NCBI RefSeq assembly: GCF_008831505.1
Contig: NZ_CP044507.1
Location: 124,001-188,000 of the forward strand
Length of the DNA stretch: 64,000 nt
Direction of reading: 5' to 3'
Source of the DNA: Chryseobacterium sp.
GTDB lineage: Bacteria; Bacteroidota; Bacteroidia; Flavobacteriales; Weeksellaceae
Below are positions 1 through 64,000 of this stretch, piece by piece. Positions within the stretch are counted from its first letter, which is position 1, and each line of letters begins with the position of its first letter. A program made the translations under genes and the position numbers. The notes below the pieces were generated by a model. It worked only from the letters and a program-made list of their open reading frames with translations. It did no database searches and had not been told where the DNA came from.

Positions 1-487
1 CAACCTGAACAAGGCTATTGAAGGTACTGAACTTGAGGGAAAATCCATTGAAGAGATCTGCAAAACAGGAACGGACAAGGCGGCGGTTAGAAACAACGGC
101 GGCGGACACTTCAACCACACTCTTTTCTGGGAAATCATGACTCCCGGTGGCATTAAGGAGCCTGTAGGAAATGTGAAAGCGGCCATTGAAACCTATGGCG
201 GTATGGAGAAATTCAAGACCGATTTTGCCGAAGCTGCCAAGACAAGATTCGGCTCCGGATGGGCGTGGCTTTGCAAAAAAGGCGATGGTTCGGTAACTGT
301 TTGTTCTACACCCAACCAGGACAACCCACTGATGCCGGTATCTGACTGTCAGGGAACGCCGGTTCTTGGACTTGATGTTTGGGAGCACGCCTATTACCTG
401 AACTACCAGAACAAAAGACCTGATTACGTTGCAGCGTTCTTCAGCGTTATTAACTGGGATAAAGTAGAGGAGCTTTTCAATAAATAA
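1..487 (+). CDS. sodA: Superoxide dismutase Fe/Mn type, 3' part
   Basis: The C-terminal 161 codons of an iron/manganese superoxide dismutase, which converts superoxide to hydrogen peroxide and oxygen. The frame is open from base 2, so the start lies outside the window. The segment GGGHFNHTLFW (bases about 107-139) carries a metal-ligand histidine, and DVWEHAYYL near the C terminus is the family signature with the Asp and His metal ligands. Gly residues around GGGHFNH fit either metal, so the cofactor is not decided here. A strong terminator follows. Confidence 0.95.
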   Translation, partial: NLNKAIEGTELEGKSIEEICKTGTDKAAVRNNGGGHFNHTLFWEIMTPGGIKEPVGNVKAAIETYGGMEKFKTDFAEAAKTRFGSGWAWLCKKGDGSVTVCSTPNQDNPLMPVSDCQGTPVLGLDVWEHAYYLNYQNKRPDYVAAFFSVINWDKVEELFNK

Positions 488-509
488 GCTTTTATCATAT
501 AAAACAGAA

Positions 510-535
510 GGTCCGGCAACTTGCCGGACCTTTTT
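510..535 (+). terminator. Rho-independent terminator after sodA
   Basis: GGTCCGGC and GCCGGACC form an 8-bp GC-rich stem (extendable to 10) around a 5-base loop, followed by six T. It ends the superoxide dismutase transcript. The convergent gene's stop is immediately downstream, so it may also act weakly in the other direction. Confidence 0.85.
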
Positions 536-536
536 G

Positions 537-947
537 CTATCTTGAATAATCCATGGCGCTAAGGCCGGTAAATCTTAGTTTGTATTTCCAGTTCACAAAG
601 GCGAATACCTGATAGAGTTTATACTCGAAATCCAGACCGTAATTTTCATTAGGATCGTAGTCTATTGAAGATTCTATGATGTTCCTGTAACGTCCGGACA
701 TATAATAGGAGTTCCACTCGTTTACCAGGCTTCTGTTCCGGTTTCGAAGGGTTTCCAGTGAGTACATGCTTTTAGGCTTGGCAATGGCATTCATAAAGTA
801 ATCAAACTGTGAGTCAATTACAGTCAGGTCCCATTCACCATCATCTTCTTTATTTTGTTTAATGGTGGTGTCGTTACCTTTGTTCTGTTGGGAAGTACAA
901 CTCATGCCTCCAAAATAGAGCGCGAGTAAAAAGATCAGCTTTTTCAT
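537..947 (-). CDS. Small hypothetical lipoprotein
   Basis: A 136-residue protein with a short hydrophobic signal peptide ending in the lipobox GGMSC (Cys17), so it is probably lipid-anchored in the envelope. After the Cys is a low-complexity polar linker rich in Gln, Asn, Lys and Asp, then a domain with many Tyr, Asn and Arg residues. I recognise no family. It is convergent with sodA and lies downstream of the exonuclease-phosphatase gene on the same strand, separated from it by a terminator, so it probably has its own promoter. Confidence 0.75.
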   Translation of the reverse strand: MKKLIFLLALYFGGMSCTSQQNKGNDTTIKQNKEDDGEWDLTVIDSQFDYFMNAIAKPKSMYSLETLRNRNRSLVNEWNSYYMSGRYRNIIESSIDYDPNENYGLDFEYKLYQVFAFVNWKYKLRFTGLSAMDYSR

Positions 948-989
948 GTTGAATCAGATATATAGGTAAAGCTACAAATTACCGACCAT

Positions 990-1017
990 AAAAAAACCGG
1001 AACAGCAATCCCGGTTT
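990..1017 (-). terminator. Terminator of the endonuclease/phosphatase-fold gene
   Basis: Read on the minus strand, AAACCGG and CCGGTTT pair across a 10-base loop and run into seven T. It lies just after the stop codon at 1036. Confidence 0.7.
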
Positions 1018-1035
1018 AAATTTAATTACAGGCAG

Positions 1036-2235
1036 TTACCTGGCTGGTGTATATTCTCTCTGAAGCACAGAAACGGCAGGGAAGTGGTCACTGTAACCTC
1101 CTGTGTAGCGGTCGCCGTCCCAGGAACGGTAAGGATAACCTTTCCATTGACCCTGCGAGTTTACAAGGTAAGACGGTGCGAAAATCTCAACTTTGTACAC
1201 AGAATAGGTGCCCGTCATTTTCTCCGGTGAATACAGGTTTTTTGAAACAATGATCTGGTCGAACAGGTTTGGTGCATCACGGTAGGCCAGTGAGGCAACA
1301 CCTGCTTTGTACAGTTTGGTCATCAGGTTGTAGTACGGCGATTTATCAGAAAGCTCAGAAGGTTCACCTACGGCACCCAGATGTTTCCTTAAACTTGGGC
1401 TCACGGGGTCGTCGTTAAAGTCACCCATGGCGATAAGCTTGATGCCCGGACTTTCGGCACTGGCTTTATCCATCTCTTCTTTCAGCGCTGCAGCGGCAGC
1501 GATACGTCTTGGCAGTGAACGGGCTTCGCCACCGCTCCGGGAAGGCCAGTGGTTCATGAAGACCGCGATTCTTTCGCCGTCAAGCAGGCCTTTCATCACG
1601 ATAATGTCACGGGTATAAACCCTTTTGCCTTCATCGTCAAAGATCTTGATTTCCTTTTTATAGGTTTCCGTTGGGCGGAATCTTTTTTTCTGATAGATAA
1701 TGGCATTGTCTACACCCCGTGCGTCATATGAATTGAAGTGCACGATGCCGTAATCACTTTTTGCCAGTAAGGGTTGGCTGATGAGGTCCTGCACCACCTG
1801 GCGGTTTTCAATTTCAAGAAGACCCATAATGGCTGGATTGTCATTGGTATGCTGACGGCCAAGTTCTGAAATTACCTTTGCCAGTTTGCCCATCTTGTCG
1901 TTGTACTTCTGGGTGTCCCAGTTCTTGGCACTGTTGGCAGTGAAATCATCGGCTAGGACCTGTTTTCTGATGACTTTCTTGCCTATCAGCAGTTCGTCGC
2001 TCCAGGGGCCACGGTAGTCCTCAGTGGTTTCCATCAGCTCTATAGAATCCAAGGGTACACTGCGGTGAAATGCCGGATTATTCCTGTTTTTGGTCCCGTC
2101 TATATAATCGAAGGAGGGAACAGTGTCCCAAAGGTTTTCCACGTTCATGAAAGCAACGGTGGCGCGCTGCACCTGCTTTTGCGAAAATACCATTCCGAAG
2201 CACAGTGTGGCGGTGATAATCAGATATTTTTTCAT
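1036..2235 (-). CDS. Secreted endonuclease/exonuclease/phosphatase-fold protein
   Basis: A 399-residue protein with an N-terminal signal peptide (about residues 1-18, ending FSQ). The motifs of the metal-dependent EEP superfamily appear in order: FMNVENLWD (Asn31, Glu33), GLLEIEN (about residue 140), NHWPSR, MGDFNDDP and the C-terminal SDHFPAV with the catalytic Asp-His. Members hydrolyse phosphodiester bonds in DNA, RNA or phospholipids; the substrate cannot be told from sequence. Export suggests scavenging of phosphate or nucleotides outside the cytoplasm. It is divergent from the TonB receptor and DUF5689 lipoprotein pair and may act with them. Confidence 0.85.
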   Translation of the reverse strand: MKKYLIITATLCFGMVFSQKQVQRATVAFMNVENLWDTVPSFDYIDGTKNRNNPAFHRSVPLDSIELMETTEDYRGPWSDELLIGKKVIRKQVLADDFTANSAKNWDTQKYNDKMGKLAKVISELGRQHTNDNPAIMGLLEIENRQVVQDLISQPLLAKSDYGIVHFNSYDARGVDNAIIYQKKRFRPTETYKKEIKIFDDEGKRVYTRDIIVMKGLLDGERIAVFMNHWPSRSGGEARSLPRRIAAAAALKEEMDKASAESPGIKLIAMGDFNDDPVSPSLRKHLGAVGEPSELSDKSPYYNLMTKLYKAGVASLAYRDAPNLFDQIIVSKNLYSPEKMTGTYSVYKVEIFAPSYLVNSQGQWKGYPYRSWDGDRYTGGYSDHFPAVSVLQREYTPAR

Positions 2236-2438
2236 TACAATATTTACGGTTATTTTAAGGGTGTAAAATTAATAATTATTTGACATCTAAACTGCAAAAT
2301 AGTTAAAAATAGATTCGTGATAATATGTGCCGCAGAAGGTTTTAAAATGCTGAAAATGTCTTTATAAGGTCCGCAAGGGTTCTGTTGAGTTTGATTCAAT
2401 AAAATGTTAAATATGTTTAACTTAACAAAAATTAAGTT

Positions 2439-2446
2439 TAATTTTG
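2439..2446 (+). promoter_or_regulatory. -7 box of the TonB receptor operon
   Basis: TAATTTTG matches the Bacteroidetes -7 consensus TAnnTTTG. A TTTAAC element lies about 17 bases upstream. The AT-rich 259-base divergent spacer (2236-2494) otherwise shows no gene. Confidence 0.6.
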
Positions 2447-2494
2447 CAGCCCTTTATGGAACCAGTATAAAAAGTAAATTTTAAATAATTTGTT

Positions 2495-5311
2495 ATGATT
2501 AAAAAACTGTCCTTAATCTCATTGTTTACACTGCTGCCTGCGTCTTTTTACTTCGCGCAGACCACTGTGTATGCTTATGTAAAGGATGCCGCAGGAAAAC
2601 CCGTTGAGAACGCCGAAATCGATCTGGCACAGTCCGGCAACGATGTAACGGCCGACAAGATCGGATATTTCCAGTTTGTAGATATGCAGCCCGGCCGCTA
2701 TCTGATTACTGTTTTCAAACCAAGCTTTGAACCAAAAATTGTGGAGTTCGAAGTTTCGGCAGATGAAAAAAGAAAGGATCTGGGCGTGATCAGTCTAAAT
2801 CCTTCGCCTACCGATGCGGGCGTATTGGTTATTGACGATTCTGCAGCCGACAATGACGAAGGTGGTTCGTCCATGCAGCCTACCATTGGTCTGTTAAGTT
2901 CAGGAAGAGACGTGTTCCAGAGTGTTACGGCCTTTGAACTGGGTGCCTACTGGTTCCGCCCGAGAGGTGTTGAGAACCGGTATGAAGATATTCTGTTCAA
3001 TGGAGTTTCGATGTCCAAGAATGATGATGGCAGAGTGGATTTCAGTAACTGGGGCGGTTTGAACGACGTTACCCGTTACCCTTTTGAGAACGTGGACAAT
3101 ATTACACCATCTGAATATACCTTCGGTAACCTGGGAGGTGTGGTATATTACAATACCCGTGCTTCCAGCTACCGTAAGCAAACTTCTCTGGCTTACTCCT
3201 TTACCAACAGAAGCTATTTCCACAGAGCAATGGCTACTTATTCCAGCGGTCTTACAAAGAACGGCTGGGCTTTTACATTCTCGGGAAGCCGCAGGTGGGC
3301 TGATGATGGTGTGATAGACGGTACTTATCAGGATTCTTACGCCTATTTTGCTGCAATTGAAAAACAGTTCAGCTCCAGACACGCAATTAACTTCACCGCT
3401 TTTGGTGCACCTACTTACCGGGCTTCCAATTCTCCTAATACTCAGGAAACGTATGACCTGATGGGTAAGAATTATAACTCCTACTGGGGATGGCAGGATG
3501 GTGAAAAAAGAAATTCAAGGATCAGGAGGGTATTTGAACCTGTTTTCATGCTTACAGATTATCTGAAATTAGGCGAAAACAGTAACTGGACCAATACCAT
3601 TTCCTATCAGTTCGGACGCGACGGACGCAGCAGGCTGGACTGGTTCCACGCTGCAGATCCTAACCCAACCTATTACAGAAAATTACCGGGATATATGTAC
3701 AGCGGCTTCCAGCTGCCGAACTCCGATGGTGGAGAGAATATCACGGATGCCGAACAGGCACAGTTTAATGACTATGTGAACCAGTGGCAAACCAATCCGC
3801 TCATCAGTCAGATAGACTGGAATTCCCTTTATTCAGCCAATATCCTGAACCGGTATGACATGAACGGGAACGAGCAGGGTGCGGTTTATACCATTGTGGA
3901 GGACGTTAATAAAGATAAAACTTTGAACTTTGCCTCTCACTTCGATACGAAACTTGCTTCCAACTGGAAACTGAACCTGAACTTCAACTATCAGAACCTG
4001 AAGTCGGATAATTTCCGTGAATTGAAGGACCTTCTGGGCGCGTTGTATGCCAACGACCTGAACGCATTCAACAATGATGCACCGAATGATGCAGACAATC
4101 CGGGTCGTCGGGTAATGGAAGGCGACAGAACACAGTATTCCTACGATCTTTTGCGTAATACCTATGCTCTGAACGCTTCTACAGAAGTGGATTTCCCAAA
4201 GTGGAATGTGATGGCCTCTGTGTTCTCTTCTTATTCTGAATCGCAGCGCGAAGGTAAGTTCAGAAACCCTCTTTATGCTGACAGCAAAGGAAAAAGTGAT
4301 ATTTACGATGCGTTTGACGCCGGGATTAAAGGTAGAGTGACCTATAAAATAGACGGACGTAACTTCATCGTTTATAACGGTGCGCTTTTCAGTCTGGCAC
4401 CAACTCTTAATGAGATCTTCATCAATCCGAGGGCTACAAACCTTATTACTCCGGGGGTAGAAAATCAGATTATCAACTCCAACGACCTGAGCTACATCCT
4501 GAGAGGTCAGATCCTGAAACTGAGACTGGGTGCTTATCACACCACAATGAATAACGCTACGGAAATCTCCAGATATTATGTGGATATCTCCAGTGAGACT
4601 GCAGATCAGGGTAATGCACTTGTTGCTGAGGTGTTAAGCGGCATCAACAAAACCTACAAAGGTCTTGAACTGGGTGCTGAAGTTAAGATTACACCAACCC
4701 TTTCTGCAAATGCGGTTGCAAGTTATGGCGATTACAGAATAACCAATAACCCGACCGTCTATACTACGGATGATGACAGTGTTGAGCGTTTGGGTAGCCC
4801 TGTACGTGAATGGGGAACCGCTCAGCTGAAGGATTATAAGGTTGCCGGGACACCTCAAAAGGCTTATTCCTTTGGACTTAGATATAATTCAACAAAATTC
4901 TGGTGGTTAGGTGCTTCCGCAAACTATCTGCAGGATCAGTTCCTGGATTTCTCCGCACTTAACAAGACCGCTGCGCTTTATACAGATCCTGTTACCGGCG
5001 ACAATTATCCGGGAGTTACTCCGGAGCAGATCGCAAGACTGACCGCTCAGCAGAAATTTGAAGACCAGTTTATGCTGAATGCCAATGCAGGTAAGACATT
5101 TGTGTACGGAAAGTACAGGATGGGCGTGAGTGTAAGTGTGAACAATATCCTGAACAACAGGGATTATGTAACAGGTGGGTTTGAGCAGGGCAGAAATGTA
5201 AACTTCCCTGAATCACTGGCCGATGCCAACCGTACCTACAGCTATTTTGGTCCTAAATTATGGTATGACAGAGGAAGGACCTTCTTTGCAAATGTTTATT
5301 TAAGATTCTAA
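2495..5311 (+). CDS. TonB-dependent receptor with carboxypeptidase-like domain
   Basis: A 938-residue outer-membrane receptor. It has a signal peptide (about 1-21, ending YFAQ), a CarboxypepD_reg-like beta-sandwich (about 22-105: VYAYVKDAAGKPVENAEI ... GYFQF ... PGRYLITV), a spacer rich in Asp and Ser, a plug domain (about 125-230) and a long beta-barrel ending in phenylalanine (NVYLRF). It would bind a substrate at the surface and import it with TonB energy. The next gene, 16 bases downstream, is a surface lipoprotein, an arrangement like SusC/SusD pairs but with DUF5689 in place of SusD. The substrate is unknown; the divergent exported phosphodiesterase-fold protein hints at a phosphate-containing or nucleic-acid-derived ligand. 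Confidence 0.9.
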   Translation: MIKKLSLISLFTLLPASFYFAQTTVYAYVKDAAGKPVENAEIDLAQSGNDVTADKIGYFQFVDMQPGRYLITVFKPSFEPKIVEFEVSADEKRKDLGVISLNPSPTDAGVLVIDDSAADNDEGGSSMQPTIGLLSSGRDVFQSVTAFELGAYWFRPRGVENRYEDILFNGVSMSKNDDGRVDFSNWGGLNDVTRYPFENVDNITPSEYTFGNLGGVVYYNTRASSYRKQTSLAYSFTNRSYFHRAMATYSSGLTKNGWAFTFSGSRRWADDGVIDGTYQDSYAYFAAIEKQFSSRHAINFTAFGAPTYRASNSPNTQETYDLMGKNYNSYWGWQDGEKRNSRIRRVFEPVFMLTDYLKLGENSNWTNTISYQFGRDGRSRLDWFHAADPNPTYYRKLPGYMYSGFQLPNSDGGENITDAEQAQFNDYVNQWQTNPLISQIDWNSLYSANILNRYDMNGNEQGAVYTIVEDVNKDKTLNFASHFDTKLASNWKLNLNFNYQNLKSDNFRELKDLLGALYANDLNAFNNDAPNDADNPGRRVMEGDRTQYSYDLLRNTYALNASTEVDFPKWNVMASVFSSYSESQREGKFRNPLYADSKGKSDIYDAFDAGIKGRVTYKIDGRNFIVYNGALFSLAPTLNEIFINPRATNLITPGVENQIINSNDLSYILRGQILKLRLGAYHTTMNNATEISRYYVDISSETADQGNALVAEVLSGINKTYKGLELGAEVKITPTLSANAVASYGDYRITNNPTVYTTDDDSVERLGSPVREWGTAQLKDYKVAGTPQKAYSFGLRYNSTKFWWLGASANYLQDQFLDFSALNKTAALYTDPVTGDNYPGVTPEQIARLTAQQKFEDQFMLNANAGKTFVYGKYRMGVSVSVNNILNNRDYVTGGFEQGRNVNFPESLADANRTYSYFGPKLWYDRGRTFFANVYLRF

Positions 5312-5327
5312 TAATAAAAAGACGATA

Positions 5328-7403
5328 ATGAAAAAATACAGTTCATTTCTAAGATCTCTGTACTTCATGATGGCGGCCCTGCTTATTACGGGTTGTGTAC
5401 ATGATGATATTTATGATGATCCTAATCTGGCCGGCTACGAATGTAAAGACCTTACGGCCAATATGACCATAGGCCAGGTGAAAGCGCTGAAACAGCCTAA
5501 CGTAGCTTATGTGTTTCCGGATGCTTCAGCCCCGGAAATGATTATGGAAGGATATGTTTCATCTACAGACGAGTCCGGAAATATTTACAAAACCATCTAC
5601 ATCCAGGATAATCCGGAGAATCCTACCCATGGTTTCACCATCAGTGTAGATGCTGTAAGCACATATACGAAGTTCCCGCAGGGATCCAAAGTATACATTA
5701 AGCTGAACGGTTTGGCGCTTGGAACGTATGGCGGACTTATACAGCTTGGCGTAAAGAATGCTGCTGCTACGGGACCTGATGCAGTTTCCAGAATTCCTGA
5801 AACCGCAGTTCCTGCACACATTTTCAGATCCTGTACAGAACGTGCGAAGATTGTACCTAAGGTGCTTACCCTTGCCCAGATGACTTCAGCGAATGACGAC
5901 CTGCTGGGTGCTTTGATACAGATTAACAATGCTGAATTTGACCGTACTGTTCTGTGCTCAGTTTTTGCACCGGACGGTGCTAGTGTAGACCGCCGTATTA
6001 ACGATGGAACGACTACTGCTACGAGAGTCGTGAGAAACAGTGGTTTTGCTTCTTTTGCCAACCAGACCCTGCCAAGCGGGAACGGAACTTTCGTGGGAAT
6101 CATGAGTAAGTTCAACTCTACTTACCAGATGTACATCAATAAGATCTCCGACCTGGATATGAATAACTTCCCAAGGCTGGATGGTATCGCGGCGGATCCG
6201 TGTGCCCTGGACCTTACGGGCCTTACACCAAAGACTGTTCAGGAAGTGAAGCAGATGTTCAGTGGTTCACTAACTGAAATTACCGGTAACTACGTTCTTA
6301 AAGGTAAGGTAACCGCTAATGACGAAACAGGTAACCTTTTCAAATATATTTATATTGAAGATGCGACAGGTGGTATACGTGTGAATATCAACAAAAACAA
6401 CCTGTACCAGGATGCCAGATTTAAAGTTGGGAAAGAAATATACATCAAACTTAATGGACTGTACATTAGAAACGTGAGTGGTGAGCTGCAACTTGGTTCA
6501 AACGACTCCAGCTCCGCTATTAATTACAGAGTAAAAGAAGATGATGTATACAAAACATTCTTTGATAGTAAGAAACCTTTGTCTGCACCGGTTCCAACCG
6601 AAAGAACGATTACCCAGCTTACAATGGCCGATGTGGGAAGATGGATTAAGATTAAAAATGTCAGATTTTCAGAGAGCGATCTGGGAGAGGTTTATGCAGC
6701 GGGTGGAGCAACTAACAGGACGTTATTAGACTGTGCTGGAAATCAGATTCTACTTAGAACAAGTAATTTTGCGAGTTTTGCTGATAAAATTGTAGATCCT
6801 GGACAAGGTGATGTATATGCAATTCTCAGCGTTTTTAATGGTACGTACCAACTTTGGATTCCAAAACAAATTCATGCTGATTTTGATAATCCAAGATGTG
6901 ACAGCGCTGTACCACCATCAATCCTTCTGAACGAAGAGTTTGAATCATCCTTTAATAGCGGAAACTTTACAGCAGTTAATGTTTCTGGAGTACAGGTTTG
7001 GGGAACCTCAAATCAGGGGCAGAGTAACTATTATGCAATTATGAATGGCTTTGCTAATGGTACGAACAATGCTAATGAAGACTGGTTGGTGTCTAAGGAG
7101 ATTTCCTTAGCAGGATTCAGTACTATAAATCTTACTTTCGATTCAGATGTCCGCTATAATGGATCCCCTTTGAAATTATACGTAACGGAAAATTATTCCG
7201 GCGATCCTACGACAACAGTTTGGACCGAACTATCTGCAACTTTTGATACGAACAATAACGCCTGGGGCTTTGTAAATTCTGGTAATATCAGCCTGAATGC
7301 GTACTCCGGCAAGAATATCAGAATCGCATTTAAATACGTTTCAACTACTTCCGGTGCAAATACCTGGGAACTCGATAACGTAAAGATTAAGGCAAAACAG
7401 TAA
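5328..7403 (+). CDS. DUF5689 surface lipoprotein with choice-of-anchor J domain
   Basis: A 691-residue lipoprotein with signal peptide and lipobox LITGC (Cys23). It has two similar DUF5689 units (about 43-290 and 298-525). Both contain KLNGL (near residues 125 and 374), an S-x-FASFA segment and an FN-(S/G)-TYQ-(M/L)-(Y/W)-I strand, so an internal duplication is clear. The C-terminal 160 residues (LLNEEFE ... WELDNVKIKA) resemble the choice-of-anchor J/jelly-roll domain used for surface binding. It is co-transcribed with the TonB receptor upstream and probably forms its extracellular binding partner. The second half is more AT-rich than the first. Confidence 0.82.
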   Translation: MKKYSSFLRSLYFMMAALLITGCVHDDIYDDPNLAGYECKDLTANMTIGQVKALKQPNVAYVFPDASAPEMIMEGYVSSTDESGNIYKTIYIQDNPENPTHGFTISVDAVSTYTKFPQGSKVYIKLNGLALGTYGGLIQLGVKNAAATGPDAVSRIPETAVPAHIFRSCTERAKIVPKVLTLAQMTSANDDLLGALIQINNAEFDRTVLCSVFAPDGASVDRRINDGTTTATRVVRNSGFASFANQTLPSGNGTFVGIMSKFNSTYQMYINKISDLDMNNFPRLDGIAADPCALDLTGLTPKTVQEVKQMFSGSLTEITGNYVLKGKVTANDETGNLFKYIYIEDATGGIRVNINKNNLYQDARFKVGKEIYIKLNGLYIRNVSGELQLGSNDSSSAINYRVKEDDVYKTFFDSKKPLSAPVPTERTITQLTMADVGRWIKIKNVRFSESDLGEVYAAGGATNRTLLDCAGNQILLRTSNFASFADKIVDPGQGDVYAILSVFNGTYQLWIPKQIHADFDNPRCDSAVPPSILLNEEFESSFNSGNFTAVNVSGVQVWGTSNQGQSNYYAIMNGFANGTNNANEDWLVSKEISLAGFSTINLTFDSDVRYNGSPLKLYVTENYSGDPTTTVWTELSATFDTNNNAWGFVNSGNISLNAYSGKNIRIAFKYVSTTSGANTWELDNVKIKAKQ

Positions 7404-7427
7404 CGTTCTTAGTCTTGTAATAATTAA

Positions 7428-7454
7428 AGCAATCTCATTTGAGGTTGCTTTTTT
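7428..7454 (+). terminator. Terminator after the DUF5689 gene
   Basis: AGCAATCTCA pairs with TGAGGTTGCT (one G-T pair) and a T-run follows. It ends the TonB receptor/DUF5689 operon. Confidence 0.8.
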
Positions 7455-7470
7455 GGTTGATAACAATTAA

Positions 7471-7500
7471 TCCTATTCTAACCACTGAGCTATAATCGCA
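7471..7500 (-). pseudogene. tRNA-like 5' fragment (D-arm remnant)
   Basis: On the minus strand, GCGATTATAGCTCAGTGG followed by TTAGAATAGG reads like the acceptor and D-arm half of a tRNA (the conserved ATAGCTCAGTtGGTTAGA). The second half of the D-stem does not pair (GAAT against GCTC). No anticodon loop or GGTTCGAATCC T-arm follows; the sequence runs into the terminator of the neighbouring operon instead. I read it as a decayed or truncated tRNA copy. Confidence 0.45.
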
Positions 7501-7565
7501 GCTTGATTTACAGTTTCCTGCTCTTAAAATTTCGGGCAATTCCAATTTTAGGAATCTAACTGAAA

Positions 7566-7589
7566 CAAAAAACCCTGACTTGGTCAGGG
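7566..7589 (-). terminator. Terminator of the DUF6702-like gene
   Basis: CCCTGAC and GTCAGGG form a 7-bp stem with a 3-base loop; on the minus strand it is followed by TTTTTTG. It lies 28 bases after the stop codon at 7617. Confidence 0.85.
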
Positions 7590-7616
7590 AGTAAATTTTT
7601 TAATAGTGCTATTTAA

Positions 7617-8087
7617 CTAAAACGACACTTCATTCACCTCTTTTCCTCTCTGGAAGTTCATTGTTTTCTGATTTCCTTTGTAAGCAATGTTCACCAAATT
7701 AAACTGCCTTGGAAAAGTACCCAGGAGAATAGTGTTTTTGATCTTCATACTGTTTACCTCGCCTACTCCTCCCGATTCAAAGTATACCCAAACTGTCTCA
7801 CCTTTTACCTGACTTCCAGTAAATGTCAGGGTCTTTGGGGTGCCGTTCACGTACACGTCGAAATTATTGTTCACATATTTCTTTACCTCAGCCTCAAACT
7901 GAGCAGTATTCGGATTGATTTTTATGGCGTCCGAAATATGGCTCGTATTCAGTTTTGTGGTGAATTTAAGTGTTTTGCTGCCTTCTACAAAATCCACCTT
8001 GGTCATTGATGAATAAAAGTCCTGCGAAGCAAAACTCAGCATCACCATAATGGCGAAAATGGAAATTATATGTAAATATTTTTTCAT
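7617..8087 (-). CDS. DUF6702-like exported protein
   Basis: A 156-residue protein with a signal peptide (about 1-20, MLSFASQ). The mature part begins DFYSSMTKVDF and has alternating strands, with KIKNTILLGTFPRQFNLVNI and KTMNFQRGKE near the C terminus. This layout resembles DUF6702, a small periplasmic family of Flavobacteriia with no known role. The gene is monocistronic, with its own terminator. Its family membership is by resemblance only. Confidence 0.65.
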   Translation of the reverse strand: MKKYLHIISIFAIMVMLSFASQDFYSSMTKVDFVEGSKTLKFTTKLNTSHISDAIKINPNTAQFEAEVKKYVNNNFDVYVNGTPKTLTFTGSQVKGETVWVYFESGGVGEVNSMKIKNTILLGTFPRQFNLVNIAYKGNQKTMNFQRGKEVNEVSF

Positions 8088-8147
8088 CTTTTTATCATTT
8101 TTATTGCATTAAAGCAATTCTACAAATTTTGACAAATTATATGCCAA

Positions 8148-8906
8148 CTAGAAGTTTACCCCAATGGTGTATTTGTCGTAGAACGCCTTGATATGAGCCA
8201 CGGCCTCATCCGCTGTATCAACAATGCGATACAGGTTCAGGTCCTCTTCAGAGATCATTCCGTCCTTTAGTAGTGTTTGCCTGAACCAGTCCAACAGGCC
8301 ACTCCAGAAATCCGAACCTACCAGTATCACGGGAAACCGCGCAATCTTAGCGGTTTGTATGAGCGTAAGTGCTTCAGAAAGTTCATCTAAAGTTCCGAAT
8401 CCACCGGGCATTACAATGAAACCCTGTGAATATTTAACAAACATTACCTTCCTCACAAAGAAGTAGTTGAAATCCATTGAATAGTTTTTATCTATATATG
8501 GATTAAAATGCTGCTCAAATGGTAAGTCAATATTAAGACCGATTGATTTTCCCTCACGCTGTCTCGCACCTTTGTTGCCGGCCTCCATAATTCCTGGCCC
8601 TCCGCCGGTAATGATCCCAAAACCGATATCTGTAATTTTTTCAGCAATCTCAACGGCCAGCTCATAATATTTGTCTCCTTCCCGCAGCCTGGCCGAGCCG
8701 AAAATGGAGACGCAGGGACCTATCTTTGCCAACTTATCATAGCCATCCACAAGTTCCGCCATGATCTTGAAGACCATCCAGCTGTCTTTGCCAATGGACT
8801 CATCCCAAGTCTTTTCACGAAAGTGGCTCTGTACACGCTGGTCCAGTTCTTCCTCCGGCCCGGTCATCACTTTGGTCAGGCCTTTTCCTCTCTTTATTTT
8901 ACTCAT
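8148..8906 (-). CDS. LOG-family (TIGR00730) nucleoside-monophosphate phosphoribohydrolase
   Basis: A 252-residue Rossmann-fold protein with the two LOG signatures, GGGPGIMEAGNKGA and PGGFGTLDE. Family members cleave nucleoside 5'-monophosphates to free base and ribose 5-phosphate; some make cytokinins, others purge or recycle nucleotides. I chose the ATG at 8906 (MSKIKRGKG) instead of the upstream ATG at 8936, because the latter lies inside the murU-like gene that ends at 8914. The 7-base gap suggests it is the last gene of the amgK/rapZ-C/murU operon. Confidence 0.85.
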   Translation of the reverse strand: MSKIKRGKGLTKVMTGPEEELDQRVQSHFREKTWDESIGKDSWMVFKIMAELVDGYDKLAKIGPCVSIFGSARLREGDKYYELAVEIAEKITDIGFGIITGGGPGIMEAGNKGARQREGKSIGLNIDLPFEQHFNPYIDKNYSMDFNYFFVRKVMFVKYSQGFIVMPGGFGTLDELSEALTLIQTAKIARFPVILVGSDFWSGLLDWFRQTLLKDGMISEEDLNLYRIVDTADEAVAHIKAFYDKYTIGVNF

Positions 8907-8913
8907 AAATTTC

Positions 8914-9627
8914 TTATTTAAAATACTTTTCGGCAATGGCTACAGCTTCCGGTTTTCCTACATCCACTAAATTTGCAGTATTCTCAAAGCCATAAATCTC
9001 TTCCGTTCGCATCAGATCCAAATACTCTTCCATTATAGAAAAGCTTCCCGTACGACGGATTTTACTGAAAATGGTACTGTTAATGCAGTGTATGCCGCTA
9101 AATGCAAGTGGCTTAAAATCTAAGTTTGGCTCTGCGAGCCGTTCTGCACCTGTTTCCAAATTAACCCATCCGCGCAGCAGTCTTTCCTCGTTAAAAAGCA
9201 GCTTTCTGGAGCTCTTTCGGTCCGAAACCGCGAGGGTGACAAAATTCTCGTTGTCCTGATGACTTTTCACCAGGTCAGAAATATTCAGATCGGTTAAAAT
9301 ATCTGCATTCATAATGAGGAAATCAGCCTCAGATTCAAGGAATGGCTTGGCAAAGACCAGTCCGCCGCCGGTTTCCAGTAGCTCTGCCCGCTCATCAGAG
9401 ATTTCAATCTTCGCGCCAAAATTGTCATTCATGATCAGGAACTGTATGATCTGATCCCCAAAGTGGTGTATGTTGATTACAAAATCATTAATTCCATGGG
9501 ATTGCAGGTATTTTATATTCCTTTCCAGTAAGGGCACGCCGTTTACAGGTGCGAGCGCCTTAGGGTGATGGTCTGTGAAGGGTTTCAGACGAGTGCCTTT
9601 TCCGGCGGCAAAAATCAGTGCTTTCAT
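8914..9627 (-). CDS. murU: MurU-like sugar-1-phosphate nucleotidyltransferase
   Basis: A 237-residue nucleotidyltransferase. The N-terminal AAGKGTRLKP (residues 7-16) is the NTP-binding loop, followed by PKALAPVNG, ETGGGL and NADILTD (metal-binding Asp). The size and single-domain form fit MurNAc-alpha-1-phosphate uridylyltransferase, which makes UDP-MurNAc in the recycling pathway of Pseudomonas and some Bacteroidota. Mannose-1-phosphate guanylyltransferase is the alternative. Linkage to an AmgK-like kinase in one operon is the main argument for MurU. Confidence 0.75.
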   Translation of the reverse strand: MKALIFAAGKGTRLKPFTDHHPKALAPVNGVPLLERNIKYLQSHGINDFVINIHHFGDQIIQFLIMNDNFGAKIEISDERAELLETGGGLVFAKPFLESEADFLIMNADILTDLNISDLVKSHQDNENFVTLAVSDRKSSRKLLFNEERLLRGWVNLETGAERLAEPNLDFKPLAFSGIHCINSTIFSKIRRTGSFSIMEEYLDLMRTEEIYGFENTANLVDVGKPEAVAIAEKYFK

Positions 9628-9636
9628 AAGCCGTAC

Positions 9637-10056
9637 TTAAACTGCAGTTTCACTGTTAAGTTGTGGCTGCTCATCATGATGCACAATGACCTTAGCCTGC
9701 GGGTATTTTTCCCGAATAAATGCCGCTGTTTTTTCAGCACAGTAAACCGAACGGTGCTGTCCGCCGGTGCAGCCGAAATTGACCTGAAGATGCTCGAACC
9801 CCCTTTCAAGGTAATTTTCAATACTTATAGAGATCATATTCTGCACCAGGAGAAGGAATTTGGGCATTTCTGTTTTGGTTTCCAGATATTCCTGCACCGA
9901 AAGGTCGCGGCCTGTCTGGACTTTGTATTCTTCAATCCGACCCGGATTCAGTATGCCCCGGCAGTCAAAGGCAAAACCTCCACCGTTGCCGGTATGGTCT
10001 TTCGGTATTCCGCCCTTTTTGTACGAAAAACTGTGTATATCTACTGTTAAACTCAT
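9637..10056 (-). CDS. Stand-alone RapZ C-terminal domain protein
   Basis: A 139-residue protein matching only the C-terminal domain of RapZ (YvcJ). Visible are IHSFSYKKGG at the N terminus, FDCRGILNPG (residues 30-39) and GCTGGQHRSV (95-104), the family hallmark. The N-terminal Walker-type nucleotide-binding domain of full RapZ is absent. In E. coli this C-terminal domain binds glucosamine-6-phosphate and RNA and controls GlmS. Here the start overlaps the kinase stop by 4 bases and the stop lies 9 bases before murU, so it is translated between the two recycling enzymes. A role as amino-sugar sensor is inference. Confidence 0.85.
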   Translation of the reverse strand: MSLTVDIHSFSYKKGGIPKDHTGNGGGFAFDCRGILNPGRIEEYKVQTGRDLSVQEYLETKTEMPKFLLLVQNMISISIENYLERGFEHLQVNFGCTGGQHRSVYCAEKTAAFIREKYPQAKVIVHHDEQPQLNSETAV

Positions 10057-11069
10057 TCTTTTCTTAATATGTGATTAATTCTATTCCTTGTTTCGCTGCT
10101 ATATAGTGTTTCTGTCAACTTCTTCAGCTCGGGATAATGATCCATGTCAGGCCAGTTTTTACCCAATTGAAAAAGGTTTTCTATTCCTGCATCCAGGCTG
10201 CTGATGAAGTGCTGTTTTCTCTGAATAAGACCACGGAAGCCATAAGCACCTAAAACCTGCATAAAGCGGATGAGTTGCAGCGGACCGACAGATTGCTTCA
10301 GTTCCAGGCGCACTGAAGGATCCGTATGCATGTCAACGAAGTAATCCAGCATCTCCGCACGGAAGTCCGCCGGGAAGTTAGCCCTGGCCTGGAAGAGAAA
10401 TGAGATCACATCGTACATGGCCGGCCCTTCCATCGCCGACTGATAATCGATGAAAAATACCTCATCTTCCTCATTCACCATAATATTCCGCGACTGAAAA
10501 TCCCGAAGCATAACGCAGCGGGGCCCCAAATGGGAAAGTCTGGTAGTCAGTGTCCGGAATTCCTGAAGCAGACGGGCTTTGTGATAAGGAAGTTCCAGTA
10601 CGTCTGCAATGAAGCTCTTGAAATAAAAAAGATCATTCTGCACAGGGAGTTCATTGTAGGAATCATACTCAAAAGCGTTGCTGAAATCGATTTTACCGGC
10701 AGTTTGCTGCTGCAGTTGATAAAGGTTTACCAGCGTTTTCTTTACGAGTAAAGCAACCCTTTCCGTAATACCCTCGTCAGCGATGATTTCGGAGAGTGTC
10801 CTGCTGCCCAGGTATTCCTGGATATATAATGTTCTGTCCGCCGAAATCCTGAAAATTTTTGGGGTATTGAGTTGCAGTTCCTGAAAAGCCTGTGTCAGAT
10901 AAAAGAAAGACTCATTTTCCCGGATATTCCTGTTACTTGTAACAATAAAGCTGCGTTCTCCGGAGATGGCGACATAGTTTCGCCGCGGGGAGCCGCTTTC
11001 GGGAAGTGCGTAAAAAACGGAACATGCAGTGCCGGTATAATTTTCAAGAAACTGTTGAGCTTTTTCCAA
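10053..11069 (-). CDS. amgK: AmgK-like anomeric amino-sugar kinase
   Basis: A 338-residue kinase of the aminoglycoside/choline phosphotransferase fold. The catalytic loop is LRDFQSRNIM (Asp190, Asn195), and FIDYQSAMEGPAMYD supplies the Mg-binding Asp208. AmgK phosphorylates the anomeric carbon of MurNAc or GlcNAc, feeding MurU. Together they bypass MurA-dependent synthesis of UDP-MurNAc. It is the first gene of the operon. A minus-strand TATATTTG box ends about 20 bases upstream of the start, so the leader is short. Other small-molecule kinases share this fold; the operon context supports AmgK. Confidence 0.78.
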   Translation of the reverse strand: MEKAQQFLENYTGTACSVFYALPESGSPRRNYVAISGERSFIVTSNRNIRENESFFYLTQAFQELQLNTPKIFRISADRTLYIQEYLGSRTLSEIIADEGITERVALLVKKTLVNLYQLQQQTAGKIDFSNAFEYDSYNELPVQNDLFYFKSFIADVLELPYHKARLLQEFRTLTTRLSHLGPRCVMLRDFQSRNIMVNEEDEVFFIDYQSAMEGPAMYDVISFLFQARANFPADFRAEMLDYFVDMHTDPSVRLELKQSVGPLQLIRFMQVLGAYGFRGLIQRKQHFISSLDAGIENLFQLGKNWPDMDHYPELKKLTETLYSSETRNRINHILRKE

Positions 11070-11085
11070 ATGACAAGACTATCCC

Positions 11086-11123
11086 GCAAATATAACACAT
11101 TGAATGTGATTTGTTATATTTGC
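11086..11123. promoter_or_regulatory. Palindromic divergent promoter pair
   Basis: GCAAATATAACA (11086-11097) and TGTTATATTTGC (11112-11123) are exact 12-base inverted repeats, 14 bases apart. Each arm contains a TATATTTG -7 box: the left arm points to amgK, the right arm to the WG-repeat gene. The two promoters overlap in their upstream regions, so they probably compete or share a regulator. Confidence 0.6.
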
Positions 11124-11210
11124 CGCAGCATGCATTTCATCAGCAAAAAAAGCAGTAGTAATATGATGGTTGAAAGGTTGATTAGAGGAGAATCTGTTAA
11201 AAGGGATATA

Positions 11211-11939
11211 ATGAGAAAGTGGTTTACGGTGTTATTTTCGGTGATGATGGTATTAGGTTCAGCACAGTCTAAAAAAACATCGGCAGCGGTAAAGGCTCAG
11301 GCAGCAAAACCGGCTTCAGCCGTAATAAACCCGGACATTCCCGCGCTTATTCCCACCAAACGAAACGGTTTATTCGGCTTTGCCAATCAGCAGGGTAAGG
11401 TCATCATCAAGCCGGAATACAGCAATGTTGGCTTTTTTACAGAGGACTGTAACCTATTGAACTCTCCCAACGTGAAAGCCAGGAAATTCGGCAGTGCAAG
11501 TTATGCTTCCGTGCGCCATCAGGGAGTGGATTTCCGCATAGACAGGACCGGCAAAAGGGTTTATCAGTATAAAGATGCGGACCTGGCCCAATGTCCTTTT
11601 GTGTTTATGAAGCAGCGGTTTCATGCCTACGTTCGCAGCGGTTTCTATGGCATTATAGAGCAGCCCTATTTTAAAAGTGAAGACGATTATCGCAGCTATG
11701 TAATTTATCCGCAGTATCAGTACCTCCATATTCTGGAAGGCGATGACCTGGACCGGCCCATGATTGTGGCTTCGCAGAATGACCGGTTCGGTATTATCGA
11801 TATTAATAACAACGTCGTGATCCCGTTCGAATATTCCGATATCAAAAGAAATTACAGCTGGAAACTGGCAAAACTCTTTGAGGTGACCAAGGACGGTGTG
11901 AACTATTTTTATATTGATGCCCAAAACAAAGGCTACTGA
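11211..11939 (+). CDS. WG-repeat exported protein
   Basis: A 242-residue protein with a signal peptide (about 1-20, VLGSAQS), an Ala/Lys-rich linker and WG-repeat-like units: RNGLFGFANQQGKVIIKPEYSNV near the N terminus and DRFGIIDINNNVVIPFEYSDI near the C terminus. The family is common in Bacteroidota, and its role is unknown. The frame is open further upstream to 10872, but that part overlaps the divergent amgK gene; the ATG at 11211 gives a proper signal peptide. It is transcribed away from the recycling operon, from a shared palindromic promoter region. Confidence 0.78.
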   Translation: MRKWFTVLFSVMMVLGSAQSKKTSAAVKAQAAKPASAVINPDIPALIPTKRNGLFGFANQQGKVIIKPEYSNVGFFTEDCNLLNSPNVKARKFGSASYASVRHQGVDFRIDRTGKRVYQYKDADLAQCPFVFMKQRFHAYVRSGFYGIIEQPYFKSEDDYRSYVIYPQYQYLHILEGDDLDRPMIVASQNDRFGIIDINNNVVIPFEYSDIKRNYSWKLAKLFEVTKDGVNYFYIDAQNKGY

Positions 11940-11971
11940 TAAATTTTTTGTATTTTCGCGCCATAAAATTT

Positions 11972-12036
11972 AAGGGGTGCTGTAAAAAGCTGAGATTATA
12001 CCCAATGAACCTGGAACAGGTAATGCTGTTTAGGGA
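11972..12036 (+). promoter_or_regulatory. TPP riboswitch (THI box)
   Basis: The conserved core of the thiamine pyrophosphate riboswitch is present in order: AAGGGGTGC, GCTGAGA, ATACCC, ATGAACCTG, CAGGTAATGCTG, TTAGGGA. It starts about 15 bases after a TATTTTCG -7-like box (11951-11958) and ends about 70 bases before the TonB receptor start. No clear intrinsic terminator follows. A CCCCTT at 12074-12079 could pair with the 5' AAGGGG as an alternative structure, but that is speculative. Confidence 0.93.
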
Positions 12037-12108
12037 GCGGTCTGCGGATCTTTTATTGTATAATTTTTTACGTCCCCTTTTATTCAATTAATCTTAAAAA
12101 TTAAAAGA

Positions 12109-14217
12109 ATGAAAGGATTTGCTATTTTAGGACTTTGCGCTGGTCCTGTCTATTTTGCGCAATCTATGCCGGCTGACACGGCAAAAATTCAGGAAATTGA
12201 AAGTGTAACCTTTACAAAACGTCTGCCCGTTGCACGTGAAATCGTAAACGTGGCAAAGGACCTGGACCACAAAAACCTGGGTCAGGATTTGCCTGTACTC
12301 CTCAAAAACCAAACTTCAGTAGTGGCCACCTCCGATGCGGGAAACGGAATTGGTTATACCGGTTTCAGGATTCGTGGTGTGGGAGGAAGTGGCATTAATG
12401 TGATGATGAATGGCGTACCTTACAATGATTCGGAATCGCAGGGGACTTTCTTTGTCAATGTGCCCGACCTTACCAGTTCGGCGTCGCAAATCATCATCCA
12501 GCGGGGTGTGGGTACCTCATCCAACGGTGTTTCCGCATTTGGAGCTACCGTAAATGTAATTTCCAAAGATCCCGCCGAAACATTTTACGTCCGTTCCGAC
12601 AATTCATTCGGTTCGTTTAACACCTATAAATACTCGGCTGAGGTTGGATCAGGAAAATTCTGGAAAAACCGCTTAAGTTTGATGGGTCGGTATACCGGCA
12701 TACAGTCAGATGGTTATATAGACAGGGCAGCTTCTGATCTTAAGTCCTATAACCTGAGTGCCCTTTTTGAGGAAGGGAATACGGCTGTGAGATTCCTTGC
12801 GTTCGGCGGCAGGGAAAAAACCTATCAGGCCTGGAACGGCATTGACCGCGAAACCTGGCTTACAAAACCACGGACCAACTTCTCCGGGGCTATTTATGAT
12901 TCCAATTGGGAAAATATCGTAGGTTTTTACGATAATGAAACCGATAATTATCGCCAAAACCACTACCAGCTGCTCTGGAACCAGCGTTTTAACCCACAGT
13001 GGAAACTGGAAACCACTTTGCACTATACAAAAGGCAGGGGCTTCTACGAAAACTATAAGCAGGGAGCGGATTATTCAAAATACAACCTTCCCGACCAGGG
13101 TGCTTCGGAATATTCAGATTTCATCCGCAAGAAATGGCTGGACAATGATTTTTACGGCGGAGTAAGCACACTCTATGGCAAGTTTGATAATCTGGATCTG
13201 AATATCGGCCTTGTAGCAAACCATTATTTCGGTAAACATTTCGGTGAGGTGTCTGATGTGTATGTACCAAATATTTCGGGGCACGAATACTACCGCAACA
13301 ACGGTGTTAAAGATGAGCTTGCAGGTTTTGCGAAAGCAATTTACCGCCTGAATAAGCTAGAAATCTTTGGTGATTTGCAGCTGCGTAATATTTCGTACAA
13401 TACCGAAGTAATTATGGAAGGCGACGGTGAAGGCATGAATCTAAGTAAAGAATGGCTTTTCTTTAATCCAAAGTTTGGTTTGAATTACCTGATCAATTCC
13501 GGGAAAATCTTCTTATCATATGCTCATGCGCAGCGCGAGCCCAGCCGCGATGATCTTTTTGCCAACACGCAGACCCAGCCGGAAAAACTGCATGATTTCG
13601 AAGCCGGATTGGAAAAAACACTGGGTAATGTAATGCTTACAGCCAACTTGTATTTCATGAACTACCGTAACCAGCTGGTTCTGAGCGGAAAGATTAACGA
13701 TATTGGTGAGTTTATACGCGAAAACAGCGGAGAAAGTTACAGGACCGGTATCGAACTGGGAGCCGCGGCAAAATTCTCCGAAAAGTGGAACGTCTCCGGT
13801 AATCTGAACGTCAGCCGAAACCGCAACCGCAATTTTATCCGGCAGGATGCCAGCGGAATTCAAAACCTGGGCGATACACCCATTTCCTTTTCCCCAGATA
13901 TGATAGGGAATCTTATGGTGAATTATACTCCTCTTAAAAATTTCACCCTGGGCTTGCAGAATCAGTATGTAGGCAAACAGTTTCTGGACAACACCAATGA
14001 TGCCCAACTGCAGTTGGATGATTACCTGCTTACCGATTTTAATGCGAGATATATTCTGAGCCTGAAAAAAACAGATTTGGACTTCAAGCTCCTGGTCAAT
14101 AATATTTTGGACCGTAAATATGTGAATAACGGTTATGTTTATGATGGCTCACCCTATTACTTCTCCCAGGCAGGCATTAATTTTATGTTCGGAGTTTCTG
14201 TTTTACTGAAGAAATAA
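12109..14217 (+). CDS. TonB-dependent receptor, predicted thiamine uptake
   Basis: A 702-residue outer-membrane receptor. It has a short signal peptide (about 1-18, PVYFAQS), no carboxypeptidase-like domain, a plug (about 35-155: GFRIRGVGGSGINVMMNGVPYND ... GTSSNGVSAFGATVNVIS) and a beta-barrel. The TPP riboswitch in its leader predicts repression by thiamine pyrophosphate, so the likely substrate is thiamine or its phosphates. THI-box-controlled TonB receptors are known from Bacteroidetes by comparative genomics. No inner-membrane thiamine transporter or thi gene adjoins it. Confidence 0.88.
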   Translation: MKGFAILGLCAGPVYFAQSMPADTAKIQEIESVTFTKRLPVAREIVNVAKDLDHKNLGQDLPVLLKNQTSVVATSDAGNGIGYTGFRIRGVGGSGINVMMNGVPYNDSESQGTFFVNVPDLTSSASQIIIQRGVGTSSNGVSAFGATVNVISKDPAETFYVRSDNSFGSFNTYKYSAEVGSGKFWKNRLSLMGRYTGIQSDGYIDRAASDLKSYNLSALFEEGNTAVRFLAFGGREKTYQAWNGIDRETWLTKPRTNFSGAIYDSNWENIVGFYDNETDNYRQNHYQLLWNQRFNPQWKLETTLHYTKGRGFYENYKQGADYSKYNLPDQGASEYSDFIRKKWLDNDFYGGVSTLYGKFDNLDLNIGLVANHYFGKHFGEVSDVYVPNISGHEYYRNNGVKDELAGFAKAIYRLNKLEIFGDLQLRNISYNTEVIMEGDGEGMNLSKEWLFFNPKFGLNYLINSGKIFLSYAHAQREPSRDDLFANTQTQPEKLHDFEAGLEKTLGNVMLTANLYFMNYRNQLVLSGKINDIGEFIRENSGESYRTGIELGAAAKFSEKWNVSGNLNVSRNRNRNFIRQDASGIQNLGDTPISFSPDMIGNLMVNYTPLKNFTLGLQNQYVGKQFLDNTNDAQLQLDDYLLTDFNARYILSLKKTDLDFKLLVNNILDRKYVNNGYVYDGSPYYFSQAGINFMFGVSVLLKK

Positions 14218-14248
14218 TAGGTTTCAGTCTAACTTGCGGATTTTGATT

Positions 14249-14269
14249 CGGCGAAAATTTTTTTCGCCG
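14249..14269. terminator. Hairpin between TonB receptor and HU-CCDC81 gene
   Basis: CGGCGAAAA and TTTTCGCCG pair with a 3-base loop. It may end the receptor transcript, but in plus orientation no T-run follows the stem, so termination is uncertain. Confidence 0.4.
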
Positions 14270-14278
14270 AAAAAATCC

Positions 14279-14286
14279 TAAATTTG
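14279..14286 (+). promoter_or_regulatory. -7 box with nearly leaderless start
   Basis: TAAATTTG ends 7 bases before the ATG at 14294, so transcription would begin at or next to the start codon. Confidence 0.55.
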
Positions 14287-14293
14287 CGGACTC

Positions 14294-15064
14294 ATGAATA
14301 TCTCTGCACTTATTCTCGAATATCTGAAGGACAGGCATAAAGCTACGGTTACCGGCTTTGGCGATTTCCTGCTGCAAAATGCAGCTGCCGTCCTGAATCC
14401 GGATGATAAAACCCTGCTGCCACCGGCACAAAAGATAGTCTACCACCCGGATTACGGCGTTTTGGGTTCTGATTTCGAAAAATTCGTGGCCGAAAAACAG
14501 GGTCTGAGCGCCGAAAAAGCTGCGGAAGAAATAAAACTCCAGGTCACCTTTTGGAAAAACAAGATTAATGAAGGCGAAAACTTCAGCCTTGAAGGTCTGG
14601 GTGTATTTAAAATCTCTGCAGATTCTGTCCATTTTGAGGGTAACAGGATTGCGGGAGATCATTCCGACTTTTACGGACTGGAGGAAATCAATCTTGCGGA
14701 ATTAGGCAGGCGCCGCGGAAATTCAAAAATCCCGGGCGAAAATAAACCTTATTCCATAGGCAAGGCGGCAGTTTGGCTTCTGTTGCTAGCGCTGCCCATA
14801 GGAGCCTTAGCCTATTTTGGGGTTACCCAGCCTGAGTTGTTATTTGGCAGAAAGTCCTTTACACCAGAATCCCTGGAGAAAATGAAGGACACAGTGAAAG
14901 CCGTGCCCGCAAAAAGAGATACAGTCAATCTGATGAAACTGGATTCGGTGCAGGCCGATTCCAATATAACAACAGCAGCGGTTCCGGTTGCTCCAAAAAA
15001 ATGGAAATCACAGAAAAATCCTACTAAAAAATGGCGCAAACCAAAAAAGCAAGTGAATCACTAA
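14294..15064 (+). CDS. HU-CCDC81-like membrane protein
   Basis: A 256-residue protein. The N-terminal 120 residues (VTGFGDFLL ... FWKNKINEGENFSLEGLGVFKI) resemble the paired prokaryotic HU-CCDC81 domains. One transmembrane segment follows (about 156-178, AAVWLLLLALPIGALAYFG), then a Ser/Thr/Lys-rich tail. Relatives often end in a peptidoglycan-binding SPOR domain, which is absent here. The last residues (KKWKSQKNPTKKWRKPKKQ) follow a run of seven A and overlap the next gene by 34 bases; one extra A would end the frame at 15027, just before that gene. The true C terminus is therefore in doubt. Confidence 0.75.
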   Translation: MNISALILEYLKDRHKATVTGFGDFLLQNAAAVLNPDDKTLLPPAQKIVYHPDYGVLGSDFEKFVAEKQGLSAEKAAEEIKLQVTFWKNKINEGENFSLEGLGVFKISADSVHFEGNRIAGDHSDFYGLEEINLAELGRRRGNSKIPGENKPYSIGKAAVWLLLLALPIGALAYFGVTQPELLFGRKSFTPESLEKMKDTVKAVPAKRDTVNLMKLDSVQADSNITTAAVPVAPKKWKSQKNPTKKWRKPKKQVNH

Positions 15065-15549
15065 CGGTAATGACCAATATCGTTCTTCCGAACGAAACCA
15101 ATTCGCTACGCAATCTTTTCGGTGGCGAACTGCTGGCGAAGATGGACCGATGTGCGTCTATCTCTGCCGCACGACACTGCGAAAGACGCGTGGTTACCGC
15201 CTCGGTAAACCATGTATCCTTCAACCATCCGATTCCGGAGGGTGGCATCGTTGTGCTGGAATCCAAAGTCTCACGGGCTTTCTCAACCTCCATGGAGATT
15301 TACGTTGATGTTTGGCTGGACGACCCCATTAATCAGAAAAAGATTCATACCAATGAGGGGATTTACACCTTTGTTGCGGTGGATGAATTTAACCGTCCAA
15401 TTCCGATTCCTAATATGGAGCCTGAAACGGAGCAGGAAATTTCGCGCTATGAGGCAGCCTTACGCAGAAAGGAACTTTCCCTGATCCTGTCCGGACGTAT
15501 GAAGCCCGCTGACTCTGTAGAGCTCAAAAAGCTTTTCGGTCAGGGTTAA
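15031..15549 (+). CDS. Acyl-CoA thioesterase, hotdog fold
   Basis: A 172-residue hotdog-fold thioesterase of the YciA/BACH type. Visible are NSLRNLFGGELLAKMDRCA with the catalytic Asp, VTASVNHVSFNHPIPEGG, and a C-terminal strand region. It hydrolyses acyl-CoA to free acid and CoA. The start at 15031 lies inside the preceding gene by 34 bases; an alternative ATG at 15070 would avoid the overlap but shortens the N terminus. Confidence 0.9.
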   Translation: MAQTKKASESLTVMTNIVLPNETNSLRNLFGGELLAKMDRCASISAARHCERRVVTASVNHVSFNHPIPEGGIVVLESKVSRAFSTSMEIYVDVWLDDPINQKKIHTNEGIYTFVAVDEFNRPIPIPNMEPETEQEISRYEAALRRKELSLILSGRMKPADSVELKKLFGQG

Positions 15550-15571
15550 CGGACTTTCCGTAAACTGAATA

Positions 15572-16504
15572 ATGAAGATACTCCAGCTTGATAAAAATCA
15601 CCCGCTGATAGAAGAGCAGCTCTCGGCAAAAGGCTTTAATGTTGATGCGGATTTTACCAGCAGCTACAGCCGGCTTCTGCAAATTATTGCGCCCTACGAT
15701 GGGATTATTATCCGAAGCCGCGTCCCTATGGACCGGAACTTCATCCGGCAAGCCAGAAATCTTAAATTTATAGCGCGTGTAGGTGCCGGACTGGAAAATA
15801 TTGACCTGGAAGCTGCCGCAGAGTTTGGCGTTGCAGTCATCAGCTCGCCCGAAGGCAACCGCGATGCCGTGGCCGAGCATGTGCTGGGTATGCTGCTGGT
15901 ACTGACTAACCGACTTTTTATTTCCGCAGAAGAAGTGAAGCAGGGATTTTGGAAAAGGGAAGAAAACCGGGGCGATGAGCTTGCCGGAAAAACTTTCGGT
16001 ATTATTGGCTATGGCCATATGGGTAAAGCAGTTGCCAAAAGACTCGCCGGATTTTCTCTCAAGACCGTGTTTCATGATATACTGCCCGACCTTGCTGATG
16101 AGTTTGCCACGCAGGTAAGTCTGAAGGAATTAATGAGGACCGCGGATATCGTAAGTCTGCATATTCCGCTCACCGACCAAACGCATTACCTGGTGGATGA
16201 AGATTTCGTTAATGGAATGGCTAAAGAATTCTACCTCATCAATGCCTCGCGGGGAAAGAATGTTAAAACGAAGGCTTTAGTTCATGGATTGAAGAACGGT
16301 AAAGTCAGAGGAGCTGCGCTGGATGTCCTCGAGTTTGAAAAACCTTCTTTTGAGAATCTGGGTTCTGAAAATGAAGATTTGGAATACCTTCTTCAGTCCA
16401 ATAAGGTTATTGTGACTCCCCATATCGCAGGCTGGACCCACCAGAGCAAAGAAAAACTGGCGCAGGTGATTGTAGATAAGATCCTGGCTAAGTTTGGTTC
16501 CTGA
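15572..16504 (+). CDS. D-2-hydroxyacid dehydrogenase (SerA-like, no ACT domain)
   Basis: A 310-residue NAD-dependent dehydrogenase. The NAD loop is GIIGYGHMGKAVA (about residues 147-159). The catalytic Arg lies in INASRGKN, and TPHIAGWTH carries the catalytic His. It resembles 3-phosphoglycerate dehydrogenase but lacks the C-terminal ACT regulatory domain, so serine feedback through ACT is not expected. Other 2-hydroxyacid substrates are possible. It follows the thioesterase by 22 bases, probably in one transcript. Confidence 0.82.
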   Translation: MKILQLDKNHPLIEEQLSAKGFNVDADFTSSYSRLLQIIAPYDGIIIRSRVPMDRNFIRQARNLKFIARVGAGLENIDLEAAAEFGVAVISSPEGNRDAVAEHVLGMLLVLTNRLFISAEEVKQGFWKREENRGDELAGKTFGIIGYGHMGKAVAKRLAGFSLKTVFHDILPDLADEFATQVSLKELMRTADIVSLHIPLTDQTHYLVDEDFVNGMAKEFYLINASRGKNVKTKALVHGLKNGKVRGAALDVLEFEKPSFENLGSENEDLEYLLQSNKVIVTPHIAGWTHQSKEKLAQVIVDKILAKFGS

Positions 16505-16669
16505 TGCCGGCACTTTCAACTGTTTATAGACCATTTTTTGATGAATTATATAACAGTAGACCTCTAATCTTGTAAGGCTTCCATTGTTAAAGTATTCATA
16601 ATGTCCTGCCGTATCACCATACAGGCTTTCCCTTTTTATTAAATTGCCGCTCATTTTGTAAAGTTAATA

Positions 16670-17935
16670 ATGAGAAAGAGTTTTTGGCTGGGGTTGCTGT
16701 GTGTGATGTTGTTGGGTTCATGTAAAAAAGAACTTCAGATACTTGATAAAGAGGCCACGACACAGCTTCCTAATTTTGGAAATGTAAAGCTGGATGAGGT
16801 ATTTAGGGGTAAAGAAAATAAGCATACAGACAGTGATTCCATCAATGCGGTAATTCAGCATTATTACCGGACAGTTTGGGAAGGTGGTGACCTTTGGGGC
16901 GGATTTCTGATCGCCATAGGCGACGATATTCTCTATGAAGGATACCGTGGCTTTGCACAGGACAACAAACAGGAACCCATTACCCAATCCACGCCTTTGC
17001 ACGTTGCGTCCATCAGTAAAACAATTACCGCTATGGCAGTGATGAAGTTGGTGGAAGCCGGAAAGCTTGACCTTGATGCTGAAGTTGCGGAATATTTTCC
17101 CGGTTTTCCTTATCCGGGGGTCACGGTAAAGTCATTGCTTACTCAGCGCAGCGGCTTGCCTAAATATGAGTATTTTATTGAAAAAATTGAGCCTGCGCCG
17201 GCAGAACTCAGCAAGAAATTTCTCACAAACCGGGACATTCTGAACCTGATGCTCCGCCACAAGCCGGAAGCTGCGCGCAGTCCCAATACAGGATTCATGT
17301 ACTGTAATACCAACTACGCCATGCTGGCGCTCCTGATTGAGAAAGTTACCGCCACTCCATTCCCATCAGCCATGGAACAGATGGTTTTCAAACCTTTGAA
17401 AATGGAAAACTCATTTATCTTCCAGGAAAAGGACACACTTACGGCTACCAAGTCTTTCTTTAACCGCGGTCCGAAAGTTTATCCTTATGACCGGCTGGAT
17501 CTTATCTATGGTGACAAAAACGTATATACTACTCCGCGCGATTTACTCAATTTCTCGCGTGCAATGTATGCTGACAATTTCCTTCGCGGCGATCTGAAAA
17601 ATATGGTCTTTGAGCCCTACAGTAACGAGCGGCCAGGAATTAATAATTATGGCATTGGTTTCCGCATGAAGGTTTATGATAACGGTAACAAGCTTACCTT
17701 CCATACTGGATGGTGGCATGGCACTAATTCCGTATTTGCTCATCTGCTGAATTCCAATGTAACCATCGTGGCAATAGGAAATAAATTCTCCCGTCAGCCT
17801 TACACCGCACTGTCGCTGGCAGGTCTTTTCGGGCAGTATCCCATTGAAATAGACCGCCTTAAAAATACAATGAAACAAGGCGCCCGTGCATCTTCCGGCA
17901 GTGAGGAGGATTCTGCAGATGTAAATGGCGGATAA
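16670..17935 (+). CDS. Serine hydrolase, beta-lactamase class C fold, lipoprotein
   Basis: A 421-residue lipoprotein with lipobox LLGSC. Catalytic motifs are SISK (Ser114, Lys117) and YCN (Tyr211, Asn213), with HTGWWHG near residue 345 in the place of the third motif. Members include class C beta-lactamases, DD-peptidases and esterases. The Ser/Gly/Asp-rich C terminus looks disordered. A true antibiotic-resistance role is not implied; a periplasmic peptidase or esterase is as likely. Confidence 0.85.
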   Translation: MRKSFWLGLLCVMLLGSCKKELQILDKEATTQLPNFGNVKLDEVFRGKENKHTDSDSINAVIQHYYRTVWEGGDLWGGFLIAIGDDILYEGYRGFAQDNKQEPITQSTPLHVASISKTITAMAVMKLVEAGKLDLDAEVAEYFPGFPYPGVTVKSLLTQRSGLPKYEYFIEKIEPAPAELSKKFLTNRDILNLMLRHKPEAARSPNTGFMYCNTNYAMLALLIEKVTATPFPSAMEQMVFKPLKMENSFIFQEKDTLTATKSFFNRGPKVYPYDRLDLIYGDKNVYTTPRDLLNFSRAMYADNFLRGDLKNMVFEPYSNERPGINNYGIGFRMKVYDNGNKLTFHTGWWHGTNSVFAHLLNSNVTIVAIGNKFSRQPYTALSLAGLFGQYPIEIDRLKNTMKQGARASSGSEEDSADVNGG

Positions 17936-17940
17936 ATCTT

Positions 17941-17948
17941 TAAATTTG
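17941..17948 (+). promoter_or_regulatory. -7 box of the Ig-like lipoprotein gene
   Basis: TAAATTTG lies 14 bases before the ATG at 17963, giving the Ig-like/haem-binding gene pair its own promoter. Confidence 0.5.
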
Positions 17949-17962
17949 CACAAAATCAATTA

Positions 17963-19711
17963 ATGCTGAAGCCATTTTACCTTATAATCACCGCATTACT
18001 TCTGTTTTCCTGCGCCAGAGTAGGTTCTCCTGTAGGAGGACAACGCGATACCATCGCACCCAGGGTAATTGGCTCAAATATAGACACGCCCAGAGTAAAT
18101 GTGCCTGTCAACCTGAAAGAACTGCGAATTTCCTTTGATGAATACATCACCCTGAAGGACGCAAATAAGAACCTGATTATTTCACCTCCGATCAGAAAAA
18201 TAAAACGTATCCTTCCCTCCAGCCTGGCTACCAAAGAAATTGTGATCCAGTGGGAAGATACACTCCAGGCTAATACCACTTACAGCTTTAATTTCGGCAG
18301 CTCGATTCAGGACCACAACGAAGGGAATATGCTCCCTTACTATAACTATGCATTCTCAACCGGTGAAAAAATAGACGATCTTTACATCAGTGGTCAGGTT
18401 ACAGAAGCGCTGCAGATTAAGGCTGTTCCGGCTAAGGTGAGCAGAGTTGTTGGTCTTTATCAGGACAAAGACTCGATGGATTACCGTCAGAAGGCCTATT
18501 ATATTACAAGAGTGGACGACGACGGTTACTATGAACTGAATTATCTTTCACCCGGGACTTACCGCATCATCGCTTTTGAAGACGCGAATTCCAATTCTGT
18601 TTACGATCCCGGTAAAGAAAAAGTGGGTTTCCGTAAAGAGCCTGTAGTAGTTGAAAATTCTGTGTCGGGATTGCCCATCAGTCTGTTCCCGTCAAAAAAA
18701 GCATTCCGTTATCAGGAAATGAAGGACATGCCGGGTGGGGTACAGATGCTATTTGAGGGTAATCCACAAAATGTAGAAGTGAAGGCGGTATCCGAAAAAC
18801 TGAAAGAATATAAGGTCACACACCGAAGCAAATCGGATACAGTTAAGATTTGGTTTGATGCTTTGAAACAAAGTATTGGAACTGATGTAAGCGAGAATCT
18901 GAGGTTCAGCTATGCTGCAGAAGGCAAACAGGATACCGTTTCCCTTTTCTACAAGAGAAATCCTGATGCTGAGATGGTGATTTCGAATGATGGTGGAGCC
19001 CTGCTTCCGCCCCAAACTGATTTTAAAGTGACCAGCAACTATATTATTGACAGGATTCAGCCGGAAAAATGGACGCTCACCATAGACAGTCTTACGGCTG
19101 TTCCGTTTACTGCCAGGATTTCTGAGACTAATCCTTACCAAATTCTGGTTAATGCCGCGTTTGTGGAAGGTAATAAATACCAGCTTACGATTCCAAGTAA
19201 GACGGTTTCCTCCTTTTATGAATCTACTGCCAAGCCTTACCGCTTCGATTTTGAGGCTGATAAAGTCCAGAATTTCGGCAGTTTTACTGCGCGCCTGAGC
19301 AATAAACCCGAGGCACGCTTCTGGCTGCAGCTGTTGGACTCATCGGAAAAAGTGCAGTACACAACGTTTACTGATGCAGCAGAAGTTAAATTTAATATGG
19401 TGAAACCGGGTGAATACTTTGTGCGCATTTTGGTGGACAACAATGGTAACGGACATTGGGATGAAGCCGACTTCCTTAATCAGCAGTTTGCCGAGGATGC
19501 TTATATTTTCTATAAAAAAGTAAATATCCGCCCGCTTTGGGAGTTGGTGGAAGACTGGGATTTAAAAGATACCCGCAGACTCGATCCTGTAAAACCTGAA
19601 TCAACTGCTCCGCAGGCAACTACCCCAAATACTTCGGCGCCCGTCCGGAACCCACAGATTCGCGGTACTGTGCCCGGTACAAGACCTGAAAGAACTTTGG
19701 AGCGGAGATGA
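17963..19711 (+). CDS. Ig-like domain lipoprotein
   Basis: A 582-residue lipoprotein with lipobox LLFSC (Cys17) followed by ARVGSPVGGQRDTIAP, the typical start of Bacteroidota proteins with an SbsA/Big_5-type Ig-like domain (about 30-115). The central part (about 140-230) looks like a prealbumin-type fold (SPGTYRIIAFEDANSN), and that pattern recurs near residues 470-510 (KPGEYFVRILVDNNGNGHWDE). The C terminus is Pro/Thr-rich. Its function is unknown. The stop overlaps the start of the haem-binding gene (ATGATGA), so the two are translationally coupled. Confidence 0.8.
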   Translation: MLKPFYLIITALLLFSCARVGSPVGGQRDTIAPRVIGSNIDTPRVNVPVNLKELRISFDEYITLKDANKNLIISPPIRKIKRILPSSLATKEIVIQWEDTLQANTTYSFNFGSSIQDHNEGNMLPYYNYAFSTGEKIDDLYISGQVTEALQIKAVPAKVSRVVGLYQDKDSMDYRQKAYYITRVDDDGYYELNYLSPGTYRIIAFEDANSNSVYDPGKEKVGFRKEPVVVENSVSGLPISLFPSKKAFRYQEMKDMPGGVQMLFEGNPQNVEVKAVSEKLKEYKVTHRSKSDTVKIWFDALKQSIGTDVSENLRFSYAAEGKQDTVSLFYKRNPDAEMVISNDGGALLPPQTDFKVTSNYIIDRIQPEKWTLTIDSLTAVPFTARISETNPYQILVNAAFVEGNKYQLTIPSKTVSSFYESTAKPYRFDFEADKVQNFGSFTARLSNKPEARFWLQLLDSSEKVQYTTFTDAAEVKFNMVKPGEYFVRILVDNNGNGHWDEADFLNQQFAEDAYIFYKKVNIRPLWELVEDWDLKDTRRLDPVKPESTAPQATTPNTSAPVRNPQIRGTVPGTRPERTLERR

Positions 19712-20169
19712 TGAAAAAAACCTTGAAAATTATCTTCTGTGTTGTAGCTGTTCTTTTGCTAATTCAGCTGATTCCTGTAGACAGAACCAATGTTCCGGTA
19801 GATCCGGCGGCAGATTTTGTGAAGCTGACGGGAGCCCCGGCTGAGGTAACTGCCGTCCTAAAAAGATCCTGTTATGACTGCCATTCAAACGAAACCGTTT
19901 ATCCGCAGTATGCGTATATTGCACCATTCTCATGGTCGGTGAAACATCATGTAAACAAAGGAAGAAAGCATGTGAATTTTTCGCAATGGGCAGCCTATAA
20001 TAAGGAGCAGAAACAGGGAATTCTTGAAAAAACAGTGCACGTGTTGGAAGACCGCAAAATGCCGCTGCCCGTGTATATTTCGTATCATGAAGAGGCTGCG
20101 CTTACCCCTGCCGACCGTAAGATGCTGGCAGACTATTTTAAATCTTTAGCCGATTCCAAAGAAAAATAA
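19708..20169 (+). CDS. Haem-binding domain protein
   Basis: A 153-residue protein with an uncleaved-looking N-terminal hydrophobic segment (about 5-22) and one c-type haem motif, CYDCH (Cys55, Cys58, His59), within RSCYDCHSNETVYP. It is followed by PFSWSVKHHVNKGRKHVNFSQW, matching the Haem_bd family of Bacteroidota. It is likely periplasmic and membrane-anchored, and may pass electrons or sense redox state. It is coupled to the Ig-like lipoprotein gene. Confidence 0.82.
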   Translation: MMKKTLKIIFCVVAVLLLIQLIPVDRTNVPVDPAADFVKLTGAPAEVTAVLKRSCYDCHSNETVYPQYAYIAPFSWSVKHHVNKGRKHVNFSQWAAYNKEQKQGILEKTVHVLEDRKMPLPVYISYHEEAALTPADRKMLADYFKSLADSKEK

Positions 20170-20196
20170 ACGCCTTCCGTAATGGAAAGCGTTTTA
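20170..20196 (+). terminator. Terminator after the haem-binding gene
   Basis: AACGC-CTTCC and GGAA-A-GCGTT form an imperfect stem followed by TTTT. It lies between the convergent haem-binding and fumC genes. Confidence 0.6.
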
Positions 20197-20218
20197 TTGC
20201 TTTGTTTACTGATTACCT

Positions 20219-21601
20219 TTAAACCATATTTTCTGGTTTTACCCATTCGTCAAACTGTTCTGCGGTCAGCAAGCCCAGGTTTACAGCTTCCTCTTTCAGG
20301 GTGGTGCCGTTTTTATGGGCGGTCTTTGCAATTGTGGCCGCATTTTCATAGCCAATGTGCGTGTTCAGTGCAGTGACAAGCATTAAACTTTTATCAACCA
20401 GTTCCCTGATGCGCGGAAGGTTAGGTTCAATTCCCACAGCACAGTGGTCATTGAAGGAAATGCAGGCATCACCCAAAAGTTGTGCAGACTGCAGGAAGTT
20501 GTAGGCCATCAGTGGTTTAAAAACGTTAAGTTCATAATTGCCCTGGGTACCGGCGAAGGTAATTGAAGTATCATTGCCAAGCACCTGGGCGCACACCATG
20601 GTGAGTGCCTCATTCTGCGTTGGATTCACTTTGCCCGGCATAATAGACGAGCCGGGTTCATTTTCCGGAATGAAAATTTCGCCGATGCCGCTGCGCGGAC
20701 CTGAGGCCAACATCCGGATATCCTGTGCGATCTTATAAAGTGCCACCGCAAGTTGTTTAAGTGCGCCGTGGCTTTCCACGATCGCATCATGTGCTGCTAA
20801 GGCTTCAAATTTATTGGGTGCGGTTACAAAAGGCAAACCGGTAAATTCGGAAATGTATTTTGCTACCAGGACATCATAACCTTCCGGTGTATTTAATCCC
20901 GTTCCTACAGCTGTTCCGCCCAGCGCCAGTTCCTGAAGGTGATCCAGTGTATGTGTTATGGCCTTCATCGCATAATCCAGCTGCGCAGCATAACCCGAGA
21001 ATTCCTGTCCTAAGGTAAGAGGCGTTGCATCCATTAGGTGCGTCCTGCCGATTTTAACAATATCTTTAAATTCATTGCTTTTGGTAAGCAGTGTATCGCG
21101 AAGTATTTCAACTGCCGGCAACGTGTGCTCCACTACTTTTTTATAGGCCGCGATGTGCATTGCCGTCGGAAATGTGTCGTTGGAACTTTGGGATTTGTTG
21201 ACATCATCGTTGGGATGAATGACTGATTTCTCGCCTAATTTTCCTCCATTATTAACATGAGCCCTGTTGGATATCACTTCATTCAGGTTCATATTGCTCT
21301 GGGTTCCGGAACCCGTTTGCCAGATTACCAGCGGAAACTGGTCATCCAGATTACCGTCCAGTATCTCATCGCAGGCCCGGCTAATATGATCCCGTTTGTC
21401 TTCCGGAAGTACACCCAGGTCACAATTTGCGTAAGCGGCGGCCTTCTTGAGATAGGCAAATGCCTCAATGATTTCATGGGGCATTGAACCTTCCGGACCG
21501 ATCTTAAAATTATTTCTTGACCGTTCGGTCTGGGCGCCCCAGAATTTATCTGCCGGTACCTGAACTTCACCCATCGTATCTTTTTCCGTTCTGTAATTCA
21601 T
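20219..21601 (-). CDS. fumC: Fumarate hydratase, class II
   Basis: A 460-residue enzyme interconverting fumarate and L-malate in the TCA cycle. [41 protein letters not shown] and the signature [13 protein letters not shown] with the flexible catalytic Ser loop are all present. Class II enzymes are iron-free and oxygen-stable. The gene is divergent from a class I fumarase, with 162 bases between the two starts. Confidence 0.96.
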
Positions 21602-21737
21602 GTTCGTTAATTTTGAGATTAAAGTTAATCAATTTAAAATTGAGGCACCCTAACGTTGAGTCTTCTACAACCTTTTCCGGCATCCGTAAATCCATTAAGC
21701 CTGCGTAATATCAGTTTTCCATCATCCTTATTTGTAC

Positions 21738-21745
21738 TAATTTTG
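21738..21745 (+). promoter_or_regulatory. -7 box of the class I fumarase
   Basis: TAATTTTG matches TAnnTTTG and lies 18 bases before the ATG at 21764. Confidence 0.6.
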
Positions 21746-21763
21746 CACCACCAAAATTAATCT

Positions 21764-23371
21764 ATGGAATTTCAATATCAGGAACCTTATCCTATACTAA
21801 AGGACGATACCAAATACAGAAAACTCAGTTCTGAATATTTAAAGATTGATTATCTTGGAGGACGTGAAATCCTTTCGGTAGATCCCAAGGCACTGGAACT
21901 CCTAGCCGAGAATGCACTGGCCGATGTTTCCTTTATGCTGAGGTCTTCTCACCTGCAGAAACTGCGCAATATCATTGATGATCCCGAGGCTACCGATAAT
22001 GACCGTTTTGTGGCCTATAACCTCCTTCAGAACGCAGCTGTAGCCGCTGAAGGTGCACTTCCTTCCTGTCAGGACACCGGAACTGCCATCTGTGTGGCTA
22101 AAAAAGGCGAGAATGTATATACGGGTGCCGATGACGCCGAATGGATTTCGCGCGGCATCTACAATACTTACCAGAGCAGAAACCTTCGCTTTTCACAGGT
22201 GGTACCTTTAACGATGTTTGAAGAGAAAAACTCCGGAACAAACCTTCCCGCCCAGATAGACATTTATGCAACCAAAGGTGAAGAATACAAATTTCTTTTC
22301 CTGGCCAAGGGAGGTGGTTCCGCAAACAAGACTTTTCTTTACCAAAAAACCAAGTCATTGCTTAATGATAAAGCTCTGGAAGCATTTGTCCGTGAGCGGA
22401 TTATGGATCTGGGTACTGCAGCCTGCCCACCGTATCACCTGGCATTGGTTATCGGCGGAACTTCAGCTGAAGCGAACCTTGCCGCAGTGAAAAAGGCCAG
22501 TGCCGGTTACTATGACCATTTGCCTACCGAAGGAAATATGGGAGGACAGGCCTTCCGCGACCTGGAATGGGAACGCCGCGTGCAGGAGATCTGTCAGGAA
22601 AGTTCCATCGGAGCACAATTTGGCGGCAAATACCTTACGCATGATGTACGGGTGATCCGTTTGCCGAGGCATGCTGCTTCCTGTCCGGTAGGAATGGGTG
22701 TTTCCTGTTCTGCAGACCGTAACATAAAAGGATTCATCAACCGCGAGGGTATATTCCTGGAGCAACTGGAGACCGACCCAAAAAGGTTTCTGCCGGAAAC
22801 GGCGCCACACCTGGAAGCACCGGTTCAGATTAACCTGAACAGACCGATGCCCGAGATCCTGGCGGAACTGTCGCAGTATCCAATCAAGACGCGTTTAAGT
22901 CTGAACGGAACGCTGATCGTGGCCCGGGATATTGCTCATGCTAAAATTAAAGAACTGATTGACAGCGGACAGCCGATGCCCGAGTATTTTAAGAACCATC
23001 CTGTGTATTATGCAGGACCGGCAAAAACTCCGGACGGCATGGCTTCAGGAAGTTTTGGACCTACCACCGCAGGAAGAATGGATGTTTATGTGGATGAATT
23101 CCAGAGTTTGGGGGGCTCCATGATTATGCTGGCCAAAGGAAACCGTTCTAAAGAGGTGACCAATGCCTGTGCGAAATATGGTGGATTTTATCTGGGGTCC
23201 ATTGGGGGGCCGGCGGCTATCCTGGCTAAGGAGAATATTAAATCTGTAGAAGTAGTGGATTTTGAAGAGTTAGGAATGGAAGCCGTACGTAAGATTGAAA
23301 TAGAGAATTTTCCGGCCTTCATTATTTCTGATGACAAAGGAAATGATTTCTTTGAATCTATAGGCAAATAG
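21764..23371 (+). CDS. fumA: Fumarate hydratase, class I, iron-sulfur
   Basis: A 535-residue single-chain class I fumarase with the alpha-type domain first (about 40-330) and the beta-type domain after it (about 350-530). Likely [4Fe-4S] ligands are Cys in [19 protein letters not shown] and [10 protein letters not shown]. The C-terminal part has GPTTAGRMD and the substrate-binding KGNRSKEV. The cluster is oxygen-sensitive, unlike the adjacent FumC, so the divergent pair may be used under different oxygen or iron conditions. Confidence 0.93.
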
Positions 23372-23457
23372 CACGTTATTGGGTCGTAACCTTTGCTAAA
23401 TCAAAGTTTGCTGTCCAAAAAATCAGGGGAAAACTTTTATTATCAACTAAATTAATT

Positions 23458-23465
23458 TAATTTTG
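23458..23465 (+). promoter_or_regulatory. -7 box of the small His-tailed protein
   Basis: TAATTTTG ends 17 bases before the ATG at 23483. Confidence 0.55.
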
Positions 23466-23482
23466 CTCAAAATCTGAAATCG

Positions 23483-23770
23483 ATGTTATTACTATTATCT
23501 TCATTCTGGCCAGGCTACCAGTTTTTTTGGTTCGTATTCTTTGTATTTATGTTGCTGGTAGGATTCTGGTGCATAATCATGTTTTTCGGCGTAGTAATCC
23601 CAATGTGGCTTACTTCAGGACTGAAGGAATACTTTGGTAAGACGGCACCGTTTGATCCGGAAGATGTTCGCAGGAAAACAGTGGTCGAGCAGGGCGCTGA
23701 GGTTATATACAGTAATCCCAAAGGCAATGGTCCGTTCATTCACAGTCACGACAGTCACGGTCATCACTAG
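23483..23770 (+). CDS. Small membrane protein with His-rich tail
   Basis: A 95-residue protein I do not recognise. Residues 1-45 are strongly hydrophobic and aromatic (one long or two short membrane helices). A polar segment follows (KTAPFDPEDVRRKTVVEQGAEV), and the protein ends HSHDSHGHH, five His in nine residues. The tail could bind zinc, nickel or copper, or act as a metal-responsive segment. It is monocistronic, with its own -7 box and a strong terminator, which supports a real gene despite its size. Confidence 0.7.
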   Translation: MLLLLSSFWPGYQFFWFVFFVFMLLVGFWCIIMFFGVVIPMWLTSGLKEYFGKTAPFDPEDVRRKTVVEQGAEVIYSNPKGNGPFIHSHDSHGHH

Positions 23771-23836
23771 TTGATGTCATCGCTTTTCCCCACAGACCCG
23801 GGAAATGGCGGTTACAAAGCAAAATCATATATATGT

Positions 23837-23868
23837 TCAGCCTCTTTTTTCAGGGGCTGATTTTTTTT
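23837..23868 (+). terminator. Terminator of the small membrane protein gene
   Basis: TCAGCCTC and GGGGCTGA form an 8-bp stem (one T-G pair) with an 8-base loop, followed by eight T. Confidence 0.85.
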
Positions 23869-23938
23869 AGTTAAGGAACTGTTGGTACGCACTGAAGCCT
23901 CTGTGTGCGCATTGCCAAACATTCTCTCCCATTTTACT

Positions 23939-23946
23939 TATCTTTG
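23939..23946 (+). promoter_or_regulatory. -7 box of prfA
   Basis: TATCTTTG lies 19 bases upstream of the ATG at 23966 and supports that start over longer readings of the frame. Confidence 0.6.
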
Positions 23947-23965
23947 CACTCACAAATTCTCCAAA

Positions 23966-25051
23966 ATGTCAAAATCCCTAATACCTAAACTGGAAGCCAT
24001 CAAACAGCGCTATAATGAAGTTGCCGACCTTATTATCCAGCCTGATGTAATTTCAGATCAGAAAAAATATTCATCACTGAATAAAGAGTACAGCGACCTG
24101 GGCAAGATTGTAACTGTTTTTGATAAATACAAGCAGGCACTCGCGACCATAGAGGAATCGGACGAGATCATTGCTGAAGGTTCGGACAGGGAATTTGTGG
24201 AAATGGCAAAAATGGAGAAAAATGAAGCCATTGAGAAGCTTCCCGGTCTGGAAGAAGAGCTGAAAGTCCTTCTTATTCCTAAGGATCCTGCCGATGACAA
24301 GAATGTTATCATTGAACTCCGCGCAGGAACCGGCGGCGATGAAGCTGCAATATTTGTGGAAGATGTGTACCGCGCCTACTCGATGTTTTTTAAAGCCAAA
24401 GGCTGGAAGCACGAGATAACAGATGCCAGTGAAGCAACTAAAGGATACAAGGAACTTATACTTAAGGTAGAAGGTGACGGTGTTTACGGAATTATGAAGT
24501 TTGAATCGGGTGTCCACCGCGTGCAGCGTGTTCCGGAAACGGAATCGCAGGGAAGGGTGCATACCTCCGCAATAACTGTGGCCGTCTTACCTGAAGCTGA
24601 AGAGGTGGATTTTGAACTTAATCCGGCAGATATTGAGATGCAGACCTCGCGTTCTGGTGGCGCCGGTGGGCAGAATGTAAACAAGGTGGAGACCAAGGTG
24701 CAGCTTACCCATAAGCCCACCGGCATGGTGGTAGTTTGCCAGCAGGCGCGTTCTCAGCTGGCCAACCGTGAACTGGCAATGGAAATGCTTCGTACCAAAC
24801 TTTACGATATTGAATTGCAGAAGGTAACCGGCGATATTGCTGCACAGCGTAAGACAATGGTTTCCACGGGTGACAGATCGGCTAAGATTAAAACCTACAA
24901 CTATTCCCAGGGAAGAGTAACGGATCACCGTATCAATAAATCCATCTACAATCTGGATGCGTATATGAACGGGGATATTCAGGAAATGATAGATGCAGTG
25001 ATTATGGCCGAGAATGCAGAAAAAATGAAAGGCGAGGAGGAAAATTACTAA
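23966..25051 (+). CDS. prfA: Peptide chain release factor 1
   Basis: A 361-residue factor that releases the finished peptide at UAA and UAG. The GGQ motif (residues 234-236) sits in [16 protein letters not shown]. The codon-recognition region is in the preceding domain (about residues 180-200), and the N terminus is helical. The frame is open upstream to 23882, but those codons precede the promoter box, so the ATG at 23966 (MSKSLIPKL) is used. Confidence 0.96.
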
Positions 25052-25099
25052 CATTTAATAAAGATGTCCTATATTAGCGCACATTAAAAATATTTAAAT

Positions 25100-25366
25100 A
25101 TGAAAAAATCAATCTTTATGGCGGCTGCATTTGCCGCAGTGACCCTAATTTCATGTAAGAAAACTGAAACAACTGCTACGGATGTTAATGCAGATTCTGC
25201 AGACGCGGTTGTTATCGTAGATGCTGATTCTATGCCGGTAATGTCTGACTCTACAGCAGTAGGAGGTGCGTTGAATGCTACAGGCGACGCTATTGAAGAA
25301 GGTGCACAGGACGTGAAAGAAGGCGCTCAGGAAGCGACTGACGGTGATGGTGATATCACTAAATAA
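25100..25366 (+). CDS. Small acidic lipoprotein
   Basis: An 88-residue protein with lipobox TLISC (Cys19). The mature part is very rich in Asp, Glu, Ala and Thr, with repeated EGAQ units (EEGAQDVKEGAQEATDG). I recognise no family. Its size, composition and anchor fit a flexible envelope lipoprotein. It has its own TATATTAG box (25070-25077) and terminator. Confidence 0.72.
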   Translation: MKKSIFMAAAFAAVTLISCKKTETTATDVNADSADAVVIVDADSMPVMSDSTAVGGALNATGDAIEEGAQDVKEGAQEATDGDGDITK

Positions 25367-25390
25367 TCACATTGCATCAATAAGAATTAA

Positions 25391-25418
25391 AGTCTTCCCA
25401 GCCGGGAAGGCTTTTTTT
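25391..25418 (+). terminator. Terminator after the acidic lipoprotein gene
   Basis: AGTCTTCCC pairs with GGGAAGGCT (one T-G pair) around a 4-base loop, with a seven-T run. Confidence 0.85.
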
Positions 25419-25495
25419 GTGGATAACTGACGGGTTTTTATCGCTAATCCATCACTTTTACCACCAGTATTTAAATTTAATGCCTAATTTTAAAT

Positions 25496-25981
25496 ATGAA
25501 AAAGTTAATGCTGCTTTTTTATATCGTTTTCCAGACAACGCTTCAGGCACAACAGGAGTCTGTACCGCTGCTGAAGTTTGAAGAGCTGGAGAAAAAGATC
25601 GCTGAGGCACCCGCCAGGCTGCTGATTGTAAATTTCTGGGCTACCACATGTGCGCCCTGTGTAAAGGAATTACCCCATTTTATGGAAATAAACCGCAGGT
25701 ATGAAACAAATCCGGAATTCAAAATGCTTTTGGTTTCCCTGGACAGAGCGAAAGATCTGGAAAGGGTGAAAAAGTTTATGACGGATAAGGATATTACAGC
25801 CGAAGTTATCTTACTGGACGATAATAAAAGAATGAACACGTGGATTCCCCGCATTGATCCGGAGTGGGGAGGCGAAATTCCTGTAACTGTCTTTTACAGG
25901 CGAGGAGTTACAGTACACTTCCATAACGGGGAGATGTCTAAACCGGAACTCGAAGAAATAATCAGCAAGCACTTAGATTAA
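25496..25981 (+). CDS. TlpA-like thioredoxin-fold exported protein
   Basis: A 161-residue protein with a signal peptide (about 1-18, LQAQQ) and thioredoxin fold; the redox motif is CAPC (Cys52, Cys55) in FWATTCAPCVKELP. The cis-Pro is in GEIPVTVFY. It is expected to reduce or isomerise periplasmic disulfides, as TlpA/ResA-type proteins do for cytochrome c assembly. The next gene, 16 bases on, has a related fold. Confidence 0.87.
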   Translation: MKKLMLLFYIVFQTTLQAQQESVPLLKFEELEKKIAEAPARLLIVNFWATTCAPCVKELPHFMEINRRYETNPEFKMLLVSLDRAKDLERVKKFMTDKDITAEVILLDDNKRMNTWIPRIDPEWGGEIPVTVFYRRGVTVHFHNGEMSKPELEEIISKHLD

Positions 25982-25997
25982 CATAAATAGCAACAGT

Positions 25998-26642
25998 ATG
26001 AAATTGCTTAAAATTTTTCTCCTGGGAATTTTCCTTTTTACAGTTGGCTTTACTCAGGCGCAGTCAGTAGCTGCCTTTACCACAAAACCTGTAATATCCG
26101 GTTATTCAATAGGCGATGAAGCCACTGATTTTAAGCTAAAGAACATTGACGGAAAAATGGTTTCCCTCAGTGATTATAAGTCTGCCAAAGGCTTTATCGT
26201 CATATTCACCTGTAATCACTGTCCGTACGCCAAAAAATATGAGGAGCGCATTGTGGCACTGGACAAGATGTATAAATCCAAAGGCTATCCCGTGATTGCC
26301 GTTAACCCTAACGATCCTGCTGTGCAACCGGAAGATGGTTTTGAAGAGATGAAACAGCGCGCCAAAGAAAAAGGGTTCACATTTCCCTACCTGGTAGATG
26401 AGGGACAGAAAATTTATCCTCAGTACGGTGCCACCAAAACACCGCATGTATTTTTGCTGAATAAAGAAAAGGGGCGAAACATTGTCAAATATATTGGCGC
26501 AATAGACAACAACTACGAAGATGCATCAGATGTTTCCGAATTCTATGTTCAGGATGCGGTGAACAGCTTGCTGAAAGGAGAGAAAATCAAAACGGAGAAA
26601 ACTGTTGCGATTGGCTGTACGATAAAGGTGAAGAAAAAGTAA
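25998..26642 (+). CDS. Thioredoxin-like AhpC/TSA-family exported protein
   Basis: A 214-residue protein with a signal peptide (about 1-22, FTQAQ) and thioredoxin-like domain; the redox motif is CNHC (Cys72, Cys75) in [15 protein letters not shown]. The cis-Pro region is KTPHVFLL. It ends [11 protein letters not shown], a conserved tail with an extra Cys. It belongs to a family annotated as redoxin or thioredoxin family protein in Bacteroidota. It is co-transcribed with the TlpA-like gene; its partner protein is unknown. Confidence 0.85.
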
Positions 26643-26711
26643 GCAGGGGACAAACAGTTTTTCCAGCCCAGATTTCTTGTGAAAGGGCTGTCTTCAAAGT
26701 GATAAAATCAG

Positions 26712-26719
26712 TAACTTTA
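26712..26719 (+). promoter_or_regulatory. -7 box of methylmalonyl-CoA mutase
   Basis: TAACTTTA, one base from TAnnTTTG, lies 21 bases before the ATG at 26741 and argues against the GTG at 26699 as start. Confidence 0.45.
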
Positions 26720-26740
26720 TCGGCTGTTAAAGCAAGCACA

Positions 26741-28858
26741 ATGCGCAAAGAAATTCAGAACAAAACCCCCGATTTTTCGTCCGATTTTGATGTTAAACTT
26801 CCTTATTTCTTTGAAAAGGACGGACTGGAAATGAAATCGGCCTATACCGCTGAGGACTCAGAAAAAATTACTGAAAAACAATATTCTGCCGGGATTGCAC
26901 CCTATTTGCGCGGTCCTTACTCCACGATGTATGTGCAGAAACCCTGGACCATACGTCAGTATGCGGGATTTTCTACGGCCGAGGAGTCCAATGCCTTCTA
27001 CCGGAGAAATCTTGCGGCCGGTCAGAAGGGGCTTTCGGTGGCCTTCGACCTTGCCACGCACCGGGGTTACGATTCGGACCATCCGCGTGTGGTGGGAGAT
27101 GTGGGAAAAGCAGGTGTAGCAATTGACTCAGTGGAGGATATGAAAATCCTTTTCGATCAGATACCGCTGGACCAGATTTCAGTTTCCATGACCATGAACG
27201 GTGCTGTACTGCCCATTCTGGCTTTCTATATTGTGGCGGCCGAGGAACAGGGTGTTTCCCAAAACCAACTTTCAGGAACCATACAGAATGACATCCTAAA
27301 GGAATTTATGGTTCGGAACACCTATATCTATCCACCAACGCCTTCAATGAAAATAATTGCGGATATTTTCGAATATGCCGCGAGCAATATCCCTAAATTC
27401 AATTCCATTTCCATATCCGGCTACCACATGCAGGAAGCCGGGGCCACACCTGTTCTGGAGATGGCCTATACGCTGGCCGACGGTCTGGAATACGTGCGTA
27501 CCGGAATTCAGGCCGGAATGAAGGTTGATGATTTTGCGCCTCGACTCTCGTTTTTCTGGGCCGTTGGGATGAATCACTTCATGGAAATTGCGAAAATGAG
27601 AGCTGCCCGTTATATTTGGGCCAACCTTCTTACGCAGTTTTCGCCTCAAAACCAAAAATCTCTCGCGCTTCGTACTCACTCGCAGACTTCAGGCTGGAGT
27701 CTTACCGAGCAGGAGCCCTTCAATAATATTACACGAACTGCAATCGAGGCACTGTCAGCTGCACTGGGCGGAACCCAGTCCCTTCATACCAATGCCCTGG
27801 ATGAAGCTATAGCTTTACCCACCGACTATTCGGCCAAAATCGCACGTAATACCCAGATTATCCTTCAGCAGGAAACCGGTATAACGGACGTTGTAGATCC
27901 CATGGGTGGGAGCCATTTGGTTGAGGCACTTACTCAGCAGATGATTGACGAAGCGATGAAATATATCGATGAGGTAGAGAAAGAAGGCGGAATGACCAAA
28001 GCCATTGAAGCGGGAATCCCGAAAATGAGGATTGAGGAAGCTGCAGCGCGCAAACAGGCGAAGATTGACAGCGGTGAAGAATTTATAATTGGTGTCAATT
28101 CATTTAAATCCTCACAGAAACAGATGGAACTGGAGATTCTGGATATCGACAATTCCGAGGTGAGACGTAAGCAGATTGAAAGACTGGATAAGATTAGGGC
28201 TGGACGCGATGGTGCAGGTGTTCACGAAATTCTTGAAAAATTAAGTAAGGCTGCCGAAACCAATACCGGCAACCTTTTGGAAATCTGTATTGAAGCTGCA
28301 CGCAGGAGGGTAACTCTAGGCGAAATGAGTAATGCGCTCGAGAAATCCTACGGCCGTTATAAGGCAAACATAAGAACCATACAGGGAGTATACGCAATGA
28401 ACGCATCAAAAAATGAATATTTTGAGAAAGCTTTGGCAATGACACAGCAGTTTGAAGATCAGCAGGGCCGCAGACCACGTATAATGGTGGTGAAAATGGG
28501 TCAGGATGGGCATGACCGCGGTGCAAAGGTAGTTGCTACTGCCTTTGCCGATATGGGTTTTGATGTTGATGTAGCACCGCTCTTCCAGACTCCGGCCGAG
28601 GTAGCCATGCAGGCAGTGGAAAACGATATCCATATACTGGGTGTTTCATCTTTGGCGGCAGGACACAAAACGCTCGTTCCTCAGGTGGTGGAAGAACTCA
28701 GGAAATTAGGAGCCGACGATATCAGGATTGTGGTGGGTGGTGTAATCCCACAGCAGGATTATGAATTTCTGTATAACAATGGAGCAGACCATATTTTTGG
28801 TCCGGGTACCAATTTGCCTAAATCTGCCTGTGAGATTCTTGAAAAGTATCTTAACTAA
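26741..28858 (+). CDS. mutB: Methylmalonyl-CoA mutase, large subunit
   Basis: A 705-residue adenosylcobalamin enzyme interconverting methylmalonyl-CoA and succinyl-CoA. The N-terminal TIM barrel includes [27 protein letters not shown] and [12 protein letters not shown]. The C-terminal cobalamin domain has DGHDRG (Asp589, His591 cobalt ligand, Gly594). The ATG at 26741 was chosen because a promoter-like box lies between it and the upstream GTG. The small subunit (mutA) is not in this window. The chaperone GTPase MeaB lies 1.5 kb downstream. Confidence 0.95.
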
Positions 28859-28874
28859 AATACTCAGAAAACTT

Positions 28875-28904
28875 AAATTCCTCCACAACCGGAGGAATTT
28901 TTAG
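28875..28904. terminator. Bidirectional terminator, mutB and cytochrome gene
   Basis: AAATTCCTCC and GGAGGAATTT form a 10-bp stem with a 6-base loop. T-rich sequence follows on the plus side and, less strongly, on the minus side, so it can serve both convergent genes. Confidence 0.75.
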
Positions 28905-29179
28905 TTTTGCGATATCAGATAATCATAAACCATTTGGTGCTGGTCCGGTGTCAGTTTTGCCCGCGGCGCCATTCTGCTTAGTGTCTCAATCCACTCCGCG
29001 TCGGTATGTTTAGTGGGTTCGGGTAAATTGTGGCATTTATTGCAGGAGTTTTCAAATACTGTTTTCCCTTGAGACAGTTTCTCAGAGGAGGTGTATTTAG
29101 GCCCCGTGACAGCATTGCTGCGTGCACACGAAACCATGAAAAGCGAAACTGCCGCAGCCGTTAGAATTGTCTTTTTCAT
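28901..29179 (-). CDS. Small c-type cytochrome lipoprotein
   Basis: A 92-residue lipoprotein with lipobox FMVSC (Cys18) and one haem-attachment motif, CNKCH (Cys46, Cys49, His50). A Met near residue 70 (SRMAPRA) may be the sixth haem ligand. The size fits a monohaem electron carrier anchored in the envelope. It might deliver electrons to the cbb3 oxidase encoded near the end of the window, but no linkage supports this. Confidence 0.83.
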   Translation of the reverse strand: MKKTILTAAAVSLFMVSCARSNAVTGPKYTSSEKLSQGKTVFENSCNKCHNLPEPTKHTDAEWIETLSRMAPRAKLTPDQHQMVYDYLISQN

Positions 29180-29255
29180 AATGGAAATGATTTAATTGTA
29201 ACAAATTTATTCGCTATCACCTATCTTTATTTATATAATTCCTGACTTTTCATTC

Positions 29256-30248
29256 ATGACTCTCACTTTCAACCATTACCGTTTGCATTTACGCGAAACC
29301 TTTAGAATAGCCTACGGAAACTATGATTACCGCGACTCGCTTACCGTTGCACTGTCCTCGCATGGTGAATCCGGCTATGGCGAGTGTGTGGCTGTAAACT
29401 ACTATGGAATTGACCTTATAAAGTTTAAAAAAAAGTTAGAAACCGTACGGCATAGACTAAGCGGCCAAAATATTGTTCATCCTGGGCAATTCTATAAGTT
29501 TCTCCTGATGCTGAATCTTCATCCTTTCCTCCGTTCGGCACTGGATTGCGCTTATTGGGACCTTTACGGTAAACTGGAAAAGCAAAGTTTGAGTCAGTTG
29601 CTGAATTTCCCGCAGCACACCCTTCCTGAGTCATCATTCACAATCAATGTGGCCGATATTGATTCTCAAATTAACAAGATGGCTGCGAGTAAATGGACAA
29701 GATTCAAGGTAAAATGCAATGGACTGGACAGGTCCAATATTTTTCGCCTGCAGGAAAGCGGTAAGGAAGTTGCCCTGGATTCCAACGCCAGCTTTACTGC
29801 AGAGGACTGTAATTTTCTGGAATCGCAAAAGCTGACGGAACACTTCACTTATCTGGAACAGCCACTGCCGGTTGGAGGATTTCATATATTGAATAAAAAT
29901 AATTATGCGCACTGGATGTGCGATGAAGATTGCCAAAGCCTTACTGACCTGAAACCACTTTCTGGGCATTACCGCAGCGTCAACATTAAAGTGATGAAGC
30001 TGGGCGGGATTACCCCCGCACTCGAAATGATAGCCGCTGCCCGAAGTTCCGGCTTTAAAGTGATGATAGGTTGCATGACGGAATCTACAGTAGGTATTTC
30101 CGCCGGTATCGCTCTGGCTGGCCTGTGTGATTATGCTGACCTGGATGGAGCCAACCTCATAGCCAACGATTTTGCGGAGGGCAGTAAGGTAGTTCACGGG
30201 AAATTACTTCTTTCCGAAGCTCCGGGACTTGGCATCCGCTTAAAATGA
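29256..30248 (+). CDS. Dipeptide epimerase (L-Ala-D/L-Glu type)
   Basis: A 330-residue enolase-superfamily enzyme. The K-x-K catalytic motif is in RFKVKCNG. Metal ligands are ALDSNASF (Asp), LEQPL (Glu) and CDEDCQ (Asp), and the second catalytic Lys is in NIKVMKLGG. The C-terminal IGCMTEST is typical of L-Ala-D/L-Glu epimerase (YcjG/YkfB group). It epimerises dipeptides released from peptidoglycan so that they can be degraded. That complements the amgK/murU-like operon elsewhere in the window. Confidence 0.85.
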   Translation: MTLTFNHYRLHLRETFRIAYGNYDYRDSLTVALSSHGESGYGECVAVNYYGIDLIKFKKKLETVRHRLSGQNIVHPGQFYKFLLMLNLHPFLRSALDCAYWDLYGKLEKQSLSQLLNFPQHTLPESSFTINVADIDSQINKMAASKWTRFKVKCNGLDRSNIFRLQESGKEVALDSNASFTAEDCNFLESQKLTEHFTYLEQPLPVGGFHILNKNNYAHWMCDEDCQSLTDLKPLSGHYRSVNIKVMKLGGITPALEMIAAARSSGFKVMIGCMTESTVGISAGIALAGLCDYADLDGANLIANDFAEGSKVVHGKLLLSEAPGLGIRLK

Positions 30249-30287
30249 CATACCTGCAGAAGATTTCAGTCTTTCATTGGTAAACAT

Positions 30288-30295
30288 TAAATTTG
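30288..30295 (+). promoter_or_regulatory. -7 box of meaB
   Basis: TAAATTTG lies 14 bases before the ATG at 30310 and rules out an upstream TTG at 30277 as start. Confidence 0.5.
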
Positions 30296-30309
30296 GGTTT
30301 TATTTCGGT

Positions 30310-31311
30310 ATGAATTTTACAAACGAAGCTTTGATTGAGGGTATACGCAGTGGTAATAAAAGGTTTCTGGCCAAAGCCATTACACTTGTCGAGAGCAGAA
30401 AACCTGAGCACCGCGCGCAGGCCGAAGATTTATTGCAACAAATTATACCTTATTCCGGGAAATCCGTGCGCATCGGGATTACTGGTGTACCTGGCGCAGG
30501 TAAATCCACTTTTATTGAAAGCTTTGGAAAGCTGGCCATTCAGAAAGGCCGTAAAGTAGCGGTGTTGGCTATCGATCCCAGTTCGTCACTGAACAAGGGT
30601 TCCATATTGGGCGATAAAACCCGCATGGAGGAACTCGCCCGGGAAGAAAACGCATTTATCCGTCCGTCACCCAGTTCGGGTTTCCTTGGTGGTATAGCTA
30701 ATACAACCTTTGAAACAATGTTGCTTTGCGAAGCTGCCGGCTATGACTGCATATTGATTGAGACTGTTGGTGTAGGCCAAAGTGAAATACTGGTGTCCGA
30801 AATAACAGATGTGTTCCTTTTCCTGAAAATTATTGGTGGCGGCGATGAACTGCAGGGAATCAAGCGTGGGATTATGGAGATGGTGGACCTTATTTTCATC
30901 AACAAAGTAGATGAAGCAAACAGGTTAGCAGCAAAAAGGACCAAGACCGAACTGATGCGCGCCCTTCATTTCCTTCATCCGAAGGAAAAGGGCTGGAAAG
31001 TTCCTGTGACCCTGGGCTCCGCGCTGAACAATGAAGGTTTGGAGGAGGTATTTGATCAGTTGGAACAGTTTATTAACCTGAAGGTAGAGAGCGGACGCTT
31101 TGAAGAGGTACGCGCCCTTCAGTCTGCAAACCGTTTTGAATATTGGGTACAGGAGTACATTCTAATGATGACCCGGAAAGAAAACAACGCAGATAATTTA
31201 TTCCTTCAACATAAAAAAAAGGCCTCCGAAGGAAAGTCTAATCCCAGTTCGGAGGCGAAGAAATTTGTGGAGGAAATTTTCGGAAAAACTATTGGTCCGC
31301 ATTTGAATTAG
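30310..31311 (+). CDS. meaB: MeaB/ArgK GTPase, methylmalonyl-CoA mutase chaperone
   Basis: A 333-residue G3E-family GTPase. The P-loop is GVPGAGKST (residues 59-67). AIDPSSSLNKGSILGDKTRM, ETVGVGQSE and NKVDEAN (guanine specificity) follow. It loads adenosylcobalamin into methylmalonyl-CoA mutase and protects it. Its position 1.5 kb from mutB supports this partner. Its 3' end overlaps the convergent DUF4251 gene by 23 bases. Confidence 0.94.
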   Translation: MNFTNEALIEGIRSGNKRFLAKAITLVESRKPEHRAQAEDLLQQIIPYSGKSVRIGITGVPGAGKSTFIESFGKLAIQKGRKVAVLAIDPSSSLNKGSILGDKTRMEELAREENAFIRPSPSSGFLGGIANTTFETMLLCEAAGYDCILIETVGVGQSEILVSEITDVFLFLKIIGGGDELQGIKRGIMEMVDLIFINKVDEANRLAAKRTKTELMRALHFLHPKEKGWKVPVTLGSALNNEGLEEVFDQLEQFINLKVESGRFEEVRALQSANRFEYWVQEYILMMTRKENNADNLFLQHKKKASEGKSNPSSEAKKFVEEIFGKTIGPHLN

Positions 31312-31816
31312 CGGCTATATAGCCATCAAATGAAATAGGCTGCCGGTCGCTGGCATCAATCGAGACAAATGCTTTGCCGTTTTTATAAATTTCAATGTTA
31401 ATCAACGTAATGTGCGATACGTCGTTAGGTCTGATTCTAAAGAGCGTATTTCCTTTGTTTGATGTGGATTTCTGAACAAAGTAATCTTCAGAGGTAAATC
31501 TTAGACCCTGCTTATTGGTGTCGTAAGCACTGCTGCTGTACATACGACCGAAGTAGGGTAAAGTACAGGAAAGCTTTTTATCTTCCAGTACGATGGTATA
31601 TCCACTGTCCAGGGTGGTCATCCTGTTTGGTGTATAATTAGGAATTGCATTTGCAATGGCATTGATGTCGGCGCCCATCACATTTGCTTTCTGAGCGTGA
31701 AAAGTAAACTGGCCAGCTTTAGTGAGTTGCTCTGTTGCAGCAGGTTCCAGATAATTTTGAGAAGAACAGTTCAGGAATATTCCAAGACTTAGGAACAGTA
31801 AAAATATATTTTTCAT
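31289..31816 (-). CDS. DUF4251 lipoprotein
   Basis: A 175-residue lipoprotein with lipobox FLNC (Cys17) and the DUF4251 pattern: FTFHAQKA, NYTPNRMTTLDSGY, LEDKKLSCTLPYFGRMYSS and LRFTSEDYF. The family is common in Bacteroidota and of unknown function. Its stop lies inside the 3' end of meaB. Confidence 0.85.
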   Translation of the reverse strand: MKNIFLLFLSLGIFLNCSSQNYLEPAATEQLTKAGQFTFHAQKANVMGADINAIANAIPNYTPNRMTTLDSGYTIVLEDKKLSCTLPYFGRMYSSSAYDTNKQGLRFTSEDYFVQKSTSNKGNTLFRIRPNDVSHITLINIEIYKNGKAFVSIDASDRQPISFDGYIAANSNADQ

Positions 31817-31921
31817 TTTTTTTGAATTTATTTATAAGATAACTGCTTGGTAGCATCAAAATTAAGACCGTAAATCTATTGGAATAATAATTGCAAAAGC
31901 AAATTTCAAATATCAAATACT

Positions 31922-32725
31922 ATGAAAGTTATTAATACAGTAGGAATAGGAGCCATGATGTTAGCAGCCGTCGCATGTTCAACTAATCCAATAACGGGCA
32001 GAAGATCTCTGCAGTTGGCAAATGATGCTGAAATTGCATCTATGGCTGCCCAGGAGTATCAGAAAACCATGAGTCAGTCTAAGGTCGTTAGTGGTACTGC
32101 ACAGGCTAAAAGTGTTGTAAATGTAGGAACACGTATTAAGAATGCGGCCTACAATTACTACAGAAATTTAGGAAGAGAAGGTGACCTGGCCAATTATCAG
32201 TGGGAATTTAAGTTAATTGACAATAAACAGATTAATGCCTGGTGCATGCCCGGCGGAAAAGTAGCCGTCTATACCGGCATTATGCCGGTTACCCAAAACG
32301 ATACCGGACTGGCAGTAGTTATGGGCCACGAAGTTTCACACGCGCTGGCGGGACACGGTAACGAAAGAATTTCACAGGCAATGGTGGCACAACTTGGTGG
32401 TGCTGTAATTGGATCGCAGGTTTCCGGAGGTCAGTGGGGTGCTATTTTTGAGCAGGTATATCCAATTGGTGCACAGGTAGGGTTGATGGCGTATGGCCGT
32501 AAACAGGAGCTTGAAGCTGATCAGATGGGTCTCTATCTCATGGGAATGGCCGGATATGATCCAAGACAGGCAATTCCATTCTGGCAGCGCATGGAAGCTT
32601 CATCATCGGGTCAGCGTCCGCCTGAATTCCTTTCCACTCACCCGGGACCGGAAAACCGTTTGGCGGCTCTAAATTCCTATATGGATAAAGCGCTTACTTA
32701 TTACCGTGCAGCCGGCGGGAAATAA
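31922..32725 (+). CDS. M48-family metalloprotease lipoprotein
   Basis: A 267-residue protein with lipobox VAC (Cys19), followed by STNPITGRRSLQL, typical of periplasmic M48 peptidases. The zinc motif is HEVSH (residues 136-140), with the third ligand probably Glu196 in ELEAD. It resembles the LoiP/YcaL and BepA group that degrades misassembled outer-membrane proteins. No TPR domain is present, so it is the short form. Confidence 0.92.
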   Translation: MKVINTVGIGAMMLAAVACSTNPITGRRSLQLANDAEIASMAAQEYQKTMSQSKVVSGTAQAKSVVNVGTRIKNAAYNYYRNLGREGDLANYQWEFKLIDNKQINAWCMPGGKVAVYTGIMPVTQNDTGLAVVMGHEVSHALAGHGNERISQAMVAQLGGAVIGSQVSGGQWGAIFEQVYPIGAQVGLMAYGRKQELEADQMGLYLMGMAGYDPRQAIPFWQRMEASSSGQRPPEFLSTHPGPENRLAALNSYMDKALTYYRAAGGK

Positions 32726-32797
32726 TAGACAACATTATTAACATGCAGGCCTTCTCAATATTTTGTTAAATTTGGGAAGGTTTTTAAATATAATACG

Positions 32798-33133
32798 ATG
32801 AAAAATTTAACCCTTGTAGGCATCATTTTATTGGCACTGGCCTTCCTGCTGTACTATATGCTACCCGAATTCTCTATGGTAAAGCTCTTTGAACCAATAA
32901 GCCTGATGGGAATACTTGCCGGTATCGGTATTGGTCTTATCATTGGCGGAATTGTGGGTTATGTAAGCAAAGGTTCTGCGCTGAAGGAAGAGCAGAAGAG
33001 GAGAGAGTATAAGCAGCTGTTGAAAGAAAAAGCCGAACTGGAAAAACTTGCCGCTGAAAAATCAGTAAACCAATCCACCACCGTAAGCACACCGCTGACT
33101 TCAGATAAAAAAAATACGCAGAACTGGTATTAG
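32798..33133 (+). CDS. Small two-helix membrane protein with coiled coil
   Basis: A 111-residue protein with two membrane helices (about 5-22 and 35-58, the second Gly/Ile-rich), then a charged coiled coil (about 62-88, EEQKRREYKQLLKEKAELEKL) and a polar tail. I recognise no family name; similar LapA-like layouts exist. A TAAATTTG box at 32767-32774 is its probable promoter. Confidence 0.65.
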   Translation: MKNLTLVGIILLALAFLLYYMLPEFSMVKLFEPISLMGILAGIGIGLIIGGIVGYVSKGSALKEEQKRREYKQLLKEKAELEKLAAEKSVNQSTTVSTPLTSDKKNTQNWY

Positions 33134-33154
33134 TACTGCGTATCTGTTTTTTTT
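33114..33154 (+). terminator. Terminator overlapping the coiled-coil gene end
   Basis: ATACGCAG (inside the last codons) pairs with CTGCGTAT downstream of the stop, with a 14-base loop, and an eight-T run follows a few bases later. Confidence 0.7.
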
Positions 33155-33767
33155 AGAACTGGTAACCAAGTCCGGCCATCAGCATGCTGGGTCTGTTGTC
33201 ATACCGTATTACAGTGTTGGTGTTACTGTTTATAAAGTCGCGCTGGTCCTCTGTGAAAGATCCTTCGTAGCGCCCGGAGATTATAAAACTTTTGATCTTT
33301 ACCTGTGCACCCAGTTGGAATCCCACTGTAAAATTGCTTTCGGCATTTTCGCGGAAATCCTCATACTGATTGTCCTTGCTCAGGTAATAGCTGGCCACTG
33401 GTCCGGCAAAAATTCCAACACTTTCGCCCAAGACATTATAACCTAAAAGCACCGGAAGGTCTGCACGGTTGGTCTTCGCTTCAATAGTGGTATTGGTTAC
33501 GGTAATTTCATTTGTAAATGTGGTGTAATAAAGCTCCGGCATTACAAAAAGTCCGCCTACGAGGTTAACCTTCACAGAGACACCTGCATTGAAACCGACA
33601 TTATTTTTGCCTTCAGCTTCATAAACTTCTATGGCACCCGCTTTAACGCTTTCCCAGGTTGGCTTTCCTGCCGGAAAAAGAGCATGCGCTTTGGCAGCAA
33701 CAGTTACCTGTGCATAAGCACCTACGGAACTAAGAATAAGCACAGCGGCTAACAGTTTATTTTTCAT
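33153..33767 (-). CDS. Outer-membrane beta-barrel protein
   Basis: A 204-residue protein with a signal peptide (about 1-19, GAYAQ) and alternating amphipathic strands ending in aromatic GLGYQF, as in OmpA-like or OmpW-like porin barrels (PF13568 type). No plug or peptidoglycan-binding domain is seen. Its start overlaps the stop of the Mla-type ATPase by 11 bases, so it is probably in that operon, and a role in outer-membrane lipid homeostasis is possible. Confidence 0.8.
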   Translation of the reverse strand: MKNKLLAAVLILSSVGAYAQVTVAAKAHALFPAGKPTWESVKAGAIEVYEAEGKNNVGFNAGVSVKVNLVGGLFVMPELYYTTFTNEITVTNTTIEAKTNRADLPVLLGYNVLGESVGIFAGPVASYYLSKDNQYEDFRENAESNFTVGFQLGAQVKIKSFIISGRYEGSFTEDQRDFINSNTNTVIRYDNRPSMLMAGLGYQF

Positions 33768-34569
33768 CAGTCTTGGGATTAGTTACTATATTTTCAATTG
33801 AAGTCTTATCGTTGGTCAGGAAATAGTCCCGAAGTTCTTTAAACAGTTCTGACGAATAAACGAAGTCAATCAGATTTTTATTGCGTGCTGTAATCACATT
33901 GTCCTTGTTGCCTTCCCACTCCTTGATTCCGAGTCGAAGGTATACAATTTTTTCGCCAATGGTCATCACTGAGTTCATGTCATGTGTGTTGATGATAGTT
34001 GTCGTATTGTATTCTTTAGTAATGTCTACCAGCAAGTCATCAATCACATTCGCTGTATAAGGATCCAAACCGGAATTTGGCTCATCACAGAACAGGTATT
34101 TAGGGTTATTCACAATGGCACGGGCTATGGCCACCCTTTTCTGCATTCCACCGGAGATCTCGGCGGGAAATTTACGGCCTGCTTTGTCCAGGTGTACCCG
34201 ACCCATCACATCAATTACCCGTCTTTTTTTCTCTCTGAACGTCAGATTTGTGAACATGTCCAGCGGAAACATAATATTTTCCTCCACCGTCATGGAATCA
34301 AAAAGGGCACTACCCTGAAATACGGTACCGATTTCAGCTCGAAGGATCTGTTTTTCCTCACGCTTCATTTTAGTGATATCGCGGCCGTCAAACAGGATCC
34401 CCCCGCTCGTGGGTTCGTATACGTTTAGAAGGGATTTCAGGAAAACAGTTTTGCCTGAACCACTTTGCCCGATGATCAGATTTACCTTACCGGTCTCAAA
34501 GGTGGTTGAGATGCCTTTCAGCACTTCAGTTTCATCAAACTTTTTACGTAGGTCTTTAATTTCTATCAT
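33757..34569 (-). CDS. mlaF: Mla-type ABC transporter ATPase
   Basis: A 270-residue ATPase. Walker A is GQSGSGKT, the signature motif ISGGMQKRVAIA, and Walker B YLFCDEPNSGLD, with the downstream NTHDM switch His. The GGMQKR signature and Glu-Pro-Asn-Ser-Gly are typical of MlaF. With the MlaE permease it moves phospholipids between membranes. The ATG at 34569 overlaps the permease stop by one base (TAATG), so an upstream extension in frame is not used. Confidence 0.92.
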   Translation of the reverse strand: MIEIKDLRKKFDETEVLKGISTTFETGKVNLIIGQSGSGKTVFLKSLLNVYEPTSGGILFDGRDITKMKREEKQILRAEIGTVFQGSALFDSMTVEENIMFPLDMFTNLTFREKKRRVIDVMGRVHLDKAGRKFPAEISGGMQKRVAIARAIVNNPKYLFCDEPNSGLDPYTANVIDDLLVDITKEYNTTTIINTHDMNSVMTIGEKIVYLRLGIKEWEGNKDNVITARNKNLIDFVYSSELFKELRDYFLTNDKTSIENIVTNPKTDEK

Positions 34570-35321
34570 TACCCTAAAATAATCTGCGTTAATAATAATT
34601 CTGAAATAATGATGAAAACCATGGTCCAAACCACCGCCTGTGTACTGGAGCGACCCACTTCAAGTGATCCGCCGCTTACGTTATATCCAAAGTAAGAGGG
34701 TACACTGGCTATGATAAATGCAAAAACGATGGTCTTGATAAAGGCGTAATAATAAAACAGCATGGGCATGTACATCTGCACTCCTGTAGTAAAATCTGAT
34801 ATGGTCCAGTTGCCGGTAAGTTCGCCAGCAGCAAACCCTCCCAGGATACCTACGGCTATGCTTAAACCTATGAGCAGCGGATTGTAAATAACACAAGCCA
34901 ATATTTTCGGGAATATCAGGAAGTTAGGGGAATTGACGCCCATGATGTCCAGCGCATCTATCTGCTCCGTTACGCGCATTGTACCGATACTGGAGGCAAT
35001 ATACGAACCAACTTTACCAGCAAGTATAAGGCTGATGATGGTGGGCGAAAATTCAAGTACGAGTACTGCCTTGGTGGCATAACCGATAAACGGTGTAGGA
35101 ATCGGAATAGACGATGAACTGAAATTGTTGAACATCTGAATGGCTGTAACTGCTCCAACAAAGACCGAAGTAAACACCACGAGTCCGAACGAATTTACAC
35201 CAAGATCATTTATTTCCCTGAAAAAAAGTTTAATGAAAACCGACATTTTCTGCGGTGTTCTAATGGCTTTTCCAAGCAGCAGAAAATACTCTCCGAAGGC
35301 GGTCAGGAACTTTTTAATCAT
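34569..35321 (-). CDS. mlaE: MlaE-family ABC permease
   Basis: A 250-residue permease with five or six hydrophobic segments. The MlaE hallmarks are visible: PTIISLILAGKVGSYIASSIGTMRVTEQIDAL, and the C-terminal SYFGYNVSGGSLEVGRSSTQAV. It forms the membrane channel for the MlaF ATPase encoded by the overlapping gene. The MCE substrate-binding subunit expected for this system is not here but may be the gene at 46309. Confidence 0.92.
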   Translation of the reverse strand: MIKKFLTAFGEYFLLLGKAIRTPQKMSVFIKLFFREINDLGVNSFGLVVFTSVFVGAVTAIQMFNNFSSSSIPIPTPFIGYATKAVLVLEFSPTIISLILAGKVGSYIASSIGTMRVTEQIDALDIMGVNSPNFLIFPKILACVIYNPLLIGLSIAVGILGGFAAGELTGNWTISDFTTGVQMYMPMLFYYYAFIKTIVFAFIIASVPSYFGYNVSGGSLEVGRSSTQAVVWTMVFIIISELLLTQIILG

Positions 35322-35362
35322 TCTGCTAAATTAATGTTTTTAAAATAAAATTGAGCGTGGGT

Positions 35363-36739
35363 TCAGGCTGCTTTTTTGTCGCCTCTGATCACCAGGAAAA
35401 CGGTTTTTAAGATGATTACCAAATCCAGGACCATGCTCCAGTTTTTTACGTAAAATGTATCGGCCAGGATGCGTTTTTTCATCTCAATACTCATGTCGCC
35501 ATAATCACCGCGAAGTCCGTTTACCTGTGCAAGACCTGTAATCCCGGGTTTCACCATACTTCGTATCGCATAGCGGCCTATTCGGGTCTTGTAATAATCA
35601 TCAACCAAAAGCATATGTGGCCGGGGCCCAACTACGGACATGTGTCCCAGCAGTACATTGATGAACTGCGGCATCTCGTCTATGCTGGTAAAGCGCAGGA
35701 ACTTTCCCACTGCCGTGATCCTGTCGTCATTTTTCTGCGTAGTCCGCGTAGCCGATTGGTCGTTCACTACCATAGTCCGGAACTTAAAGCAGTTGAATAT
35801 CCTGTCGTTCAGTCCGTATCGCTTTTGCCTGAAAAATACCGGGCCTTTGCTGTCCAGCTTAATGAGAATGGCAACCAGCGGAAACAGCCAGGAGCAAACC
35901 GCGACCAGGATGACCAACGAAAACAACAGGTCCCACACACGCTTGAGTAAGAAATTGGTGAAATATTGCAGCGGGAATTTAGACTGGGTGAGTACGGGCT
36001 GGGTCTCAATATAGTTGATTTCGTAGTTGAAGAAATTGTTTTGGTCAATTGCCGGTATGAGTGCAATGCGAACTTTACAGTTTTCTGCCAGTCTGAAGAT
36101 CTCACTTCTGGTTTCTGCTGATATTCCTGCATTGTCCGTGGGCATATAAAGTGTGTAAATACCGTTTTCACGCCAAAACTCAGTGAGTTGGGCCGTATCT
36201 ACAGGACCTTCCGGATAATCATAGATTACGAGGCCGTAATCGCTGCGGGTACGCAATACTTCTTCCAGGATTTGCCTCGCATCATTCCGGCTTCCCAGAA
36301 ACATAATGTTTCTGATGTTGATACCCATGCTGCGTATCGATTTCAGCAAAAAGAAAATGGCCGATTTAAGAAGGTAGAACACGATAAATATGCTGATGGC
36401 AAGATCAAAGCGTTCGGTTTTCAGAAAAATGTTATTGCTTACTTTACCTAAAAGGATAATTCCGAAAAGGAAAATAAGGATATGAGTTACAATTCTCTCC
36501 AGATATAGAGTATAGGTCAGATTCCGCGGTATATCATACAGCCGCGTCCGTCCGCTAAGCAGAATCCAGAAAAGGGTGAGAAGCAGGATAGAAAGTATAT
36601 TTTGCTCCCAGTCCACATCTCTGATTTTCAGATCATAATTGCGCCGGATAAAGAAAAACACAAAAACTGCTGTGATAATCAGAATATCGAGCAGTATAAT
36701 AAATCCTTTAAAATATCGTGAGAACCGAAGTTGTTGCAT
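35363..36739 (-). CDS. WcaJ-type undecaprenyl-phosphate sugar transferase
   Basis: A 458-residue membrane protein. Four N-terminal membrane helices (about 12-125) are followed by a CoA-binding-like cytoplasmic region and another hydrophobic segment (about 275-300). The C-terminal bacterial sugar-transferase domain has KFRTMVVND, IDEMPQFINVLLGHMSVVGPRPHM and KPGITGLAQVNG. It links the first sugar phosphate to undecaprenyl phosphate in exopolysaccharide or capsule synthesis. The glycosyltransferase and flippase genes at 50-52.5 kb may act in the same pathway. Confidence 0.92.
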   Translation of the reverse strand: MQQLRFSRYFKGFIILLDILIITAVFVFFFIRRNYDLKIRDVDWEQNILSILLLTLFWILLSGRTRLYDIPRNLTYTLYLERIVTHILIFLFGIILLGKVSNNIFLKTERFDLAISIFIVFYLLKSAIFFLLKSIRSMGINIRNIMFLGSRNDARQILEEVLRTRSDYGLVIYDYPEGPVDTAQLTEFWRENGIYTLYMPTDNAGISAETRSEIFRLAENCKVRIALIPAIDQNNFFNYEINYIETQPVLTQSKFPLQYFTNFLLKRVWDLLFSLVILVAVCSWLFPLVAILIKLDSKGPVFFRQKRYGLNDRIFNCFKFRTMVVNDQSATRTTQKNDDRITAVGKFLRFTSIDEMPQFINVLLGHMSVVGPRPHMLLVDDYYKTRIGRYAIRSMVKPGITGLAQVNGLRGDYGDMSIEMKKRILADTFYVKNWSMVLDLVIILKTVFLVIRGDKKAA

Positions 36740-36781
36740 GAACCCGAATCAGAACCTAAAAGTAAGTAAATTTCCGTTTAC

Positions 36782-37411
36782 TCAGGGAATATTTAGGTAT
36801 TTATGAGTCTGCACCGAAGCTTGCCAACGTGGATTCTGAAGAATGAATTCTGTAATAAGGGGGTAAATTTCATTACGTTTGCTCCATTCACTCTGTAAAT
36901 ATAAGCGGCAGCCGGGGGTTACTTTCGCTGCCTGTTCTTCTGCGAATTTTAAATCATGACGGTTAAATACGATGACCTTCAGTTCATTTGCAGCCTCGTA
37001 GATTTCAGGTTGTGGTAAGCCTGTCTTTTTGGGTGACAGCGTAATCCAGTCCAAAATGCCGGTCCTTTTATAAGCGCCTGAAGTTTCAATATGTATGGTG
37101 CATCCTAATTCCTTTAGGCGCAGGGTCAGGATTTCCAGGTTCCACATCAAAGGTTCGCCGCCTGTAAGGACAATGGTCCTGCAGTAGCTGGCTGCCGTTT
37201 CGGCTACCTGGATCACATCCATAAGCGGGTGAAGTGTGGGATCCCAGCTTTCCTTTACATCGCACCAGTGGCAGCCTACATCGCAGCCGCCCAGGCGGAT
37301 AAAATAGGCCGCTGTTCCAGTGTGGGCACCTTCGCCCTGAATGGTGTAGAAATGCTCCATTACCGGAAGCATCTTCCCTTCTTTCAATAATATTTCCTGA
37401 TTTGCTGTCAT
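36782..37411 (-). CDS. queE: 7-carboxy-7-deazaguanine synthase QueE
   Basis: A 209-residue radical-SAM enzyme of queuosine biosynthesis. It starts at MTANQEIL. FYTIQGEGAHTGTAAYFIRLGGCDVGC is followed by the SAM motif C-x3-C-x2-C (CDVGCHWC) and DVKESWD. TGGEPLMWN and HIETSGA follow. The frame is open upstream to 37510, but that part overlaps folD; the ATG at 37411 fits the family's length and leaves an 8-base gap to folD. Confidence 0.93.
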   Translation of the reverse strand: MTANQEILLKEGKMLPVMEHFYTIQGEGAHTGTAAYFIRLGGCDVGCHWCDVKESWDPTLHPLMDVIQVAETAASYCRTIVLTGGEPLMWNLEILTLRLKELGCTIHIETSGAYKRTGILDWITLSPKKTGLPQPEIYEAANELKVIVFNRHDLKFAEEQAAKVTPGCRLYLQSEWSKRNEIYPLITEFILQNPRWQASVQTHKYLNIP

Positions 37412-37419
37412 TTGATTTT

Positions 37420-38295
37420 CTAAAATTTCCTCTTGTAGGCAAGCAGTGTGTTTTTCATAAGCATTGCCCTTGTCATCGGACCTACACCGCCCGGTACAGG
37501 CGTAATCCACGAAGCTTTTTCCACACAGCTCTCATAGTCCACATCGCCTTCCAGGTGATAGCCTTTTGGTCCTTCATCTTCTACGCGTGAGATTCCCACG
37601 TCAATAATTACGGCACCATCCTTAATCATATCGCCTTTCAGGTATTTAGGTGCGCCCAGGGCTACAATCACAATATCTGCATTTTTCGTAAATTCTTCAA
37701 TGTTCTGTGTATGGCTGTGCACTACAGTTACAGTAGCGTTCCCGGGATTACCTTTGGTACTCATCAGGATACTCATGGGTCTTCCCACAATCCGGCTGCG
37801 GCCAATGACCACACAGTGTTTTCCCTGGGTTGGGATGTTATATCTCTCCAGTAAAGTCATGATGCCATAAGGTGTGGCGGGCAGATAAGCTTCCATCTCC
37901 AGAGCCATTCGGCCAAAATTTTCCGGATGGAAACCGTCCACATCCTTATCAGGACTTATGGCTTCAATTACCTTTTCCTCGTCCATACCTTTTGGAATCG
38001 GCAACTGCACGATAAAGCCGTCAATCCCGGTATCCACGTTCAGTTTTTCAATCTCGCTGAGCAACTCGGCTTCAGTTATGGTATCGCTGAATTTAAGCAG
38101 GGTGGATTTGAATCCAACTTCCTTACAGTCTTTTACTTTACTGTTTACATAGGCCTTGCTGGCTCCGTTTTCACCCACCAGGATCGCGGCAAGATGTGGG
38201 GGTCTTTGCCCCGCAGCTACAATTTTTTCAACTTCTGCCTTAATTTCCTGCTTAATGTCCTTGGAGATTTTTAATCCGTCCAGTATTTGCGCCAT
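37420..38295 (-). CDS. folD: Methylenetetrahydrofolate dehydrogenase/cyclohydrolase
   Basis: A 291-residue bifunctional enzyme converting 5,10-methylene-THF to 10-formyl-THF. Visible are ASKAYVNSKVKDCKEVGF with the catalytic Lys, VQLPIPKGMDE, PDKDVDGFHPEN, GRSRIVGRPM (NADP site) and PVPGGVGPMTRAML. It is followed by queE after 8 bases, probably in one operon. Confidence 0.96.
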   Translation of the reverse strand: MAQILDGLKISKDIKQEIKAEVEKIVAAGQRPPHLAAILVGENGASKAYVNSKVKDCKEVGFKSTLLKFSDTITEAELLSEIEKLNVDTGIDGFIVQLPIPKGMDEEKVIEAISPDKDVDGFHPENFGRMALEMEAYLPATPYGIMTLLERYNIPTQGKHCVVIGRSRIVGRPMSILMSTKGNPGNATVTVVHSHTQNIEEFTKNADIVIVALGAPKYLKGDMIKDGAVIIDVGISRVEDEGPKGYHLEGDVDYESCVEKASWITPVPGGVGPMTRAMLMKNTLLAYKRKF

Positions 38296-38414
38296 ATCTA
38301 TATACTTTTTAATATTTAAGTTACCTGTAACTCTGTATAGTGAGCATTTTTACTTCTAAATCCCATCCGAAATCCAGGCGGGCCGGATAACAGGGTGCAG
38401 ATTCTATGCTGATG

Positions 38415-38422
38415 CAAAATTA
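38415..38422 (-). promoter_or_regulatory. -7 box upstream of folD
   Basis: TAATTTTG on the minus strand, about 120 bases before the folD start, in the 169-base spacer after pgi. The long leader makes its assignment tentative; no other element is seen in the spacer. Confidence 0.35.
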
Positions 38423-38464
38423 GAGTTATAATTTGAGGTGGGCACATAATGCATCCATCTGCCC

Positions 38465-40105
38465 TTATTTTTTATTATTATAGTAATTGATGAGTCCGTT
38501 GGTGGAACTGTCATGTGTATCTGTCGCGGCACCATTCTGTAATTCAGGTAAGATCTTGGAAGCCAGCGTTTTTCCCAGTTCCACGCCGAACTGGTCAAAA
38601 CTGAAAATATTCCAGATAATTCCCTGTACAAAGATTTTATGTTCGTAAAGTGCGATGAGCTGCCCCAGTATGAATGGTGTTAATGCATTAAATAACAGCG
38701 AATTGGTAGGTGTATTTCCGTGGAAAACCTTATGATTCTGTATCCTTTTAATTTCTTCCTGCGTTTTACCCGCCAGTTGCAGTTCCTCCTGAACTTCAAT
38801 AGGTGTTTTGCCGAATGCCAGCGCTTCAGTCTGGGCAAAGAAATTGGCAAGGAGTTTTTCCTGATGATCGGAAACATTATTACACGACTTCACAAATGCT
38901 ATAAAATCCGCCGGAATAAACTCAGTTCCCTGATGGATAAGTTGGTAAAAGGCATGCTGCCCGTTTGTGCCGGGCTCACCCCAGATCACAGGTCCTGTTT
39001 CATACTGCACGAACTGCCCGTTGCGGTCGGTGCATTTGCCGTTGCTCTCCATGTCACCCTGCTGCAGGTAGGCGGGAAAACGGTCCAGGTACTGGGAATA
39101 GGGAAGGATTGCGTATGTTCCCGCATGGTGGAAATTTCTATACCACACCCCTAAAAGTGCCATGATTACGGGAATATTTTCACTAAACTCCGCAGTCCGG
39201 AAATGCAGATCGGTTTCATTTGCGCCTTTCAGCAGCTGTTCAAAGTTCTCATAACCCACTGCCAGCACAATGCTGAGCCCAATGGCGCTCCAAAGTGAAT
39301 AGCGTCCGCCTACCCAGTCCCAGAATTCAAAAATATTTTCTTCAGCTATGCCGAATTCATTTACTGCTTCTGTATTTGTGGAAAGGGCCACGAAATGTTT
39401 GGCCACATCGTTTTGAGTGCCACGACTGAGGAACCAGGTTTTCGCCGATTCGGCATTGGTCATCGTTTCCTGAGTGGTGAATGTCTTTGAAGCTACGATA
39501 AACAGCGTCGTTTCCGGATCCAGTTCTTTCAGTACTTCCGCGATATGATTTCCGTCCACGTTGGACACGAAATGAACATTTAACCGCGTCCGGTAATGTT
39601 TCAGTGCCCGGCATACCATCACAGGCCCCAGGTCTGATCCTCCAATACCAATATTCACAACGTCGGTGATCACCTTACCGGTAAATCCTTTGTGCCTACC
39701 CGAAATTACATCCTCAGAAAAAGCCTTCATCTGTTCCAGGACTCTCCGGACAGCCGGTTTTATATTTTCGCCGTCAACCAGGATTTCAGTTTCAGAGAAA
39801 TCCCTAAGCGCCGTGTGCAGGACTGCCCGTCCTTCTGTTTCATTGATGATATCACCCGAAAACATTTTAGTTATGGCCGAATTCAGATCACATTCCTCCG
39901 CCAGGTTCAGCAGCAGTTCAAATGTCCTTTCGTCTATAAGATTTTTGGAAAAGTCAAAGAGGAAATCTGGTCTTTTTATGGAAAACTGGTTAAATCTTTC
40001 CGGATTGTAATTGAAAAGTGTGCGGAGTTCAAAATCATTTTGCGCAAAGTGTTCGCTTAGGGCCAACCAGGCCTTTGTTTGGGTAGGATTGATTTTGGGC
40101 AGCAT
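38465..40105 (-). CDS. pgi: Glucose-6-phosphate isomerase
   Basis: A 546-residue enzyme interconverting glucose 6-phosphate and fructose 6-phosphate. [29 protein letters not shown], the signature [12 protein letters not shown] and the second signature with [18 protein letters not shown] are present. The start is the ATG at 40105 (MLPKINPTQ); the frame continues upstream to 40192, but that extension (with a hydrophobic stretch) does not match the family. Confidence 0.96.
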
Positions 40106-40232
40106 ACATTCGGTTTTGTTCACCCGGGCGGGTATATGAACCGCTAATTTACGGAAAATTGCATGAAAGACATACGGAAAGGCTCCGGCCAAGGCCGAAG
40201 CCGCAAGATTATAAAGCCTGTCCGCTCTGAAT

Positions 40233-41138
40233 TTACTTGCGCGGCAGTCCTGTATGTATACGGTTACCTGTCCTCTTTCTCCGGAAAAAATAGATGAGCA
40301 GGCCGCCTATAATAAGAATTGGCCAGAGCGTAAGCAGTCCGATAACCAGTCTTTGGGTAAGGTAAAAACCTTCCACAAAAGCGTTCTTTGTTTCGTACAG
40401 GAAGTTGGACTTAAATTTATTATCCTTGTTCCGCACATTAGTAACCGCTATTTCTGCCGCACGTAGTTCCGGTTCTTTCAGATAGATTTGGACCGTACTG
40501 TACTTCAGTCGGTCACTCATCTGTAGATCAGCGACTTTCTGATTGTTGTTTGCGCCCATATTCTGGTCGTCGAGTTTTACTTTATCTTTATCATTGCGGA
40601 TTTGCCGGATGTTATTGGCTGTGGTTTTAATCCTTTTTGATTCCATTTTGGCCAGTTCAATATTTGCGGTAACATCTTCAGCCAGGATAACCCTGGAAGT
40701 GAGGAATACTTTACGGTTGTTGATGAACTGAAGCAATGCGACGAGTTGTTCTGTAGGAATCCTTACCTGCATATTGTTCTCTGTCCTGAATTTTCGCAAA
40801 AGGACGGCACTCTCATCGCTTACCTCATAAGTTTCTTCTGAAACAATTCTGGAAATGAGCTCGCTTGTGGTGACAAAACCTCCCATTTCCTGTACAGACT
40901 TTTCAATTGCGATGGTAGCGTCGTAAACATCTTTCACTTCCATATCCACATTCGCAGACTTTATAAATCTCTTTCCTTCCATCTCCATGGTGGCTGCGTT
41001 TGAGATACTGTCTGAAATCAGTACGGCGCTGTCGGTTTCATGCATAACTTCGGTTGTACTGACTTCACTTTTGCTGCATGCTGTACCTGTAAGGAGTACA
41101 AGGCTTATCAAAACGGTTTTCGGATGCAAATTTTTCAT
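40233..41138 (-). CDS. DUF4349 lipoprotein with C-terminal membrane helix
   Basis: A 301-residue protein with lipobox GTAC (Cys22). The DUF4349 pattern follows: [49 protein letters not shown], a coiled coil (about 155-200) and [11 protein letters not shown] membrane helix lies at about 265-285, with a basic tail (FRRKRTG). The family is of unknown function; in some bacteria it is linked to envelope stress. Confidence 0.83.
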
Positions 41139-41256
41139 AACTCTTAGATTTAGTTGGTTATTCCAAAGATGCAGGGAGGTGAAATCGGATTCTTTGTAAA
41201 ATACTTATAATATTAATGTAAAAGGAATGTGTTATTAATATACGGGAAATCAGCTG

Positions 41257-41277
41257 TTTGTAAATTTGGTTTACAAA
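41257..41277. repeat. Palindrome in the lon/DUF4349 spacer
   Basis: TTTGTAAA and TTTACAAA are exact 8-base inverted repeats around TTTGG, followed by T6 on the plus strand. Flanking genes are both on the minus strand, so a plus-strand terminator has no obvious client; an operator or hairpin in the lon/DUF4349 spacer is possible. The rest of the spacer (41139-41397) is AT-rich, with no gene. Confidence 0.4.
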
Positions 41278-41352
41278 TTTTTTGGGAGAAGAGCTATTAG
41301 CATTTCACCAAAAATTATAAAAGTCATCTTCCGCCACTCAAATTCCAAAAAG

Positions 41353-41378
41353 AAAACCCTTCAGTTATGAAGGGCTTT
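41353..41378 (-). terminator. Terminator of lon
   Basis: CCCTTCA and TGAAGGG pair with a 4-base loop, extended by A/T pairs; on the minus strand the stem runs into TTTTCTTTTT. It lies 20 bases after the lon stop. Confidence 0.75.
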
Positions 41379-41397
41379 TAAATATTAAATGACGAAA

Positions 41398-43812
41398 TTA
41401 CTTTTCTAGGGCAATTTCAATAACCTCGCTCATTCGGTTTACATAACTGATCTTAAGATTCTTGAGGTAGTCTTTTTTGATTTCTTCAACATCCTTCCTG
41501 TTGGCTTCGCAAAGAATAATGTGGGTGATCCCGGCGCGCGTCGCGGCCAGTAATTTCTCCTTAATTCCGCCTACCGGCAGAACTTTTCCGCGCAGGGTAA
41601 TCTCACCGGTCATGGCCAGATGAGGTTTTACCTTCCGGTTCCTGAAACTGGAAACAATAGAGGTAAGCATTGCGATGCCGGCCGAAGGACCGTCCTTAGG
41701 TGTGGCTCCCTCCGGTACATGTACGTGGATATTCTTTTTCTGCAGGTCATCTGCGGAAATGCCCAGTTCGTCATGCTTTGCTTTTATATACTCCAGTGCG
41801 ATGGTGGCTGACTCCTTCATTACATTTCCAAGGTTGCCGGTCATGGTTAGGTTGCCTTTACCTTCGCTTAAAATACTTTCGATAAAAAGAATGTCGCCAC
41901 CCACCTGTGTCCAGGCAAGTCCGGTTACGACACCGGGTACATCAGAAATTTCGGAAAGGCTTTTTGGTCTGGGGACACCCAGGATTTCATCAACTTTTGC
42001 CAGGGAGATCTTTTGTTCATAGTCTTTTTCCATAGCTGTTTGCAGGGCTACCCATCTCGCGATGGCCGCAATCTGCTTCTCCAGTCCCCTAACACCACTC
42101 TCCGAGGTGTGCGCGTCTATGATGTGTTTAAGTTCGGCATTGCCCAGCTTAAATGATTTGGCTGTGAGCCCGTTCTCTTCCTGCTGCTTTTTTATAAGGT
42201 GTCTTTTGGCAATCTCTACCTTTTCCTCCAGCGTATAGCCCGCGATTTCAATGATTTCCATCCGGTCCAAAAGCGGCCGCTGCACGGTGGATAGTGAGTT
42301 GGCCGTAGCAATAAACATCACCCGCGAAAGGTCGTAACCCATCTCCAGGAAATTGTCGTAAAAAGAACTGTTCTGTTCCGGATCCAAAACTTCCAACAGC
42401 GCAGAGCTTGGATCACCATGGATTCCCTGACCGATTTTATCAATCTCGTCCAGAACAATTACCGGGTTGGATGTCCCTGATTTTTTCAGGGACTGCAACA
42501 CGCGACCGGCCATTGCTCCGATATAGGTTTTACGGTGGCCGCGGATCTCCGATTCATCATGCAAGCCACCCAGGGAAAGCCGTACATATTTTCGTCCCAG
42601 TGCATCGGCAACCGATTTTCCGAGTGAAGTTTTCCCCACGCCGGGAGGACCTACCAAACAAAGAATTGGCGATTTCATATTGTTCTTCAGCTTGAGGACG
42701 GCCATGTGCTCCAGGATTCTTTTCTTTATATCTTCCAGTCCGAAATGGGCTTTATCCAGAATTTTCTCCGCTTTATTAATGTCAAAAACATCTTTGGTAT
42801 AGGTGTCCCAGGGGAGATCTGTGAAGAAATCCAGGTAATTACGCTGCACGTTATAGTCCGGCGAATTGGGGTTCTGGCGCTGAAGCCGGTTCAGTTCTTT
42901 CTGGAAATGATTTTCAACCTCTTCGCTCCATTTAACATTTTTGACCTTGAGTAATAGCTCCTCCACATCAGATTCAGGACCTCCGCCCAATTCCTCCTGA
43001 ATGGTCTTCATTTGCTGGCTCAGGAAATAATCGCGCTGCTGCTTATCCAGATCCTTGGAGGTTTTCTGGTGGATTTGGTTACGAAGCTCCAGAATCCGGA
43101 AATCGTCATGCATCATTTCATAGCAGGTTTGGGCTCTCTTCAGAAGACTTTTCTCTTCCAGAAGGCTCTGCTTCTTGCTTGCGTTGAAATTGGCATTCGC
43201 GCAGATAAAATTCAGCAGTTCCTCCAGACCCTGAATGTTTTTGATTGCAAAATTGGCCGCATTCGGAATGCCCGGATCCAGGGCAATGATTTTTTCGGCA
43301 AGATCTTTTATGTTTTCAATAAGCGCCTCAAATTCTTCCCTGTTACGTGCTGCAGTGTCTTTCAGCTTGGTAATTTCCGCTTTAAAATAAGGTTCAGTTT
43401 CCACAAACTGCCTGGTCTTAAACCTTCCAAATCCCTTTGTAATTGCTGTAATATTGCCTTCCGGCAGCTTAATGATCTTCAGGATTTTGGCATAAGTACC
43501 AATTTGGTACATATCCTCCTGTGCGGGGTTATCCACAGTCGCATTTTTCTGGCTTAGGATGCCAATGAACTCACCGCTTTGCTGTGCTTCTTCCAGCAGT
43601 TTTATCGAATTTTTCCTGCCCGCAGTAATGGGTACGATTACCTTGGGGAACATCACCATGTTCCGCACCGGCAGAATCGGGAAAACTGTCTGGCTTGTGT
43701 TAAGTTCTGTTTCGTCAAAGTCCTTAAGGTTGATCTCTTCTGCTACAAGGCTGAAGCCGTCATCTAAAATATCGTCAAATTCCATCTGTTCTTTTCTGTC
43801 TTTATTCTGCAT
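41398..43812 (-). CDS. lon: ATP-dependent Lon protease
   Basis: An 804-residue protease with LonA architecture: an N-terminal substrate-recognition domain (about 40-240), a coiled coil, AAA+ ATPase (Walker A GPPGVGKT, Walker [12 protein letters not shown]) and C-terminal peptidase with the Ser710-Lys753 dyad ([10 protein letters not shown] and [10 protein letters not shown]). It degrades misfolded and regulatory proteins in the cytoplasm. The start is the ATG at 43812. The 238-base spacer to the next gene holds no clear -7 box on this strand. Confidence 0.97.
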
Positions 43813-44013
43813 GACAATCTGTCATTTCAGTTGCCTGCCTTTATACTTGTATATCTTAAAGATCTTGGGCGGCAATCTGTAGAGGCAGGTTTCCCAATTC
43901 CTGTGCCAATGAAATTTTCACAAAAGAATGCGGACAAAATTTCCTTTATAAACACCAGGACAGGCTTCCAACATAAAAATGAAACGATATTTCTCTTGTT
44001 TCTTAAAAATGTG

Positions 44014-44021
44014 TATTTTCG
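44014..44021 (+). promoter_or_regulatory. -7-like box of the ppiD-like gene
   Basis: TATTTTCG, a variant of TAnnTTTG, lies 29 bases before the ATG at 44051, with a TTG about 15 bases upstream. Confidence 0.45.
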
Positions 44022-44050
44022 CTGACTGATAAAATATATATTACAATATA

Positions 44051-46198
44051 ATGGCAATTTTAGGTGAAATTAGGAAACGACCGATTTTATTAATGGGAAT
44101 CATCGCCCTGGCGCTGCTGGCGTTTCTGGTAAATCCGGATACGTTTGACAAGCTTTTTGGGAAGGATCCAAACATTCTGGGAAAGGTAAACGGGGACGAG
44201 ATTACACGTGAGGAGTATTCTGATCAGCTTTTTATCCTGCAGCAGCAGGCCCAGCAACAGGGTCAGCCCGCTACCGGTCTGGAAGAGCAGGCATGGCAGA
44301 TGATGGTCCAGAGCAAGCTTATCAAACAACAGTTTGAGAAAATGGGTCTGGAAATGACCGATGATTACTTCTGGAGCCAGCTTCAGTTTGATCCTATGTT
44401 TGCCCAAAATCCTGAAAATTTTGATGAAAAAGGGAACTTCCGTCTGCAGGAAATTAAGAAGCAGGTAGAGACTCTTCAGAACAGCGGCGATGTACAGTCA
44501 TTGAACCAATGGAATAAAATGAGAAAATCCATTGAGTACAGAATGATGGCGCGTGAACTTATTTCCAATATCAATGCCGGTGTTACTGTAGGTAAAAAGG
44601 AAGTGGAGGAGATGATTAGGCAGCGTGACAATCTTGCCGACATTGATTATGTAAAAGTAGATTACGCATCTTTCCTGCAGAAGAATCCTATAAAGGTGAC
44701 TTCTGAAGATCTTGCGGCCTATATCAAGAAATACCCCAATACTTATAAAACGGATGCAAGTGTAAACCTTGGAGTGGTTTATTTCCCAGCGCAGGCCAGC
44801 GCACAGGACGATGCTGCCAAACTTAAAGAGATTACAGGCCTTCTTACCGGTGGTAATACCAATGGTGGTGTGGTGGAGAATTTTCAGAATACCGCCAGCG
44901 ATTCCATGTTTGTGATGCTGAACTCCGATATGCCTTATGATAACAGATATCTTGGCGAGAACGAGCTGCCGCCATCCATCAGAGAGTGGGTGAAGACTGC
45001 AGCTCCGGGTCAGATTACCGGACCGTATAAAGAGCAGAATGTTTATGTGCTTTCCAAAATGCTGGACCGCAAACCTTCAGATTCCGTGCTTTCAAAACAT
45101 ATCCTGATTGCCTATCAGGGTGCACAGAGATCAACAGCTACCCGAACAAAGGAGCAGGCGAAGAAAACTGCCGACAGTCTTTATGCCATAATCAAAGGAA
45201 ACGCGGCCGCTTTTGCTGATGGTCTTAAAATCTCAGATGAGCCCGGCGCGGTTGAGAGAAACGGAAGTGTGGGTTGGGTAACTCCTGCTTCACCATTTGA
45301 TCCGGCCTACCTCAATTTCCTGATGAGCAATCCTAAAGGCGCTACAGGTGTTCAGGAATCCAGCTTTGGATATCACATCATCAATATTGAAGACAAGAAA
45401 TCAGGGTCCATGACCTATAAACTGGCCAACATTGTGAAAGCGGTTACTCCGTCTGAGCAAACAGAGAATGCAGTGGACAAGAATGCCAGACGTTTTATCC
45501 AGCAAGTCCAGGGTAAGTCGTTTAACGATTTTGCCAATATTGCCAAAAAAGGCAACTATATGTTCAGTAACCCTAAAATGGTGAAAAGATTTGAAGGTCA
45601 GATTTCGGGACTTGGAACGCCTAAAGATTCAGAAATCATTGCCTGGGCATTTGATAAGAAAAGGGAAAAAGGAGATACTGAATTCTTCGTGGTTGACGGT
45701 ACCGGCGACCGTGTAGTTGTTATGTTGAACGGTAAACAGGAAAAAGGCCTGGCCGACCCTGAATCCGTTAGAGATCAGATTGAGCCAATTGTGAAAAATC
45801 AGTTGGCAGCCAAGAAAATTATTGAGAAGATGAATGCAGCTAAAGCAGGCAGCCTGGATCAGGTAGCAAAACTGTTTGGAACAGGAAAACTGAATGCGCA
45901 GGTAAATCTTCTGAACCCATCTGTTGGCGGTTCCATGGAGCCACGTGTTGCAGGCGCAGCGTTTGGCGTAGCAAAAGGCAAAATGAGCAAACCTGTGGAA
46001 GGCATGACCGGTGTTTATGTAGTACTTAAAAAGTCCGAAACCATGAACAAACAGCCTGGGGACATTAAGCAGATGACTGAATCAATGATGCAGCAGAACG
46101 CTAATTTCTTCGGCCAGTCATTCATCAAGAGTCTGCAGGATAATGCCGACATCAAGGACTACAGAATTGAAGTCTGGGACAAAGGGGTAACCCAATAA
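44051..46198 (+). CDS. ppiD: PpiD-like peptidylprolyl isomerase
   Basis: A 715-residue membrane-anchored periplasmic chaperone. One N-terminal membrane helix (about 11-28) is followed by a SurA_N-type region (about 35-180, KVNGDEITREEYSDQL). A parvulin-type rotamase domain follows (about 340-460: SKHILIAYQGAQ ... GSVGWVTPASPFDPAY ... ESSFGYHIINI), and a second weaker copy is near the C terminus. It would assist folding of outer-membrane and secreted proteins. Confidence 0.9.
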   Translation: MAILGEIRKRPILLMGIIALALLAFLVNPDTFDKLFGKDPNILGKVNGDEITREEYSDQLFILQQQAQQQGQPATGLEEQAWQMMVQSKLIKQQFEKMGLEMTDDYFWSQLQFDPMFAQNPENFDEKGNFRLQEIKKQVETLQNSGDVQSLNQWNKMRKSIEYRMMARELISNINAGVTVGKKEVEEMIRQRDNLADIDYVKVDYASFLQKNPIKVTSEDLAAYIKKYPNTYKTDASVNLGVVYFPAQASAQDDAAKLKEITGLLTGGNTNGGVVENFQNTASDSMFVMLNSDMPYDNRYLGENELPPSIREWVKTAAPGQITGPYKEQNVYVLSKMLDRKPSDSVLSKHILIAYQGAQRSTATRTKEQAKKTADSLYAIIKGNAAAFADGLKISDEPGAVERNGSVGWVTPASPFDPAYLNFLMSNPKGATGVQESSFGYHIINIEDKKSGSMTYKLANIVKAVTPSEQTENAVDKNARRFIQQVQGKSFNDFANIAKKGNYMFSNPKMVKRFEGQISGLGTPKDSEIIAWAFDKKREKGDTEFFVVDGTGDRVVVMLNGKQEKGLADPESVRDQIEPIVKNQLAAKKIIEKMNAAKAGSLDQVAKLFGTGKLNAQVNLLNPSVGGSMEPRVAGAAFGVAKGKMSKPVEGMTGVYVVLKKSETMNKQPGDIKQMTESMMQQNANFFGQSFIKSLQDNADIKDYRIEVWDKGVTQ

Positions 46199-46212
46199 GA
46201 AATTAATAATGA

Positions 46213-46238
46213 AGCGGCTCTTAGTAGCCGCTTTTTTT
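46213..46238 (+). terminator. Terminator after the ppiD-like gene
   Basis: AGCGGCT and AGCCGCT pair across a 6-base loop and run into seven T. Confidence 0.88.
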
Positions 46239-46276
46239 GGCCCGGTTTTTTCAAATTGGAGATGGAGAAAAAATCC

Positions 46277-46284
46277 TATCTTTG
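46277..46284 (+). promoter_or_regulatory. -7 box of the MCE gene
   Basis: TATCTTTG lies 24 bases before the ATG at 46309. It probably starts the transcript running through the Fe-S genes. Confidence 0.6.
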
Positions 46285-46308
46285 CTAGACTTAAGTTATA
46301 CCAATTAG

Positions 46309-47259
46309 ATGAAATTATCAAAAGAGATAAAAGCAGGGCTTATTGCTGTGCTTTCCATTGTCGGCTTTGTGCTGATTTTTCAATTTATGAAAGGCAAAAG
46401 CCTCTTTACAACCGACAATATTTTCTATGCAAAATATGATAATGTGGAAGGTATTGAGCCCGCCAGCAAGGTTTCTATCAATGGACTTAAAGTTGGACAG
46501 GTAAATAATATTATTCCGGTGACGGACAAGAACGGGCGGGTGTATTTTGTAATTTCGTTTGCTGTAGACAATGATTTTAAATTTTCAAAAGAATCTGTAG
46601 TTGAGGTTTTTGAACCCGGCATCATGTCGGCCAAGGAAATGCGTATCAATCTCGCTTATAAAGGGGCCATAGCCAAAGACGGTGACACACTTGTCGGAAA
46701 TTACAAACCTTCTTTAATCAATAACCTTGGTGAGCAGGTTGGTCCCGTGAAGGATCAGTTGCAGGAAGTGCTTAAGAAAGTGGATTCACTCGCATACAGT
46801 GCTAATCAGGTATTGGATGACAGAAACCGGGCAGAGATCCGTGCCTTGCTCATCAGTCTGAACCGGACTGTGGCAGCCTTCGAGACTACAAGCCGCCAGG
46901 CAAACGCCTTAGTTGCGAATAACGACCCAAAACTTCAGCGTGTACTGGATAATGCCAATGCAACGATGATTACGGCTAACACGGCTGTTGATAAATACGG
47001 TCGTTTGGCAGAAAGCATCGATACGCAAAAGCTTAATGCCACTGTAGCCAATCTGGATGCTACAGTAAGCAAACTGAATAACGTAATTTCCGGAATAGAC
47101 AGGGGAGAAGGCTCTCTTGGAAAAGTAATGAAGGACGAAGAACTTTATAACAATCTCAATTCAGCATCCAATAATCTTAATGCTTTAATTGAGGATCTGA
47201 AAGCCAACCCGAAACGTTACCTGAACTTTTCCGTATTCGGCAAGAATACCAAAGAATAA
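46309..47259 (+). CDS. mlaD: MCE/MlaD-family lipid-binding protein
   Basis: A 316-residue protein with one N-terminal membrane helix (about 9-25) and one MCE domain (about 35-120: FYAKYDNVEGIEPASKVSINGLKVGQVNNI). A long helical region follows (about 150-300), ending near SGIDRGEGSLGKVMKDEELYNNL, typical of MlaD-like proteins of Bacteroidota. It likely forms the periplasmic lipid tunnel for the MlaF/MlaE transporter whose genes lie 11 kb away. Confidence 0.9.
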   Translation: MKLSKEIKAGLIAVLSIVGFVLIFQFMKGKSLFTTDNIFYAKYDNVEGIEPASKVSINGLKVGQVNNIIPVTDKNGRVYFVISFAVDNDFKFSKESVVEVFEPGIMSAKEMRINLAYKGAIAKDGDTLVGNYKPSLINNLGEQVGPVKDQLQEVLKKVDSLAYSANQVLDDRNRAEIRALLISLNRTVAAFETTSRQANALVANNDPKLQRVLDNANATMITANTAVDKYGRLAESIDTQKLNATVANLDATVSKLNNVISGIDRGEGSLGKVMKDEELYNNLNSASNNLNALIEDLKANPKRYLNFSVFGKNTKE

Positions 47260-47273
47260 AACTCCTTTTCAAT

Positions 47274-48602
47274 ATGCAATATATTGACAATATTATTTTC
47301 CTGATTGCCCTTGTTGTGGGTTTTGGACTGTTTTTCAGAAGTCTGAAAGAAATTTACAGAAACATTAAGTTGGGTCGCCCTATCGACCGTACAGACCGTC
47401 CGGGAGACCGCTGGCGTACAATGGCAAAAGTAGCCATGGGGCAGAGCAAAATGGGCAAGCGTCCCATCGCAGCCATTCTGCACCTTTTCGTTTATGTAGG
47501 CTTTGTAATCATCAACATTGAGCTGCTGGAGATTATCATAGACGGTATTTTCGGAACCCACCGTTTCCTGGCGGGCATCATGGGAGACTCTTTCTATGGT
47601 TTCTTTACAGCTACCCTCGAAGTTTTGGCCCTGCTGGTAATTGTGGCAGTTGTCATCTTCTTCATCCGCCGCAATTTCTATGGTGTGAAAAGGCTTACGA
47701 TGAAGGAACTATTTGGCTGGCCAAAACAGGATGCCAACTGGATCCTTATTATTGAATTTGCCCTGATGACGGCCTTCTTCACGATGAATGCTTCAGATTG
47801 GGTGCTGCAGCAACGAAATGTACTGGCTGCTCACGGCAGTTTTCCTGTGTCCTCAAATTTACTTGCACCTTTGTTCAGCGGATTGGGAGACGGTACTTTA
47901 ACTTTCCTGGAGCGAGGTGCCTGGTGGTTTCACTTTCTGGGGATTTTATTCTTCATGAACTACCTCTATTACTCAAAGCACTTGCACATTATCCTGGCTT
48001 TCCCGAATACCTGGTATGCTAATCTGGAGCCTAAGGGTAAATTCAAAAACCTGGCCTCGGTTACAGCTGAAATCAAGCTCATGATGGATCCCAATGCCGA
48101 TCCTTACGCGGCGCAGCCCGATGCTGATCCCAATGCGGTGCCGGAGAAGTTTGGAGCCAACGATATTTTTGACCTCAATCAGGTGCAGTTATTAAATGCT
48201 TATTCCTGCACCGAATGCGGAAGATGTACCGCTGTTTGTCCGGCAAACATTACCGGCAAAAAATTATCGCCGCGTAAAATCATGATGGATACCCGTGACC
48301 GTGTAGAAGAGGTAGCGAAAGTTATTAATAAAAACGGTAAGTGGGAAGACGATGGGCGGAAGCTGCTGGACGACCATATCCAGCGGGAGGAAATCTGGGC
48401 CTGTACCACCTGCAATGCCTGTGTGGAGGCCTGTCCAGTACTTATAGACCCATTATCCATCATTATGGAAATGCGCCGCTTCCTCGTAATGGAACAGTCG
48501 GCGGCACCACAGGAACTGAATCTGATGATGACCAATGTGGAGAACAATGCCGCACCATGGCAGTACAATCAGGCCGACAGGTTAAACTGGGCAAAGGACT
48601 AA
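47274..48602 (+). CDS. Membrane-bound 4Fe-4S dicluster protein, FadF/HdrD-like
   Basis: A 442-residue protein with about five membrane helices in the N-terminal 250 residues (nitrate-reductase gamma-like) and two ferredoxin-type clusters: Cys312, 315, 318, 322 (CTECGRCTAVCP) and Cys377, 380, 383, 387 (CTTCNACVEACP). The CCG domains seen in full-length FadF-type proteins are on the next gene instead. It likely passes electrons between a soluble donor, such as ETF or an acyl-CoA dehydrogenase, and the quinone pool. It lies 14 bases after the MCE gene. Confidence 0.87.
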   Translation: MQYIDNIIFLIALVVGFGLFFRSLKEIYRNIKLGRPIDRTDRPGDRWRTMAKVAMGQSKMGKRPIAAILHLFVYVGFVIINIELLEIIIDGIFGTHRFLAGIMGDSFYGFFTATLEVLALLVIVAVVIFFIRRNFYGVKRLTMKELFGWPKQDANWILIIEFALMTAFFTMNASDWVLQQRNVLAAHGSFPVSSNLLAPLFSGLGDGTLTFLERGAWWFHFLGILFFMNYLYYSKHLHIILAFPNTWYANLEPKGKFKNLASVTAEIKLMMDPNADPYAAQPDADPNAVPEKFGANDIFDLNQVQLLNAYSCTECGRCTAVCPANITGKKLSPRKIMMDTRDRVEEVAKVINKNGKWEDDGRKLLDDHIQREEIWACTTCNACVEACPVLIDPLSIIMEMRRFLVMEQSAAPQELNLMMTNVENNAAPWQYNQADRLNWAKD

Positions 48603-48682
48603 AATGATGCTTTGAAAACAGGATAGTGCGGATTTATTAGTGCAGGCCACATCATCACATCAACTAATTAGCAAATTAAATA

Positions 48683-49468
48683 ATGGATTTTACTATAAAA
48701 ACAATGGCAGAATATGCTGCCGAAGGAAAATCTCCCGAAGTACTTTTTTGGGTGGGCTGCGCCGGCAGTTTTGACGACCGCGCCAAGAAGATTACACGTG
48801 CTTTCTGCAAAATTCTTAATAAAATAAATGTTGAATTTGCCGTACTCGGACCTGAGGAAAGCTGTACGGGTGATCCTGCAAAACGTGCCGGAAACGAATT
48901 TGTTTTCCAGATGATGGCGCTTACCAACATTGAAATCCTGAATGCTTACGATGTAAAGAAAATCGTAACAGCCTGTCCGCACTGTTTCAATACAATCAAG
49001 AATGAATATCCAAACCTTGGTGGAAATTATGAAGTGATTCACCATACGCAATTCCTGAAACAGCTGATGGAGGAGGGAAGGCTAAAGATTGAAGGCGGAA
49101 GTTTCAAAGGAAAGAAAATCACCTTCCATGATCCCTGTTATCTGGGTCGCGGGAACAACGAATACGAGGCTCCGCGTATGCTTTTGGAAAAACTTGATGC
49201 CGAACTCGTAGAGATGAAGCGCTGCCGGACAAACGGTTTGTGCTGTGGTGCGGGAGGTGCCCAGATGTTTAAGGAGCCTGAAAAAGGGGATAAGGATATC
49301 AATGTGGAAAGGACAGAAGAAGCTTTGGCTGAAACTCCAAACATCATTGCAACAGGTTGCCCGTTCTGTAATACTATGATGACAGACGGAATTAAGCATT
49401 TCAATAAAAATACGGAAGTGGAGGTTAAGGATATTGTTGAACTCCTGGCCGAAGCTGAAGATCTCTAG
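48683..49468 (+). CDS. Cysteine-rich CCG-domain Fe-S protein
   Basis: A 261-residue protein with two CCG-type domains. The first has VGCAGSFD, ESCTGD (one Cys of the usual pair replaced by Ser) and CPHC; the second has HDPCYLGR, GLCCGAGGAQMF (Cys187, Cys188) and CPFC. CCG domains ligate non-cubane [4Fe-4S] clusters in heterodisulfide reductase and FadF/GlpC-type proteins. It is the soluble half of the module whose membrane half is the preceding gene. Confidence 0.88.
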   Translation: MDFTIKTMAEYAAEGKSPEVLFWVGCAGSFDDRAKKITRAFCKILNKINVEFAVLGPEESCTGDPAKRAGNEFVFQMMALTNIEILNAYDVKKIVTACPHCFNTIKNEYPNLGGNYEVIHHTQFLKQLMEEGRLKIEGGSFKGKKITFHDPCYLGRGNNEYEAPRMLLEKLDAELVEMKRCRTNGLCCGAGGAQMFKEPEKGDKDINVERTEEALAETPNIIATGCPFCNTMMTDGIKHFNKNTEVEVKDIVELLAEAEDL

Positions 49469-49477
49469 CTAGACATG

Positions 49478-49521
49478 AGATTTCAGACATTAGATTTCAG
49501 ATGTACAAATGTCTGAAATCT
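49478..49521. repeat. Inverted repeat with degenerate short direct repeats
   Basis: AGATTTCAGACATT (49478-49491) and AATGTCTGAAATCT (49508-49521) are exact 14-base inverted repeats. The left arm is followed by a partial second copy (AGATTTCAGATG), and the right arm by AATCTAACATCTAATATC-type units of 7-9 bases, up to 49548. It looks like a small repetitive element between two genes. Confidence 0.7.
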
Positions 49522-49548
49522 AAAATCTAACATCTAATATCTAAATCT

Positions 49549-50040
49549 ATGAAAATCGAAGAATCCAATATAACAGAAACCAACGACTACCGGGTAATTA
49601 TTTATCCTGCGTCGCGTCCTTTCACCCCAAAGGAGAGTAAGGTAATAGCAGAAAAACTCTACGATTTCCTGGCTACTTGGGCAGCACACGGAAAACCGTT
49701 ATCTTCGTCCTTCAAGATAGAAAAGAACCAATTTATCATTGTTTGTGTTGATGAGGAAAAGGAAGCTGCTTCCGGTTGCTCCATCGACTCGCTGAGTGGC
49801 ATTATGCGGGAGCTGGATCAGGAATTTAACCTGGGACTTTTTGACAGGATGAAAGCCAGTTTTGTAGAGGATGGTGAAGTGAAAACCATGAAACTACAGG
49901 AGTTCCGAAAAGGTTTGAAGGAAGGCAACATCTCTCAGGACATTGAGGTTTTTGATTTTTCAAAGAACAGCTATATCGCTTTCCTCAGCGACTTCCTGCT
50001 GCAACTGAATAAAAGCTGGGCAGGTATTTACATAAGTTAA
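49549..50040 (+). CDS. Uncharacterised protein conserved beside Fe-S genes
   Basis: A 163-residue soluble protein without signal peptide or membrane segment. It begins ESNITETNDYRVIIYPASRPFTPKESKVI and has AAHGKPLSSSF and FIIVCVDEEKEAASGCSIDSL. Homologues in Flavobacteriia are sometimes labelled ABC transporter ATPase, but I see no Walker A, signature motif or Walker B, so that label is not supported. Its function is unknown. It may be co-transcribed with the Fe-S genes, although an inverted repeat lies between them. Confidence 0.75.
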   Translation: MKIEESNITETNDYRVIIYPASRPFTPKESKVIAEKLYDFLATWAAHGKPLSSSFKIEKNQFIIVCVDEEKEAASGCSIDSLSGIMRELDQEFNLGLFDRMKASFVEDGEVKTMKLQEFRKGLKEGNISQDIEVFDFSKNSYIAFLSDFLLQLNKSWAGIYIS

Positions 50041-50108
50041 CAACAAGGCGAAATCCCTGACAGGGAATATTTTCGCTGTGCAGCCTGAGACTTATCCTCT
50101 AATTGCCC

Positions 50109-51239
50109 ATGCTTAAAATCCTATTTCTTACAACTGCACACAGTTACAATGATGACAGGATTTTTCATCATCAGGCCAAAGAACTGAGGTCACAGGGGCA
50201 TAGGGTGAAAGTATCGAGTCTGAGCTCAGACTATGCAGGTCAACTGGAGGGTGTGGAAATTGAGTCACGCCATATTCTTAACAGTGGTACCGCCAGTAAA
50301 CTGGAATATTTTCTTAAGGTTTGCGAAGGTTTTAATCCGGACCGCATCATCTGTTCTGAACCACTGGCTGTTATTGCCGCAAACAGGTATACAAAGAAGC
50401 ATCGCGCAACCGTCATCTACGACATTACCGAATGGTATCCTTCCGCCAGGATGGTTGCTCCTTACCCTGATCTTCTTAAACCCCTGCACGCACTAAGGTT
50501 TTTGCTCATCCATATTTATGCGGGGGCAGTAAGTGACCTGTTTATATTCGGTGAGTCCAGTAAGAAGTTCCCGCTTTCCAGGATATTTCCCTTCAAAAGA
50601 AAATTACTTTTACCTTATTATCCCGCGCCAGGGTATATAACTGAAAAGATTAATGTATTGAGCCGAGACCGCATTACTTTGGCTTATACAGGAACCTTCA
50701 GCAGGGAGAAAGGAATTGAGAATTTTTTTAATGCTGCTGCTGAATTGCGCACCCGCCGACCCAACCTTAGAATAAATATCCTGCTAGTCGGAAGTTCAGC
50801 AAGTGAGGATGGGAAGACGTACTTTGACAGACTTCTACAGAAATACCAGTGGGAGAACATCAGGATTCTTCAACCTGTGAGTCTGGAATCCTTCACCGAA
50901 AGCCTTACAGATGCTGATGTCTGTTTTGATTTGAGGCCTGTGACCTTTGAGAACCACCACTGCCTTCCGATAAAGATCTTTTACTACGCTGCCGCAGGAA
51001 AACCCGTAATTTACTCCGACCTGAAAGCTACGCGTAAAGGTGTGGATGTCTTGGATTTCGGTTATCTGGTAAACCCTGAGGACAGTGCTGCTATTGCAAG
51101 CCATATTGAAAGGTGGCTGGATAACCCAATGGAGTACAACAGGTATGCACACAACGCCCGTAAATCATTTCAGAAAAAATATAATTGGGACAGGATCAAA
51201 GCCTCTTTCAAGGAATTTGTAATCAACGGTAAAAATTAA
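50109..51239 (+). CDS. Glycosyltransferase, GT4-like
   Basis: A 376-residue protein with GT-B fold. The N-terminal domain has ILFLTTAHSYNDDRIFHHQAKEL, and the C-terminal domain has LAYTGTFSREKGIENFF and the nucleotide-sugar-binding region FEDLRPVTFENHHCLPIKIFYYAAAGKPVI. It should add sugars in surface-polysaccharide synthesis. The ATG at 50109 is used in place of a TTG at 50103. The flippase gene follows 4 bases after its stop. Confidence 0.87.
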   Translation: MLKILFLTTAHSYNDDRIFHHQAKELRSQGHRVKVSSLSSDYAGQLEGVEIESRHILNSGTASKLEYFLKVCEGFNPDRIICSEPLAVIAANRYTKKHRATVIYDITEWYPSARMVAPYPDLLKPLHALRFLLIHIYAGAVSDLFIFGESSKKFPLSRIFPFKRKLLLPYYPAPGYITEKINVLSRDRITLAYTGTFSREKGIENFFNAAAELRTRRPNLRINILLVGSSASEDGKTYFDRLLQKYQWENIRILQPVSLESFTESLTDADVCFDLRPVTFENHHCLPIKIFYYAAAGKPVIYSDLKATRKGVDVLDFGYLVNPEDSAAIASHIERWLDNPMEYNRYAHNARKSFQKKYNWDRIKASFKEFVINGKN

Positions 51240-51243
51240 GTGG

Positions 51244-52497
51244 ATGCAGAAAACCTTCATCCATACTTTTCTCTCGCGGGCACTTATTCTGGTTCTCAAC
51301 TTTGGAATCATCATTTTTGCTACCAATGTTTGGGGCAGCCAGGGGAAGGGAAGCATTTCCATGCTTATTGCCGATTTGTCCATTATCGGTTTTTTCAGCA
51401 ATGTTTTCGTGGGTAGCATTACTTATCTTACTTCAAGATATAAAACAGCTGATATACTTGGTGTAGCCTATATCTGGTCCATAGTGGTGGGTATTTCCAT
51501 ACCGCTGGTAGTCCATTTTTCGATACGTCCGGTCTATGATTTAAGTTACCTTGTGCTTCTGTCTGTGCTGTTTTCATTACTCACAGCAAATATTAACTAT
51601 TTCATAGGCAAACAGGATATCCCGAAATTTAATCTTTACACCATCCTTCAGCAGGGTGTGCATCTGGTGTTCCTGCTGGCTGCGGTCTATATCTTTGGTT
51701 TTGACAGTCTTGATGCCTACTTTATCACCCTAATGGCATGTTATGGTACTCTTTTCCTGGTCAGCACCCTCCAGCTTTATAAATCTGCCCAATTTCCTGA
51801 ATTTTCGCTTTCAGGAACTGTGATCCGAAGTATGTTCAGTTACGGATGGAAAACACAGCTGAGCGCGCTGATGCAATTTATGAATTACAGACTGTCATTC
51901 TATTTTTTGGAAGTTTACCGCGGAATTGCCAGTGTAGGGGTATTTTCAATTGGTGTGGCACTTTCTGAGGGAATTTGGGCGGTAAGCAGGAGCCTTTCCA
52001 CCATACTGTACGCTAAGGTGGTAAACAGCAGTGACCACCTGGAGTCGGTGGATACCGCTAAGGTCTCCATAAAACTCAGCTTCCTTGTAACATTATTCTT
52101 TATCCTGATAATTCTCTGTGTTCCGGCAAATGTTTACACGCTGGTCTTCGGTGCGGCTTTTCATCAAACCAAACTTATCTTCATGCTTCTGTCACCGGGC
52201 ATTCTTGCCATCGCGGTAAGCAATATTATAGGTTCTTATTTTGCGGGCGTGAACAGGCTTCGGATACTGAACGTCAAATCTCTTGTGGGACTTGTCTTTA
52301 CCGTGTTTTCGTCTGTATTTATTATTCCGGAATGGGGCATCATTGGTGCCTGTGTGGTGACTGCCGTTTCCTATTGCCTTTCTTCCGGCATCCTGTTCTG
52401 GCAATTCTATAAAACAACAACTTTTAAAGTTACGGATTTACTGCCCACAAAACACGAACTTACCTTAGTTAGGCAGTTGTTTCGCACCCGAAAATAA
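51244..52497 (+). CDS. Wzx-like polysaccharide flippase
   Basis: A 417-residue protein with about 12 hydrophobic segments and a polar C terminus, in the MOP superfamily (Wzx/PST) layout. It likely flips lipid-linked oligosaccharide across the inner membrane for an exopolysaccharide or O-antigen. It is paired with the preceding glycosyltransferase; a WcaJ-type initiating transferase is at 35.4-36.7 kb on the other strand. Confidence 0.85.
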   Translation: MQKTFIHTFLSRALILVLNFGIIIFATNVWGSQGKGSISMLIADLSIIGFFSNVFVGSITYLTSRYKTADILGVAYIWSIVVGISIPLVVHFSIRPVYDLSYLVLLSVLFSLLTANINYFIGKQDIPKFNLYTILQQGVHLVFLLAAVYIFGFDSLDAYFITLMACYGTLFLVSTLQLYKSAQFPEFSLSGTVIRSMFSYGWKTQLSALMQFMNYRLSFYFLEVYRGIASVGVFSIGVALSEGIWAVSRSLSTILYAKVVNSSDHLESVDTAKVSIKLSFLVTLFFILIILCVPANVYTLVFGAAFHQTKLIFMLLSPGILAIAVSNIIGSYFAGVNRLRILNVKSLVGLVFTVFSSVFIIPEWGIIGACVVTAVSYCLSSGILFWQFYKTTTFKVTDLLPTKHELTLVRQLFRTRK

Positions 52498-52520
52498 ATG
52501 GTCGGTTCAGTGGAACTCTG

Positions 52521-52528
52521 TATATTTG
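52521..52528 (+). promoter_or_regulatory. -7 box with leaderless start
   Basis: TATATTTG ends 5 bases before the ATG at 52534, so the transcript would start at or next to the initiation codon. Confidence 0.55.
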
Positions 52529-52533
52529 TTAAC

Positions 52534-53037
52534 ATGAAAAACGTGATATTTTTCCTTGCCGTGGCTTTGTTGTCCGCAGCCAGTTGCCGCAGCGAGAATC
52601 CGGATGATATCCGGCGGATCGATCAGGTGCTGAACATCTACATAGATTCGCTGGGCCAGGATATGCTGGACAACACCCTTCCCGGTTCCTATATTTCTGT
52701 TACGATGAATGATGTGGATGGCCTTACGGATAATGCTCCTGTACAGTACAACCTTAGGAAAGATGAATCAAATATGTCCTTTATACAGTATACTGCCGGC
52801 GCGCGGCGGATCCTGCTGGAAAGTTTACCCGGCAATAAAGAAATCTACCGTTCCAGAATTGCGCTTAATATGAGAAAACAGTTGAATGACAGTGTACAGA
52901 GTGTTACAAATGATACCCTGGTGCTTAATTATACCTTAACGCCGCAGGTATTCGAAATTTCCACAGCATTATATAACGGTGTACCTGTTTTCACCAAGAC
53001 TCCGGGCGCAGCCAATGTCATTAAAATAAACAAATAA
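52534..53037 (+). CDS. Hypothetical lipoprotein
   Basis: A 167-residue lipoprotein with lipobox SAASC (Cys18). The mature part has QVLNIYIDSLGQDMLD, NTLPGSYISVTMND and strands separated by Asp/Asn turns. I recognise no family. The start at 52534 gives a proper signal peptide, while the upstream ATG at 52498 would add 12 residues and lies before the -7 box. Confidence 0.7.
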   Translation: MKNVIFFLAVALLSAASCRSENPDDIRRIDQVLNIYIDSLGQDMLDNTLPGSYISVTMNDVDGLTDNAPVQYNLRKDESNMSFIQYTAGARRILLESLPGNKEIYRSRIALNMRKQLNDSVQSVTNDTLVLNYTLTPQVFEISTALYNGVPVFTKTPGAANVIKINK

Positions 53038-53118
53038 TCCGTAAATTCGCACTGTACAGGGTTTTGCCTGCTTTTCTGCAGCATATTTCCGTCAGTTTTC
53101 AAAATTCAATAATTAGAA

Positions 53119-54387
53119 ATGTTACAAGTCAGTTACTTACGCGATAATAGAGACCTTGTGCTCCAGGGCCTCGCCAAAAGGAATTTTAAACAGTCTTCTT
53201 TGGTTGATGATGCCATCCGTCATGACGATGACAGAAAGAAATACCAGTTCGATCTGGACCGGAACCTTGCGGAGATAAACCGGATTTCCAAAGAGATCGG
53301 CATATTTATGAAAGAAGGTAAAAAGGAAGAAGCTGAAGCAGCTAAAGTCCAGACCGCCCAATTCAAGGAAAACGTTCAGACTCTGCAGCAGCAACTCAAG
53401 GACTCCGAGGCGAAGCTTCAGGAAATCCTTTACCTTATTCCCAATATTCCCTTTGAAAAAGTAAAGGCCGGAACAACTGCCGATGACAACGAAATCATCT
53501 ACCAGTCACATGATGTCCACGGCTTGGGCGAAGGTGCAATCCCGCACTGGGAACTGGCAAAGAAATACAACCTTATTGATTTCGAATTGGGCGTTAAAAT
53601 TGCAGGTGCCGGTTTTCCGGTTTATTTAGGTAAAGGCGCACGTTTGCAGCGCGCTTTGGTGCAGTTCTTCCTGGACAGAAACGTGGAAGCCGGATATATA
53701 GAGGTAAATCCGCCGCACGTGGTAAATGAAGCTTCAGGTTATGGTACGGGCCAACTGCCGGACAAGGAAGGACAGATGTATTTTGTAAATGAAGACAATC
53801 TGTACCTGATCCCTACGGCTGAGGTTCCTGTAACCAATATGTATCGTGATGTGATTATTGATGAAGCAGATCTGCCGGTAAAAAATACAGCTTTTTCCCA
53901 GTGCTACCGTCGCGAAGCCGGTAGTTACGGCGCCCATGTACGCGGTTTGAACAGACTGCACCAGTTTGAGAAGGTTGAGATTGTAAGGCTGGAGAAACCT
54001 GAAAACTCCTATGCTGCACTGGAAGAGATGGTAGAGCATGTAAAAGGCCTTCTTACCGATCTGGAACTGCCTTTCCGCATCCTGAGGCTTTGTGGCGGCG
54101 ATATGGGTTTTACATCGGCTATGACCTATGATTTTGAGGTTTGGAGCGCTGCTCAGGAAAAATGGCTTGAAGTATCTTCAGTTTCTAATTTTGAAACCTT
54201 CCAGGCCAACCGTCTTAAGTGCAGATTCAAAGGTGCCGGAAAAACACAACTTGTACACACGCTTAATGGATCGGCGCTGGCCTTGCCACGAATTATGGCT
54301 GCACTGCTGGAAAACAACCAGACCACAGAAGGAATTAAACTTCCTGCCAAAGTAGCGGGTTATGCTCGCTTTGACCTTATTGGATAG
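53119..54387 (+). CDS. serS: Seryl-tRNA synthetase
   Basis: A 422-residue class II synthetase that charges tRNA-Ser. The N-terminal coiled-coil arm (about 30-105) binds the long variable arm of the tRNA. The catalytic domain has motif 2 (FSQCYRREAGSYG) and motif 3 (GSALALPRIMAALLENNQ). The length is normal for the family. Confidence 0.97.
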   Translation: MLQVSYLRDNRDLVLQGLAKRNFKQSSLVDDAIRHDDDRKKYQFDLDRNLAEINRISKEIGIFMKEGKKEEAEAAKVQTAQFKENVQTLQQQLKDSEAKLQEILYLIPNIPFEKVKAGTTADDNEIIYQSHDVHGLGEGAIPHWELAKKYNLIDFELGVKIAGAGFPVYLGKGARLQRALVQFFLDRNVEAGYIEVNPPHVVNEASGYGTGQLPDKEGQMYFVNEDNLYLIPTAEVPVTNMYRDVIIDEADLPVKNTAFSQCYRREAGSYGAHVRGLNRLHQFEKVEIVRLEKPENSYAALEEMVEHVKGLLTDLELPFRILRLCGGDMGFTSAMTYDFEVWSAAQEKWLEVSSVSNFETFQANRLKCRFKGAGKTQLVHTLNGSALALPRIMAALLENNQTTEGIKLPAKVAGYARFDLIG

Positions 54388-54410
54388 CATTTTCATCTTC
54401 AAAAAATATA

Positions 54411-54436
54411 AAAACCACCTGATTACGGGTGGTTTT
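54411..54436 (+). terminator. Terminator after serS
   Basis: AAAACCACC and GGTGGTTTT form a 9-bp stem with an 8-base loop, ending in TTTT then CTTG. Confidence 0.75.
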
Positions 54437-54483
54437 CTTGTTTGACTTGGGCGGTAAATTACCGCTTGCGGTTAAAGTTGCCA

Positions 54484-55272
54484 TTATTTGGTATAGATAA
54501 CCACTTTCCTGTCTTTGTTCCTGAGGTTTTTACCATCGTCCCAAATATCCGCGCTGCGCACGTTTATTTTTACAGTCCTGTCGTCTACCTGCTCCACAAA
54601 ATCATGTTTTCCCACGATTGATTTTATCGGCTTCTGAAATTTAAGTGTATTGGTGAAATTACCGTTAAACATTTTTGCCATACCAATGATTCCGGAGGCC
54701 ATTTGGCGGCCATAGGCCTCTATTGAATCCTGTTTTGTACGTGGGGTAGCTGCCTTTTCGTTTACTTTCACCTTCTGCATTTCATAAAGCGGTTCCGCGA
54801 TATTGAATTTTTCGGTGTTGATCTCAAGTTTTTCACCGTCCCATCTTGCAATGTCCTGTAAAGGAATTGTTTTCAGTTCTTTCCTGCTGGCGAACAGACT
54901 GGCCACTTCTTCAGGCATCAGCTTGTCGTATTTGAGCGAAAGACCCATGATTTCGTCTTTCTGGCGGTTTACTTTTACATACATCTTTTTTAAGGCGCCA
55001 ACCTCCTTTTCATTCAGCACAATTTTCCCGTCTTTCTGCATATCGTACAGACTTTGCCAGTTTGTAGAAAGTTTGGTAATGTCCGGCAGTGATTCTGACT
55101 TTCCTGAAGAATTCAGCATCTTCAGAATTCCCATCGTGCTTTGGTCCATCAATATGCTGGATTCCATACTGGTGGCCGCGTCTTTATAGTAGGTAGTTTC
55201 AGTATTTACCGAGCAGGACTGCATAATTCCCAGTGCTGCGGCGGCAAACCCTAACGTTAGTTTTTTAAGCAT
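54484..55272 (-). CDS. Hypothetical lipoprotein
   Basis: A 262-residue lipoprotein with lipobox IMQSC (Cys20). The mature protein is Lys/Met-rich, with SILMDQSTMGILKMLNSS and DIARWDGEKLEINTEKFN. Its C-terminal strands end KVVIYTK. I recognise no family. A minus-strand TAACTTTG box at 55312-55319 is its likely promoter, so it is not part of the cbb3 operon. Confidence 0.72.
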   Translation of the reverse strand: MLKKLTLGFAAAALGIMQSCSVNTETTYYKDAATSMESSILMDQSTMGILKMLNSSGKSESLPDITKLSTNWQSLYDMQKDGKIVLNEKEVGALKKMYVKVNRQKDEIMGLSLKYDKLMPEEVASLFASRKELKTIPLQDIARWDGEKLEINTEKFNIAEPLYEMQKVKVNEKAATPRTKQDSIEAYGRQMASGIIGMAKMFNGNFTNTLKFQKPIKSIVGKHDFVEQVDDRTVKINVRSADIWDDGKNLRNKDRKVVIYTK

Positions 55273-55311
55273 TTATCTTTAAGTTTGGCTTTTTTGATTC
55301 AAAATAGGGAC

Positions 55312-55319
55312 CAAAGTTA
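55312..55319 (-). promoter_or_regulatory. -7 box of the hypothetical lipoprotein gene
   Basis: TAACTTTG on the minus strand, about 40 bases before the start at 55272 and just past the hairpin at the end of the cbb3 operon. Confidence 0.5.
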
Positions 55320-55341
55320 AAGGCTGCCTTACAGCAGCCTT
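55320..55341 (-). terminator. Terminator of the cbb3 operon
   Basis: AAGGCTGC and GCAGCCTT form an 8-bp stem with a 6-base loop; on the minus strand TTTAACTTT follows. It lies 29 bases after the SafE gene stop. Confidence 0.6.
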
Positions 55342-55369
55342 CATTTTCAATTTATTTCATTTCAGTCTG

Positions 55370-56113
55370 TTAATGACATGTGGAGTGATCGCCGCGCTGG
55401 TGTTCCTCGGAACCGTTATGGTTCACCTGCATGGCCTCATGTGCAGGCGAGAGGTAAGGAATTCCCAGTTCCATCCCGCGGATAACGAAAAGGGTTCCCA
55501 AGACAAGCATCATAACCGGAATTACCTTAAGGATCTTTATCCGGAATGCATTGGTCATCAAATTACCCAGTAAAACCACTGCGAACATAAACGGGAAAGT
55601 TCCCAGTCCGAAAACGGCCATAAACAATGCGCCCTGCCAGATGCCGCCGGCAGCCAGCGACGCTGTAAGGGCCATATACACCATTCCGCAGGGCAGGAAG
55701 CCGTTAAGGATACCGGTAGTGAACCGGGAGCGGTAATCTGCCTTTTGCAGCAAAGAAGCAAGTTTCTTCTTTACCTGAAGCAGTAAGCCCGACAGCCATG
55801 GGATCTTTGATGCAAAATCCCTCCCACCAAATGAAAAAACTGCCATGAAAATAAGCAGGATTCCCACCGCGATGGTTAAATATTGCTGAAGTCCTGCTAT
55901 TTGAAATCCCTGGCCCACGATGCCCAGTAATGCTCCCAATAGTGCGTAGGTGACTATGCGTCCCAGATTATAAGTAATATTCTGCAGATGATAGTTGGCG
56001 GCCTGCTTCCTTGTAAGTCCCATGGACATGGCAATGGGTCCGCACATACCTATGCAGTGAAAACCTGAACCTATGCCCAGTACCAGCGATGATAATACTA
56101 GTGCATTTTCCAT
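55370..56113 (-). CDS. TauE/SafE-family membrane protein of the cbb3 cluster
   Basis: A 247-residue membrane protein with six hydrophobic segments. It starts SSLVLGIGSGFHCIGMCGPIAMSMG, the signature of the cytochrome-oxidase-linked SafE group, whose Cys-rich N terminus is thought to handle copper. The tail is His-rich (HEAMQVNHNGSEEHQRGDHSTCH). It is the last gene of the operon, 1 base after ccoH, and probably helps copper delivery to the oxidase. Confidence 0.85.
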   Translation of the reverse strand: MENALVLSSLVLGIGSGFHCIGMCGPIAMSMGLTRKQAANYHLQNITYNLGRIVTYALLGALLGIVGQGFQIAGLQQYLTIAVGILLIFMAVFSFGGRDFASKIPWLSGLLLQVKKKLASLLQKADYRSRFTTGILNGFLPCGMVYMALTASLAAGGIWQGALFMAVFGLGTFPFMFAVVLLGNLMTNAFRIKILKVIPVMMLVLGTLFVIRGMELGIPYLSPAHEAMQVNHNGSEEHQRGDHSTCH

Positions 56114-56114
56114 T

Positions 56115-56567
56115 TTACCATATTAAATCGTAATCCAACTGGTATTTTTTATCGGCCCTCGTCCAGAGCACGCGCAACACATAATTTCCTTTGGCAAGTA
56201 CGGCCGCCGGAATAAAGAGGCTGTTTCGGCTGTCCAGGTCCATCTCCTTGATCACGTCCAGCTTTTGGTCTTCTGCACGGTGCAGGTCTATTGTGAACTG
56301 TGTATTGCTGTTGTTATAATCCTTAGGAAATATAACGCGGATGCCTGACTGGTCCTGCACGTATTCCGGCTTTTCAGGCAGGGCACCGGCAAGTGCCTTG
56401 GCATCTATGACATCCTGATAGGCGAGTTCTGCTTCATAATAATCATCTGTGATAAGCTCTGAGTTTTTCCATGTACTGGTGAAGTAGAAGATCATGGAAA
56501 GGATAAATATGATAAACAGCCCTAAGGCAAGGGCAACTCCATGGCCCCAAGTGAATTTTTTAAGCAT
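56115..56567 (-). CDS. ccoH: FixH/CcoH-family assembly protein
   Basis: A 150-residue protein with one N-terminal membrane helix (about 12-32) and a periplasmic beta-rich domain (NYVLRVLWTRADKKYQLDYDLIW at the end). FYFTSTWKNSELITDDYYEAEL is typical of FixH. It is needed for cbb3 oxidase assembly. It lies between ccoG (12 bases) and the SafE gene. Confidence 0.88.
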   Translation of the reverse strand: MLKKFTWGHGVALALGLFIIFILSMIFYFTSTWKNSELITDDYYEAELAYQDVIDAKALAGALPEKPEYVQDQSGIRVIFPKDYNNSNTQFTIDLHRAEDQKLDVIKEMDLDSRNSLFIPAAVLAKGNYVLRVLWTRADKKYQLDYDLIW

Positions 56568-56578
56568 TTTTATTTTAG

Positions 56579-58027
56579 TTAAAACTGTAATTTAAACGGA
56601 CCCTCAAAATAAGTTTCGTATTCATCTATGAGTTTGCCTTCCGGATCGTAAATTCCAATAGTGATATTCTGTTTGGCCCTTGTAATTTCGTTTTCAGGGA
56701 ATGAAACTGATACTGACCCTTTGGTCATTTTATCTTTATCTACCACTACTGTCTGTGCGCCGTTGGCAGAAACCGTACCGTGGTTGGGATTTGTAATCTT
56801 AAGCGTCACCGCTTTCTTATCGTTTGTCTTGTTAAGTAATGTGTAGTTGTATGTATTATAGATTCTGCCATCGCGGATCACATAGGATGAACCTACAGGC
56901 TTAATGAATTTGGCCTCCATTTCACCGCGGTTGTAAAGCAGGAAGCCAAGGAAACCGATAAGAAGTATCAGTACGGCTGTATAAGCTTTCATCTTGTTGC
57001 TGAAAACGAAGGGCTTCTGCTGTTCAATCTCGTCTTCTGTGGCGTAGCGGATCAGACCCTTCGGCAAACCAACTTTTACCATTACTTCGTCACATGCATC
57101 AATGCACGCGGTACAGTTTACACATTCCAGCTGCTGGCCGTCGCGGATATCAATGCCGGTAGGGCACACCACCACACACTGGTTGCAGGCAATACAGTCT
57201 CCCTTTCCGGCAGCACGTCTGTCTTCTCCTTTACGCCATTTCGCACGGTTTTCGCCACGTTTGAAATCGTAGAAAACATTAATGGTCTGTTTATCAATAA
57301 GCACACCCTGAAGTCGGCCGTAGGGGCAAACCAATGTACATACCTGCTCCCGGAACCACGCGAAAACAAAATAGAAAGCGCCTGTAAAAAGAATCATTAC
57401 CAGGAAATTGGTAGGATTCTCGAAAGGTCCTTCACGCATGATTTCGAATACCCGACGGTATCCCACGATATACATGAACATAAAGTGGGTAATGATTACC
57501 GAGATCAGCGCAAAGATGGTCCACTTCAAACCTCTTTTCCATATTTTCTCTGTATCCCAGGCCTGGTTATCCAGACGGATCTGTTTGTTACGGTCGCCTT
57601 CAATGGCATATTCCACTTTGCGGAATATCATTTCGAGGAAAATAGTCTGCGGGCAGATCCATCCGCAGAATATCCGGCCGAAAACCACCGTAAAGAGCAG
57701 AATGAAGACAATGGATGCAATTGCCCCCAGTGCCAGTATAAAAAAGTCCTGGGGATAGAAAGGTTTACCGGCAATATAGAATTCCCGGTCCAGAACGTTG
57801 ATCAGCAGTAAAGGATTTCCGTTGATCTCGACAAAGGGGATTCCAAAATAAATGATTAATAAAATAACTGAAACCAGATATCGGTAATTGGTATACCGGC
57901 CTCTGGGTTTTCTGGGATATACCCATTTTCTTTTGCCGGACTGATCCATGGTGCCTACAGAATCCCGAAAAGTTTCGGGACTGACCACCTGTCCCTGTCC
58001 GCCACTGTATTTTGTATCTTCTGACAT
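56579..58027 (-). CDS. ccoG: Cytochrome c oxidase accessory protein CcoG
   Basis: A 482-residue protein with about five membrane helices, the CGWICPQTIFLEMIFRKVEY region and two ferredoxin-type motifs (about 255-300: CIACNQCVVVCP and CVNCTACIDAC). The C-terminal Ig-like domain is periplasmic. CcoG is a copper-handling oxidoreductase that reduces Cu(II) for cbb3 assembly. It lies between ccoP and ccoH. Confidence 0.95.
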   Translation of the reverse strand: MSEDTKYSGGQGQVVSPETFRDSVGTMDQSGKRKWVYPRKPRGRYTNYRYLVSVILLIIYFGIPFVEINGNPLLLINVLDREFYIAGKPFYPQDFFILALGAIASIVFILLFTVVFGRIFCGWICPQTIFLEMIFRKVEYAIEGDRNKQIRLDNQAWDTEKIWKRGLKWTIFALISVIITHFMFMYIVGYRRVFEIMREGPFENPTNFLVMILFTGAFYFVFAWFREQVCTLVCPYGRLQGVLIDKQTINVFYDFKRGENRAKWRKGEDRRAAGKGDCIACNQCVVVCPTGIDIRDGQQLECVNCTACIDACDEVMVKVGLPKGLIRYATEDEIEQQKPFVFSNKMKAYTAVLILLIGFLGFLLYNRGEMEAKFIKPVGSSYVIRDGRIYNTYNYTLLNKTNDKKAVTLKITNPNHGTVSANGAQTVVVDKDKMTKGSVSVSFPENEITRAKQNITIGIYDPEGKLIDEYETYFEGPFKLQF

Positions 58028-58117
58028 AATTTATATTTAACCGAAAAAACATAATCCGTTACCTTTTCAATGCTGAACCGATAACGAATTATGCCTATAC
58101 TATTTCATTTTTGATTT

Positions 58118-58996
58118 TTATTCTTCCCAGTTGGCCGGGTCACCCTGTGGATTCTGTCCACCCTGTGCCGGAGTAACCGGTGGTTTTTCCTGGTTGATAT
58201 GATACACATATGCTGCCACGTTTTGGATGTCGAAGCCGCTAAGTACACCATTTTTCCCGAACGCCTGCATGGTAGGGTTGTTTTGGGAACCGTTTTCAAC
58301 CATGTGGAAAACGTTTTTGAAGAGTGTTTTCTCAGGTTGGTTAATCCAGAAATTATCTGTCAGGTTAGGTCCAATACCGCCCTTACCGCCTTCCATATGG
58401 CAGGAAATACAGTTTGTCTTAAAAACTTCTTCACCTGCGGCAATATTATCTGCCGAGTACACCGCGTTCTCAATTGTTGGCGGCGGAGTTTCCTTCATCC
58501 ACTTTTCAATGCTTGCTATCTGCTCCTTATGCTCAGCTTCGTATTCCTTATATGGATCTGCAAAATCGGTCAGGAAATAGGAAGTCATATAAACGATACA
58601 GTAAGCTACGCCAAAGTAAAACAAACCTAACCACCATTTTGGCAACTGGTTGTCCAGTTCCATAATACCGTCAAAGCCGTGGTCGATCAGGATATCCTTC
58701 TCTACAGTACTGGACTGTTTCTTAAAGGCGGCATCATAGAGTCTTCTGAAATACGGTGTATTCTTCCCTTCCAGGTATACCCTTTGCTCATCCGGGCTCA
58801 GTTTTTTGAACTGATCATTCTCGATAAGGTCTCCAATCGCACTGTGAATAAATGCCATTACAATACTTATAATCGCAGTTCCCCAGAAATAAGGCGAAGT
58901 GATAAAGGAGGTGTTCTGTACAAACATATAGTACAGTATAAAGAAGATTGTCAGTATTATCAGGATATTAATATAAACCGGCGTTCTTTGTTTCAT
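58118..58996 (-). CDS. ccoP: cbb3 oxidase subunit III, monohaem form
   Basis: A 292-residue subunit with two extra N-terminal membrane helices (about 8-55), then the conserved CcoP anchor HGFDGIMELDNQLPKWWLGLFYFG and a helix. The c-type haem domain has a single motif, CISCH (Cys196, Cys199, His200). Canonical proteobacterial CcoP has two haems. The C-terminal tail is Gln/Pro/Gly-rich. It takes electrons to the CcoN core. Confidence 0.92.
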   Translation of the reverse strand: MKQRTPVYINILIILTIFFILYYMFVQNTSFITSPYFWGTAIISIVMAFIHSAIGDLIENDQFKKLSPDEQRVYLEGKNTPYFRRLYDAAFKKQSSTVEKDILIDHGFDGIMELDNQLPKWWLGLFYFGVAYCIVYMTSYFLTDFADPYKEYEAEHKEQIASIEKWMKETPPPTIENAVYSADNIAAGEEVFKTNCISCHMEGGKGGIGPNLTDNFWINQPEKTLFKNVFHMVENGSQNNPTMQAFGKNGVLSGFDIQNVAAYVYHINQEKPPVTPAQGGQNPQGDPANWEE

Positions 58997-59001
58997 GATA
59001 T

Positions 59002-59196
59002 TTAGTTTTGTGTATTAAAAGGTTGATCGTCGTCTAAGGGTGCGTTTTCCTCTTCACGGTAGTGTTTCTTCGGCCGGCTGAATACGTAGAATACAAGGCC
59101 CAGGAAAAATACCATAAGGAGAAGCAATGAAATGATCTGAAGCCACGTAGCGCCGTCGTCATTTGCCATTATATCCTTTAAACTTTGAGGTATCAT
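59002..59196 (-). CDS. ccoQ: cbb3 oxidase subunit CcoQ
   Basis: A 64-residue protein with one membrane helix (about 18-41) and an acidic, Pro-rich tail. It lies 24 bases after ccoNO and 5 bases before ccoP. Its size and place fit CcoQ, which stabilises the complex. Sequence identity alone would not establish this. Confidence 0.8.
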   Translation of the reverse strand: MIPQSLKDIMANDDGATWLQIISLLLLMVFFLGLVFYVFSRPKKHYREEENAPLDDDQPFNTQN

Positions 59197-59220
59197 AATA
59201 CTTGAATTTTTCGTTACCTG

Positions 59221-61482
59221 TTAATCGATATTGGCGGTTTTAATTTCAGTTGTTTTAATATCCGTACCCAATCTCTGCAGGTAAGCAATCAGCGCAATGA
59301 TTTCCTTTTTCTCAAGTTCGCCGGCCGGTCTCTGTGCATAAGCTGCTTTCAAATCGGGTGCTTCATTATAGATTTCCTGTACAATCATAGCCGCCTGAGA
59401 ATTTGCCCACTGATCTGCAGAATCAATTTCAGGTTTCGTATAAGGAACATCGAACACATTCCTCATCAGATTCAGTTTCGCTGTCATGTTGGAGCGGTCC
59501 AGGTCATTGGTAATTAACCATGGGTAACGTGGCATAATGGATCCTGCAGATGTAGACCTTGGGTTATACATATGCTTGTAGTGCCATGAACTTGGGTTTT
59601 TACCACCCTGTCTGTGTAAATCCGGACCGGTTCTTTTTGAACCCCAAAGGAACGGACGGTCGTACACGAATTCTCCCGCTTTGGAATACTGTCCGTTCTT
59701 ACCGTTGAAACGTACTACCTCGTCACGGAATGGACGGATCATCTGTGAGTGACATGCATTACATCCTTCGCGGATATACAGGTCACGGCCTTCAAGTTCC
59801 AGAGGAGAGTAAGGTTTTACCGCCGAGATGGTAGGTACATTTTCCTTAATGGTTAGGGTAGGGATGATCTGTACCGCACCACCAATTGCCACTGCAATAA
59901 ATGACAGGATAGCAAGGTATACAGGCATTCTTTCCAGCCAAAGGTGTGCACCTTCGCCTTCTTTTCTCTTGTTGCTGATGTTTCCGAGTGGGGGTGCTTC
60001 TGCAGGAACCTCTTTTTGGAAGGATCCCTGTCTAACTGTCTTTACAACGTTCACTGCCATAAGGAGTGCACCAACAAGGTAAAGAGATCCACCTACAAAT
60101 CTCATGATATAGTAAGGAATAATCGCTGTTACGGTATCCAGCCACTGCTTATATACAAGTGTTCCGTCCGGGTTGAACTGCTTCCACATCAATCCCTGGG
60201 TAAATCCGGAGATATATAAAGGAACGGCGTAGAAAATGATACCCAAAGTACCTAGCCAGAAGTGCCAGTTAGCCAGTTTAACCGACCACAACTTGGTTCT
60301 CCACATTATAGGCATTAAGTAATAAATCATACCGAAAGCCATGAAACCGTTCCAGCCTAAAGCTCCAATGTGAACGTGACCAATAACCCAGTCGGTATAG
60401 TGACCGATCTTGTTTAATGTTTTTGTTGCTAAAAGTGGTCCTTCAAAGGTGGCCATACCGTAGCAGGTAATTGCAACTACGAAGAATTTCAGCACAGGAT
60501 TTTCCCTAACCTTATCCCAGGCACCTCTAAGTGTAAGAAGTCCGTTAAGCATACCTCCCCAGGACGGTGCAATAAGCATGATGGAGAAACCGGTAGCCAG
60601 AGCCTGTGCCCAGCCCGGTAAAGCCGTATACTGAAGGTGGTGAGGGCCCGCCCAGATATAAACAAAGATAAGTGACCAGAAGTGGATAATGGATAGCTTA
60701 TAGGAGAATACAGGTCTGTCTGCTGCTTTTGGCAGGAAGTAATACATCAGACCCAGAATTGGAGTCGTAAGTACAAAGGCTACGGCATTATGTCCGTACC
60801 ACCACTGTACAAGGGCATCCTTCACACCGGCGTAAGCAGAGTAGGACTTCCATCCTGTAAATGACACAGGTACTTCAAGGTTGTTGAAGATGTGAAGCAT
60901 TGCGATCGCGATCCAGGTACCAAGGTAGAACCAGATAGCCACATAAAGGTGACGTACACGTCTGATCGCAATCGTTCCAAACATATTCACCCCGAAGATG
61001 ATCCAGATCACAGCGATGAGGATGTCGATTGGCCACTCATGCTCAGCATATTCCTTGGAGGTGTTTATACCCATAAAGAAAGTGATCACCACGGAAACAA
61101 TCATCAGCTGCCAACCCCAGAAATGGATCCAGGAAAGCGTGTCACTCCACATTCTTGTTTTCAGCAGACGCTGTGTAGAGTAATAAGCTCCTGCAAAGAA
61201 ACCGTTACATACAAACGCGAAGATCACCGCACTCGTATGCAGCATCCGGATACGTCCAAAACCGAAGGCACCCTGGGAATTGATGAGACCCTGAATGTTT
61301 CCGGACGCCAGACTTTTAATGGTATCATCGTCTGTACCCAGGAAAAATTCCGGCAACTCAGGATAAAACAGCATTAAGGCTGCTGTGAGGCCAAATAAAA
61401 ACCCTACGATACCAAATATGACGGTTGCGTATAGAAAGGCCCGTACAATATTATTGTCGTAACTAAACTTTTGTGTTTCCAT
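59221..61482 (-). CDS. ccoN: cbb3 oxidase CcoN-CcoO fusion
   Basis: A 753-residue fusion. Residues about 1-490 are the CcoN haem-copper core with 12-13 membrane helices (WWYGHNAVAFVLTTPILG, GPHHLQYT, GHVHIGALGWNG carry His ligands). A linker and one more helix follow, then the CcoO domain with one c-type haem, CNACH (Cys574, Cys577, His578) in EGCNACHSQMIRPFRDEVVRF. It reduces oxygen to water with high affinity. Fused CcoNO is typical of Bacteroidota. Confidence 0.96.
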   Translation of the reverse strand: METQKFSYDNNIVRAFLYATVIFGIVGFLFGLTAALMLFYPELPEFFLGTDDDTIKSLASGNIQGLINSQGAFGFGRIRMLHTSAVIFAFVCNGFFAGAYYSTQRLLKTRMWSDTLSWIHFWGWQLMIVSVVITFFMGINTSKEYAEHEWPIDILIAVIWIIFGVNMFGTIAIRRVRHLYVAIWFYLGTWIAIAMLHIFNNLEVPVSFTGWKSYSAYAGVKDALVQWWYGHNAVAFVLTTPILGLMYYFLPKAADRPVFSYKLSIIHFWSLIFVYIWAGPHHLQYTALPGWAQALATGFSIMLIAPSWGGMLNGLLTLRGAWDKVRENPVLKFFVVAITCYGMATFEGPLLATKTLNKIGHYTDWVIGHVHIGALGWNGFMAFGMIYYLMPIMWRTKLWSVKLANWHFWLGTLGIIFYAVPLYISGFTQGLMWKQFNPDGTLVYKQWLDTVTAIIPYYIMRFVGGSLYLVGALLMAVNVVKTVRQGSFQKEVPAEAPPLGNISNKRKEGEGAHLWLERMPVYLAILSFIAVAIGGAVQIIPTLTIKENVPTISAVKPYSPLELEGRDLYIREGCNACHSQMIRPFRDEVVRFNGKNGQYSKAGEFVYDRPFLWGSKRTGPDLHRQGGKNPSSWHYKHMYNPRSTSAGSIMPRYPWLITNDLDRSNMTAKLNLMRNVFDVPYTKPEIDSADQWANSQAAMIVQEIYNEAPDLKAAYAQRPAGELEKKEIIALIAYLQRLGTDIKTTEIKTANID

Positions 61483-61487
61483 ATTAA

Positions 61488-61691
61488 CTAATCACTTTTT
61501 TCTTCTGTATTAATTTTTTTATTTTCTGTCTCTGTCTCTCTTTCCACCGGATTGTCACGGTCCAGAAGAATCCGGACGGCCGGCGACTCATCGTCTTCGA
61601 ATTGCCCGTTTCTCGCGTTGTAGATGAAGATGATCAGGAAAACAATCCCCACCGAGACGCTGCAAAGGATCATCAGATAGAGTATATCCAT
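61488..61691 (-). CDS. ccoS: cbb3 assembly protein CcoS
   Basis: A 67-residue protein with an N-terminal membrane helix (MDILYLMILCSVSVGIVFLI) followed by FIYNARNGQFEDDESPAVRIL, the CcoS signature, and an acidic tail. It is needed for haem and copper insertion. Its stop is 5 bases from the ccoNO start. A minus-strand TAAATTTG (61700-61707) sits only 9 bases before the start, and a second lies at 61723-61730. Confidence 0.9.
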   Translation of the reverse strand: MDILYLMILCSVSVGIVFLIIFIYNARNGQFEDDESPAVRILLDRDNPVERETETENKKINTEEKSD

Positions 61692-61761
61692 TTCAGAGGC
61701 AAATTTAAGGTAAATGAAAGGCCAAATTTAATGAAAAATAATGACATTAATCACCTCGCTA

Positions 61762-61779
61762 TTAAATCAATTAATTTAA
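61762..61779. promoter_or_regulatory. Palindrome upstream of ccoS
   Basis: TTAAAT, CAATTA and ATTTAA form an 18-base imperfect palindrome about 30 bases upstream of a TAAATTTG box. It does not match the FNR consensus TTGAT-N4-ATCAA closely, but it is placed like an operator for the ccoS-ccoNO-ccoQP transcript. Confidence 0.35.
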
Positions 61780-61812
61780 AAGCCGTCTAAATAAGGGCTG
61801 CTGCAAGCCGCA

Positions 61813-64000
61813 CTATATAGGCCTTCCGAAATATTTCATACTGCGTATCCATGTGGTCGCAGAGGTAAAAGCTACCACGCTGATGGAGCTTATAGGCATC
61901 AGTATCGCAGCAACCAGCGGTGACATATATCCCAGCACCGCGATGGTAAGGCCTACCACATTATAGGTGAGGCTAATCGCAAAGGTGATTTTTACAATTG
62001 TTATCGCGTCACGCGTAAGCTTCAGGTATTTGTTCAGTTCTGCAACTTTTTCACCGTTAATGATCACATCGGACGAGGGAGTAAAGGAGTGGGTATCATC
62101 GGCTACCGCGATTCCTACATTGCTCTGTTTCAGGGCGCCGGCGTCATTCAGGCCATCTCCCAGCATTGCGACTTTCTGACCTTTGTCCTGCAGCTCGCGT
62201 ATAAAATTCAGCTTGCTTTCCGGATCCTGGTTAAACTTCATTTCCTGCGCCGTCGGAATCATGCTGCGCAGGTGGGCTTCCTCAGAAGAATTGTCTCCAC
62301 TAAGCACATGTATTTGATAGCTAGTCAATTTGCCAAAGAGCCCGGGCAGATTTTCGCGGTATTCATTCTTAAAAATAAACCTTCCTAAGAACTCATTATT
62401 TTTGCTGATGTAAACCGCAGTCTCCATGTGCTGTGACTGCTGCCCATTGAAACTTGCAGAACCAATTTTGTAATGTTGTCCGCGTACCGTTGCGCTGTAA
62501 CCTTTGGACGGAATGTCCTGAAAGCCTTCTGCTTCAAAATAAGAATCCTCAACATCCAGAAACTGGTACAGTGATTTTGAAAGGGGATGATTGGAGTTCT
62601 TCAGCAGTGATTTTAGGTTTAGCAGGTCGGCTTCTGCAATTTCCTGCCCGGCATAATTGATGCTCGACTTCTTGCTTTGGGTAATTGTGCCCGTCTTGTC
62701 GAAAACAAGAGTACCCACCTTAGCCAGTTTTTCGATCGTCAGTGTGTCCTTCACGTAAAATTTATTCCTCCCCAGAATCCGCATGATATGACCAAAAGTA
62801 AAAGGAGCCGAAAGCGCGAGGGCACAGGGGCACGCTACAATCAGTATGGCTGATACTACCTGCCACATTTTCTCTGCATCGATGCGGATCCAGTAAATTG
62901 CGGCCAGCAGGGTAATTGCCAGAATAATGATAGTGAAATACTTGCTTATGGTGTTCGTAAGTGTATCCAGACCGGTTTCGTGCTTTTTGAAGGCTTCTTT
63001 GTTCCAGAGTTGGGTTAGGTAACTCTGGTCTACATTTTTGATGGCTTCTACTTCCAGGATGGAACCGATCTGTTTTCCGCCCGCAAATATCTTGTCGCCG
63101 GGTTGCTTCGTTACAGTGGCGCTTTCGCCGGTGATGAAGCTGTTGTCTATATTGCCGGAGCCGCTTATCAGTATAGAGTCTACCGGTATAATTTCATGGT
63201 TGCGCACCATGATTCTGTCGCCTATCTTCAGTTCGGACAGCAGGATGTTTTCCTGTTTCCCGTTAAAGTCCAACCGTGTAACAGCGATAGGGTAAAAAGA
63301 CTTATAGTCGCGGTCGTAAGAAAGTGCGCTGTAAGTTCTTTTCTGGAAGAACTTGCCCAGAAGCATAAAGAAGAGCAGTCCGCAAAGGGTGTCGAAATAG
63401 CCCGGGCCATAATCTGTTACGACTTCATATATGCTTCGGCCATACAGAACAAGTATACCAAGTACAATCGGCACGTCTATATTGATGACTTTATTCCGCA
63501 AGCCGTAAACCGCCGATTTGAAATAATCCGAAGCCGAATAGAAAACTACCGGCGTGGAAAGCAGGAAAAGAATGAATCTGAAAAGATGTTTATATTTATC
63601 AAACCAGAAATCCGTAGAGCCTAGAATTTCGCCCGCATATTCCGGGTAGGAGAAAAACATTCCGTTCCCGAAGGCAAATCCCGCGATACCCAGTTTGATG
63701 AGGAGGCTTTTGTCCCAGTGTTCATCTTTGCGGTCGGCAGTTTCCATATTGATAACCGGTTTATATCCCAGGTTAGTGAGGAAAGTGGCCAGCTCACTAA
63801 GTTTCAGCTGATGATGGTTAAATGATATCTGCACCGTTTTCCTCGTAAAATTAACCTGCGAATAGCGGATCTCCGGTTTCAAGGTGTGCAGGCTTTCCAG
63901 CAGCCAAATGCAGGAAGAGCAGTGTATAACAGGAATTTTAAACGTAACCAGGGTGGTTTCACCTTCAGAAAAATCTGTAACATTAGTGAAGATTTCCGGT
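61813..64000 (-). CDS. ccoI: CcoI-type copper-translocating P-type ATPase, partial
   Basis: At least 729 residues; the frame stays open to the window edge, so the start is missing. A Cys-Ser-Ser-Cys metal motif in VIHCSSCIWLLESLH precedes a ferredoxin-like fold. Membrane helices, the TGES loop (FITGESATVTKQ), CPCALALSAPF (ion-binding Cys-Pro-Cys), DKTGTIT (phosphorylated Asp) and GDGLNDAGALKQSNVGIA follow. It supplies copper for cbb3 oxidase assembly and starts the visible cluster. The TTG at 63882 is internal, not a start. Confidence 0.95.
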   Translation of the reverse strand, partial: PEIFTNVTDFSEGETTLVTFKIPVIHCSSCIWLLESLHTLKPEIRYSQVNFTRKTVQISFNHHQLKLSELATFLTNLGYKPVINMETADRKDEHWDKSLLIKLGIAGFAFGNGMFFSYPEYAGEILGSTDFWFDKYKHLFRFILFLLSTPVVFYSASDYFKSAVYGLRNKVINIDVPIVLGILVLYGRSIYEVVTDYGPGYFDTLCGLLFFMLLGKFFQKRTYSALSYDRDYKSFYPIAVTRLDFNGKQENILLSELKIGDRIMVRNHEIIPVDSILISGSGNIDNSFITGESATVTKQPGDKIFAGGKQIGSILEVEAIKNVDQSYLTQLWNKEAFKKHETGLDTLTNTISKYFTIIILAITLLAAIYWIRIDAEKMWQVVSAILIVACPCALALSAPFTFGHIMRILGRNKFYVKDTLTIEKLAKVGTLVFDKTGTITQSKKSSINYAGQEIAEADLLNLKSLLKNSNHPLSKSLYQFLDVEDSYFEAEGFQDIPSKGYSATVRGQHYKIGSASFNGQQSQHMETAVYISKNNEFLGRFIFKNEYRENLPGLFGKLTSYQIHVLSGDNSSEEAHLRSMIPTAQEMKFNQDPESKLNFIRELQDKGQKVAMLGDGLNDAGALKQSNVGIAVADDTHSFTPSSDVIINGEKVAELNKYLKLTRDAITIVKITFAISLTYNVVGLTIAVLGYMSPLVAAILMPISSISVVAFTSATTWIRSMKYFGRPI

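Follow-up and report, generated by a model that had tools for sequence, protein, structure and literature searches.

The window, a stretch of 64,000 nucleotides of the Chryseobacterium sp. contig NZ_CP044507.1, was found to contain three neighbouring genes near its start. The gene at 1036–2235 on the minus strand encodes a protein of 399 amino acids, a predicted periplasmic nuclease/phosphodiesterase of the Exo_endo_phos_3 type (EEP enzyme). It is followed on the plus strand by the gene of an outer-membrane protein of 938 amino acids with a predicted TonB-dependent-receptor fold (2495–5311) and by the gene of a DUF5689 lipoprotein of 691 amino acids with a lipobox at Cys23 (5328–7403). The first-pass annotation had described the receptor and lipoprotein genes as an operon, and the open reading frames were indeed separated by a gap of only 16 bases, followed by a terminator-like hairpin on the plus strand at 7426–7451. 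A second terminator-like hairpin was present 3' of the EEP gene (994–1017, minus strand); the hairpin scan gave 13 such sites in this region, where shuffled sequence gave 5.8. The EEP gene was divergent from the receptor gene across a spacer of exactly 259 bases (2236–2494), as annotated, and in 79 named loci the spacer ranged from 102 to 312 bases with a median of 247. The spacer contained a TAnnTTTG element, TAATTTTG (2439–2446, plus strand), 56 bases upstream of the receptor start, which resembles the Bacteroidota -7 promoter element. The same motif was found 30–110 bases upstream of the start in 92 of 99 spacers, whereas shuffling the spacers left it in 7.7 on average. No Rfam family was matched in positions 1–8000, and no 10-mer with eight or more copies, counted over both strands together, as sought for an uptake signal sequence, was found in the 64-kb window. 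Uptake-signal densities of the Neisseria or Haemophilus type exceed what the window shows.

The EEP enzyme matched PF19580 (Exo_endo_phos_3) with an E-value of 1.6e-92 and 310 bits (cut-off 27). The residues N31, E143, N228-H229, D272, N274 and D383-H384 were invariant in an alignment of 16 rows, and these motifs are presumably catalytic; in a later, larger set, 5 of 21 EEP proteins contained GDYNDDP in place of GDFNDDP. The score against the ExeM/NucH profile NF033681 was 26.6 bits, below the cut-off of 300, and sequence searches of solved structures with the protein and with its profile gave no match. The enzyme had been annotated as exported and secreted. On inspection by eye the N-terminus was signal-peptide-like, which is consistent with export, while no lipobox or T9SS tail was seen by eye in the 16 EEP members inspected and no secretion-tail profile matched the window enzyme. 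Because a signal-peptide-like N-terminus was present without a lipobox or a T9SS tail, a predicted periplasmic location is likelier than a secreted one. The EEP_3 type was more widespread than the receptor, being present in 96 of 158 genomes, of which 36 had a receptor match, and it thus also occurs on its own.

In the receptor, CarboxypepD_reg (residues 25–92; 2567–2770, plus strand) was the only Pfam domain above the curated cut-off, and no plug or barrel Pfam domain was matched. The AlphaFold model of the protein had a mean pLDDT of 58.8, with residues 1–220 below 50 and the plug part modelled at low confidence. A Foldseek search with this model gave Fiu (6bpm) as the best match, with an E-value of 9.7e-22, and the 50 matches listed were TonB-dependent receptors. 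The name of TonB receptor holds because of this structural likeness, and the protein is, by its predicted fold, a TonB-dependent receptor. A sequence search of solved structures with the protein alone gave no match; the receptor profile mostly matched CarboxypepD-like domains, together with weak OprC matches.

The lipoprotein was matched twice by PF18942 (DUF5689; E 8.1e-123). The two DUF5689 domains, at 5454–6152 (contig 129454–130152) and 6231–6860 (contig 130231–130860), were followed by a C-terminal jelly-roll domain of the choice-of-anchor J, cleaved-adhesin or MAM-like kind at 6924–7388 (residues 533–687), where the choice-of-anchor J profile NF038128 was found; all three are on the plus strand. 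The DUF5017 score was 24.8 bits, under the cut-off of 28.8, and that of the Riemerella protein was likewise under the cut-off. There was no SusD Pfam match at E ≤ 0.01, and no match in sequence searches of solved structures with the lipoprotein and its profile. In the Foldseek search, ranks 1–3 were HIN200-dsDNA structures (E 1.7e-9 to 2.3e-8), with a low whole-chain TM of 0.16/0.24 for the whole lipoprotein chain as query, and Teb1 was found at ranks 12, 22 and 33. Matches of PF01336 (OB) in DUF5689 proteins were under the cut-off. By these matches DUF5689 may be OB-fold-like; the domains have a charge near neutral, and no DNA-binding motif was identified in them. Among 12 long DUF5689-matching ORFs scanned, four contained the EEP domain PF03372 in the same chain and four contained PLDc_2. 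Fusions of DUF5689 and EEP with a T9SS tail occur. A distant DUF5689 lipoprotein (L153) was preceded by SusC/SusD-like ORFs and followed by a metallophosphatase and a GDPD. In our literature search, DUF5689 was named only in PMC8459023.

The receptor was present in 116 of the 120 genomes of the family sample, mostly as a single copy (120 merged places in the 116 genomes). The three genes had the geometry of the window in 105 of these 116 genomes, in 79 of 80 named loci and, within the phylum sample, in 16 of 24 genomes with a strong receptor; the three families thus co-occur non-randomly in Bacteroidota, as the uptake locus of the first-pass annotation presupposed. A divergent EEP gene lay within 2.5 kb of the receptor in 106 of the 116 genomes, against an expectation of 0.0006–0.0009 per genome under uniform placement. 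In the other eight of these 24 genomes the EEP gene was not adjacent to the receptor; five of the seven from genus g34 are among them, with the gene 16–41 kb away or on another contig. Three genomes contained a second, rearranged set of receptor, DUF5689 and EEP genes, all on one strand. Both genomes of genus g22, a single lineage, jointly lacked ComEC, DprA, DUF5689 and an adjacent EEP gene. G007, G029 and G033 had no DUF5689 match, yet ComEC and DprA were kept. In G033 the receptor was absent as well; it was set aside as a counter-example because its EEP gene (L042) starts 73 bases from a contig end, and an assembly break may explain the missing receptor. Two genomes without ComEC and DUF5689, G031 (56% complete) and G087 (81%), were too incomplete to count.

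Two deep receptor alleles, A and B, were found to swap between species, and the receptor of the window belongs to allele A. Trees of EEP, ComEC, SOD and DUF6146 were examined in 21 genomes chosen by receptor type, not at random. The EEP tree contained a single A/B split with 100/100 support, matching the receptor labels (21 genomes), whereas 5 changes of receptor label were found in the ComEC tree (21 genomes) and 4 in the tree of SOD, a nearby gene (20 rows). The DUF6146 tree contained 4 changes, of which the starred branches force only 1, and is therefore weak. The EEP gene is co-inherited with the receptor through the allele swaps, whereas ComEC and SOD follow the species. Judged by sequence comparison, the three genes probably form one conserved, exchangeable unit.

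Natural transformation of the duck bacterium Riemerella anatipestifer is reported to require RA0C_RS04915 and RA0C_RS04920 individually, markerless deletion of either gene bringing transformation below detection (PMC8459023). As in the window, the first encodes an outer-membrane protein with a CarboxypepD_reg domain and the second, next to it, a lipoprotein of the DUF5689-DUF5017/choice-of-anchor J type, and the divergent EEP neighbour is the same. The two receptors were 46% identical and homologous over their whole length; the window lipoprotein contains two DUF5689 domains and its counterpart one. The order recA-dinB-sdhB-sdhA-sdhC-comEC-x-carboxylase-EEP-receptor-DUF5689 was found in three Riemerella genomes (genus g2; G052, G066, G076), and the published tags are 04870 for RecA, 04895 for ComEC, 04915 and 04920 (PMC8459023). 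Because the gene order matches these tags, the counterpart of the window enzyme is, by position, RA0C_RS04910. In the available text of PMC8459023, this gene was examined by qRT-PCR only, is absent from the table of transformation-defective transposon mutants, has no deletion described and is not treated as part of the system. The locus was 4.4 kb from the comEC domain match in Riemerella G052 and 4.9 kb from dprA in G025. The window genome had matches to ComEC, NamZ_N/DUF1343 and DprA, but its comEC (C1:2303397) is, unlike that of R. anatipestifer, far from the triad. Lactamase_B, the strand-degrading domain, was not matched in any of the 11 flavobacterial ComECs scanned, in agreement with PMC6299819 as far as its available text goes. 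Its absence is not tied to the locus, since it was also found in G278, G308 and G439, which are genomes without a strong receptor. Among 293 genomes of the order, ComEC was present in 211 of 211 with the receptor and in 41 of 82 without it (these 41 were tallied by hand, consistent with the totals). Of 20 ComEC-negative genomes listed, with 21 more not listed, 15 belonged to family f44 and were of 0.3–0.6 Mb; because at least 15 ComEC-negatives are such small genomes, genome reduction confounds the nesting of receptor within ComEC, and we gave it little weight as evidence.

We consider it reasonably probable that the triad is a natural-transformation DNA-uptake unit of Flavobacteriia, not a nutrient importer. 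The surface lipoprotein, with its tandem OB-like DUF5689 domains and jelly-roll tip, would capture extracellular double-stranded DNA and pass it to the TonB-dependent receptor, which would carry it across the outer membrane. We infer DNA as the ligand and the barrel as its route, and likewise a periplasmic site and a strand-processing role for the EEP nuclease, which would nick, trim or strip one strand; ComEC, in this lineage without a nuclease domain, would then import the remaining strand. The essential role of receptor and lipoprotein is known, from published genetics, for R. anatipestifer only; the enzyme enters the model as a newly proposed candidate. The reading is supported by the Riemerella gene order, the triad counts, the EEP tree, the DUF5689 fusions, the HIN200 matches, the domain content of the ComECs, the joint loss in g22 and the lowered transformation of tonBA and tonBB mutants. 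Against it stand the absence of RS04910 from the mutant table, the genomes with a non-adjacent EEP gene or with EEP_3 and no receptor, those that keep ComEC and DprA without a DUF5689 match, the ComECs free of Lactamase_B in genomes without a strong receptor, the near-neutral charge of DUF5689 and the low TM of its structural match, and the failure to transform F. johnsoniae. In the published model of DNA uptake by Flavobacteriia, neither the crossing of the outer membrane nor the nuclease that degrades one strand is proven. The locus offers a concrete three-part candidate, kept across the family and beyond, and names a likely nuclease; should the reading be right, even polymers of the size of double-stranded DNA would be within reach of import through a TonB-dependent receptor, and a first molecular role could be assigned to DUF5689. 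More speculatively, and rather doubtfully at present, the triad might be a complete DNA importer in itself, powered by TonB and standing in for the type IV pilus machinery, with an OB-fold lipoprotein that catches DNA and a dedicated periplasmic nuclease that supplies the strand-degrading step missing from flavobacterial ComEC. The two alleles, which would move between species as a cassette of EEP, receptor and lipoprotein genes, might then represent types of DNA recognition or of surface escape. The fold of Streptococcus pneumoniae EndA differs from that of EEP. EndA, which is membrane-bound unlike the window enzyme, is a candidate functional analogue, being a separate nuclease for a ComEC that has no active nuclease domain of its own (PMC12455585). 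ExeM/NucH and the T9SS-tailed fusions combine a binding domain with an EEP catalytic domain, which the fusions carry on a single chain; in the window, binder and enzyme are separate proteins.

The first-pass annotation had compared the layout to SusC/SusD loci and proposed nucleic acids, phospholipids or other phosphoesters as substrates. Such loci also contain a TonB-dependent receptor fold with CarboxypepD_reg, a downstream lipoprotein and a hydrolase gene, and the idea of an uptake unit of receptor, lipoprotein and phosphodiesterase-fold enzyme was retained. In contrast to SusC/SusD loci, no SusD-type domain was matched, the hydrolase is divergent and nuclease-fold, and the locus is near-universal in the family, not substrate-specialised. 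Nucleic acid is a likely substrate, but the use of nucleic acids or other phosphoesters as a phosphate or carbon source by a SusCD-like 'Pus' locus, with the transformation defect a by-product of lost bulk DNA import, is in our view unlikely. Flavobacterium has Pi-induced loci of a TonB-dependent receptor and a phosphodiesterase; its PUS I–IV clusters follow the same receptor, lipoprotein and phosphoesterase logic with PusD or FI/FII lipoproteins and PhoA or PDE enzymes, and outside the clusters it has Fjoh_3841, an orphan Pi-induced receptor whose sole domain, pf13620, resembles that of the window receptor, and Fjoh_0074, an orphan and weakly Pi-induced Endo/exonuclease/phosphatase (log2 1.15; PMC8115612, available text). 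The two are possible orthologues of the window receptor and enzyme. The surroundings of L153 also fit a nutrient role, which may belong to a different DUF5689 subfamily of that type. The nutrient reading is less likely because the R. anatipestifer counterparts are each essential for transformation, and it is also opposed by the near-universal, mostly single-copy occurrence of the receptor and by the finding, in the available text of PMC8383284, that removal of phosphate lowers R. anatipestifer transformation. The receptor was also never found without ComEC in the order, though here genome reduction confounds.

That receptor and lipoprotein import DNA beside an independent housekeeping phosphodiesterase, a mere neighbour, we regard as improbable. 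The absence of the enzyme from the listed mutants, its non-adjacent copies in the phylum sample and EEP_3 elsewhere without the receptor would fit this, but the enzyme tracks the receptor allele through swaps in which ComEC and SOD track species, and the conserved family geometry, the rearranged one-strand sets and the DUF5689-EEP fusions argue for a partner. It is more improbable still that the pair acts in envelope biogenesis or on a different substrate, its loss blocking transformation only as a secondary consequence. The screen also gave several genes of seemingly indirect effect, among them an apolipoprotein N-acyltransferase, an amidase and a lysophospholipid acyltransferase, and loss of a DUF1343 protein likewise dropped transformation below detection (PMC8459023); complete loss of transformation alone is therefore no proof of a direct role. 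Against an indirect effect stand the nearness of the locus to comEC in G052 and to dprA in G025, the OB-like match of the modelled lipoprotein and the fusions of DUF5689 to nuclease domains. The tonBA and tonBB mutants of R. anatipestifer are also reported to transform less, the tonBB effect being ascribed by its authors to iron (PMC8383284). All homologues are said to be present in F. johnsoniae, yet it was not transformable under the conditions described (PMC8459023). In R. columbina, a preference for self-DNA was reported, with candidate k-mers that were only A/T-rich (PMC7965970).

The locus was found to contain two divergent transcription units, with a spacer of 259 b between them and a terminator-like hairpin downstream of each. 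One unit encodes an exported EEP enzyme (1036-2235, minus strand; 310 bits to Exo_endo_phos_3, PF19580), and the other encodes a receptor (2495-5311, plus strand) and a DUF5689 lipoprotein (5328-7403, plus strand). The layout proposed in the first-pass annotation, a receptor-lipoprotein pair with the EEP enzyme divergent from it across this spacer, was borne out by the ORFs and the domain matches. A promoter-like TAnnTTTG element was present 56 b upstream of the receptor start and recurred in 92 of 99 spacers. CarboxypepD_reg was the only Pfam domain above cut-off in the receptor, and its structure model (mean pLDDT 58.8) resembled TonB-dependent receptors (best E 9.7e-22). In the lipoprotein, DUF5689 occurred twice, together with a choice-of-anchor J domain. 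Cys23 of this protein was invariant among 30 aligned members, 25 of which fitted the lipobox pattern, and acidic residues followed the cysteine in the rows listed; together these residues presumably form a surface-export signal. The 16 EEP enzymes inspected by eye showed a signal-peptide-like N-terminus and had neither a lipobox nor a long C-terminal tail. A further TonB-dependent receptor, this one bearing a regular Plug domain, was found at 12109-14217 and is not part of this locus. A second EEP_3 gene (353 aa frame) was located outside the locus in the same genome (G000:C1:541425-542339), and most genomes of the family contained two EEP_3 matches.

In 120 genomes of the family, the receptor was found in 116, an EEP_3 gene in 120 and a DUF5689 gene in 113. 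Among the matches listed, the EEP gene was divergent, upstream and within 2.5 kb of the receptor in 106 of the 116 receptor genomes, DUF5689 was downstream in 112, and both neighbours were present in 105. Among the same matches, EEP was absent from the receptor's contig in five genomes (G003, G013, G057, G071, G092); elsewhere it was displaced by 144 kb (G025) or 6.3 kb (G046). The DUF5689 match was absent in G007 and G029, and the receptor of G022 and G045 had neither neighbour. ORFs matching the EEP enzyme adjoin the receptor divergently in G007 (L035), outside the matches behind these counts. In the phylum sample, the receptor match was strong (at least 490 bits) in 24 of 158 genomes, with DUF5689 downstream in 23 and a divergent EEP in 16, including 13 of the 21 outside the family. 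Among the 217 loci found, the 80 best were named, and 79 of these had the triad; in the remaining one, L082, the receptor lies 1.1 kb from a contig end. Under uniform placement, the chance of the EEP position was estimated at <0.001 per genome. The co-occurrence of the three families across Bacteroidota, on which the proposal of an uptake locus had been made to depend, thus proved non-random. Against a single unit, EEP was 16-41 kb away or on another contig in five of seven genomes of one genus (g34), and EEP_3 was frequent in phylum genomes without the receptor.

Two deep receptor alleles were found, A (this locus) and B (Riemerella and many Chryseobacterium), intermixed inside two genera (g20, g26). 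In 21 genomes selected by receptor type, the EEP and receptor trees shared a single A/B split with 100/100 support in both, whereas the ComEC tree followed genus and required five label changes. The tree of the SOD gene, the neighbour following DUF6146 at most of the loci, required four (20 rows). The DUF6146 tree also required four; it is weak evidence, because well supported branches force only one. Within g26, the A and B receptors were 48% identical and the EEP proteins 71%, whereas the A alleles of g26 and g1 shared 82% (receptor) and 80% (EEP) identity. Since the EEP tree and identities track the receptor allele and ComEC and SOD do not, the enzyme is exchanged together with the receptor, and the exchange boundary lies between EEP and SOD. 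Both alleles occurred in genome G019 (180 contigs, 89% complete), on contigs C37 and C75, and each was accompanied by an EEP and a DUF5689 gene of its own. G046, G062 and G073 possessed an additional, divergent set of receptor, DUF5689 and EEP genes, all on one strand, which is another arrangement of the same three families. These sets (L049, L034 and L033, respectively) were flanked by fimbrillin-like (Mfa_like_1) and clostripain-family peptidase genes, named from a Pfam scan of L033.

In the open-licence literature, one paper was found to name DUF5689: PMC8459023, in which R. anatipestifer transposon mutants were screened for natural transformation. According to the portions of that paper available, deletion of RA0C_RS04915 (a CarboxypepD_reg outer-membrane protein) or of RS04920 (DUF5689 and DUF5017) brought transformation below detection, and its model already proposes that 04920 binds DNA and that 04915 gives passage, with an unknown nuclease. 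In three Riemerella genomes (G052, G066, G076) the gene order was recA, dinB, sdhB, sdhA, sdhC, comEC, a small ORF, a carboxylase, EEP, receptor and DUF5689, where ComEC and the carboxylase were named by Pfam in G052 and recA, dinB and sdh by eye. As this order agrees with the published tags (RecA 04870, ComEC 04895, then 04915 and 04920), the counterpart of the EEP enzyme is RA0C_RS04910, which those portions mention once, as an upstream gene with unaltered transcription in the mutant. The triad was also present in a fourth Riemerella genome (G001), where about 10 kb containing other genes separates EEP from comEC. The distance from comEC to the receptor was 4.4 kb in G052, and that from dprA (L038, 38-1072) was 4.9 kb in G025. 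The transformation role of the receptor and the lipoprotein is already known; the three-part unit, its co-inheritance and the nuclease proposal are added here. No paper linking the EEP enzyme to the pair, or assigning DUF5689 a fold, was found in the open-licence literature, although such absence is not proven.

Eleven flavobacterial ComECs were scanned (10 of 13 fetched, and Riemerella L051), including that of the window genome; all contained Competence and DUF4131, and none had a Lactamase_B match. Three of them belong to genomes in which no strong receptor was found (G278, G308, G439), so the absence of Lactamase_B is a lineage trait, in agreement with the accessible part of PMC6299819. A periplasmic EEP enzyme co-inherited with a DNA receptor would be a natural candidate for the nuclease missing from ComEC. 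A possible functional parallel is EndA of S. pneumoniae, a membrane-bound nuclease named in PMC12455585 that acts as a separate protein alongside a ComEC with no active nuclease domain. Two genomes of one genus (g22), G022 (99% complete) and G045 (93%), a single lineage, were without ComEC, DprA, DUF5689 and an adjacent EEP and retained NamZ_N/DUF1343 and a receptor. Of the seven family genomes in which DUF5689 had no match, four were without ComEC (G022, G031, G045, G087) and three had it (G007, G029, G033). No receptor genome of the order sample was without ComEC, a comparison confounded by genome reduction.

The lipoprotein model (mean pLDDT 79.9, pTM 0.54) matched HIN200-dsDNA chains at Foldseek ranks 1-3 and the telomerase factor Teb1 at ranks 12, 22 and 33. 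Because arabinanase occupied ranks 4-5 and whole-chain TM scores were low, the possible likeness to these DNA-binding proteins is taken as a lead only. The C-terminal domain was a jelly roll whose best matches were 8jiy, a carbohydrate-binding domain (Z 16.5, 160 residues, 3.0 A), and 4itc, a gingipain cleaved-adhesin domain (Z 15.1, 150 residues, 2.7 A). Among 21 hand-picked DUF5689-hit ORFs from other Bacteroidota, 12 long ones were domain-scanned: four combined DUF5689 with an EEP domain (PF03372) in one chain (L138, L151, L152, L154), four with PLDc_2 (L145, L148, L149, L150), and four had neither (L140, L143, L146, L147), DUF5689 itself being under the scan threshold in L146. The DUF5689 domains are not basic, which counts against DNA handling.

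A less likely alternative is that the triad scavenges nucleic acids or other phosphoesters as nutrients. The available text of PMC8115612 describes Fjoh_3841, a Pi-induced orphan TBDT of F. johnsoniae with the same single-domain profile as our receptor, and Fjoh_0074, a weakly Pi-induced orphan Endo/exonuclease/phosphatase; nutrient scavenging would gain strength if these were orthologues of the receptor and the enzyme. DUF5689 lipoproteins of another subfamily also follow SusC/SusD-like ORFs, called from size and position (L153 in G198, L156 in G267, L157 in G121), and in L153 the distant lipoprotein is followed by a calcineurin-like phosphoesterase, a GDPD and a GDSL lipase. In the parts of PMC8459023 available, F. 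johnsoniae could not be transformed under the conditions tested, which pulls against DNA uptake, and 04910 was not in the list of transposon mutants, which pulls against the enzyme's role. DNA uptake for transformation, the more likely reading, draws on the deletion phenotypes of 04915 and 04920 in that same study.

The C-termini of the lipoprotein in close relatives, judged by eye from an alignment (A4), apparently carried at least three unrelated domains on one DUF5689 lipoprotein, as if the C-terminal tip were exchanged among them. In G035, which is closely related to the window genome, the DUF5689 gene was apparently spread over two frames, one of 326 aa and one of 357 aa (contig C1, about 1797161-1798563), owing to an assembly error or a real break.
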